A program made the position numbers and the translations under genes. Below are positions 1-39,733 of a DNA stretch of 39,733 nucleotides, piece after piece; position 1 is the first letter of the stretch; each line of letters starts with the position of its first letter. The DNA lies in the IMG/VR virus record IMGVR_UViG_3300024264_000077, positions 1-39,733 of that record; one strand, given 5' to 3'. The notes under the pieces were generated by a model, which was not told where the DNA came from, ran no database searches, and saw nothing but the letters and a program-made list of their open reading frames with translations. This DNA is from a virus.

Positions 1-1
1 A

Positions 2-325
2 ACCACAGGAACTCAAGGTACAACTGGTACACAAGGAACTACTGGTACACAAGGAACTACTGGTACACAAGGAGCTACAGGAACACAAGGAACTACTGGT
101 ACACAAGGAGCTACAGGAACACAAGGAGCTACAGGAACACAAGGAGCTACAGGAACACAAGGTACTAAAGGAACACAAGGAACCACAGGAACTACTGGTA
201 CACAAGGAACTACAGGAACTCAAGGAACTACAGGAACACAAGGAACTCAAGGAACTCAAGGAACTCAAGGAATTCAAGGAATTACAGGGACAGGTACACA
301 AGGGGCGCAAGGAACTACAGGAACT
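2..325 (+). repeat. Tandem 9/18-bp repeats coding collagen-like Gly-X-Y
   Basis: Near-identical units of the type GGAACTACTGGTACACAA and GGAGCTACAGGAACACAA are repeated head to tail. The period is 9 bp, often 18 bp, always a multiple of three, so gain or loss of units keeps the fibre frame. The units differ mainly at ACT/GCT and at third positions. Confidence 0.85.
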
Positions 326-898
326 AGTGGTTCTGGCAATGCAAAGTACGGAGTTCCACTTATGGCAACTAGTTATGAAATTGGCCGTAATGTTCTACCG
401 ACCAATAATAATTCATACATGGTTGGTAATAGTAATGGCTATACTTCAAAACAGTGGGCAGCATCAGCTGTTCATACTATAGTAGGAACAATAATACCAG
501 TTGATGCAATGAATTGTGGAATACCTTTAATTTATGATATCATTCAAGGTAGTGATAATATAAGGGTAAAATTTGTCTATCAAACTGCATACGTCGCCCA
601 AGAAGCTCCACAAATTATAATAAGACCTTATAAACATACATGTGGTAATTTAGATGGTGGGGGAAATATGATAATGGTAAGTTTAGGTTCTGAAAAGACC
701 CTTACATTAACTCCCAATGGTAATAAAAGTTGGTATGGCTGCGCTGATTTTACTTGGGCTGCTTCTGATCCGGTGAATGCTGCTGAAGATACAATTTTCT
801 TTGGGTGGAGATCTCCATCAACTCAGAGCGTTACATATACACGGGAAGGTTCAATTTCAATAAAATCGTGGCTCGAGGAAGGAAGTGAAGAGTCTTAG
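2..898 (+). CDS. Collagen-like fibre protein, 3' part (5' end outside window)
   Basis: The reading frame is open from the window edge to a TAG stop, giving 298 visible residues. About the first 108 are Gly-X-Y repeats, mostly GTQGTTGTQ and GATGTQ, the pattern of collagen-like triple helices in phage fibres. The frame then runs through a short linker ([11 protein letters not shown]) into a non-repetitive domain of roughly 180 residues rich in aromatic and beta-prone segments. An ATG at 362 could be mistaken for the start, but it lies inside this longer frame. I infer a trimeric shaft with a C-terminal head domain that binds a receptor or caps the trimer. I do not recognise the head domain. It could be a tail fibre or a head-decorating fibre, and the true start lies upstream of the window. 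Confidence 0.8.
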
Positions 899-936
899 CT
901 TAAACAATTTCTTTTTTCTTATTATAATAACTATAA

Positions 937-1440
937 ATGGATAATAGTATGGAAAATACAGAAGAAGTAAAACTTCAGTGGATTAAAGGTGATAAGTTTG
1001 GTAATGTAGAAATTGTTAATGGTACTGAAGATCAATGGACCACGTTTGAAAGTGGAGGCAGAATAGCAACAACTTTAATATCTGAATTTTTAGAACCTGT
1101 TATTGGTGATGCTTTAGATTTTAATCCACCTACACTAGCATTAACCGAAGCAGCTAAAGCCTATAAAGAAAAGGTACCACCACAAAAAGCTATTACATCT
1201 CCAGTAAGAATACTCTTTGATAAACAGAAAAAGAATGATAAAGTAAAACTGAATCTTTCATTTCCAATAGACGTTCCTAATAAAGCTATATATGAAATTA
1301 TTAGTTCTTCATTTGGTGCAGATGAAGTTAACGATGAATTAGAATCTTTTATTAAAGATCAAGTATCAGAAGACTTAATATTGGATAGTCTTTTTGATAG
1401 TATTAAAGAATTAATTAAAACAAGATATAAAATTGACTAA
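937..1440 (+). CDS. Hypothetical protein, 167 aa, upstream of baseplate genes
   Basis: An acidic 167-residue protein that I do not recognise. It has no clear signal peptide or membrane segment. The C-terminal third (DEVNDELESFIKDQVSEDLI) looks helical. The start at 937 follows TTATAATAACTATAA with no Shine-Dalgarno; a second ATG at 949 is a possible alternative. It sits alone between the fibre gene and a cluster of small overlapping genes that precede the baseplate hub. A structural-assembly or chaperone role is conceivable from position only. Confidence 0.7.
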   Translation: MDNSMENTEEVKLQWIKGDKFGNVEIVNGTEDQWTTFESGGRIATTLISEFLEPVIGDALDFNPPTLALTEAAKAYKEKVPPQKAITSPVRILFDKQKKNDKVKLNLSFPIDVPNKAIYEIISSSFGADEVNDELESFIKDQVSEDLILDSLFDSIKELIKTRYKID

Positions 1441-1454
1441 GCAATTTAAACTAT

Positions 1455-1463
1455 AATATATAA
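1455..1463 (+). promoter_or_regulatory. Candidate late promoter AATATATAA
   Basis: The 9-mer AATATATAA followed by TAAAA lies in a short gap, 13 bases before the start at 1477. The same motif precedes several other gene groups in this window. It resembles the T4 late promoter TATAAATA in composition and in having no obvious -35 element. An A+T-rich translation signal is the alternative. Confidence 0.45.
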
Positions 1464-1476
1464 TAAAATCAATCAT

Positions 1477-1851
1477 ATGACACAAGCACCAAACAGAAGA
1501 CAGAGAAGATTAGCAATGAAGTATCAAGGGCTTCTTAAAGCAAAAAGTAAATTACCATTTCATAAGTGGATGGAAATCACCAAAGAGAATATAGAAAGAG
1601 GAAAAGAATTGCATGCTGCTAATACTGATGCGGTTGAAAAATCTATAGCAGAAAGATTAGAAAGTATTGAAGAAAGACAAATAGTTGCATGGCGAGAAGT
1701 TGGCTATAATGAAAACGAGATTAAATTACTAAGAGAAGCTAATGCAATATTAATGGTTAGAGATAAAGATACTTGGCAGTCTGATAAAAAAGACGCTAGA
1801 AAAATGATGAGAGAGGCTAGAGAATCTTTAAATAAAAGACTTAATGATTAA
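1477..1851 (+). CDS. Small basic helical protein, 124 aa, unknown
   Basis: Strongly charged, predicted helical throughout and lacking membrane segments. The N-terminus is basic (NRRQRRLAMKYQ), and the C-terminus carries Lys/Arg/Glu-rich helices (KKDARKMMREARESLNKRL). It is the first gene of a tightly coupled group, and its end overlaps the next start by 8 bases. Size, charge and place upstream of hub genes would suit a baseplate assembly chaperone of the T4 gp26/gp51 kind. No family signature supports this directly, so the function is open. Confidence 0.72.
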   Translation: MTQAPNRRQRRLAMKYQGLLKAKSKLPFHKWMEITKENIERGKELHAANTDAVEKSIAERLESIEERQIVAWREVGYNENEIKLLREANAILMVRDKDTWQSDKKDARKMMREARESLNKRLND

Positions 1852-2173
1852 AATTGTTTTAGAGCCTGCAAGAAATGGTGTTATCAAAAGAGTGATTGAT
1901 GATAATCACGGGGGAGGAAAAGAACAATGGACTTCAACTGATGTTTTTGAATATAGTGATGATAATAGAAACAAATATCAATATATAATGAAATTCTTTT
2001 TTGAGCTATGCGAAGACTTAGGTTTAGAATGTGGTAACAAATTTGAAAAAGACGTATTAAGAATTAAGACAGAGTGGGGAACTCACTACGAACCTAATGA
2101 GAAGGACGTAGAAAGCAAAATAAAAGAACTCCAAGCGGAGATCGATTTATTAACTGAATGGAAACAAGCATAG
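1844..2173 (+). CDS. Hypothetical protein, 109 aa
   Basis: Unrecognised. The start overlaps the previous stop by 8 bases and its own end overlaps the next gene by 16 bases, so translation is probably coupled. The N-terminal half has short beta-like segments (IKIVLEPARNGVIKRVIDD) and the C-terminus is a charged helix (KDVESKIKELQAEIDLLTEW). It contains three cysteines or fewer and no membrane segment. Context suggests a small accessory protein of the baseplate module. Confidence 0.7.
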   Translation: MIKIVLEPARNGVIKRVIDDNHGGGKEQWTSTDVFEYSDDNRNKYQYIMKFFFELCEDLGLECGNKFEKDVLRIKTEWGTHYEPNEKDVESKIKELQAEIDLLTEWKQA

Positions 2174-2547
2174 AATTTAATTTTATATACTCAAAAGATG
2201 CCATAAAGGTTAAATCTTACTTAGGTAGTGTACCAAGAAACATTGAGTGCATTAATTATATGGATATTTTTAATAAGTTAACTAAAAATGACTTTTATCA
2301 ATTTGAGCCATCTGATGCAGTAGTATCTTCTTACTTAATGAAACAATTACAAACGGTATTAGATAGGACTACGACTACATCTATATTTTATGTTCTAGGT
2401 AATCTTGATGAACATACTGTTAAAGGTATTAAAACATACGTAGAATCTTTAACCACTAAAGAAATTAAATATAACATATATCATTCACCTGACATAAACG
2501 TAAACGGTAGCGCTAAGCTATTTGAAAATGTTGTGGAATTTGAATGA
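2158..2547 (+). CDS. Hypothetical protein, 129 aa
   Basis: Unrecognised soluble protein with alternating beta-like and helical stretches (TSIFYVLGNLDEHTVKGIK), which suggests a small alpha/beta fold. Its start lies inside the preceding gene (16-base overlap) and its TGA stop overlaps the next ATG as ATGA. This four-gene overlapping set reads as a single translationally coupled block before the hub genes. Confidence 0.68.
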   Translation: METSIEFNFIYSKDAIKVKSYLGSVPRNIECINYMDIFNKLTKNDFYQFEPSDAVVSSYLMKQLQTVLDRTTTTSIFYVLGNLDEHTVKGIKTYVESLTTKEIKYNIYHSPDINVNGSAKLFENVVEFE

Positions 2548-3107
2548 AAGCACATAGAATATTTACTAAAGGCCAAACTGTTTATTGTTTGCTATCTTCA
2601 TTTAGTAAGCCTAATGTTTTGTTGCCTATAAAAGGTTTAATAGTTGATACTCAATGGGATCCTGTTAATCCTTTATACCAAATTCGTATTATTAAAATGT
2701 ATGATAATATGAAGTACCTTAAGTCTCATTTTTTTGATATGAATTTTAAATATGAGTTTAATAATAGAGCTAGAAAAATGCCTATTAAAAAGGAAGACTT
2801 TAAAAATGTAAAATCATTAGAAGATAGATTTGACGAAAGCGATAGAGAACGATTATATGTAATAGTAGAATCAGTTATGTGTAAGAAGACAAAAAATGAT
2901 TTACAAGGTTTATTTGAAAAGGTACAGTTTTATATAATATCAAAAAACCTAAAAGAAGTACGGGACATATCATCAAGGCCTTTTTTTAAAGGTTCTCTTT
3001 CAACTGATAGTTCATATGAGTTTAATGCTAGGTTTAAAAAGGGTTGGGCTGATAAGTTTAAAAAAGGAGATATTGACATTGATAAGTATCTCAACAGCTT
3101 AGGCTGA
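2544..3107 (+). CDS. Hypothetical protein, 187 aa
   Basis: Last member of the overlapping group, starting through an ATGA overlap. The N-terminus (KGQTVYCLLSSFSKPNVLLP) looks like a small beta-barrel segment with hydrophobic strands. The C-terminal half is basic and helical (ARFKKGWADKFKKGDIDIDK). I do not recognise a family. A candidate late promoter lies in its tail and the gap after it, so the block appears to end here. Confidence 0.7.
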   Translation: MKAHRIFTKGQTVYCLLSSFSKPNVLLPIKGLIVDTQWDPVNPLYQIRIIKMYDNMKYLKSHFFDMNFKYEFNNRARKMPIKKEDFKNVKSLEDRFDESDRERLYVIVESVMCKKTKNDLQGLFEKVQFYIISKNLKEVRDISSRPFFKGSLSTDSSYEFNARFKKGWADKFKKGDIDIDKYLNSLG

Positions 3108-3115
3108 ATATATAC
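3107..3115 (+). promoter_or_regulatory. Candidate late promoter, variant AATATATAC
   Basis: One mismatch from the recurring AATATATAA. It directly follows the stop codon of the preceding gene and lies 18 bases before the start of the 597-residue structural gene at 3134. Confidence 0.35.
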
Positions 3116-3133
3116 TAAAAATAGACTCTCTAT

Positions 3134-4927
3134 ATGCCATTCAATGATACAATAGGAAAACTTAACGATGCACTATTTCCAACTAACCCGAGTAAAGAAA
3201 CCGCTAACAGATTAGGTGTATTTGGTGGTGAATCATTTGGGTTTGCTCATGGTGTAGATACCATGTTTGCAAAAAACTTTTATGTAGACAAAGCAGTCGC
3301 AGATGAATTTGGTGTTGCAGTTGGAATGACTGCCCCAATACCTAGATCTATTTTTAATAAATATGCTCTATTTAATTTTAGAGGATTATATGGTGGTCTA
3401 ACTGGAGGAGAAGTTTTTAATGACTTTCATGATAAACCTAATAATCCAACAATGGGTGGTGATGCCTCTAGGAATGTTTCTATTGCTAAACTTATAGAAT
3501 ACTTTAATACTAATTACCCTAGGATCGGTTATAGTGCACAAGACTTCTTGTATTGTAAATATTATAAACAAATTCCTGTTAATCATCTTATTACATTAAG
3601 AAGGTTCCCAACACCAGTAAACGATAATATTTTTGATTTGACTGCATCACCTGGATCAAAAGATCCTAAGGCCCCAGCACCAAAAGAGTCAGTTGATGCT
3701 ACACAAACAGCAGGTGTTACCGCAGTAACTTATATGGGTGAAAAGACAGGTAACAAATTAGATGATATATTAACAATGTCTTATGGGTTAAATTATAAGG
3801 AAGTTAAATCTGAAATGGAAGATATTAGCAGCGGTGACGGTGGTTATACATCACAACCTTTTTATTCTAAAATGAATGGTGTAGGTAGAGCAGGATTTGA
3901 TGCAATGAAAGGTATCAGTTCAAGACAAAAGTTTGCTGCACAAAATATGTCAACTGGTGATAAGCTAGGTACAACTTATGCTAATTTTGTAATAGGACCT
4001 GTTAATGTTATTGATACTACTAATGTAAGAGATCGCGGTATGAAATTTTCAAATGACTTAAAACTTAATTTTGAATATGAACTTAAATCTCTTAGTTATG
4101 TTAATCCTAAAATTGCGATGATTGACATTATTAGTAATATGTTAACTATGACTTATAATAATGGTCAGTTCTTCGGTGGTGGTCAAAGATATTATGGTGG
4201 AGCTGGAGCTGTTGCTAGTCAATTCGGAGATATTAATAAATTAAAACAAGGAGACTTTAGTGGATATATTGGAAGTGTAGTTACTGATGTTGAAACTGGT
4301 TTTAAGAATGTATTTGGTGGAGGAACTGGGGAGTTTAATTTAGAAAACGGTATTGAAGGTTTACTTAAAGTTGGTAAGACTATGTTAGGTAATATGTTAG
4401 GTGGATTTTTAAGTGATAATGTTGGGGCAGTATCAGGTACACAGGCATCTAAAGCTTTAATAAGTGGTGAACCGACTGGTGATTGGCATGTAACCGTTGG
4501 TAACCCATTAAATCCAATTGTTACTATGGGTAATATGTATTGTGATAATTCAACAATGACACTAGGACATGGTTTAGGTTATGATGATTTTCCTATGGAG
4601 GTTAAATTTGAAATTGATCTCAAGCATGGTAAACCTAGAGATAAAGGGGATATAGAAAATATGTTTAATGCAGGTCGTGGTAGAATTTATGCATCTGCTC
4701 AAGGTGAAGAAGATATTTTAAATTTAGCTGGAGCTGACGTTGCTACTTATGGCTCTGTTAAGGCAGGTAATTATACAAAAGGCTTATCCCCAACGCAAGG
4801 TACACCAACGTCAGATGTTAAAAACGAAAAGATAAGTAACGTGAAGAAACAATCAAATGCAAATATATTTACTGATGATGATGCGGCATATGTCTCTAAT
4901 GCAGTAAGTATGTTTATTGATTCATAA
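3134..4927 (+). CDS. Baseplate/tail-tube structural protein, gp48-like (tentative), 597 aa
   Basis: First gene of the central baseplate run. The C-terminal section (about residues 450-520) reads GNPLNPIVTMGNMYCDN, then DDFPMEVKFEIDLKHGKPRD. This layout resembles the last strands and helix of T4 gp48, the tube-cap protein, where a Pro-rich turn precedes a final ITM/KFEI-like strand. A Gly/hydrophobic stretch (about 405-440, GLLKVGKTMLGNMLGGFL) separates it from the N-terminal domain. At 597 residues it is much longer than T4 gp48 (364). I infer a protein at the tube-baseplate junction. The gp48 link is a pattern resemblance only; hub-associated structural protein is the safe call. The neighbour downstream is the gp53-like LysM gene. 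Confidence 0.7.
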   Translation: MPFNDTIGKLNDALFPTNPSKETANRLGVFGGESFGFAHGVDTMFAKNFYVDKAVADEFGVAVGMTAPIPRSIFNKYALFNFRGLYGGLTGGEVFNDFHDKPNNPTMGGDASRNVSIAKLIEYFNTNYPRIGYSAQDFLYCKYYKQIPVNHLITLRRFPTPVNDNIFDLTASPGSKDPKAPAPKESVDATQTAGVTAVTYMGEKTGNKLDDILTMSYGLNYKEVKSEMEDISSGDGGYTSQPFYSKMNGVGRAGFDAMKGISSRQKFAAQNMSTGDKLGTTYANFVIGPVNVIDTTNVRDRGMKFSNDLKLNFEYELKSLSYVNPKIAMIDIISNMLTMTYNNGQFFGGGQRYYGGAGAVASQFGDINKLKQGDFSGYIGSVVTDVETGFKNVFGGGTGEFNLENGIEGLLKVGKTMLGNMLGGFLSDNVGAVSGTQASKALISGEPTGDWHVTVGNPLNPIVTMGNMYCDNSTMTLGHGLGYDDFPMEVKFEIDLKHGKPRDKGDIENMFNAGRGRIYASAQGEEDILNLAGADVATYGSVKAGNYTKGLSPTQGTPTSDVKNEKISNVKKQSNANIFTDDDAAYVSNAVSMFIDS

Positions 4928-4941
4928 TATAACAATAAGAT

Positions 4942-5484
4942 ATGAATGTAAAATCATTAACATTAAAGAATAGATTAATTATTGATAAAACCGGGGAAGG
5001 TTATTGGGATCTTACTGCACCTTCATTTATCTATGACTCGGATTTAGGAGTTAAGGCATTACATTATGTTATGCAAGATCAAGTTGGGCGCATCGATAAA
5101 ATATCATATAAATATTTTGGGAGTGGCGAGTTTATAGATGCTATTTGTGTTGTTAACAATATCTTTAATCCATTTAGCGTTAATGAAGGTGATATTTTAG
5201 TTATACCTAATTTATCTAGAAAAGACCTAGTTTATAAAAGGCCTAATCCTGCAACAAGACCTAATGATGTACAAGAAGCATATGTAGATACTGGAAGACA
5301 AAGTGAAAAAGATCAATCAAGAATTCAAAGACTAATTGAAAAAGCTAAAACTAAAGAGGCTGGTGTAAAACAACCAATGCCTCCTAATATGTTACAACCA
5401 GGACAAGAATCTAAAACATACGGTGGTGGTAAAATACAATTAGGAACTAACTTACCAAGTAGAAATACTAAACAATCAAATTAA
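4942..5484 (+). CDS. Baseplate wedge protein with LysM domain, gp53-like
   Basis: A 180-residue protein with a LysM-type fold at about residues 34-90: HYVMQDQVGRIDKISYKYFG, then AICVVNNIFNPFSVNEGDIL ending in VIPN. LysM-containing wedge proteins of this size (T4 gp53 is 196 residues) join wedges to the hub in contractile baseplates. The C-terminal 90 residues are Pro/Gln/Lys-rich and probably extended. It is followed with a 1-base gap by the hub gene. In a phage this LysM more likely serves protein contacts than peptidoglycan binding. Confidence is good because fold, length and neighbours agree. Confidence 0.8.
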   Translation: MNVKSLTLKNRLIIDKTGEGYWDLTAPSFIYDSDLGVKALHYVMQDQVGRIDKISYKYFGSGEFIDAICVVNNIFNPFSVNEGDILVIPNLSRKDLVYKRPNPATRPNDVQEAYVDTGRQSEKDQSRIQRLIEKAKTKEAGVKQPMPPNMLQPGQESKTYGGGKIQLGTNLPSRNTKQSN

Positions 5485-5485
5485 T

Positions 5486-6982
5486 ATGTCAGCAGTAGAA
5501 AGAAATATATTGACAGTAGTAGAACCGACTATTGAACTTGATGAGTTAGAAATAACCGATGTCGAGAGCGGTACTGAAAATTCAGATGGCGATACTATGA
5601 AAGAAAAACCTAGTAAGTTTTCTACTATGATACCTCTTATTAGGATTAATTCTTATGAAGTACAAGGTGATAAGTTAGAAACATTTGAGCTTAAGTGTAT
5701 TGGGTTTTATCCTACTTGTAAATTTTCTTTTTATGATAGGGATGGTATGTTCACTGCTAGATTTTTTCCAAAAGATGGAGATATTATTCAATTGTATATT
5801 AGATCCCAGGGTGATGAAACTACCTTTAAGCCTATAAGAATTGATTTTACAGTAGAAAAGATAACACCATTAGGTGGGGGTGGTGCTACTAATACAGCAT
5901 CACAAATTATGGTCGATGGTAGAATGCATGTACCTAATTTGTTTACAGAAAAGGTTCAATTTCAAGATAACACTAGTTGGAATTCTTTACTATCTATTGC
6001 CGAAGAATTAAAATTAGGCTATGCATCTAATGTTGAAGATACAACAGATCAACAGATATGGACAAACCCATATGATACTGCTCAAAAATTTATAGAAGAT
6101 ATAACAGCAAACTCATACTTAAATGATGAATCATTTTTTACTGCTTATATTGATCCTTATTATTATTTAACCTTTGTTGATGCTAATAAGTTTTTTGGCA
6201 TGGAAGATGATCTAGAAGTTAGTCAAATGTTTCAGCAAAATGCATTGGATACAATGGGAAGTGGTGACACTGAAGATAGTGAAGGTACCTTTCCTAATAT
6301 GATAAGTAATGGATTAGAGTTACAGGGTACTGCTAGATACATATCTAAATATCAGCAAGTTAATAATAGTGGAAGGATTAGCAAAAATAATGGATACAAA
6401 AGATATACACAATACTGGGATTTAAATGCAAAAGAATTTATAAGTGAATTTGTAGATCCTATAACTAGTGATACACCAGGTATGATACCGGTTACTAAAG
6501 GTAGGACTATTGGTGGCGAGGTAGAAGGCCCTGTTAATGATCAAGTTAAATTTAAATTTTTAGGTACACAAGGTGATAATGTTCATGAGAATTATTATTA
6601 TGCATCTATACAGAATTTTCAAAACCTTGCGGAGATTAATAAATTAGGTATGACTGTTGAATTAGATACAGTTAATCCGGCTATATTAAGGTATAGTAGA
6701 ATTTATTGTCATATGATGGAAACTGCACAAATGGTAAAAGGTACTTTAACCGCACCGGAAAACGATGAGAATGCACCTAATGATTCGCAAAGAAGAGCCG
6801 ATACTCCGGATAATGCAGGTAGCGATGTTGATAATCAATTTGGTGTGATCAATGAATATCTTTCTGGTTTTTATGTAATAACAGGTATTGAATATTTTAT
6901 GACAAGTGGGCCACAAGCAGGTGGAGCAGGTTTAAGACAGAGATTACATTTACGTAGAAGAGAAGTAACTCCTTCTACATAA
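5486..6982 (+). CDS. Baseplate hub protein, gp27/gpD-like
   Basis: A 498-residue protein with the layout of the contractile-tail hub family (T4 gp27, P2 gpD). An N-terminal beta-domain has strands such as LETFELKCIGFYPTCKFSFY and a GDIIQLYIRS turn. A middle section (NPYDTAQKFIEDITANSYLN, then AYIDPYYYLTFVDANKFF) matches the typical hub passage where a joint-loading domain meets the first barrel. The C-terminus (INEYLSGFYVITGIEYFMTS, then basic RLHLRRREV) resembles the final strands of such hubs. Three copies would form the torus that carries the spike encoded at 8430. The N-terminal 40 residues are acidic and low complexity. Confidence 0.8.
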   Translation: MSAVERNILTVVEPTIELDELEITDVESGTENSDGDTMKEKPSKFSTMIPLIRINSYEVQGDKLETFELKCIGFYPTCKFSFYDRDGMFTARFFPKDGDIIQLYIRSQGDETTFKPIRIDFTVEKITPLGGGGATNTASQIMVDGRMHVPNLFTEKVQFQDNTSWNSLLSIAEELKLGYASNVEDTTDQQIWTNPYDTAQKFIEDITANSYLNDESFFTAYIDPYYYLTFVDANKFFGMEDDLEVSQMFQQNALDTMGSGDTEDSEGTFPNMISNGLELQGTARYISKYQQVNNSGRISKNNGYKRYTQYWDLNAKEFISEFVDPITSDTPGMIPVTKGRTIGGEVEGPVNDQVKFKFLGTQGDNVHENYYYASIQNFQNLAEINKLGMTVELDTVNPAILRYSRIYCHMMETAQMVKGTLTAPENDENAPNDSQRRADTPDNAGSDVDNQFGVINEYLSGFYVITGIEYFMTSGPQAGGAGLRQRLHLRRREVTPST

Positions 6983-7010
6983 AGAATAAATAAAAAAAAT
7001 AAAATTATAA

Positions 7011-8426
7011 ATGCCAATATCAGAACTCTTTAATGCAGTACCGTCGGATGAAGTAACAGGCTTACTTGGTAATTTACAAAAATCATTTCCTAATAGTTAT
7101 GATATGGCTAAGACGTTTGTGCAGACTTCATCATCGGCTGCAGGTGGTGGTAATGGGGTTACTAGTTTAGATGATCCTACTTACTTAGGGTTTAATATTT
7201 ACTTTGATAGAATGAGCCCTTTGTTTGAAGGTGCAATGGAGGGCAGTCCTGCAATTCCTGCTAGTGATGATCCTTTTGCATTAGAAGGTGGTGGCGCAGG
7301 TGAAGTAGGTTCACATCCAGCTGGGGAATCAGCTGTTGGGTATTTAAATAATTTAGGTGAAGTTACTAGAGCCACTTATCTGAAGGCATTCTGCCAAGGA
7401 TTAAAAGAAATAGAATCTAAAAGATCTTATTACTTTCAAACCATAGAAGGGTTACAAGAAGCTTTTAATAAAACTGTTAACATGACACCTTTTGGTGGAT
7501 CGGCAGATGGTGAAGGAATTACTGTTGGTTTATTAGAGGCAATAGATTTAAAAATGTCTGCTTTATTTAATCTTTATAAAGCTGCATGTTATGATGTTAA
7601 ATACAGAAGAAATCTTATACCTATTAATTTAATGTATTTCACAGTTCGAGTTGAGGTAGTTGAAGTTAGGAGATTTAAACAGGTTAGGAATTTTATAAAT
7701 GCTCTTAATCCTTTATCACCAGAACCAGAGCTTAGTAAATTTGTTAATGAAAACTTTTCAAAGATAACCTTTAGATTTGACGAATGTACATGGGATGCTA
7801 CTGCTAGTGGACAAGTATTTGCAAATGTTACGAATGTACAAGGGCAGGGTACTATGGCTACCTCATCTATGAAATGGTCATACGGAAGAGTTGAGATAGA
7901 ATCTCAATTCGCTGGTTATGATTCAGCTTTAGTAGATTCAGCACCTAAACAACCAAAAACTTATGGAGACTTAGCAAAAGGTGCAGGTAAAAAATTATTA
8001 GACAAGGCTATACAAGGAGCAGAGAATCTTGTGCAGAGAAAAGCATTAAGTTTTGTTCAAGGTTTAAAATTTGGTAATGTATATGGTTTAGGAAATCAAA
8101 TTTTAAATACTATTAAAAATCCACAAGGCTTATTAAGTACTTTACAAGGTGCATTAGTACAAGAAGAAACTACACCAGGATTTACTAATCAGATAGGCAC
8201 TAATATATATGAAGGTGAAATTGCTCCAGGTGGTAGTACACAAACACTAGAGGTTAATAGGATTTTACCTGAAGGTGGAGACCGACCTCCATTAACACAG
8301 ACTAATGTATTTACTGCCGCACCATCAGGACCACCTCCATTAGAACCTAGCAATTTGTTTGAAGGTGATATTCCACCAGGCGGTAGTACGCAAAGTATAG
8401 AAAGTAGTAATATATTTGAAGATTAA
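7011..8426 (+). CDS. Baseplate hub/tube-type structural protein, 471 aa
   Basis: It lies between the hub and the spike genes. Residues about 120-240 are helical (ATYLKAFCQGLKEIESKRSY and SALFNLYKAACYDVKYRR), followed by a beta-rich section (NLMYFTVRVEVVEVRRFKQV; KITFRFDECTWDATASGQ) that recalls tail-tube or tube-initiator folds. The last 75 residues contain a repeated sequence: EGEIAPGGSTQTLE and EGDIPPGGSTQSIE, with Pro-rich linkers. I infer a component of the baseplate core, perhaps equivalent to T4 gp54 or gp29 in position, but there is no decisive motif. The A-rich leader AATAAAAAAAATAAAATT precedes the ATG. Confidence 0.7.
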   Translation: MPISELFNAVPSDEVTGLLGNLQKSFPNSYDMAKTFVQTSSSAAGGGNGVTSLDDPTYLGFNIYFDRMSPLFEGAMEGSPAIPASDDPFALEGGGAGEVGSHPAGESAVGYLNNLGEVTRATYLKAFCQGLKEIESKRSYYFQTIEGLQEAFNKTVNMTPFGGSADGEGITVGLLEAIDLKMSALFNLYKAACYDVKYRRNLIPINLMYFTVRVEVVEVRRFKQVRNFINALNPLSPEPELSKFVNENFSKITFRFDECTWDATASGQVFANVTNVQGQGTMATSSMKWSYGRVEIESQFAGYDSALVDSAPKQPKTYGDLAKGAGKKLLDKAIQGAENLVQRKALSFVQGLKFGNVYGLGNQILNTIKNPQGLLSTLQGALVQEETTPGFTNQIGTNIYEGEIAPGGSTQTLEVNRILPEGGDRPPLTQTNVFTAAPSGPPPLEPSNLFEGDIPPGGSTQSIESSNIFED

Positions 8427-8429
8427 TAA

Positions 8430-9335
8430 ATGGGAAAATTAACAACAAAAGAGTTAAAGGATGACAATCTAAAAGGTACTCAATGGATTGGTATTGTTGA
8501 AAATACCGAGGATGATATTTTTGAAGGTAGATGTCGAATTAGAGTTTTTGGTAAAATGGACCAGAGAGAAGATCCTGAGGATCCAAGTAGCGCTTATGTT
8601 ATGCCAACCGAATCTTTACCTTGGGCAAGGCCATCAGTTGCTTCATCTGGTGGAAGTAACACAGGGAGCGGTACGTTTTCAGTACCTAAACTCGGCACTA
8701 TATTAAGGATAACTTTTGATAACGGTAATTATTATTCACCTGTATACCATGAGTCACTATACCCCTCTGATGAGACTAAGGCGGAGGTAGAGGCAGCCTA
8801 TCCTAATTCACATGTATTAATATATGATACAGCATTCGGATTAACAGGAGATTTACAATCAGGTGATCCTGAAGTTACTAATGAAAGAGAAGGTGAACAT
8901 ATTAAAGTTTTCTTTACTGAGGAGAAGGGATTAATGATGGACTATACAACAACCGAAGGGCCAACTACTATTAATATAAAACCAGATAATTCAGTTGAAG
9001 TAATAAATGCAAACGGAGATACTATTGTAATGCTTAATGATGGTAACATTACATTTACACACTCTGCTCAGTTTACAATTAATAGTGGAGCTAATACTGA
9101 AATTAATTGTGAGGATGCAATAATTAATTGTACTAATACAGTTATAAATCATGCCTCATCTATTGAATTAGGTCAAGGTGCTACTGAAAAGGTAATATTA
9201 GGTGATACGTTTATGACTCTATTTAATAAACATACTCATATTGGGAACCTAGGCGCGCCTACATCCCCACCAACAGCAACCGGTAATGCAATGACTGCAA
9301 AAGAATTAAGTCAAAAGCAAGTTAAAACTCTATAA
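8430..9335 (+). CDS. Baseplate central spike, gp5/gpV-like, without lysozyme domain
   Basis: A 301-residue spike protein. The N-terminal OB-fold region (about 16-130) contains QWIGIVENTEDDIFEGRCRI and SVPKLGTILRITFDNGN, typical of gp5 and gpV. Residues about 175-265 are short beta repeats (INIKPDNSVEVINANGD; FTINSGANTEINCEDAIINC) forming a trimeric beta-helix. The C-terminus holds H268-T-H270 in KHTHIGNLGAPTSPP, like the HxH iron-binding tip motif of P2-type spikes. T4 gp5 (575 residues) has a lysozyme domain between OB-fold and helix; it is absent here. The gene follows the hub, as expected. It is sure as a spike; the metal site is inferred. Confidence 0.88.
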   Translation: MGKLTTKELKDDNLKGTQWIGIVENTEDDIFEGRCRIRVFGKMDQREDPEDPSSAYVMPTESLPWARPSVASSGGSNTGSGTFSVPKLGTILRITFDNGNYYSPVYHESLYPSDETKAEVEAAYPNSHVLIYDTAFGLTGDLQSGDPEVTNEREGEHIKVFFTEEKGLMMDYTTTEGPTTINIKPDNSVEVINANGDTIVMLNDGNITFTHSAQFTINSGANTEINCEDAIINCTNTVINHASSIELGQGATEKVILGDTFMTLFNKHTHIGNLGAPTSPPTATGNAMTAKELSQKQVKTL

Positions 9336-9343
9336 ATATATAA
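9335..9343 (+). promoter_or_regulatory. Candidate late promoter AATATATAA
   Basis: Begins at the last base of the spike stop codon; the overlapping TATAAATA (9331-9338) is identical to the T4 late consensus. It is 20 bases upstream of the small gene at 9364. Confidence 0.4.
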
Positions 9344-9363
9344 ATTAATAAAAATATAAAAAC

Positions 9364-9693
9364 ATGCCTCTAATAAAACCGGTATTAAACACCGCTATAG
9401 AAACAACATTAAACTCCGCACTTGCAGCTGCGTTAACAGATTTTGTTACGGTTATTAAAGCTGGGCCTAAAACTGGAAACGACGCCGAGGCTCTTAATCT
9501 AACGGCGGCTATAGTATCAGCATCCCTAGTATTTTCTAAAATAGCAGGCCCTGGTATTTCCACTGCCGTTGATGCTTACATAAGATCACAGACTATAATT
9601 ACACCACCAGGTCAAGTTGTTGCTACCGCAGGATCTCCTGCTGCACAAACGGGGGCAACCACCGCTCCATCACCACCGGCTATTATTACATAA
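9364..9693 (+). CDS. Small Ala-rich protein downstream of the spike, 109 aa
   Basis: Ala/Thr/Ile-rich. A helical N-terminal half (VLNTAIETTLNSALAAALTD) is followed by VDAYIRSQTIITPPGQVV and a Pro/Ala/Thr-rich end. Proteins of this size and style often follow the spike gene in contractile phages and are thought to be small virion components, but I cannot name a family. Two hydrophobic stretches are amphipathic rather than clear membrane spans. A spike-tip or hub accessory role is inferred from location only. Its G+C content is visibly higher than that of its neighbours. Confidence 0.7.
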   Translation: MPLIKPVLNTAIETTLNSALAAALTDFVTVIKAGPKTGNDAEALNLTAAIVSASLVFSKIAGPGISTAVDAYIRSQTIITPPGQVVATAGSPAAQTGATTAPSPPAIIT

Positions 9694-9711
9694 TCTTAAA
9701 CTATTTAGAAA

Positions 9712-9742
9712 CCTAGTGTATAATAATTAAATTTAGACTAGG
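9712..9742. repeat. Inverted repeat CCTAGT...ACTAGG before the S1-domain gene
   Basis: CCTAGT at 9712-9717 and ACTAGG at 9737-9742 form a perfect 6-bp inverted repeat around a 19-base A+T-rich centre containing TATAATAATTAAATTT. The candidate promoter AATATATAA begins 2 bases downstream. There is no T-run after it, so it does not look like an intrinsic terminator. An operator or chance pairing is possible. Confidence 0.3.
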
Positions 9743-9743
9743 T

Positions 9744-9752
9744 AATATATAA
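9744..9752 (+). promoter_or_regulatory. Candidate late promoter AATATATAA for the S1-domain gene
   Basis: Exact copy of the recurring 9-mer, 29 bases before the ATG at 9782, in the longest gap of this part of the window. A preceding inverted repeat and a second TATAATAA-like box (9719-9726) make this region look regulated. Confidence 0.45.
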
Positions 9753-9781
9753 TCTATAATAACCACTCTTAATAAAAAATA

Positions 9782-10954
9782 ATGATAGAACAAGAAATCA
9801 CAATACAATTAAGTGACGATCCATTTGACACTGTAACAAAAAAAGTAATGGTACCTAAAGGAACTAAGTTAATGTCTACAGAAGGCTATACTGATGATTT
9901 AATGAAACTTTACGAATTAGATGACATTGATGCTAAGAAATTGAAAATGTCAGAGGAAGCAAATAATTACATAACCCAAGGTGAGATTGTTTATATTAAA
10001 ACAGAAAAACAAATTATTGATGGTGAAGAAGAAGAAGTTAAGATTGAAGCTTTAGTTGATATATCTAAAAAAACTACTGCTGTTTGTATTTTACAAAAAG
10101 AAGATAAAGCAATAGTAGACCAATTAGAAGTTGGTATGATGGTGGATATAAAGGTTAAGAATTCTAAGCAAGGTACTTTATATGCTTCTATTAGCGATGC
10201 AATGGATGAAGTAAAAAGACAAGAAATCTACAACGCCATAGGAAATAAAACAGTTGGATTTACTGGTAAGGTTAAAGAACTTATTCATGGTGGATATTGG
10301 GTTGAAGTTGGTGGAGTTCAATGTTTTATGCCAGGTTCATTAGGAGGGTTAAATAAATTACCTAATTTTGAAGCTATCGTAGGTAAAGAATTAATTGTAA
10401 TGCCTATAACTTATTCTAAAGAAAAACAGACAATTGTTGTATCTCATAGAGAATATTTAAGAACAATGATTCCAACTACAGTAGAAAATCTTAGAGAAAA
10501 TATTAAAGAACATGTTACTGGTTTTGTAACAGGTACTACTAAGTTTGGTATATTTGCAGAGTTTAATGAATGTCTTACTGGTCTAATACCTAAAAATGAA
10601 TTGGATGAGGCTACTTTAAATAAATTTGAAAACAGAGATATTAAAGCAGGTGACGAAATTAATTTTTGGTCTAAGGAAATAATTTCAGATAAGAAAATCA
10701 TATTAAGCCAACTTGGCCCTAAGATTGATTTATGGGATGGTATAGATGAAAAATATAAACCTATGATGATCACAAAGGGTAAAGTAACTAAAGTAACTAA
10801 ATATGGTGCATTTGTGGAATTAGAAAAAGGTATTAGTGGTCTAATTCATAAAACTAAATTAAAAGATACCGAACTTTCTAAGGGCGATGAAATCGATGTT
10901 AAAATCGGTAGTGTTAATATAAGTGATCGTAAGATTACAATGAACATAGCATAA
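9782..10954 (+). CDS. Multi-S1-domain RNA-binding protein, 390 aa
   Basis: At least three S1-type OB-folds can be read. Roughly residues 157-225 hold FTGKVKELIHGGYWVEVGGV followed by FMPGSL. Residues 243-312 hold VTGFVTGTTKFGIFAEFNEC, LTGLIPKNEL, then KKIILSQ. Residues 328-390 hold KGKVTKVTKYGAFVELEKG, ISGLIHKTKL, then DRKITMNIA. A fourth, degenerate unit may lie at 65-145. This is the architecture of ribosomal protein S1 or related RNA-binding factors. Bacterial S1 has up to six domains, so this is a shortened relative. It has its own candidate promoter and sits between spike and wedge genes, where S1 proteins are not a standard part. I infer a role in phage mRNA translation or RNA protection. 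It could also be a virion or regulatory protein. Confidence 0.85.
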   Translation: MIEQEITIQLSDDPFDTVTKKVMVPKGTKLMSTEGYTDDLMKLYELDDIDAKKLKMSEEANNYITQGEIVYIKTEKQIIDGEEEEVKIEALVDISKKTTAVCILQKEDKAIVDQLEVGMMVDIKVKNSKQGTLYASISDAMDEVKRQEIYNAIGNKTVGFTGKVKELIHGGYWVEVGGVQCFMPGSLGGLNKLPNFEAIVGKELIVMPITYSKEKQTIVVSHREYLRTMIPTTVENLRENIKEHVTGFVTGTTKFGIFAEFNECLTGLIPKNELDEATLNKFENRDIKAGDEINFWSKEIISDKKIILSQLGPKIDLWDGIDEKYKPMMITKGKVTKVTKYGAFVELEKGISGLIHKTKLKDTELSKGDEIDVKIGSVNISDRKITMNIA

Positions 10955-10960
10955 CCGCAA

Positions 10961-10991
10961 TCCTGGTTTGGAATATATAAACAAATCAGGA
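10961..10991. repeat. Inverted repeat flanking AATATATAA before amidoligase-like gene
   Basis: TCCTGGTTTG (10961-10970) and CAAATCAGGA (10982-10991) are complementary over 10 positions with one G-T pair, around an 11-base centre that contains the candidate promoter. As RNA it would be a stable hairpin ending 5 bases before the ATG. No T-run follows, so a terminator is unlikely; an operator or processing site is more plausible. Confidence 0.4.
10972..10980 (+). promoter_or_regulatory. Candidate late promoter AATATATAA for the amidoligase-like gene
   Basis: Exact recurring 9-mer, followed by ACAAA, 16 bases before the start at 10997. It lies in the centre of a 10-bp inverted repeat. Confidence 0.45.
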
Positions 10992-10996
10992 TAACT

Positions 10997-12295
10997 ATGT
11001 ATTCTAACGAACAACTTAATGCTATACATTCTTCAAAGGTAGGTTTTGAATTTGAGTTCTTTTCAAATGAAAATCTTGATCTTACAAAGGATAGTTTAGC
11101 TCAGACTTTAAACAAAGCAATCAGGGTAGAAGAAAAGGCCCATAGCGATTTTACGCCTACTGAAAATACCTTTAAATTGGAACCAGATAATTCCGGTGGT
11201 ACTGGAATGATTGAGTTAGTAACTGGACCATTACCATTTGTTGAGGCCAAAATAATTATGGCTAAAACCTTAAAATGGATTAGAGAAAATGGAAAGACTA
11301 ATGAAAGATGCTCTATTCATATTAACCTTGCGTTTGATGGAAAGAAGCTAGGGCCAATTGTTAATATGTCTAACTTAGATGTAGGTAAATTCGTACTTAA
11401 CTTTGATGAGAATAAAGTATATGAAGCTTTTCCAAATAGGAGAGATTCTGTTTATGCAAAATCTATAAAGTTTATTGTACCGTTAAGTGGGATGACACAA
11501 CCTTCTCCAGAAAAAAATCTTTGGAAAAACTATATGTTTGTCAAAGAGAAGTATTATGGAATTAATTTTGAGAAGCTACAAAAAGGCTATATTGAATTTA
11601 GATATCTTGGTGGGGCCGATTATGAAAAGAAGTATTCTACAATACTCTCAATGACCGAGCATTTCATTACTTCATTATATGAAACTTTAGTTAATCCACA
11701 ATATAATGAAACTGACCTAAAGGTTTTAGATAAGATTTTAGAAAAACATAAAACTGTTATAGAATCTTATCGAACATATTCTTCGTTTAAAGAAAAATTT
11801 CCTAAAATACATTTAATGATTGATCTACAAACATATGATCAAATTGTTGAAATGTATTATCCTAAAATTAGAGAAAAGATTTTTGATTTAATTACAAGAG
11901 CTGGATTAGATGAAGGTTTAGTTAATTATGATGCTGATACTGGTAGGATACAATTAAAAGATGCTAAGTTAATGAGATGTTTTGAAATAAACGGAATTGA
12001 TATTGTTGATTCGGTTATTCAAGGTAACATTATTAATTGTGACGTCTTCAGTTGTGATTTAAAAAATTCATCAATATTTGAATCTAATCTTTTTGGTGCC
12101 ACTGTTGCTGAAGGCTCAAAAATAGAAGAATCATATGTCAGTAGAAATGTAATTTGTCAAGATAGTTATGTATTTGGTAAAAAGGGAGTTTTTAGTGGAG
12201 AAATGGAAGGTGGTATTTTTAGACATGGTCGTGCTACTGGTCTCGCAAGATTTAGTGATAGTACTGAAGTAATAGAAATAGAAAAAATTAAATAA
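10997..12295 (+). CDS. Amidoligase-like enzyme fused to a C-terminal beta-solenoid
   Basis: Residues about 10-300 resemble the phage/bacterial amidoligase family, a carboxylate-amine ligase group with a glutamine-synthetase-like fold. KVGFEFEFFS (14-23) has the opening acidic pair. EPDNSGGTGMIELVTGP, ERCSIHINLAF and GYIEFRYLGG follow in the expected order, giving the Glu, His and Arg residues of an ATP/metal site. From about residue 320 the protein changes to short hydrophobic repeats (INGIDIVDSVIQGNIINCDV; CDLKNSSIFESNLFGATV) typical of a left-handed or pentapeptide-like beta-solenoid. Known family members are predicted to form amide bonds on peptides, proteins or glycans; the substrate here is unknown. 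The gene ends 4 bases before the next start, within the baseplate cluster. A virion-bound modifying enzyme is my inference. Confidence 0.72.
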   Translation: MYSNEQLNAIHSSKVGFEFEFFSNENLDLTKDSLAQTLNKAIRVEEKAHSDFTPTENTFKLEPDNSGGTGMIELVTGPLPFVEAKIIMAKTLKWIRENGKTNERCSIHINLAFDGKKLGPIVNMSNLDVGKFVLNFDENKVYEAFPNRRDSVYAKSIKFIVPLSGMTQPSPEKNLWKNYMFVKEKYYGINFEKLQKGYIEFRYLGGADYEKKYSTILSMTEHFITSLYETLVNPQYNETDLKVLDKILEKHKTVIESYRTYSSFKEKFPKIHLMIDLQTYDQIVEMYYPKIREKIFDLITRAGLDEGLVNYDADTGRIQLKDAKLMRCFEINGIDIVDSVIQGNIINCDVFSCDLKNSSIFESNLFGATVAEGSKIEESYVSRNVICQDSYVFGKKGVFSGEMEGGIFRHGRATGLARFSDSTEVIEIEKIK

Positions 12296-12299
12296 AGAT

Positions 12300-13166
12300 A
12301 TGGCTAGGAATAAAAGTTGGTGCAACCCAGATTCACAAGAATGTTTAGATGCACTCATAAAAGAAATTAATGATGATCTAACTGTAGGTTGTCAAATACC
12401 TTTTACAGTACCTAAAAAAGAATTAGCCCATATCATAAGTAGGGCAAAAGATTATTTTTATAAAATATATGAAGATAGTGTTGAAGAAATGTTCATTGCA
12501 TTACCTGCTACTGCTTGGGGTGAATCCGCATTTCGCCAAGGCATAAGTCATAATGACCAAACTGGTACTAATTCTAATAAGCTAACCGAGAAAGACGTTA
12601 ATAATCCTAGAGGAGTTGTAAAAATGCCACCAACGGTTTGGGCTGTTAATAATGTATTCCAAATAAATGGTTTTTCTGGTGAAGATGGTGGATTTGGAAG
12701 TAATTCATTTTCTGCTGGTGATGCTGATTTTTCATTAGATAAATTTATATACTCTGATGTGTATGGTGCTGGTCTTGGTTCTGAAGAATTAATGTATTAT
12801 GTTATTAATGCTAAATATGTTGACAATGCAAGGCAAGCATTACAAGCACAGATCTCGTATAATTATAATAGGCTTACTAAGAAATTTAGATTTATGGGTG
12901 AATTACCTAAACAAGGCGCATGTATATTTCAGGTTTATAATACTATTCCTGATTGTGATCTTTTTCAAGATGAGGCTTTTATCCGATATGTTATTGGTAT
13001 GGCTAAGATTCAACTATCTAGAATATTAGGTACATTCCAATTTAACTTACCTGGTAATATTACTATTAATTATGATTTAATATCAGGTGAAGGGAGAGAA
13101 GAAGTAGATGCTGTGGTCGAAGAAATTAAAGGTGATGAAGGTGTTGATTATTTTTTCACAGGATAA
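12300..13166 (+). CDS. Virion structural protein (neck- or baseplate-type), 288 aa
   Basis: Co-transcribed with the amidoligase-like gene (4-base gap). The N-terminal 130 residues contain CNPDSQECLDALIKEIND and a helical stretch, then Gly/Ser-rich loops. The C-terminal 90 residues (GELPKQGACIFQVYNTIPDC, then AKIQLSRILGTFQFNLPGNI and INYDLISGEGREEV) match a layout I associate with T4-like neck or structural proteins of marine phages: a long helix, a Leu-Pro-Gly turn, then a charged helix. I cannot assign it to a specific T4 gene. Its place just before gp25 is compatible with either neck or wedge. Confidence 0.7.
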   Translation: MARNKSWCNPDSQECLDALIKEINDDLTVGCQIPFTVPKKELAHIISRAKDYFYKIYEDSVEEMFIALPATAWGESAFRQGISHNDQTGTNSNKLTEKDVNNPRGVVKMPPTVWAVNNVFQINGFSGEDGGFGSNSFSAGDADFSLDKFIYSDVYGAGLGSEELMYYVINAKYVDNARQALQAQISYNYNRLTKKFRFMGELPKQGACIFQVYNTIPDCDLFQDEAFIRYVIGMAKIQLSRILGTFQFNLPGNITINYDLISGEGREEVDAVVEEIKGDEGVDYFFTG

Positions 13167-13194
13167 TTATAATCTAAGACCCTCAAAAAATGTA

Positions 13195-13221
13195 GAGAAT
13201 ATATAATAAAAGAATATTCTC
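13195..13221. repeat. Inverted repeat GAGAATAT...ATATTCTC at the gp25-like start
   Basis: A perfect 8-bp inverted repeat (13195-13202 and 13214-13221) with an 11-base centre ends one base before the ATG at 13223. The left arm overlaps the candidate promoter AATATATAA. If the whole element is transcribed, the hairpin would cover the ribosome-landing region. If transcription starts inside it, it acts only as DNA. Confidence 0.4.
13198..13206 (+). promoter_or_regulatory. Candidate late promoter AATATATAA for the wedge operon
   Basis: Exact recurring 9-mer followed by TAAAAG, 16 bases before the gp25-like start and the first such motif before a long run of wedge and fibre genes. Confidence 0.45.
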
Positions 13222-13222
13222 A

Positions 13223-13588
13223 ATGATTAAGGAAATATACAGTAGAGACATAGAAGCACCGAAGTACAATAACGATGTAATTGAGGTGACAGATAAATTA
13301 CAGCAACTTATTCTTAAGATAGAGAATTGTTTGTTTACAAGGCAAGGTGATGTGCTAGGTTCTCCTAATATGGGGTGTAATTTAGATGATCTTGTCTTTT
13401 CTTTAGTATTAAATGAATCTGTTATTGCACAGAAAATTAGTAGTCAGATTCAAACATATTGCTTAAACAGCAGCAGCAGTGCATTCGGCATAGATGTAAG
13501 AGTACAATTTTACAGCTTAGTTGATAGGAGCGGTTGTTTAGTTGATATTTTTGTAAACGAAGAAAGAGTCATTGGGGCTTTGTTTTAA
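13223..13588 (+). CDS. Baseplate wedge protein, gp25-like
   Basis: A 121-residue protein matching T4 gp25 and related sheath-initiator proteins in size (132 in T4) and pattern. An N-terminal helix (DKLQQLILKIENCLFTRQGD) leads into VLGSPNMGCNLDDLVF, the conserved section where gp25 proteins carry a Gly-rich turn and a following helix. Beta strands at the end (FGIDVRVQFYSLVDRSG and VDIFVNEERVIG) complete the fold. It is followed 19 bases later by the gp6-like gene, the usual partner. Role: the wedge piece that nucleates the sheath. Confidence 0.85.
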   Translation: MIKEIYSRDIEAPKYNNDVIEVTDKLQQLILKIENCLFTRQGDVLGSPNMGCNLDDLVFSLVLNESVIAQKISSQIQTYCLNSSSSAFGIDVRVQFYSLVDRSGCLVDIFVNEERVIGALF

Positions 13589-13607
13589 AATAAAAATAAA
13601 ATAGTTA

Positions 13608-15464
13608 ATGTCATTTTTTAGTAAAACCAGAATTAAAGCAACAGAGTTGTTCTTTGATGCATTTCAATATCTACAACGTCAATATGACCAGGCAGGAGAG
13701 GTGTTTACACCAGCATCACCATTTGGACAAATCCTTACTGTTGTCGCTAATCTAGGAGAGCTTATTTTATTTTATATCGAATCAGTTGCAACTGAGCTTA
13801 ATATTAGTAGGGCAAGAAACATAGAATCTATTTATGGTTTATCAAGATTAACTGGACATGATCCTACTAGAGGAATATCTGCACAAGGGGTTATAGGATT
13901 AAGATTAAATACTTCAGCTGCATCATTAGTAAACGGTGATTATTTACAAATATTAAATTATGCACCTTTAGAAATAGGACAAAATAGCTTAACTTATTTT
14001 ATAAAATTTGATAGTGATTATATAAGATTAGAAAAAACATCAAGGCAGTTTGTTAATGTTGAGCTTATACAAGGTAAGAGAGAAGACCAAACGTTTACTG
14101 GAACTGGGCTTGATTTACAAAGTTATAACTTAACTACAAAGGATCCTACTGATCAATATATGGTTGATGTCCATGTAGATGGTAAGTTATGGAAAAAGGT
14201 TAATTCATTATATGATATGAATAACGGTGAAGAATGTGTTATGATTAAAACTAGTGTTAACGGTGGGTTAACTTGTTTCTTTGGAAACCAACAGTTTGGT
14301 CAACCGCCTGCGCTAGGATCTATTATTAAAGTTACTTATGTAAAGACTCGAGGTTCAGCTGGGAACATAGGAGGTAAAAATTTAGATTTAAAATTTTTAG
14401 AGCCAGCTACTGATTCTACTGGGGAAGATGTAGATATGAATGCTGTTTTATCTTTAAATATTGTTAGAAATCCTATGTTTGGATCTGATAGTGAAGATCC
14501 TTCATTCACTAGATTAATCGCCCCATATCAAAGTAATTCTTTTGTATTAGCTAATCCAAACAATTATATTTACTATTTAAGTAAGTATGATTTCTTTTCA
14601 TTCGTGGATGCATATAATACAAAAGATGATCAATACCTAGATGATGATAATATAATATACTTATTTCTTATACCAGACATCGCTAAAAAGATAACAAGTG
14701 ACAAAGATTATTTTACCGTTCCTGTTGATGAATTTTCAATGACTGCCGACGAAAAAGAAATGGTATATGAAATTTTAAATGAAAGCGGTAGACAAATAGT
14801 TACTGCTGAGGTTAGAATTAATGATCCTATAATTAAAAGATATTCATTAAATGTTGTAATACGATATGTTGAAGGATTTGATAAAGATGAAATGCATGCT
14901 TCAATAAGAGAACAACTTAGTACTTACTTCATATACATTAATAGAAGAGATAGAATCCCAAGATCAGATTTAATTTCAATAATTGAAAATGTAGACGGTG
15001 TTGATTCTGTAAATGTATTTTTTATATCTGAGGCTAATGAAAAAGCAATAGCTGATGGATTTTATGAGGTACCTGTTTATGGTGTAGACCCAGTCACAGA
15101 CCAAAAGGTATTAATAGAAACTAAAAAAGTAGAAATTAAAGAAGGTGAAGATCCGCAAATAGGTTTGGATGAATTTGGCGATGTTGTAATTGGACCAGAA
15201 GATCTTGCTATTATAAGAGGCGGTTGGGATGACAGAAATGGTACATTCTATGAAGTAACTCCTAATAAGAGCGCAGTAAGTTCTCTTAACATATTCTTTA
15301 AAGGTACTATTCCAAATAACCTTTATAATAAAACTCAACAATCTAAGTTTCAAGATTTAAAAAGAACACGAGGGACGACGATTGCAACATCAGGAAATTC
15401 AAGAAGTACAAACACTGGAAGGTTAAAAGATAACCCTACATTAAAAGCAATACAAGGAAAGTAA
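13608..15464 (+). CDS. Baseplate wedge protein, gp6/gpJ-like
   Basis: A 618-residue protein next to gp25, as in most contractile phages. The N-terminal part (ATELFFDAFQYLQRQYDQAG, NLGELILFYIESVATELNIS) has the amphipathic helices of the gp6 family. The middle reads ARNIESIYGLSRLTGHDPTR, a hallmark region where gpJ/gp6 proteins place an early helix, followed by a beta-sandwich. Near residues 420-470, YSLNVVIRYVEGFDKDEMHA, LSTYFIYINRRDRIPRSDLI and ENVDGVDSVNVFF match the C-terminal domains that form the wedge dimer ring. T4 gp6 is 660 residues. The last 60 residues are basic and low complexity. Confidence 0.87.
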   Translation: MSFFSKTRIKATELFFDAFQYLQRQYDQAGEVFTPASPFGQILTVVANLGELILFYIESVATELNISRARNIESIYGLSRLTGHDPTRGISAQGVIGLRLNTSAASLVNGDYLQILNYAPLEIGQNSLTYFIKFDSDYIRLEKTSRQFVNVELIQGKREDQTFTGTGLDLQSYNLTTKDPTDQYMVDVHVDGKLWKKVNSLYDMNNGEECVMIKTSVNGGLTCFFGNQQFGQPPALGSIIKVTYVKTRGSAGNIGGKNLDLKFLEPATDSTGEDVDMNAVLSLNIVRNPMFGSDSEDPSFTRLIAPYQSNSFVLANPNNYIYYLSKYDFFSFVDAYNTKDDQYLDDDNIIYLFLIPDIAKKITSDKDYFTVPVDEFSMTADEKEMVYEILNESGRQIVTAEVRINDPIIKRYSLNVVIRYVEGFDKDEMHASIREQLSTYFIYINRRDRIPRSDLISIIENVDGVDSVNVFFISEANEKAIADGFYEVPVYGVDPVTDQKVLIETKKVEIKEGEDPQIGLDEFGDVVIGPEDLAIIRGGWDDRNGTFYEVTPNKSAVSSLNIFFKGTIPNNLYNKTQQSKFQDLKRTRGTTIATSGNSRSTNTGRLKDNPTLKAIQGK

Positions 15465-15465
15465 T

Positions 15466-15735
15466 ATGAATAAATTTACAGAGAGAAGAACAGGTATGCC
15501 TAGTGTTTATAAAGCCACTTACGAAAATGGATGGGAATTAAAAAACTTAGGTAACGACTATAATGAAAATTTAATGATAAATTCATTTTCTAATTATATG
15601 TTTAGGAATGGAAGACTTGGTACTTTTATAGATTCATACTTAAAACCTATTATGACATTCTGGATTAATAAGGTAAAGTACCTAAGAATTTATTATAACT
15701 TTGGTGTACCAAAAGACTATCAAAAAATAAATTAA
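15466..15735 (+). CDS. Small wedge-cluster protein, 89 aa, unknown
   Basis: It lies between the gp6-like and the 1096-residue wedge genes with 1-base gaps on both sides, so it is surely translated with them. It is rich in Asn, Tyr and aromatic residues (SNYMFRNGRLGTFIDSYLKP, then KYLRIYYNFGVPKDY). I do not recognise it. The tight location suggests a small wedge subunit. Confidence 0.7.
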   Translation: MNKFTERRTGMPSVYKATYENGWELKNLGNDYNENLMINSFSNYMFRNGRLGTFIDSYLKPIMTFWINKVKYLRIYYNFGVPKDYQKIN

Positions 15736-15736
15736 G

Positions 15737-18700
15737 ATGGTTAACAATTGGAAAAATTTAAATTTCTTTGATAAGAATGGAAAGTATTATAATTTTGATT
15801 ATAATTCATCTGAAGATAAATGGTCAGGTTCTATTTACTTGCCTGAAGTATCTGTAGGTCTATTTGAAGTAGCACAATTATTTATACTTGAAGAATTTGT
15901 TGATAAAAATACTAATACTAAAGCCTTTGGGTTTCCTCATGGTATAGAAGTACCAATAGGAACCACTGGGTCAACCAATGGTGTATGTAATTGGTTAGCA
16001 GAATGGCAAACATCAGACCCAACTGAAATTATGCTATTTCAATTCAATATGAATTTTAATAGTGGAACACAAACATCACTAGAGATGGAACCTGATGGTC
16101 CGCCTTTGCAGATTATTACAGAATTAGAAATACCTTTAGGTTATGATCCTTCCGAGACTGTTAGCCCAGATGGTTACATCATAACAGATGACATTACATC
16201 AGAGGCGCTACAAATTAATATAGCAATAAGAGCAGAGGCTGAAAATACATTTAAGCGAACTTTATTAATTAAGGATGATTGCACCGGTAATGTTATAGCT
16301 GAGATATTGGTATGGGGTGAAACTGTTTCTGAAGATGAGAGGCTTAAAGTTATGACTCAAAATATGGGTTATAATATTTTAGAATCTGATAGTGATATAT
16401 TTAGAAATACAAATATTAAAGAATTGCTTCCTAATTTTGAAGAAGTAAATCTAAAGAGAAAAGAGATAATGATGGAGGGTAGTAATATTTACCCTTTCAT
16501 AGGTTCTTATAAAGGTTTAATAAATGCTATTAAGTTTTTTGGATATGATACTTTACAGGTAAAAGAATTTTGGAAAAACGTAGATGCAAATTCTACTATG
16601 TTTGGTAAATACATTCAGAGTAATAATATTGCTCTTTTTGATCCTAAGGTTCAGTTTAATGATAAGTCAATAACACTACCTAATAAAAGATTTAGAAAAA
16701 CTAGTTTATTTAGCTTAGTGTATAGGATTAATGAAATAGTACCAGATAAGTATGATATAGAAGACTTACCTATAACTGAGGAGAATTTTGATTTTACTAT
16801 TGAAGAAATTTTAATTAAGCTGTTTGGATTAAAGAAAAAATTAGAAAATGAATTTTTACCACTTAATGCTAGAATAAAGGATATTACTGGAGAGGCTGAC
16901 TTTTTTGGTTTACTTGAGGTTGTAAATACAATAAGTAGAAATGATAAGAGAGAAATAATAGCAGGAATAGATACTAACTTTAAGTTGTCTACCAGTGATT
17001 GTATTTATATGGAAGACTTAAGATCATTTAGTCAATTTTGCTTAGCATCAGAAGCTATAGTTGATATAGCAATTATAAATTATTGTAATGCATTTATTGC
17101 GCCTATATCATCAGCAGTTGGAATTGGTAGAAATTTGTTACTCGGTCCTATTACAGCAGGAGATGTTTATCCACCTTCACCAATTGGCCCTGATCTTAAT
17201 GGACCTTTAGGTAATCCTAGTGACGGTTCTAACTATAAAGTTGGAGATTTGGCAGATGCGTTCCTTGCATATTTTACTAGGTACGCGCCTAAGTTAAGTA
17301 AAGTAGGTGCATGGCCTGATGGTGAATCTTCTTATTACTTACCTGATAAACCTGATATACCTGTAGGTGCTATGACTGTTTTAGAAAATACTTCATTTGA
17401 TAATATAACTTGGAATAATGTAGACTCTACATGGAATCAATTAAATGATGCAAATAAATTTTTTACATTTGATATTGATCCACAAGGTATTTTTGTTGGG
17501 GATGTATTTACTGTTACTGACCCAGAAACAAATACTGGTGCTACTTATACGGCTATGTTAGGTGATACTGATACTGATGTAAGAAACGCTTTGTATGATC
17601 AATTAATAAATTTAAAAACTACATTCACTGACCCATGGTTATTTTGGGATATTACAAAGGAGAGTGGTGTTACTGGTGATGTTGTAAGGTTATTTGGTCA
17701 AAACGTTGATAGACTAAAAGTTACTTGTGAATCTTCTGTTGGTTCAGTGCTGTTATTTAGCCAATTACCTGGGGAGACATTATTTACCTGGGAAGGTATT
17801 GAGAGAGGGAACTTTGATGAAATAGAATGGACTATTTATAAAGATGCTACTGACGTTTCACCTTCTTATTATAGAGTGTTCAGAGGACCTATATCTCAGT
17901 ATAATAAATTACCGATAATATTACCGTATGTTGGTTTATATAGTGTAGAAATGAAGTTATTTGATCTATATAACAATATATCGTCCAATGTAAAGACTGA
18001 TTTTATTTGTGTAGAAAGTAGAGAGGTAGAATATTCTGGATGGTATCAATCTAGAAAAGCAAATTATACTTGGAATAGTGAATCTAAATATTTATGGAAT
18101 GATTATGGGTCATTATGGAATTTACCAATTGAACCTTCTATAACATGGGCAGATGAAACACCAAGCCTATATTCCTCGTTAGATAGAGTTAATGCTATTC
18201 TTAATAACTTTGGTTTAGGTAGTTCCCCGGATTTTCAATTATTAAATTATCAAGATGATGGTAAAGCTAGTTTTAGTGGACCTTATAGATGGGATAATTT
18301 AAACACGGGTGGATGGAATGATACTTATCATTTATGGTGGGATATGACAAGTACTACTGGTGATACACCAGCGTTCTTTCAGTTTAAAGAAGTTATTCCA
18401 GAAACCTATTTGAGAATAACCGATGCGAATGGCGAAACAGCAGAACACTTTTTTAGTTCAACAACCAATACATTAGCTGAAGCAGCATCAGGTTTAAATA
18501 CTAGTAAAAATAGAATTATTAATAAATATATTTACAATGTAGTATATGATGCATCTAGTAATGAAAAATTTATTCAAGCAGTCTGCAGGTATTTTGGGGT
18601 ACATGGTGACTGGAAGTATATTGATATAGTACATGCAAATGGAGATAGAGCATGTCCTACTACTGGTGTAACAGGGGTGCCTTTCCCAACTGGTGATGAT

Positions 18701-19027
18701 GACTGTCCTAGTTTAATTTATAGAAAAGGTTTGCATAAAGCAAGTAATCCTACGTGGAATACTGCTAAGTTTATTAATGACGGTAAGACACTCCCAAAAA
18801 TGTCTTGGTTAATGTTTGTTTATGATAAATGTAAGATACCTGGTAAAAATAAACCTAGGTGGATTATTAAGAATACAACTAACTCAAACATAGCTGATAT
18901 ATATTTTGAGAGTAAATACTTAACATATCTGTTTAAGGAATCTGGTAAATACGAGATCACCCTTGAACTTACAGATACGAATGGGAATAAATATAAAAAG
19001 GATAGAAATATCCTAGTAATAAAATAG
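15737..19027 (+). CDS. Large baseplate wedge protein, probable gp7 counterpart, 1096 aa
   Basis: The position after gp6 and the size (T4 gp7 has 1032 residues) point to a gp7-type wedge protein. The N-terminus is beta-rich. Residues about 240-330 include EGSNIYPFIGSYKGLINAIK and FFGYDTLQVKEFWKNVDA, a passage common in phage baseplate proteins that organise the wedge. Several short Trp-containing repeats (about 555-850) suggest beta-sandwich insertions. The last 70 residues (SWLMFVYDKCKIPGKNKPRW; YLTYLFKESGKYEITLELTD) resemble a PKD/Ig-like domain. Insertion domains of this sort often vary between phages. Assignment rests on context plus fold pattern, not on a strict motif. Confidence 0.75.
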   Translation: MVNNWKNLNFFDKNGKYYNFDYNSSEDKWSGSIYLPEVSVGLFEVAQLFILEEFVDKNTNTKAFGFPHGIEVPIGTTGSTNGVCNWLAEWQTSDPTEIMLFQFNMNFNSGTQTSLEMEPDGPPLQIITELEIPLGYDPSETVSPDGYIITDDITSEALQINIAIRAEAENTFKRTLLIKDDCTGNVIAEILVWGETVSEDERLKVMTQNMGYNILESDSDIFRNTNIKELLPNFEEVNLKRKEIMMEGSNIYPFIGSYKGLINAIKFFGYDTLQVKEFWKNVDANSTMFGKYIQSNNIALFDPKVQFNDKSITLPNKRFRKTSLFSLVYRINEIVPDKYDIEDLPITEENFDFTIEEILIKLFGLKKKLENEFLPLNARIKDITGEADFFGLLEVVNTISRNDKREIIAGIDTNFKLSTSDCIYMEDLRSFSQFCLASEAIVDIAIINYCNAFIAPISSAVGIGRNLLLGPITAGDVYPPSPIGPDLNGPLGNPSDGSNYKVGDLADAFLAYFTRYAPKLSKVGAWPDGESSYYLPDKPDIPVGAMTVLENTSFDNITWNNVDSTWNQLNDANKFFTFDIDPQGIFVGDVFTVTDPETNTGATYTAMLGDTDTDVRNALYDQLINLKTTFTDPWLFWDITKESGVTGDVVRLFGQNVDRLKVTCESSVGSVLLFSQLPGETLFTWEGIERGNFDEIEWTIYKDATDVSPSYYRVFRGPISQYNKLPIILPYVGLYSVEMKLFDLYNNISSNVKTDFICVESREVEYSGWYQSRKANYTWNSESKYLWNDYGSLWNLPIEPSITWADETPSLYSSLDRVNAILNNFGLGSSPDFQLLNYQDDGKASFSGPYRWDNLNTGGWNDTYHLWWDMTSTTGDTPAFFQFKEVIPETYLRITDANGETAEHFFSSTTNTLAEAASGLNTSKNRIINKYIYNVVYDASSNEKFIQAVCRYFGVHGDWKYIDIVHANGDRACPTTGVTGVPFPTGDDDCPSLIYRKGLHKASNPTWNTAKFINDGKTLPKMSWLMFVYDKCKIPGKNKPRWIIKNTTNSNIADIYFESKYLTYLFKESGKYEITLELTDTNGNKYKKDRNILVIK

Positions 19028-19034
19028 AAAAGAA

Positions 19035-19679
19035 ATGGCAATTAGCGTAACAGAAATTCTTGGAACAGATTCTTTATCAGGATCCAGACTAGTATTGAAT
19101 GATAACTTCAATATTTTGACCAGTGAAATCAATGCAATGGAGGTTTACTTTAACCCTACGGCTGGTACTATCACTAACCTTAACGATTTAAAAACTGAAT
19201 CATTAAGAGTAGGATTAAGTACCATCTTATTAGATGTTAATGCTTCCACGTTTGATATTTTAACCAATGTTAACATGACAGGTAACCTAAACCTTAATGG
19301 TGGAGGTTTAATTAGAAATGATGTAGATCCACAAACATTAAACGATGGGTTTGCAACAGGATCACCTGGTGTAATTACAGTTGGAACTAGTACTGCAGTA
19401 CCACCTTATTCAATTGAAAGGGTTGGTAATCAGACAGCAACAACGGTAACTATCCAACTTAATGATGGTTTAATAGGTCAAGAAATATTTTTTGTATATT
19501 CTGAAGCACAAACTGGTGTGATTAGTATTACCGGTGCAGTAACTCCATTAGTATTACCAGGTGGTACTAAGGTTGAGTTAGATGCCCAAGGTAAATCTGC
19601 TCACTTACTTTGTGTGGATGATGGTACAGGAAATGGGGTTTGGTTCTTAGTAGGTGGAACTGGGTATACAATAAGTTAA
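19035..19679 (+). CDS. Short fibre or baseplate-periphery protein, 214 aa
   Basis: The N-terminus (EILGTDSLSGSRLVLNDNFN) is a virion-docking-like motif also seen in the fibre gene at 30460. A middle section has short beta repeats (FDILTNVNMTGNLNLNGGG) typical of a triple beta-helix. The C-terminal domain (about 110-214) is a beta-rich head. The start follows the wedge gene by 7 bases. I infer a trimeric adaptor or short fibre such as the gp9/gp10/gp11 group of T4, but the specific equivalent is not determinable. Confidence 0.7.
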   Translation: MAISVTEILGTDSLSGSRLVLNDNFNILTSEINAMEVYFNPTAGTITNLNDLKTESLRVGLSTILLDVNASTFDILTNVNMTGNLNLNGGGLIRNDVDPQTLNDGFATGSPGVITVGTSTAVPPYSIERVGNQTATTVTIQLNDGLIGQEIFFVYSEAQTGVISITGAVTPLVLPGGTKVELDAQGKSAHLLCVDDGTGNGVWFLVGGTGYTIS

Positions 19680-19697
19680 TAAAAAGAAAAACAATAC

Positions 19698-21812
19698 ATG
19701 GCAACGACGCCTTTAATTAAAACGCCGCAGGCTGATGGGGGTACATTTTATACCTTCTCTTCATCTGCACGAGATCTGTCAAAGACACTTAACAATGATG
19801 AGACTAAGTTGGTCTTTTCTAAGTTTGTGTGTTTAAATATACCAGATTTTGATAAGTTAGATCCTAATACTTTTAGTAATTACGAGAACTATATGCAATT
19901 TGATACTATTGATGGTATGATTGCAAGCGGTGGGCTAAAAGGAGACCCTAATGTTAATTTTACTGAGAGTCTTCAGAATTACGCGTTAAATTTAGAAGAA
20001 TTGATTATTAGCGATACTTCTTATGATAATACCTTACAGCGATCTGTTGCCGAAAGAGTATTCTTTAAATGGTTAAAAGAGACGGGTGCAATGAGGTACC
20101 GTGCTGCTACTAATCTTGAAAAGAATCCTGGTGTAACAAGACCATTATTTGTTGAAGAAGATGAAATAAAAACAGGACCAAAGCAATATAGAAGAGTAGT
20201 ACAGTACGTAGGAGATATTGATATTGTAAATAATGTAGATAAAGCAGGCGAAGCTTATACAGAACTTTATATTAATGTACCTACTGAGGTTGGTGGAACT
20301 CCTACTATTTTATTTGATTCTATATCAGATGCTAATTATCAACCTAGTTTAAAAATACAAGGTAAAGACGAATTTATTTTAGGTCGTAATGCAAGCACGG
20401 TACAACCACAAGGTTTAAGCATCAACGCGTTTTATGATTATGATCAACCGCTTGCGGGTGGCGGTCCTGCAGGTTATACTGATCCTAATGCAAATTGGAT
20501 GGATGAATCAACTCCACCGACAACAGTAGATTCTTATTTTACGGAACCTGTTACTTTCTTAAATCCTATTAATATAAACATACAAAAATATCCTGCGGAT
20601 TATGGTAGCCCTGCTGGATTTAATGGGTCTGCTTATGTTAGATCAGAGTTAGATGGTATTTCAATTGACTTTACTCCTAATGATTATGAACAGATTGTAA
20701 CCGATCCTACTATTTCTACTATTGCACAATTTAACGGAACTGATTTAGCAAGCACGTTTGAATTTAACGCAGTATTAATATACTATGATTTAGTAGATAC
20801 TAGCAATACAGCAAATACCGTAACTAACTTATATGGAATTTTACTTGTAGATAATATTACCCCTACCACAGATGGTGGGTATATTCAAAGATACCCTAAA
20901 TATAAACCTAATAAAGTTACAGGACAAAATGGAAATAGTTATGGATTTAAAATCAATTTACGATTTGATGCTTCACCAGGATCGGCTGGCATCGATACAA
21001 TCGTTAATGACTATAATACATTTTCAATGCAGCTCTTCAGTGAAGCAACAGCTCAATTACAAGAATCTGCAAAAATATTCCAAACACAGCAATTAGAAAT
21101 ATCTACGTTGGATCAAAAGGTTCAAACATTAGAAAATCAAATTACTAATGTTGCTGATGTTACTTCATTACAAGCACAAATTACCAGTGTACAAGATCAA
21201 CTTGAGGCTGCTAATCTTGCTTTTGCTAATGATACAGTTTTACTTGATTTAATTGCTAATAATTCTGATGAGATACAATCAATAGCAAACGGTAATGTAC
21301 CTATTAGCTTACAATATAATACGGATGTAGTTAGACAAGGTACCGGTATTACAGTAGATACTAATACACCTAATTTAATTACCATTTCTTTGGCAACACA
21401 GGAGTATAGTTTTATGGTACCTATTAATAAGGACCAAATACAAATAACACAAATTAATCCATTAAATTTAAATCAAGCTGTACCACAAGTATTTACTGAG
21501 CTTAGGACATATACTAATATGCTAAGATTAGATACTGTGAATGAGGCAGGTGGAGATTTAAATATTTATGTAAATGATACTGGTATACAGTGGAAAACAG
21601 GACAAACATTAAGACTAGCATTTAATACTACTTTAGATATAGGGTCAAGAAATATAAGAGTATGGACAGACGCACCAAGTAGGCTTAATAATGGTTCTTA
21701 TGGAATGTCTATGGGAGTAGTACAAAATGCGGAGATAACATCTAGACCTATCATAGAATTTATATGTACTGAGCAAGGTGTTCTTAATTTCGTATATGAT
21801 GTAATTAAATAA
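19698..21812 (+). CDS. Fibre/baseplate-periphery protein with coiled coil, 704 aa
   Basis: Residues 1-430 are beta-rich with Pro/Gly turns. A coiled coil follows at about 442-515: the heptad-like series LFSEATAQLQESAKIFQTQQ, LEISTLDQKVQTLENQITNV, TSLQAQITSVQDQLEAANLA. The C-terminal 180 residues form another beta-rich domain that begins after VPISLQYNTDVVRQGTGITV. Such an arrangement suits a trimeric baseplate outer protein or fibre base. I do not recognise the end domains. It lies between two other fibre-type genes with short A-rich gaps (AATAAAAAGAAAAACAATAC). Confidence 0.72.
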   Translation: MATTPLIKTPQADGGTFYTFSSSARDLSKTLNNDETKLVFSKFVCLNIPDFDKLDPNTFSNYENYMQFDTIDGMIASGGLKGDPNVNFTESLQNYALNLEELIISDTSYDNTLQRSVAERVFFKWLKETGAMRYRAATNLEKNPGVTRPLFVEEDEIKTGPKQYRRVVQYVGDIDIVNNVDKAGEAYTELYINVPTEVGGTPTILFDSISDANYQPSLKIQGKDEFILGRNASTVQPQGLSINAFYDYDQPLAGGGPAGYTDPNANWMDESTPPTTVDSYFTEPVTFLNPININIQKYPADYGSPAGFNGSAYVRSELDGISIDFTPNDYEQIVTDPTISTIAQFNGTDLASTFEFNAVLIYYDLVDTSNTANTVTNLYGILLVDNITPTTDGGYIQRYPKYKPNKVTGQNGNSYGFKINLRFDASPGSAGIDTIVNDYNTFSMQLFSEATAQLQESAKIFQTQQLEISTLDQKVQTLENQITNVADVTSLQAQITSVQDQLEAANLAFANDTVLLDLIANNSDEIQSIANGNVPISLQYNTDVVRQGTGITVDTNTPNLITISLATQEYSFMVPINKDQIQITQINPLNLNQAVPQVFTELRTYTNMLRLDTVNEAGGDLNIYVNDTGIQWKTGQTLRLAFNTTLDIGSRNIRVWTDAPSRLNNGSYGMSMGVVQNAEITSRPIIEFICTEQGVLNFVYDVIK

Positions 21813-21836
21813 ATAATAAAAGAAAGACGAAAACTA

Positions 21837-24800
21837 ATGGCTGAAAATAATTCAATATCAACAATGTTACCGGAGCTTCTTAGACTTTTTAATAATTCAT
21901 TAGAGGGTTTTGAGAAGGTTAACCAAGCCATAACTTCTAGTAACGAATCTGTAACTATTAATATCCAAAATAATAATGGTACTAATTCAAGAGTTACTAT
22001 ACCTAGTTTTGGTTTTCTAAAGAATTCAGTAGATAGGCTACAAACAAACATAGATACTATTACTAACGTAGGTGGGCAGAATAGCTCAATAAGATTAGCT
22101 GATGGTACGTTTAGAAAATTAGTATTAGCAAAATTACCAACAGAAGCATTAGATTTAACTTCTATAAATTCTATTGAAAATTTTAATGTTAAGCCTAATT
22201 GGTTTTTTGAAGAATTAATTAATCCACTATTATACATTTCATTTGATTTAACTGGCCAAGTACCTATAGATACGGAAAGAGCTATAATTCAAAGGTATAT
22301 ACTAAATACTAATACCCAGACCAAGATTGATTATTTTAATAATATATTTCAAGGTAGATCTGATATTGATTATAATGAGTTCTTGCAAAATATTGTCCAA
22401 AGAAATATTTCTTATGTATTAGATGAAGCGGTAGTTGATTTACCACCTAGAGTTAAAAGATACACTGGTAATTTTAGTGTACTAAGAATTTCAGATGCTA
22501 CAGTTACAGAGGAAATAAACGGTGTTAGTGTCACTTCACAAAGGAAACAATATAAACTAAATAAGATATTTTATACTGACTCAGAGGCCGATTTTGATGA
22601 TACTGTGCAACTCTCAGTAGGTGATAGTTTAGAAGTTATATCTAATCCTATTACAACAAGATATAGAGTTACAAAAGTAGACTCAAGTACTAACTCAGTT
22701 ATTGTAGAATTGGTTGAAGGGTTCGCGGCAATAAGAATTGGTGCCGATGTATTAAAAATTGCATCAACATTAGAAGATAATGTACAGGTAGATGTTACCG
22801 TGGGGTTTAATGAACGCTGTGTTACATTTGTTAAACCTATTGACCCAGACTCAAAAATACCTTCGGTTAATTGGTCCCCGGGAAGCGCGTTTTTTACTAA
22901 TACATTAACTACATTAAATGAAGCAGGTGTCCAACAGACGCTATCAGAATATTACCAACAAAGTGCTATTGACTTTGGGTCAATGTTGCTTTCGTTTGCT
23001 GATGATAGAATGCCTACAACTAGGGAAGGTGTAGCACCAAATGCACCAACACTTAATGATGGAGATTTTGGGGTAAAACTTATTAATGGTCAAGTAAGCG
23101 ATTCGCCTGCTATTATAGAACTTACGGATTTAAATAACCAAAAGAATACTATTGAATCAACACTTAAGGAATTAGATGGAGCTATTGCGCAGAGTAGAAC
23201 TAAAATACAGACAACGAATTATTCAACAGAGGTTGAACGTGATGCTGATGTAAATGCCTTACAAGGATTAGTAACCGAGAGATCATCACAGGGGGAATTG
23301 TATGCCTCGGTTGTAAAAGAAATAGATGCTAAGGCTAAAGATAATTCAGTATCAAGTATTTCACCTAAATATAGAGCAAGAGGATTCTGGGCAATGCCAG
23401 AAGAAAAGTCTACACCAGCCACAGGTACACAAGCAATTGTTAAATTTAAAACAAGATACCGTTATTTATCAAGTGATGGCGCAGCTAACCCAGTAGATCA
23501 ATTTAATTTTATTGATGGATCAGGAGTTAGCCAAGGTGCATTTTCAAATTATAATATTATAGACAGTGTACTAAGACCGAGGACTAAGGATAAAATAACT
23601 GGTGTTTATCAATGGGTTGAGCTAGACGCGGATAACGCTGATGCGGTTAATATTAATCAATTAGATATCCCAATAAGAAAAGGGGAGAAGGTTGAGGTAC
23701 AGGTTAAGTCTATATCTGAGGCAGGGTGGCCATCTAACCCATTAGAAAGTGATTGGTCAACAGCTATAATTATTCCATTTCCTGCAGATCTTAGTTCTGA
23801 TAATGCAGTTGAGGCTATAATTAATCAAAATCAACAAGACATTGCAAAAGTTTCATTAGAGGAAGATTTAAATGAATTAGGAATACAGCAACACTTAAGT
23901 AGTTCTTTTACTGCAAATGAAACATATTTTGCTCATTCATCTCCAGTGATTGCATCAGGGTTCTTATCAGAGAATCAAACGCCGATTGATCTATTTACTA
24001 AATTAACTGAAATGCAAAATCAATTAGATTTGTTTTCTGAAATCCTTGCAAATGCACAAGGAGAATTAGTAGTTACTTTAATTGATGATCAAGGTAACGT
24101 TACTAGTCTAAAGAGGAATTCAGTTACTAAAGTTTTTGCTGGTTTTTACTCACAAGAGGTTTCTAACCTGGATGATCCTAGAGGCGCTGTAATATCAAAA
24201 ACATTCTTTATTAACCTAGCAAACAGAGAACAGACTGGATTAAGGTTAATTTCTAGAATAGCAGGAAACAGACAAAGAATGGTTAAACAATCTGAGAATC
24301 CTACATATAGCGTTTCTGATGTAACTAGTGGTTCAACTATTTTACCAGCTACATATTCATGGTTAGATAATAGTTCAGTAAATCAAACAAATGGAAGATC
24401 AACATATTCTTCTGATGATGCTGATTATAACACTATTAGAAAATATGATTTAACTCCGTTACTTTTAACTAATCCAACAATTAATGGAAATTGGAAGTAT
24501 GGGCAAACAACATCATTAGCACCATTTCAATCTACACAAAATAAAAATCAATTTATAGCAAGTAGATTTAGTGACGTATCATCAGAAGAAAATTTCTATA
24601 GTTACATAAACCCAGTAGAGGCTAGTGGTAGCGGTGGCGATTTTACATTTAATTTGGATACTGCCGAAAACTTTTATGGTAGACCAACTGATACAGCATC
24701 ATCTATAGAAACCGAATTTATTTGGGGTGGTGGATTTGATGTAACTACAGGGTTACCTACTACATCTAGTGGTTATGGTACGGTTTCATTAAATGATAAT

Positions 24801-25781
24801 GTTCTGGAGGTACATACTTCTCACCCTATAATAACATCTATGGATGCGTTTAGAACTGCGTACATTAATGCTACTGGTGATACTGTTACACTAGGCCAAC
24901 CTGGTGATGCTATTACAGCAGCACAAGCAAATTGTACAACATCAGGTAATGGAACTGCGAATGTTATGTTTAGACAATCTAAATTTATGCCATTACAATC
25001 TGACCAAGACCTCGGTAAACTACAAGCTATTTATTTAAATGAAGATGTTATAGATTTAATAACACTTGCTTCTACACCACCATTGGCTGGCCAAACATGG
25101 ACATCTGGACAAACAATATCAGCAAGCCCTAGTATAGTTGCAATTGGCCCATTAGCTAATCCTACAAATCCTAACTTAGTTAATGATGGAAAAGGATATG
25201 AAAGGAATGTTAAAAATTCATTTGAAACATTTGATCAATATACATTAGGAAAGAAATCATGTGGATCGTATTTATTTTTATCTGCTGATGATCATCAAAG
25301 TCTACAGATGCAAGGAGATTCAATACAATCATCTGCTATAATAGGCTTTGGGCAACAAAACTCTGTAAATATTCCAATGGTGTTTCAATATAGAATGACC
25401 GATTATTTCGGAACAGGAACAGGTTCAGAGGGTGGATTAGGAAACATTGCTGGTGATACTACACAGGCAACTGTAAATCTTACTTATGCCAAGAAAATAG
25501 GGTTTGATATATTTCCTAATAATCAAGATGTTTATCAATATGATATTGAAATATTTTCTAAGTATAGATCAGATAATCTTAACCTAGATGTATTCCCATC
25601 CAAAACCGTTACAAAAGGGTTAAATGATTTAGAGAAAGTATTAACTAAATTAAGTCCGACTGTTACTGCTACTAAAGTTAACCAAGTGGTTAGACGAGGC
25701 GGCGGAGGTGGAGCCGGAGGTGGAGGTGGAATGACCAGAGGGTTTGCAACAGAAAGTGATAACAGCGGAAACTTCCTGTAA
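21837..25781 (+). CDS. Large fibre/baseplate protein with FN3-like section and Gly-rich end, 1314 aa
   Basis: The N-terminus is helical (TMLPELLRLFNNSLEGFEKV). Residues about 440-510 contain a charged helix pair. Residues about 520-650 look like a fibronectin-type sandwich (AIVKFKTRYRYLSSDGAAN; GEKVEVQVKSISEAGWPSNP). The remaining 600 residues are beta-rich, ending in a Gly stretch at 1288-1298 (RRGGGGGAGGGGGMTRGF). The Gly run may make a flexible tip or cross-contact. No enzymatic motif was seen. Size, repeats and context point to a tail-fibre or baseplate-periphery protein of unknown specificity. Confidence 0.72.
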   Translation: MAENNSISTMLPELLRLFNNSLEGFEKVNQAITSSNESVTINIQNNNGTNSRVTIPSFGFLKNSVDRLQTNIDTITNVGGQNSSIRLADGTFRKLVLAKLPTEALDLTSINSIENFNVKPNWFFEELINPLLYISFDLTGQVPIDTERAIIQRYILNTNTQTKIDYFNNIFQGRSDIDYNEFLQNIVQRNISYVLDEAVVDLPPRVKRYTGNFSVLRISDATVTEEINGVSVTSQRKQYKLNKIFYTDSEADFDDTVQLSVGDSLEVISNPITTRYRVTKVDSSTNSVIVELVEGFAAIRIGADVLKIASTLEDNVQVDVTVGFNERCVTFVKPIDPDSKIPSVNWSPGSAFFTNTLTTLNEAGVQQTLSEYYQQSAIDFGSMLLSFADDRMPTTREGVAPNAPTLNDGDFGVKLINGQVSDSPAIIELTDLNNQKNTIESTLKELDGAIAQSRTKIQTTNYSTEVERDADVNALQGLVTERSSQGELYASVVKEIDAKAKDNSVSSISPKYRARGFWAMPEEKSTPATGTQAIVKFKTRYRYLSSDGAANPVDQFNFIDGSGVSQGAFSNYNIIDSVLRPRTKDKITGVYQWVELDADNADAVNINQLDIPIRKGEKVEVQVKSISEAGWPSNPLESDWSTAIIIPFPADLSSDNAVEAIINQNQQDIAKVSLEEDLNELGIQQHLSSSFTANETYFAHSSPVIASGFLSENQTPIDLFTKLTEMQNQLDLFSEILANAQGELVVTLIDDQGNVTSLKRNSVTKVFAGFYSQEVSNLDDPRGAVISKTFFINLANREQTGLRLISRIAGNRQRMVKQSENPTYSVSDVTSGSTILPATYSWLDNSSVNQTNGRSTYSSDDADYNTIRKYDLTPLLLTNPTINGNWKYGQTTSLAPFQSTQNKNQFIASRFSDVSSEENFYSYINPVEASGSGGDFTFNLDTAENFYGRPTDTASSIETEFIWGGGFDVTTGLPTTSSGYGTVSLNDNVLEVHTSHPIITSMDAFRTAYINATGDTVTLGQPGDAITAAQANCTTSGNGTANVMFRQSKFMPLQSDQDLGKLQAIYLNEDVIDLITLASTPPLAGQTWTSGQTISASPSIVAIGPLANPTNPNLVNDGKGYERNVKNSFETFDQYTLGKKSCGSYLFLSADDHQSLQMQGDSIQSSAIIGFGQQNSVNIPMVFQYRMTDYFGTGTGSEGGLGNIAGDTTQATVNLTYAKKIGFDIFPNNQDVYQYDIEIFSKYRSDNLNLDVFPSKTVTKGLNDLEKVLTKLSPTVTATKVNQVVRRGGGGGAGGGGGMTRGFATESDNSGNFL

Positions 25782-25833
25782 CATTTAATTTTCATTACCT
25801 TCATGGTGAATAAATAAAAAAAGTGAAACTTAA

Positions 25834-28800
25834 ATGTCTAAAAATCTCTTTGATAAAGCATCGTATAGTATAGTCAGAACTAATCCTAAGTTAACAGGTA
25901 ATGTTAAACTTATTAGTAATGGTACCGATTTATACTTAGAATCATTTAGTGCAAACACTGAACTCTCATCGTCTACATTTAAAGCATTTAAGATAAGTGG
26001 TAAAGATACTTATGATAGGGATGTATGGAAATTTTTTCAAGGTGGTAGATTTCCTGCTAATTTAGGTTATGAAGTATTTCAAGAATTTCAAGATGTATCA
26101 GTATTATCACAATATCAGAATCAATATGAAATGTTTTATTCTGCAGGTACACGGTCTGTATCATCTAATTCATATTCTGATGATCTTGGTCTACTTGCTC
26201 CAATTTGGCTAAATGAACAAATACCTGAAAACTTTGTAATATTTAGAATAGATAACCCAGCCGCCGTAAATAATATAAATGAAACTTTACAAAATACAAA
26301 TTATTTAAACGCGCAAACATCCGCAAAATTTACAGAAAATGTTTTACAAAACTGTACGGCAATTAAAACCTTTGATTTATCATCTAATAGTTTACTTGGA
26401 TCTTATCTTAGAAATTATAGATTACAAGAATCTTTTCCTAAATCACCTCTTAACATTTCATGGAGAAAAGATGAACCGATACAATGGGCAGGGATAAATT
26501 ATGCTAAAGGTGGGTTTACACAGTCTGGTAGTTTTTCATATGATGGTTTAGTTACACAGGATACTACAATAATAAATAATGAATACTTTTTTACTGAAGG
26601 GTTTGAAAGGAACCGAGTATTATTGGCAAACCTTATTAATATGGAATTTTTATTTACTGATGTTAACGCTGATGATTATTCAATAAACAGATATTTTGGT
26701 TTATATGTTAACGAAATAGAAGAAGGACAGTTTGATATATCAGGAGAAGGTTTTTATAAAAATACTGAGAAAACTCAATTACCTAAAATTAAAACAATAA
26801 CTGAAGTTTCTGATTTACTTAACACACCATTTGAGATAACAAATTCTGCAGGTGTACTACTTTTTCTAGATCCAACTAAAACGACCACAGTAACAGGCTT
26901 ACCTACGCCAACTAGAGTTAATGAAGTTGAATCTATTTTTTACGCAAAGGATAAAGATAATAATTACCATACAGTTAAGAAAGGTTCTAACTGGGGAGAA
27001 AATCAAATAAGATTATTTGATACTAAACTTGATGTGTCTAAATTTGCAGGATTCCAACAACCTGACACTTTTGCAAATGCTACTATTTTACAACAAAAAG
27101 GTAAAGCTACTAGTAGTTTTAAAATATTAGATGAATTAGTAGACGGTTTTAAAATTACATTTTATGATGGTGTTGATTTGGTGGGAGAGATTGCTGCCAG
27201 TACTGCTGAGGCGCCTATACCTGGTAATAATAAAATGCAATTTTTTAATCCTAATGGTACACCACAAGAAATTGCTCAAGCTATTACTTTAGCTATTAAT
27301 CAAGGAATTTCACCAGAGAAAAGATTTTTTGTAGCATCTTATAATGATGATACTATATATGTTCAGTCTAGGTTTGGTGGTAGTAGGTTTAATAGGTTAA
27401 GTTTTGAAATTGATTTTATCCAATACCCACTAATGGTAAATTCCGTATCATCGTATCCAATTACATCAGAACTTCAAACTAGTAAAAACTTCGTTGGAGG
27501 TAATGATGTTAATGGTGCTTTACTAAAAGTGGCTAATGGTGATCAGGATAGGTTTATTAAAGGGGATTTTATACAGTCTAAAAGTGGCTTTGCTGAAATA
27601 GGTGATTGGGTGCCATATTTAAATAGTCCTATTATAAATGATAGAAATAAACAAATAGGATATAATGAAGTAGATGAGTATGTTATAATAACTTTAGATG
27701 ATAATCAGATAAATGTTACTAGGAGTGGGCAGGTTGCTTTATATTCAGATTACCGATCTTCATTTGGTAGGTTTTCATTTTTTCCAGTTAGAGATTTTGA
27801 TTATGATTTTTATAGTGAGATGTATAGCCAAATGGGGGAGTTAGATTATGAGTATACTCACTATAATCAAAAAGACGCAAATGGAGATTATGAAGGAATT
27901 AGTACTAACCCTGAAATAAGAGAATTTTACGATAACGGTGGATTTACTACTTTAATAGGCTTGCTTAAAAACGCAGATCCTGATGTTACTGTTGAATCTC
28001 TTATTAAATGTGAATATGATAGACTTGAGGAAAATTATATAAAACAACAAGCAGTAGCATCTAGAGTAATACCTTATATAAATAAATGGTCATGGTTAAA
28101 TGATGGTAAGAATGTTAGAAATGTACCTTATAGTTTAAATTTAAGCGAGGCATTTAGCCAAAACAATTTTGCGTCTTCTAAATATTCAGTAGGACAAGTT
28201 CCACTAGGGTTTACGCATGAATGGTATTACTTATGTGAATTTCCTTTCTATTTTGATAATGATGCTATCTTAAATTCATGGAGTTATGTAGATACTGCAC
28301 CAACTGATAGTAAAGAAGAAAATCCTTTAACCGGTCAAGTTTACACACCAGGTACATTTCAGAGAGTTGATAAAGACTACTTTAATGATTATTTTATTAT
28401 TGATAAGTTTGATGATAGTTTAGGAAATATAAATCTTATAGATAGACAATTAAGATATGGGAGATTTAGTGGTGGTGATGAAAAGAATTTTGCAGAAACA
28501 TTTTTACGTGGAGTTAGAATAATTGCAAAGCCTAAAGCAAATCCACTCGATAAACCTAATTTTAATGCAAGATCGTTAAAATATATTAATGATGGAAGGT
28601 TTAATGAGTATAGATTTTCAGTAATGCTAATACCTAACGCAGCTGAAAAACCTGAAACACAAATTAAATTTGTAAAGAATGAAAAGTGGAAGACTGTTGT
28701 AATGATGGTATTTTTAACTTTAGATAATGAATGTATAAATGCTGGAAAGCAAGAAATAGATAGAACTTCTCTTTATTCATTAGAAAGTGATTATAAGGTA

Positions 28801-30450
28801 GGATTACCCGGTACTGTTGGAGAATGCGAACCTAAAATAAACAGCGCAACCGGAGGGTATTTTTATTTAAACGGAACTGTGGACGGTGCGCTAAATTTAA
28901 CAGCAACATCATTTGATATACAAGCAAACGCATACTTAGTACAGGGTGTACCAAATATTAATGGAATCCAACCTAGATTTTTAAGAGATATTACTATTGG
29001 GGCTGGTGGTAAATTTAATGATATTGAGTTTACAATTGCCGGGGATGTTTATAGATGCGAAGGAATATCTAGGGTAGTCTCAGATTCACAGTTTTATGCC
29101 GCAGAGATTACAAAGAATGGGACTTCGTTTGTACCAGGAGGATTAGAACCAACATCGTCTGATTTATTATCTGCTACTTATGTTACTGTTGATGGTGGAT
29201 TTAATGCATATTCTGCAAGATTAAGGGATGTTGGTTTTGCTACCATATTTAAAAACGTTAATAAAGGTAATCCTAATATCATATACGAAACTATTGACAG
29301 AGATGGTAATAGGCTACTAGACGATGCTGGTAATTTATTACAAACATTTGTAATTGAATTAAGAGCACAAGCAGATATTTTAAAATCCGTATATGTTGGA
29401 GTCTTGCCTGATCCTGCTAAGCCTACTGTGTTTAACCTTACGGATATTATTGGATATGATTTATCTTTACAACAAAAACCTAGAATAACGCCAATAGGTA
29501 GGCATGCTGGATATTATCAACCAACTTCATTAGATTTATTTTCATTTAGAGACCCTTACTTAGACTTGGATTTCAATAGTGGTTCCCCAATACCTGACGA
29601 GGCATACAAATTAAAAGTATTAGAATTATGTAGATATACTAACACTCAATTTAATAGTAATGATATTGAAAATTTTGGACAAATTAAAAATTTATTTTAC
29701 CATAAAGTAAATGAAGAAGACCCTTCTACTGTATTGGAGCTATCTAGAGACAGTGCATATCTTAGTGTTTATCCACTGATTAATGAAGTAGGAATACAGA
29801 GTAGAGATTTTTATGTGTTTTCTTCTAATTGGGAACCTGCTTATTTTAGAAAGAGTATAGATAAATCACAAATAGAATCTATTATAGGTACTAAAGCCAT
29901 GACAGAGCGAAAGTCTTTTTATGGATCTAAATATTTAAAAGTTCCACAAGAAATAAAATTAGAAACTTTTATTCACTCACCCTTTGTGCGTGATGCAATA
30001 AAACAACCTAGTTTAATAGACGGTACTTTCATGACAGAAGAAAACAGAAGTTCAATCGTCTTTTATAATTTTATTCAAAAAAGATTAATTGAGTTTCTTT
30101 TTACTCCTATTAAAGAGCAGTTTATAAATTATATAAAAGATGCTTTTAGTTTTGGTGATATTACAACTATAGATGATGATGTAGAAAGATACATAACACA
30201 AAACATTTTACAACTTTATAAAATATCTAATGTTGATTTTTATGTAAAGTCTATAAGAAAGAAACAACGAATAGATTATTCTACAGCTGAATTAACCAAT
30301 GCTGAAAAAATATCTGATGGCTTAAGCATAAATACTTCAATAGGATCAAAACTCTTAAATACTAATCCATTTGATTTAAAGCTAATATATAATAAAAGAA
30401 AAGGTTTTACTGAATCATTTGGTTTTAGTATTACTATAGTTAAAAAATAA
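25834..30450 (+). CDS. Giant virion protein of the fibre region, 1538 aa
   Basis: The largest gene of the window. It is mostly beta-rich with few Cys. Features include repeated Asp/Asn-rich passages, NYRLQESFPKSPLNISWRKD in the first third, a central section with ENFVIFRIDNPAAVNN, and a C-terminal helical part (TTIDDDVERYITQNILQLYK). I do not recognise a named family. Neighbours on both sides are fibre-like, so a long peripheral baseplate or fibre-scaffold protein is likely. The gap before the start is A-rich, and no enzymatic site is visible. A copy of AATATATAA (30384-30392) lies near its 3' end. Confidence 0.72.
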   Translation: MSKNLFDKASYSIVRTNPKLTGNVKLISNGTDLYLESFSANTELSSSTFKAFKISGKDTYDRDVWKFFQGGRFPANLGYEVFQEFQDVSVLSQYQNQYEMFYSAGTRSVSSNSYSDDLGLLAPIWLNEQIPENFVIFRIDNPAAVNNINETLQNTNYLNAQTSAKFTENVLQNCTAIKTFDLSSNSLLGSYLRNYRLQESFPKSPLNISWRKDEPIQWAGINYAKGGFTQSGSFSYDGLVTQDTTIINNEYFFTEGFERNRVLLANLINMEFLFTDVNADDYSINRYFGLYVNEIEEGQFDISGEGFYKNTEKTQLPKIKTITEVSDLLNTPFEITNSAGVLLFLDPTKTTTVTGLPTPTRVNEVESIFYAKDKDNNYHTVKKGSNWGENQIRLFDTKLDVSKFAGFQQPDTFANATILQQKGKATSSFKILDELVDGFKITFYDGVDLVGEIAASTAEAPIPGNNKMQFFNPNGTPQEIAQAITLAINQGISPEKRFFVASYNDDTIYVQSRFGGSRFNRLSFEIDFIQYPLMVNSVSSYPITSELQTSKNFVGGNDVNGALLKVANGDQDRFIKGDFIQSKSGFAEIGDWVPYLNSPIINDRNKQIGYNEVDEYVIITLDDNQINVTRSGQVALYSDYRSSFGRFSFFPVRDFDYDFYSEMYSQMGELDYEYTHYNQKDANGDYEGISTNPEIREFYDNGGFTTLIGLLKNADPDVTVESLIKCEYDRLEENYIKQQAVASRVIPYINKWSWLNDGKNVRNVPYSLNLSEAFSQNNFASSKYSVGQVPLGFTHEWYYLCEFPFYFDNDAILNSWSYVDTAPTDSKEENPLTGQVYTPGTFQRVDKDYFNDYFIIDKFDDSLGNINLIDRQLRYGRFSGGDEKNFAETFLRGVRIIAKPKANPLDKPNFNARSLKYINDGRFNEYRFSVMLIPNAAEKPETQIKFVKNEKWKTVVMMVFLTLDNECINAGKQEIDRTSLYSLESDYKVGLPGTVGECEPKINSATGGYFYLNGTVDGALNLTATSFDIQANAYLVQGVPNINGIQPRFLRDITIGAGGKFNDIEFTIAGDVYRCEGISRVVSDSQFYAAEITKNGTSFVPGGLEPTSSDLLSATYVTVDGGFNAYSARLRDVGFATIFKNVNKGNPNIIYETIDRDGNRLLDDAGNLLQTFVIELRAQADILKSVYVGVLPDPAKPTVFNLTDIIGYDLSLQQKPRITPIGRHAGYYQPTSLDLFSFRDPYLDLDFNSGSPIPDEAYKLKVLELCRYTNTQFNSNDIENFGQIKNLFYHKVNEEDPSTVLELSRDSAYLSVYPLINEVGIQSRDFYVFSSNWEPAYFRKSIDKSQIESIIGTKAMTERKSFYGSKYLKVPQEIKLETFIHSPFVRDAIKQPSLIDGTFMTEENRSSIVFYNFIQKRLIEFLFTPIKEQFINYIKDAFSFGDITTIDDDVERYITQNILQLYKISNVDFYVKSIRKKQRIDYSTAELTNAEKISDGLSINTSIGSKLLNTNPFDLKLIYNKRKGFTESFGFSITIVKK

Positions 30451-30459
30451 GAATTAGAA

Positions 30460-33423
30460 ATGGCAATCACCATACAAGATTTACTTTCTTCAGATACAGT
30501 TTCACAGGCAGTTGATAAAATTAATTTTAATTTTGATCAATTGTTACTGAATGGTGGAGGGCCACTTGGACCAGCCGGGCCAGCAGGACCAGCAGGACCA
30601 ATAGGCGGTAGAGGAGAAAGAGGAACCGAATGGTACGAAGGTACTGATCTTCCTACAGTAACTCCACCAACACCAACACCACTAAAGGCGGACTATTATT
30701 TGCAATCAAACGGTGATGTCTGGGAATATAGTGGATTAACTTGGGGTAATACTGGAATTAATTTAACTGGGCCACAAGGTCCAACGGGAGCATCAATAGG
30801 GTGGTCTCAGTTTGGTAATAGCCCTAACCCAGGCTCTGCTGGTACTGATAATTATGATCTTACTGCAAAAAATCTTTCTTACCCAGCATTAATACCTAGC
30901 GGCTCTAATACGGTTAGTACAAACAACCAAGGTGTCCCTGCAACAGCATTCGGTATAGCTGGGCCTAATGATAATGATTATCCAGGTATACCTTTAACTT
31001 CGGCATTTCAGTTAACAACAGAAATGGCAGGCCAATTAGATTCGTCAAAAGTAACTATGCTAGTTCATCAGAGAGATAGTGGTGTTAGAGCTATGTCGTT
31101 CATGGGCGGTGGTGCAATTGCCGGAGAACAATTTGAACAGGATGATTTAACAAAGCTATCTACTATATTCTTAAGTAAAGACGATAGGTTAAATATTGCT
31201 ATACCTAAACAACCTAATTTAGGTTCTACTGCTGATGAGAGAATCGGTTTTAGTATTGATGCAGGTTATAGAGGACAAGCATTTAGGGCAGGAAATGGAT
31301 TAACATTTACAACAGGTACTAAAAGTAGTACTACTTTTGCAGGTGATACATCTGATGTATCCTATATTTTAAACTCATTAACAGGAGCCGGTGAAAATGC
31401 TAAGTTTAATGTTAAAACAATAGGAACTGCTGGTTCTAACGATTTTACTATTGGAGAATTTCCATCTACTTCACCTTCACCGAACGCAACATATACCGGG
31501 GGTATAGTTTCTTTAACTAATAGATTTGCAGTAGCTGCAAATAGTATAATATCATTAGAAACCGCGGCGGCTGGTGAAATAACTTTAAAAGGTGTAAACA
31601 ATACTCTATCGGTATCTGATACTTATATAAATTTATCCGCAACTGGTAATTCACCAATAAATATTACCTCTGTTTCTGGAAATATTACTGTTAATGCAAA
31701 TGGTGGTGAATTTAGAGGATATAGTGATGTAAAGGCAGAGCTTAAGTCAGGTACTAATCAAATTGCAGCAGAAGGCCCTGGTGGTGATATTAAACTTAGC
31801 GCACAAGAAGCTAATTCTGATATAACTTTAACAGCAGTACAAGGTATCGGAGGGCAAATAAGACTACTATCCGCAGATTCAATTAGATTAAATGGATCAG
31901 GTGCAACGGACCCTTATATTGTTTTAGATTATACGAACGCTAATACAAATCATAGATTTATTCAGTATAAAGGTAGACAGGCATGGGGTGATGCCGGTGT
32001 AGGATTTACTGGTACAATACCAGAGGATCAATGGATCTATTTTGCCCCACCAATAACAGCCAATCAAACAATACAGAGATTTGGTTCAACACAGAATTCA
32101 TCACCTGACGGTACAATGTTTAATGTTTTTAACAGTGGGAATGTGGGTGAAAGTATTGCAATAGGTAAACCTGATTATCCAGGATTTGGTGGGAAGTATG
32201 GCTTTATTGCTGTTAATAGTGTTAACACTCCACCACAATCAATAGATAATGGTACTGCTTCAGGAGGAGCTACGTCTTCTGATTATAACCAAGCTGAAAA
32301 ATTTAAAGTAGACAAATCAAAAACTAAAATAAGTAACCGGGTAATATGGGGTGGTAAAAACGGTATTAACTCCATCAGTTATGATCCTTATGCAGCTTAT
32401 TTGCCAAATCCTGATATAACTGTTTCTACACCATACGTCAGAATAGTGGTTGGAAGAACGTCGAATGTTACATCATCTAATATCCTAAATATGACCAATA
32501 ACCCAGGTTTTAATTTAGGTTTTAATTTAAATTTCACGGATGAGTTAGCCATGACCGGTAATCGAGTTTTTGTTGAGGTACTTAATGTCCCTTCTAAATT
32601 TGGCTTAACAATAAATAGCTGTTTTATTGCAGGAACTAATATTAGTTTATCAAACGGTGATCATAAAAACATCGAACATATAATAGAAGGTGATTCTGTT
32701 ATAACTTATAATGAAATTACTGGATTAATTGAAGATGGTATTGTAGGATCAATTAAAGAACACCAAGTACCTGTTGTTATTAAGTTATTATTTGCAGATG
32801 GTACTAGTATTACTACAACACCAGAACACCCATTCTTTATAGAAGGTCAATGGGTTAAGGCTGGTGAATTACAAGTTGGTGATAATACTCATAAACTGGA
32901 CGGTAATAAATTAGCAATATCTGAAATTGAATTAATAGAAGAACCACACACTGTATATAACTTATTAGACGTAGGCAGTAATCATAACTTCTATGCAAAT
33001 GAAACTTTGGTACATAATAAAGGCGGTGGCACTCCACAGTCGGTAATAAGAAAGGCATATGGAACTATAACTCTTAGTTATGAACCATGGTCAATTTCAG
33101 GAACATCAACTGGTTCTACTGTTGCTGGAACTGTAGTATCATCAGAACCTACGGCAGCTTCCGCCGGTGGATGGGAAGTAACTACATCCTCAAGAGTATT
33201 TGAATTTATAAATGTTGGTTTATCTAACACTTTTTATAATTCTGGTGATAACACTGTTTCAGGCCAAGGTATCAATATAGGGGCTGGTTGGAGATGTTTA
33301 GGATCTGCGCCAGGAGCCTTTTTCTTTGGCGGTGATGGTACTGGATTAGTACCAGCGCTGGATATAACATTTGATGCTCCTAGTAGTAGTAGTAGCGGAG
33401 ACGGTAGTGAAAATGCAACTTAA
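30460..33423 (+). CDS. Tail fibre with embedded Hint (intein-like) domain, 987 aa
   Basis: The N-terminus (DLLSSDTVSQAVDKINFNFD) resembles the docking motif of the gene at 19035. A short collagen-like stretch (GPAGPAGPAGPIGG) follows at about 33-55, then beta repeats of a trimeric shaft up to residue 720. Residues 721-853 form a Hint domain: it opens with C721-FIAGT, has the TxxH motif T787-T-P-E-H790 region before PFFIEGQWVKAGELQVGD, and closes with V-H852-N853. The next residue is Lys854, then GGG. True inteins require Cys, Ser or Thr there, so cleavage rather than splicing is expected, as in bacterial intein-like domains. Residues 854-987 make a beta-rich tip ending in a Ser-rich tail. I infer a self-processing fibre. 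Confidence 0.8.
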   Translation: MAITIQDLLSSDTVSQAVDKINFNFDQLLLNGGGPLGPAGPAGPAGPIGGRGERGTEWYEGTDLPTVTPPTPTPLKADYYLQSNGDVWEYSGLTWGNTGINLTGPQGPTGASIGWSQFGNSPNPGSAGTDNYDLTAKNLSYPALIPSGSNTVSTNNQGVPATAFGIAGPNDNDYPGIPLTSAFQLTTEMAGQLDSSKVTMLVHQRDSGVRAMSFMGGGAIAGEQFEQDDLTKLSTIFLSKDDRLNIAIPKQPNLGSTADERIGFSIDAGYRGQAFRAGNGLTFTTGTKSSTTFAGDTSDVSYILNSLTGAGENAKFNVKTIGTAGSNDFTIGEFPSTSPSPNATYTGGIVSLTNRFAVAANSIISLETAAAGEITLKGVNNTLSVSDTYINLSATGNSPINITSVSGNITVNANGGEFRGYSDVKAELKSGTNQIAAEGPGGDIKLSAQEANSDITLTAVQGIGGQIRLLSADSIRLNGSGATDPYIVLDYTNANTNHRFIQYKGRQAWGDAGVGFTGTIPEDQWIYFAPPITANQTIQRFGSTQNSSPDGTMFNVFNSGNVGESIAIGKPDYPGFGGKYGFIAVNSVNTPPQSIDNGTASGGATSSDYNQAEKFKVDKSKTKISNRVIWGGKNGINSISYDPYAAYLPNPDITVSTPYVRIVVGRTSNVTSSNILNMTNNPGFNLGFNLNFTDELAMTGNRVFVEVLNVPSKFGLTINSCFIAGTNISLSNGDHKNIEHIIEGDSVITYNEITGLIEDGIVGSIKEHQVPVVIKLLFADGTSITTTPEHPFFIEGQWVKAGELQVGDNTHKLDGNKLAISEIELIEEPHTVYNLLDVGSNHNFYANETLVHNKGGGTPQSVIRKAYGTITLSYEPWSISGTSTGSTVAGTVVSSEPTAASAGGWEVTTSSRVFEFINVGLSNTFYNSGDNTVSGQGINIGAGWRCLGSAPGAFFFGGDGTGLVPALDITFDAPSSSSSGDGSENAT
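32620..33018 (+). other. Hint/bacterial intein-like domain within tail fibre
   Basis: Codes for 133 residues, the minimal Hint size, with no homing endonuclease insertion. Conserved points are visible: first Cys (codon 32620-32622), TxxH (His codon 32827-32829), and terminal His-Asn (Asn codon 33016-33018). The downstream +1 residue is Lys. Confidence 0.78.
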
Positions 33424-33438
33424 TTAAATAAAAGTAAA

Positions 33439-33681
33439 ATGAACAAAAAAGAAAGAAAGGAATTAGCTAGTTTTATAGATAGGTACAAACAAATTGAAAC
33501 ATCTATTGAACTTATGCAGAAAAGCATTTTAGGTCTTGCTGAAAAAAGAGATGATCTTTTTGAAGAATTAGATACTATGAAAAATAAAGAAAAAAAATTC
33601 ATGGATAGTCTAATAAAAAAATATGGTGAAAGTAATGTAACACCATATAAATTAAAAGAGATATACGAAGAAGGTTTATGA
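33439..33681 (+). CDS. Small coiled-coil protein, 80 aa
   Basis: Nearly all helical and highly charged: KERKELASFIDRYKQIETSI and KSILGLAEKRDDLFEELDTM make heptad repeats. The C-terminus is KYGESNVTPYKLKEIYEEGL. No membrane span. Its stop overlaps the next ATG as ATGA, so it is coupled with the membrane-anchored protein downstream and may be a partner in the same process. I do not recognise it. Confidence 0.7.
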   Translation: MNKKERKELASFIDRYKQIETSIELMQKSILGLAEKRDDLFEELDTMKNKEKKFMDSLIKKYGESNVTPYKLKEIYEEGL

Positions 33682-34448
33682 TTATTTTAAAAAACATAAT
33701 AGGAATATTAACTGATCCTAAAAACACAAGAATGTTTTTATTAGGTGGTATTGTAGTGTTATGTATTTTATTATTTAGACAGTGCCAAGCAACAGGTGAA
33801 GCTAAAGGTGAAGCAAATAGAATAGACAATAATTGGAAAGCTTCATTAGATACAATAGAAAATTATATTGATAAAAATGGTAATGCAGCAGCAGAGATAA
33901 GAGCACTAAATTTATCATTAGAAGAAATTGAAGATCAGTTAGAATTTGAAAAAGGAAAACCACCATTGACTGTTATTAAAACTGAAACTGTTATTAAGGA
34001 AGTTATCGTTGAGATTCCTGTTACTGTAGTTGATACTGTTATAGGAAATTTTAATTCAGCTTTAACATTTTCAGATACAGCTACATGGGGTAAAAGTTTT
34101 AGAAAGGTAGGTGTTTTCGTACCTTATGAACTTGATGGTACTTATATAGATTTTGGAAGTGCTACTATTGACTTAAACCAAAATATATTTTTATCTGCTG
34201 CGCTAACAAGAGATAGTAAAACAAAAGAACTATTTGTAAATCTTTCAACAGATTATCCTGGTACTACATTTAATAGTGCTGAAGGTATATTAATTGACCA
34301 AAGAAGTAAGGCATTTAAAGATTTACAATATCAAAATAGAAAAACATTAGGCCTAGGTTTACAGCTAGGTGTTGGTTTAAGTAGTAATGGTGTTTCACCA
34401 TACATAGGAATAGGCTTAAACTATACACCAAAGTTTTTGCAATGGTAA
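33678..34448 (+). CDS. Membrane-anchored envelope protein, candidate spanin, 256 aa
   Basis: One membrane span is visible at about residues 18-36 (MFLLGGIVVLCILLFRQ). A charged helix follows (AEIRALNLSLEEIEDQLEFE, about 70-95), then a Val-rich stretch. The C-terminal end is GLGLQLGVGLSSNGVSPYIG, then IGLNYTPKFLQW, a hairpin of alternating small and hydrophobic residues ending in an aromatic residue, like an outer-membrane barrel strand. An inner-membrane anchor plus an outer-membrane-like end suggests a spanin that joins both membranes during lysis. Other envelope roles are possible. The gene sits among virion genes without a recognisable endolysin next to it. This is inference from topology. 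Confidence 0.7.
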   Translation: MIILKNIIGILTDPKNTRMFLLGGIVVLCILLFRQCQATGEAKGEANRIDNNWKASLDTIENYIDKNGNAAAEIRALNLSLEEIEDQLEFEKGKPPLTVIKTETVIKEVIVEIPVTVVDTVIGNFNSALTFSDTATWGKSFRKVGVFVPYELDGTYIDFGSATIDLNQNIFLSAALTRDSKTKELFVNLSTDYPGTTFNSAEGILIDQRSKAFKDLQYQNRKTLGLGLQLGVGLSSNGVSPYIGIGLNYTPKFLQW

Positions 34449-34461
34449 ATAAATAAAAAGA

Positions 34462-35838
34462 ATGGAGTCATCTAAATTCATACAATTATCCGATGGGATT
34501 TTACTAGAGTATATTTATACTAGTCAATCTAACCCAACGGAATTTAGTACAGGTACTCATCCTATTGAAATAATGAGGGATGGTCATACTGGTGGAAGTT
34601 ACCTTTTTAATACTGATAGTGTTTCGGTTGAAATGGGTAATTATCGAGATATATCGGTAGCTGCAATTAATAAAAATAAAACACAGTATGCGTATTTGGA
34701 TACGGATATTGGCGTGCCATATAATGATTTTGATCCAGAATTGACTGATAGTGTAAATTTATTACAATCGTTTAGCCCACAGCAAAATATTGCATATGAT
34801 AAAATAAGAGTTCATTTTGTTGCAGGATTTACATTTACTGGGTATGATGGTATAATATTCGAAACATTAGTTCCTAGGAGAGATGCAGTAGAGCTTAATC
34901 TATCATCAATTAATTTTCTAAAAACAGACACACCTGTTTTTAATCCTGATCCTGTATTAATAAATGATAAATTATATGCAACATATATAGAATGGAGAGT
35001 CCCTTCATTATTTTATATGAATAATTCTTTTAATGCAGCAGACCCAAACGGTTTAGGATATAGGTTAACTGAAGGTCTAGGATTCTTAAGTACACCTACA
35101 ATAACATTTAAAGCTACCGGTATATATGAGACAATAGTAGACAATGGTTATAGCTATTATAATATAGAAGAAATAAATGCAAGTACTTTTGCAAGTAGAG
35201 ATATTTATGATGAATTATATGCAGAAGTTAAAGAATCAGATGGTGGTGATTATTTTGAATTAAGCGGGCAAGTAACAGGTTCTACCTTTGCTAATTTTAT
35301 TGCTCAGTTAAATTTAAATGGTGACTATGTAGTATTCCATGAAATAAATGTAAGTGAACAAATTAACCAAACGTTTACTAAAACAAGTACACAAGTATTT
35401 ACACAAACTACTAATTTTGATACTCCTATTCTATTTAGACCAATTATTTTAAATAGTGCAATCGCCGCTTCATTTTCAATTAATTATATGTTAAGGCTTT
35501 ATAATAGAGATGATAATACACAAATAGTAAAAATTGCAAAATTAACTTCGTTTGATGTTAATAAGTATGGTAGAAGATTAATGAAAATAAATTTAGGTGT
35601 TGTACCAACAGTTGCTAATGTATACAATCAAATAGCCGCAGATGATGGTAAAAATATAATCGTCAGTAAAGGTATTAGTACATCAAAACCTGGAGAAACA
35701 TCTGACCAAATAGTAGAACAATTAGTAGTTAAAACTAAATATGTTACAACCTTTAGAGATAGACTAAATATAAAAGCTGCAATTTCACCAGCTAAAATAC
35801 AAACAATAACAGAAGAAGATGGCAGCACAACAGAATAA
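34462..35838 (+). CDS. Virion structural protein, 458 aa, unknown
   Basis: Beta-rich with aromatic strands: FIQLSDGILLEYIYTSQSN at the N-terminus, GRRLMKINLGVVPTVANVYN and TSDQIVEQLVVKTKYVTTF near the C-terminus. I do not recognise a family. The leader TAAATAAATAAAAAGA is A-rich, and the gene end overlaps the next start by 20 bases. Position before a coiled-coil and a tube-like gene suggests a baseplate periphery or fibre connector. Confidence 0.7.
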   Translation: MESSKFIQLSDGILLEYIYTSQSNPTEFSTGTHPIEIMRDGHTGGSYLFNTDSVSVEMGNYRDISVAAINKNKTQYAYLDTDIGVPYNDFDPELTDSVNLLQSFSPQQNIAYDKIRVHFVAGFTFTGYDGIIFETLVPRRDAVELNLSSINFLKTDTPVFNPDPVLINDKLYATYIEWRVPSLFYMNNSFNAADPNGLGYRLTEGLGFLSTPTITFKATGIYETIVDNGYSYYNIEEINASTFASRDIYDELYAEVKESDGGDYFELSGQVTGSTFANFIAQLNLNGDYVVFHEINVSEQINQTFTKTSTQVFTQTTNFDTPILFRPIILNSAIAASFSINYMLRLYNRDDNTQIVKIAKLTSFDVNKYGRRLMKINLGVVPTVANVYNQIAADDGKNIIVSKGISTSKPGETSDQIVEQLVVKTKYVTTFRDRLNIKAAISPAKIQTITEEDGSTTE

Positions 35839-36844
35839 ATCAAAAAGTATATCTAAAGAAAATCTTTCTAAGCCGGCTATAACAAATAAACCTGTAGGCG
35901 TACAGAGTAATATAGCTGTCACGAAAAAAGAAAGAGAATATTTTAAAAAATTTACTTCTCTAAACCCTACAGCTGAACCTTTACCGCAAGGAGAAGGGAC
36001 AATAAGAATATCACCATTTGATGATTATATTATCTTTACTCTATTTGATGAGACTGGCGAAAACGGTGATTTAGCAGATACTCCAATTGATCTAAGTAAT
36101 GTAGGTACTCTTACATTAGTTTTTACCGGTGCAAATGATGAAATAAGAATACCTAACTGGACACAGGTACAGGAAGTTGATTTATCACAAGGACAGGTTT
36201 TATTTAAGATTGATAAAGAAAATTCAAAAAAGGTTTTGTCATTAGATAATCAAAACTTTTATATCTCTACTAGAATGGAAGATGAGAATGGTATTAGCGA
36301 CGAAAGTGTTTTATATGTAGGTACATTTTTAACTGTACAAGATGAGGCTAAACAATCAATGACTGCTAAGTTTAATAATCAGGCATTATTATATTCTAAG
36401 GAATTAGCCGGTCTACAAGGAACTATAAAAAATCTACAAAAGCAATTAGCTGATATGTTATCTTTAGACGAAGAACAAATAGCATTGATAGCAAGACTAG
36501 AGGCATCAAATTTAGAATTAACCAACCAAGTAGCAACACTATCAGAACAATTAGGAAGTACCGAATCTGAATTAGCGTTAAAGAATGCTGAGTTAGTTGC
36601 AAAAAGAGCAGAAGAGCTAAAAAGAAAACGAGCACAAATACAAGCAATACAGAAAGAAGCAACTGAGGCTAGTACAAAAGCAAAACAAGTACGCTATTTT
36701 AAACAAGCCGCTGGTGTTTTGCAAGAATATAATACTAAGCCAATCCCTCTTGTTTTAGATTATTCATCATTTGGCCCAGGGCTTGTTAATGGTTCATTTG
36801 ATTTTAATTTATCACAAGAAATAGAAAACTTTAATAATAGATAA
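35819..36844 (+). CDS. Coiled-coil virion protein, 341 aa
   Basis: The basic N-terminal 45 residues are likely disordered. Residues about 60-190 form a beta-sandwich-like section (GTIRISPFDDYIIFTLFDET; ISDESVLYVGTFLTVQDEAK). Residues about 193-290 are a long coiled coil: LQGTIKNLQKQLADMLSLDE, EQIALIARLEASNLELTNQV, then a Lys/Arg/Glu-rich extension. It starts 20 bases inside the previous gene and its stop shares an A with the next start (TAATG), so translation is coupled on both sides. It could be a fibre connector or trimeric spacer. The function is unknown. Confidence 0.72.
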   Translation: MAAQQNKSKSISKENLSKPAITNKPVGVQSNIAVTKKEREYFKKFTSLNPTAEPLPQGEGTIRISPFDDYIIFTLFDETGENGDLADTPIDLSNVGTLTLVFTGANDEIRIPNWTQVQEVDLSQGQVLFKIDKENSKKVLSLDNQNFYISTRMEDENGISDESVLYVGTFLTVQDEAKQSMTAKFNNQALLYSKELAGLQGTIKNLQKQLADMLSLDEEQIALIARLEASNLELTNQVATLSEQLGSTESELALKNAELVAKRAEELKRKRAQIQAIQKEATEASTKAKQVRYFKQAAGVLQEYNTKPIPLVLDYSSFGPGLVNGSFDFNLSQEIENFNNR

Positions 36845-37398
36845 TGATATTAAGCGCAAGAAATAACCAATTTAAATTTGAATTCCCTAGAAATTTTATA
36901 CCTAAGGAAATTTCAAATAAGTATAAACCATACTTAAATAGAATGCCGGGTGCTATGATTAAAGAACCTATAGATTATTTTAATTATGGAATACAATCAA
37001 TGAATTTACCAGGCCCGAGCTTTGATCCTGTAACGCAAAATGATTTTCCAGGTAATACTAGGAGGTTTAGAACAAGTTTACCTAAACAAGAATTATTTGA
37101 TAAAGAACTAACAATAACAATGCAAGCATTTGATGGTTGGGTAAATTATTGGATGGCTATTGAAGTATTTGACTATTATTATAAACAAAGTGGAAAGAAT
37201 CCATTTGTACCAGAAGGCATAGGTTTACAGATGATTGATGGTGAAGGTAATATTTTTGTTACTTGTCAATTAAAGGATATGATAATGACAGGTGTTAGCG
37301 CGTTGGATTTAAACTTTTCAAGTAACACAATAGAATTCCAGACTTTTGATATTAATTTTACTTATAACATTTTGGAAACTGTAGTTAATCTTGTCTAA
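36844..37398 (+). CDS. Tail-tube or tube-initiator-like protein, 184 aa
   Basis: It resembles the tube fold family shared by T4 gp19, gp48 and gp54: an N-terminal strand (NNQFKFEFPRNFIPKEIS), a middle section with QSMNLPGPSFDPV and ELTITMQAFDGWVNYWMAIE, and a final block (TGVSALDLNFSSNTIEFQTF, then DINFTYNIL). The last part parallels gp54, which ends with a strand-turn-strand that contacts the first tube ring. The size of 184 residues is close to a tube subunit (gp19 is 163). It could be the tube itself or its initiator, and I favour initiator or tube-like baseplate protein because it is not beside a sheath gene here. It starts through TAATG overlap. Confidence 0.7.
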   Translation: MILSARNNQFKFEFPRNFIPKEISNKYKPYLNRMPGAMIKEPIDYFNYGIQSMNLPGPSFDPVTQNDFPGNTRRFRTSLPKQELFDKELTITMQAFDGWVNYWMAIEVFDYYYKQSGKNPFVPEGIGLQMIDGEGNIFVTCQLKDMIMTGVSALDLNFSSNTIEFQTFDINFTYNILETVVNLV

Positions 37399-37405
37399 TA
37401 TATAA
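37397..37405 (+). promoter_or_regulatory. Candidate late promoter AATATATAA before the methyltransferase
   Basis: Overlaps the stop codon of the tube-like gene and is followed by ACAAATACAAAGGC, 15 bases before the ATG at 37421. It starts the change from structural to head/DNA functions. Confidence 0.42.
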
Positions 37406-37420
37406 ACAAATACAAAGGCA

Positions 37421-37996
37421 ATGAAAACGTTTGATTTAATAGAAGAACAAAAAAGCACGAAAATTATACCAACAAGAGAAGAATTAATTACATTATTACC
37501 TAAAAATAGTATAGGTGTAGAAATTGGTGTATGGAAAGGTCAATTTTCTAAAATTTTATTAGATGTAGTTCAACCTAAAATGCTTTACTTAATAGATCCT
37601 TGGGAAGGAGACATCATGTCCGGGGATAAAAATGGAGATAATGTTGTAACTATTGATTTGCAAAAATATTTTATAGAAAATATTATACCTGAATTTTATT
37701 TTTTGGATAATGTTAAAGTATTAAAAACATATTCAACTATTCTTAAATTATTTCCAAATGAATATTTAGATTGGGTTTATATAGATGGTGATCATGAGTA
37801 TGAAAGTGTTAAATATGATTTAGAAGTTAGTTATCCTAAATTAAAACAAGGTGGAGTAATTTTAGGTCATGATTATACAAACACAATGTTTCCATCAGTA
37901 GTTAAAGCGGTAGACAATTTCTGTAGTGAAAAAGATTTAAAAATAGAATATGTTACTGAAGATGGGTGCCCTTCTTACTTTATAATTAAAAAATAA
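37421..37996 (+). CDS. SAM-dependent methyltransferase, 191 aa
   Basis: A class I methyltransferase of the small glycan- or metabolite-type group. Motif I is GVEIGVWKGQFS (about 30-41), followed by MLYLIDPWEGD. The later block WVYIDGDHEYESVKYDLEV, then LKQGGVILGHDYTN, is the characteristic acidic and His-containing end of the Rossmann fold. The substrate is not visible; sugars, lipids or proteins are possible. The start, MKTFDLIEE, resembles the capsid-targeting starts of T4 internal head proteins and matches the start of the next gene, including upstream bases GCAATGAAAAC. I see this as suggestive only. Confidence 0.82.
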   Translation: MKTFDLIEEQKSTKIIPTREELITLLPKNSIGVEIGVWKGQFSKILLDVVQPKMLYLIDPWEGDIMSGDKNGDNVVTIDLQKYFIENIIPEFYFLDNVKVLKTYSTILKLFPNEYLDWVYIDGDHEYESVKYDLEVSYPKLKQGGVILGHDYTNTMFPSVVKAVDNFCSEKDLKIEYVTEDGCPSYFIIKK

Positions 37997-38003
37997 AAAA
38001 GCA

Positions 38004-38360
38004 ATGAAAACATTTAAAGATTACCTTACCGAGAATCATAATGAATCTGTAGATATACAAAATCTATTGAATGAATCTTATGATTTAACAGAAGAGCAAG
38101 AAACTGCAATTGACAAAGCAGTTGATAGAATTATGGAAGAACACAATAACGGCAAAGACTTAGAAGTTATTATGGAAGAAATAATTAATGAAGGTATATT
38201 AGGATCTGTTTTAGGTGGCCTTACTGGATTTGCTTTAGGAAAGTCAGTAGGTAAGGCAATTGCGAAAGTTCTAGGTATCCAAAAGGGTGCTTTATATGAT
38301 TTATTAACCAGTCGATTAATTGGTGCTGCATTAGGTGCGGTATTAGGTAAAAGACTTTAA
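38004..38360 (+). CDS. Probable internal head protein with capsid-targeting N-terminus, 118 aa
   Basis: The start MKTFKDYLTENHN is very close to MKTYQEFIAEA, the capsid-targeting sequence of T4 internal proteins, which is removed by the head protease after Leu/Ile-X-Glu. Here LTE (8-10) and LNE (22-24 region) fit this rule. Residues 30-65 are acidic helix. The last 50 residues are Gly/Ala/hydrophobic (GSVLGGLTGFALGKSVGKAI; LIGAALGAVLGKRL) with glycine-zipper spacing, as in membrane-inserting or pore-like peptides. I infer a protein packaged in the capsid, cleaved, and possibly ejected with DNA. A simple membrane protein is the alternative. Confidence 0.68.
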   Translation: MKTFKDYLTENHNESVDIQNLLNESYDLTEEQETAIDKAVDRIMEEHNNGKDLEVIMEEIINEGILGSVLGGLTGFALGKSVGKAIAKVLGIQKGALYDLLTSRLIGAALGAVLGKRL

Positions 38361-38370
38361 TCTAATATAA

Positions 38371-39036
38371 TTGATTTACACAGGTATAGATTTCTCTCTT
38401 AATAGTCCAGGTACATGTACACAGGACCATAAAGGCAAATACACGTTTATTACATTCTTTAATTACGGTAATAGAATATGGGATGAAGAAGGTAGAAAGA
38501 TACCTAAATCATTTTCGGTTCATAAAGAATTAATGGACAATAAAACAATATTAGGGTTTCCTTATTATAGACAAGTAAAGGATAAGGACTTTTTACTTAG
38601 AGAAAGAGAAAAACTCACAGATGGCCAAAACATAGCCGACTTAATTTCAAATATTTTAATAACATTATATGGAACCGATGAGCATAAGATTGCATTAGAA
38701 GGATTTTCTTATGGATCCAAAGGAAACTCATTCATAGATATTGTTCAGTATAATACATTTTTAAGAAACGAAATAGTTAATGCATGGGGTGTAGAAAATA
38801 TTTCAATATACCAACCATCACATGTTAAGAAATTGGCAGGTAAAGGTAATGCAAATAAACATTATATGGTAAAGGCGTTCCAAGACGATGTTTTTAATGA
38901 TAAAGATTTAAGGAAAACTAAATTATGGAAATGGACTCAAGGTAAAGACTTTACAGAAAAGATCCCTAAACCGATAGATGACTTAGTAGATGCGTACTTT
39001 ATATTAAATGCGAATAAAGAAAAAGGGTGGTCATAG
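38371..39036 (+). CDS. RuvC-like Holliday junction resolvase
   Basis: A 221-residue RNase H-fold nuclease. Asp7 in YTGIDFSLNSPG, Glu110 in ALEGFSYGSKG and Asp204/Asp207 in PIDDLVDAYF are placed as the catalytic acids of RuvC. Family role: cutting branched DNA during recombination and before packaging. T4 uses a different enzyme, gp49, for this. The start codon is TTG: a stop (TAA) directly precedes it and the next in-frame ATG is far inside, so either TTG at 38371 or another non-ATG codon is used. It lies 10 bases after the head-protein gene. Confidence 0.82.
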   Translation: MIYTGIDFSLNSPGTCTQDHKGKYTFITFFNYGNRIWDEEGRKIPKSFSVHKELMDNKTILGFPYYRQVKDKDFLLREREKLTDGQNIADLISNILITLYGTDEHKIALEGFSYGSKGNSFIDIVQYNTFLRNEIVNAWGVENISIYQPSHVKKLAGKGNANKHYMVKAFQDDVFNDKDLRKTKLWKWTQGKDFTEKIPKPIDDLVDAYFILNANKEKGWS

Positions 39037-39150
39037 AAATACTTTATACATTAAAACCACTAAATACTTTAAGTCTAGTAATTACATACTTCTCTTTCTT
39101 TAATTTAGTATATTTTATATATAGATTTTAGAATTTAGTTTCAGATAATT
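39037..39150. promoter_or_regulatory. A+T-rich gap before the GroES-like gene
   Basis: 114 bases without a convincing gene. It contains TATTTTATATATAGATTTTAG (39112-39131 region), a possible promoter box unlike the AATATATAA set. A different promoter class (early or middle) would fit a co-chaperonin gene. No clear hairpin or T-run terminator is seen. Confidence 0.3.
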
Positions 39151-39417
39151 ATGATAAAAGCAATAAAAAATAGAATATTTATTAAAAAAGATGAACTACC
39201 TGAGAAAATAGGTAACATTTACGTCCCAAAAACCGAAGGACAGTACGCACCTCCTTACTCTGGTACTATCATTTCTGTTGGTGGTGACATAGAGGATACT
39301 GATTATAAAGTAGGATCTCGGGTACTGTTTCATGATTTAGCAGGAACGGAGTTTAAATATAATAGCGAAACTATATTCAGCATCAGAGAAAATGATGTAA
39401 CTGCTATTATACTATAA
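39151..39417 (+). CDS. GroES-like co-chaperonin (gp31 counterpart)
   Basis: At 88 residues it has the Cpn10 fold pattern: KAIKNRIFIKKDELPEKIG at the start, the mobile-loop region with NIYVPKTEGQYAPP, then YSGTIISVGGDIEDTDYKVG, SRVLFHDLAGTEFKY and the typical end FSIRENDVTAIIL. The hydrophobic IYV would contact the host GroEL apical domain. T4 gp31 does this for capsid protein folding. The phage protein is shorter than host GroES (97 in E. coli). It precedes the gp32-like gene and follows the resolvase. Confidence 0.85.
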   Translation: MIKAIKNRIFIKKDELPEKIGNIYVPKTEGQYAPPYSGTIISVGGDIEDTDYKVGSRVLFHDLAGTEFKYNSETIFSIRENDVTAIIL

Positions 39418-39454
39418 AAAAGTTTTGTTTAGTGTGAAACTAAGTAGAGCTATG

Positions 39455-39463
39455 AATATATAA
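39455..39463 (+). promoter_or_regulatory. Candidate late promoter AATATATAA before the gp32-like leader
   Basis: Exact recurring 9-mer followed by TAAACAAAGG. It is 150 bases from the gp32-like ATG at 39614, unlike other copies, so a transcript from here would carry a long structured leader. Confidence 0.42.
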
Positions 39464-39498
39464 TAAACAAAGGAACCGATATTATTGGCGACTTTTAA

Positions 39499-39546
39499 AT
39501 GGCATATAACAAGGCAAAGTATATTGGTAATACCCGGGCAAATTAA
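39499..39546 (+). CDS. Possible 15-codon leader ORF upstream of gp32-like gene
   Basis: ATG at 39499 reads MAYNKAKYIGNTRAN then TAA. It is too short to judge by sequence alone. It overlaps the 5' arm of the leader stem, lies 35 bases after the candidate promoter, and precedes the main start by 67 bases. It could be a regulatory leader peptide, a relic, or chance. Confidence 0.2.
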   Translation: MAYNKAKYIGNTRAN

Positions 39547-39571
39547 AAATAGGCAATGCTTTGTTATGGCT
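39501..39571 (+). promoter_or_regulatory. Long RNA stem-loop in the leader of the gp32-like gene
   Basis: Bases 39505-39516 (TATAACAAGGCA) pair with 39557-39568 (TGCTTTGTTATG) over 12 positions, two of them G-U; GGC/GCT outside can extend it after one bulge. The 40-base loop holds a small GTAT/ATAC hairpin (39519-39533). T4 gene 32 uses a leader pseudoknot plus an unstructured region for autoregulation; a similar role is inferred. Confidence 0.45.
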
Positions 39572-39614
39572 TTAATTAAATAAATAAATAACAAACAAAA
39601 AAGGCAAATTAAAA
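39537..39614. repeat. Direct repeat GGCAAATTAAAA at leader and start of gp32-like gene
   Basis: GGCAAATTAAAA occurs at 39537-39548 and again at 39603-39614, where it runs into the start codon. Similarity continues beyond as ATAGGCAATG against TGGCAAATG. Confidence 0.5.
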
Positions 39615-39733
39615 TGGCAAATGAATTCGACATTTTCAGTGTTAGCGTCAAGGACCTAGACACTGGAGACAGACCGCAAACAACAAGCGATCTTTACACA
39701 CCAAAACCTGATCAAGGTTCAGACGGTACTTAC
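39614..39733 (+). CDS. Probable single-strand DNA-binding protein (gp32-like), 5' part
   Basis: Forty codons are visible, starting MANEFDIFSVSVKDLD, then DLYTPKPDQGSDGTY at the window edge. The frame stays open to the end. The pattern of a short N-terminal segment followed by a Lys/Pro-Asp-x-Gly-x-x-Gly turn resembles the start of the core domain in gp32-type proteins, and a GroES gene, a resolvase and a structured leader next to it fit. The visible part is too short for certainty; another replication or structural protein is possible. Confidence 0.5.
   Translation, partial: MANEFDIFSVSVKDLDTGDRPQTTSDLYTPKPDQGSDGTY

Follow-up and report, generated by a model that had tools for sequence, protein, structure and literature searches.

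Bacterial intein-like (BIL) domains are said to have been described in 2003, by Amitai, as Hint domains without a nucleophile at the residue that follows them (+1), and the original papers on them are reportedly those of Amitai (2003), Dassa (2004) and Aranko (2013). According to reviews, type A BILs end in His-Asn, have no +1 nucleophile, sit in variable regions of their host proteins and mostly cleave (PMC4031507, PMC5874633, PMC7664689, PMC7765530). They are able to splice according to one review, Asn cyclisation freeing an amine that then attacks the thioester formed at the N-terminal end, and a BIL from Magnetospirillum spliced only once its +1 Tyr had been changed to Cys (both PMC4031507). 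On ligation by type A BILs the reviews are not of one voice: another reports BIL splicing in some instances (PMC5874633), one emphasises cleavage (PMC7664689) and one describes type A BILs as unable to ligate their flanks (PMC7765530). Inteins are known from phage enzymes, for example the terminase and the ribonucleotide reductase of phiCbK (PMC3556154). Among the papers listed in a collection without most subscription journals and all bioRxiv preprints, no account of a Hint or BIL domain in the tail protein of a phage was found. Here we describe such a BIL-type domain inserted in the hypervariable end of a phage fibre, with Hint-free homologues available for comparison, and similar Hints that recur in front of Lys-Gly-Gly in tail proteins of other environmental phages.

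The window, by which we mean the whole stretch of viral DNA analysed (39,733 nucleotides), contains the following features of the fibre gene, where L001 is a second Hint-bearing fibre, L002 its near-identical copy and L013 the nearest Hint-free one:

30460..33423, + strand: fibre gene, 987 residues, a single open frame running through the Hint (ORF and translation), with relatives at 65 environmental phage loci
30460..32139, + strand: residues 1–560, conserved N-terminal part and shaft (90.5% identity to L001)
32140..32619, + strand: residues 561–720, first half of the hypervariable C-terminal domain by identity comparisons, ending in VEVLNVPSKFGLTINS
32620..33018, + strand: Hint domain, 133 residues, C721–N853 (Pfam, TIGR01445, PDB sequence match, predicted fold)
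32620..32622, + strand: Cys721, predicted to be the nucleophile in the N-S acyl shift, retained in L001 and L002 (translation)
32818..32829, + strand: Thr787 to His790 (TxxH), invariant in our Hint alignment A1 (translation)
33013..33018, + strand: His852-Asn853, expected site of Asn cyclisation, retained in L001 and L002 (translation)
33019..33030, + strand: Lys854-Gly-Gly-Gly, C-flank motif common to other tail-protein Hints (translation, locus comparisons)
33019..33420, + strand: residues 854–987, remaining half of the hypervariable C-terminal domain (46% identity to L001, 49% to L013)

A Hint at C721–N853 had been proposed in a sequence-only reading, and the translation agrees with it: codon 721 starts at 32620, codon 853 ends at 33018, TxxH is present at 787–790 and His852-Asn853 at the end, directly followed by Lys854 and three Gly. 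The profile search of Hint families suggested there gave matches above the cut-offs throughout, namely to PF07591 (PT-HINT; E=1.2e-14, score 55.2 bits, cut-off 27.7), to PF14890 (Intein_splicing; 39.4 against 35.8 bits) and to TIGR01445 for the intein N-terminal region, which starts at residue 721 (26.2 against 24.5 bits). No homing-endonuclease family is among the Pfam matches of the fibre, and PF07591 matches the window's record once. T787 and H790 (domain positions 67 and 70) are invariant among nine aligned Hint sequences. As the Hint of L001 has the same catalytic residues at 84% identity, the domain in the window is not a product of chance; it is complete and probably active, with a non-nucleophilic residue at +1. 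Upstream of a homologue of the fibre N-terminus (46% over 110 residues), the 462-kb record of an uncultured phage, LR756500 (L010:405-5330), has an ORF of 1527 residues that resembles, by eye, the product of window positions 25834–30450.

Among solved structures the best match by sequence was the BIL domain 2LWY from Clostridium thermocellum (query residues 5–137 on chain residues 4–138, E=3.5e-12), whose +1 residue we take to be Ala. In an AlphaFold2 model built on a 20-row alignment the blocks across residues 720–849 reached a pLDDT of 89–97 and the block holding the C-terminal junction 64; the other blocks had 30–84, and the C-terminal domain around the Hint was poorly modelled, as was the C-terminal domain of L013 (mean pLDDT 54.7). 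Comparison of the predicted Hint with the PDB ranked the BIL domains 6Y75 (Z 23.3) and 6TMM (Z 23.1) at the top and gave Z 21.8 for 2LWY (rmsd 1.4 Å over 133 residues), with mini-inteins (Z up to 21.5) and then Hedgehog (19.3) below the BIL domains. The chains of 6Y75, 6TMM and 2LWY likewise came first in Foldseek. By predicted structure and by profile the domain has the HINT fold.

To see how the Hint is distributed we compared the fibre with its relatives, the query of residues 1–720 leading to 65 loci. Across the collected loci 68 ORFs match the shaft (phmmer E≤1e-4) and seven of them hold a Hint: that of the window (L004) and those on pieces of two near-identical contigs (L001, L011 and L087; L002 and L012; L167, whose sequence is compatible with both). 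Since the fibre genes of L001 and L002 are one base apart, the independent Hint-bearing fibres known are two. No Hint (phmmer E≤0.01) was found in the other 61 of the 68 ORFs, four of which run off their contig. In many of these relatives the distal part has diverged too much for the site to be recognised, so the informative set consists of the 17 other loci whose match extends to residue 710–717 (L011 and L012 left out), and all 17 are without the Hint. Among seven longer records, PF07591 matched once in each of the two Hint-bearing ones and was not found in the other five.

The nearest Hint-free fibre, L013 (57% identity across residues 1–717), reads PSKFTMTTS/GGGKSQSYARAAFGTI at the site, the window PSKFGLTINS(C..N)KGGGTPQSVIRKAYGTI and L001 PSKFVLTTGS(C..N)KGGGTPQS. 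Because the homologues retain the chain on both sides, the Hint interrupts one domain, and from these alignments it is an insertion, placed precisely and in frame. Set side by side, MTTS/GGGKSQS of L013 and TINS(Hint)KGGGTPQS of the window leave an extra Lys over in a comparison with a homologue that is only 57% identical; L013 has no Lys at the site. The Hint had been thought to lie between a shaft and a tip. Its actual place is inside the C-terminal domain, through which Hint-free homologues are continuous, and the split of the fibre into a shaft of 720 residues and a tip of 133 is therefore rejected. The rest of the description holds: the domain is complete, its +1 residue is non-nucleophilic, and it is bacterial intein-like, not a canonical intein. 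A cut at the Hint would put a nick in the C-terminal domain and would not release such a tip. When further relatives of the fibre end were sought, 15 candidates all failed confirmation in one search, and the four loci from a second search belong to the contigs of L013/L014 and L001/L002.

Between the window and L001 the Hint is a conserved island in a hypervariable domain. Identity is 90.5% for residues 1–560 (dS 0.27), falls to 63.8% for residues 561–640 and 57.5% for residues 641–720 (dS 1.23), rises to 84.2% in the Hint (dS 0.34, dN/dS 0.25) and drops to 46.4% for residues 854–987 (dS 0.75, dN/dS 0.65). Within the Hint, residues 721–790 are 75.7% and residues 791–853 93.7% identical, with a dN/dS of 0.10 for the half ending in His-Asn. 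Nucleotide identity in steps of 150 bases is mostly 86–98% in the surrounding genes (73–87% around 36150–36850), 59–72% in the fibre end on either side of the Hint, and 89 and 93% in the two steps that lie wholly within it. Residues 1–560 of the window are far closer to L001 than to L013 (90.5 vs 61%), and the part after the Hint is 49% identical to Hint-free L013 and 46% to Hint-bearing L001. The Hint is under purifying selection. Either the fibre end was quickly exchanged or diversified, with the Hint evolving at the rate of the rest of the genome, or the Hint was gained separately. Outside the fibre, a methyltransferase ORF (PF13578, E=4.1e-18) lies at window positions 37421–37996, and the otherwise collinear L011 contig has no DNA matching window positions 37433–37984.

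The host region of the Hint is thus variable (flanks 46–64% identical against 90.5% for residues 1–560), which together with the HINT fold, a Cys at position 1 plus TxxH, the C-terminal His-Asn and a +1 residue other than Cys, Ser or Thr (Lys854) makes it, by the features tested, a type A BIL-like domain. We give a probability of roughly one half to self-excision of this A-type element, in which Asn cyclisation and aminolysis would bring about splicing and cleavage would be a side reaction. The Hint occupies a Ser/Gly loop in the C-terminal domain, immediately ahead of Lys-Gly-Gly-Gly, and the fibre would be synthesised as a precursor of 987 residues. Cys721 would take up the carbonyl of Ser720 as a thioester and cyclisation of Asn853 would free the amino group of Lys854, whose attack on the thioester would join Ser720 to Lys854 and release the Hint of 133 residues, a route of aminolytic splicing that needs no +1 nucleophile. 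Competing hydrolysis of the thioester would leave the domain nicked but probably still folded. Once mature, the fibre would be 854 residues long, close to the 845 of Hint-free L013. That the Hint is active, the order of the steps and the preference for splicing over cleavage we infer from the BIL relatives by sequence and fold, the documented type A route, the empty homologues, the selection on the Hint and parallel cases of Hints with Lys at +1.

These parallel cases came from several searches. A motif scan that left +1 free showed, among the matches listed, Cys, Ser or Thr at 117 of 121 VHN sites, Lys at three and Val at one, so that Lys is the main exception; 75 of the 121, all with Cys, Ser or Thr, had no Hint-profile match near the motif. 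Scanning for VHNKGG, which selects Lys by design, gave at least 116 occurrences in ORFs, and in at least 106 of these cases the ORF also matched a Hint. Two tail families were found with queries holding no Hint letters, and together they have Lys at +1 in 52 of 52 occupied sites, counting for the first the best 80 of 225 relatives. The first family consists of gpJ-like tail-tip proteins, of which L079 and L129 were checked and have PF13550 and PF24801, and its best 80 of 225 relatives comprise 43 empty loci, 20 with a VHN Hint and 17 with an LSN-ended one, Lys being at +1 in all 37 occupied loci. The LSN-ended variant, with Leu-Ser-Asn in place of Val-His-Asn before Lys-Gly-Gly, is seen in L330, L335, L337, L341 and others (17 of the 80). 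Occupied L317 reads GAKGG(C..N)KGGGKGGG and empty L343 GAKGGKGGGGG. Among the same best 80 of 225, joining five residues of one flank to four of the other gave a 9-residue string present in some empty locus for 18 of 37 occupied ones (25 of 37 for strings of 8 residues and 33 of 37 for 7), although the strings are Gly-rich and the 18 come from just two of the 12 distinct flank pairs, which leaves considerable room for chance similarity. KGG occurs in 30 of the 43 empty loops and is absent from 13.

In the second tail family (PF13550, checked in L096) 38 of 54 loci are empty, 15 are occupied, each with Lys at +1 and Cys at position 1, and one is cut off. Here two to five residues precede the Hint; in L096, L397 and L400 the proteins open with Met-Cys and continue with Cys-Phe of the Hint, leaving an N-flank of two residues. 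Empty L408 reads TECKGGGGGGGG and occupied L397 MC(C..N)KGGGGGGG; a loop of this kind is missing from most of the remaining empty rows, of which three, L448–L450, are weak relatives. DNA-level homology is unlikely as the cause of the constant Lys: over 28 distinct occupied sites its codon is AAA 22 times and AAG six times, and the Gly codons also vary, so the constancy is at the protein level. In both families the Lys is probably part of the host loop. In the fibre of the window, whose relative L013 has no Lys there, it may belong either to the loop or to the element.

Further Hints differ in their ends. L138, L174 and L175 (N-terminal part) have Hint relatives in front of KGGG whose first residue is Gly (SGFTAET) and whose domain is without Cys, in L138 also without TxxH; going by these residues they seem capable of C-terminal cleavage only. 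Three tandem Hints, each ending in VHN-K-G and spaced only by Gly, lie in one frame of 613 residues at L146:8841-10028. The Hint proteins of L204 and L270 stop right after VHN-K and have a second Hint-like end (VHN-R, AHN-R) further upstream. BIL-like Hints also occur in two Ruminococcus phages, where +1 is Ala or Ser, and in a faecal phage, where it is Leu. Two Hint queries of the Lys+1 type, cut before VHN, matched 41 and 52 INPHARED records, in which the matches with named features were mostly recombination proteins, helicases and terminases and many were hypothetical proteins. Bacterial relatives of the window Hint were sought with short patterns, a method that reaches close relatives only, and none of 40 candidates was confirmed.

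It is also possible that the Hint only cleaves, cutting at Asn853-Lys854 and perhaps before Cys721 without rejoining, in which case the C-terminal domain may be a nicked domain of two chains, with the Hint lost or left hanging and the cut as a maturation step. In the reviews BILs predominantly cleave (PMC7664689, PMC4031507) and one denies ligation by type A (PMC7765530). Cleavage only is the main rival because the Hints of the second tail family start two to five residues in, where splicing would achieve little, and because L138 and L174 keep the same VHN-KGGG end without any Cys, an indication that C-terminal cleavage is what these Hints have in common. The tendency of BILs to cleave, the missing Lys in L013 and the count of only two independent Hint-bearing fibres all speak against splicing. 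We nevertheless prefer self-removal by splicing, since both fibres retain both catalytic ends and the insertion lies within one domain that is continuous when Hint-free.

Extending this preferred reading, one may speculate that tailed phages carry widespread, endonuclease-free, self-removing Hints adapted specifically to the Lys-Gly-Gly loops that fibre and tail-tip proteins have. The +1 Lys would be functional, its alpha or even its epsilon amine (isopeptide) replacing Cys, Ser or Thr as acyl acceptor, and a chemically distinct Lys+1 splicing class would mature the host-facing end of the virion; we regard this generalisation as unlikely. Less probable still is an inactive passenger, in which the inserted Hint persists as a folded surface module and undergoes no processing. 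Its insertion in a loop of a hypervariable domain speaks for this, but the catalytic residues are intact in both fibres and dN/dS is low (0.25, and 0.10 for the half ending in His-Asn). Hedgehog is coupled to cholesterol by thioester-mediated attachment. A coupling of the fibre to a partner whose amine or alcohol attacks after the N-S shift would be chemically available likewise at what we infer to be a probably exposed domain, but nothing in the analysis supports it and it is very improbable, the Pfam matches of the fibre including no extra acceptor domain and the nearest acceptor being the fibre's own Lys854 amine.

If these Hints splice, a self-removing element would mature the host-facing part of a virion, and the mechanism of BIL splicing could be tested directly through the constant Lys; if they only cleave, tail tips would be built as nicked proteins. 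A phylogenetic tree of Hints (77 rows, 135 columns) joined the window and L001 firmly and placed 2LWY, the window and faecal-phage Hints in one set of 11 rows, with weak support (91/71). The Hints with Lys at +1 are not united in it; the starred branches force at least four changes, so a single origin is not supported, and as most Lys rows came from a Lys-containing pattern the tree says little on how Lys arose.

The comparison with known systems can be drawn as follows. The Hint resembles phage class 1 mini-inteins in Cys1, TxxH, His-Asn and insertion with empty alleles, but these have Cys, Ser or Thr at +1 whereas the Hint has Lys and sits in a hypervariable structural domain; a canonical class 1 intein was rejected on the +1 Lys, found also in L001, and on the hypervariable rather than conserved functional site. 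PF07591, named after the pretoxin HINT of polymorphic toxins, is its best Pfam model, and this reading was rejected too, because no Pfam domain matches past residue 849 (E≤0.1), where a toxin would directly follow, and the C-flank is homologous to the fibre end of Hint-free L013. BIL2 of the Tetrahymena BUBL1 locus (6Y75, 6TMM) heads both structure comparisons, but host protein and organism differ and identity is 27–28%. With the C. thermocellum BIL (2LWY) the Hint shares the fold, a full-length sequence match, the His-Asn end, a non-nucleophilic +1 residue and a variable host region. Unlike 2LWY, it lies in a phage fibre with Lys before Gly-Gly-Gly at +1, a context recurrent in other phage tail proteins, and has Hint-free homologues that display the empty site.
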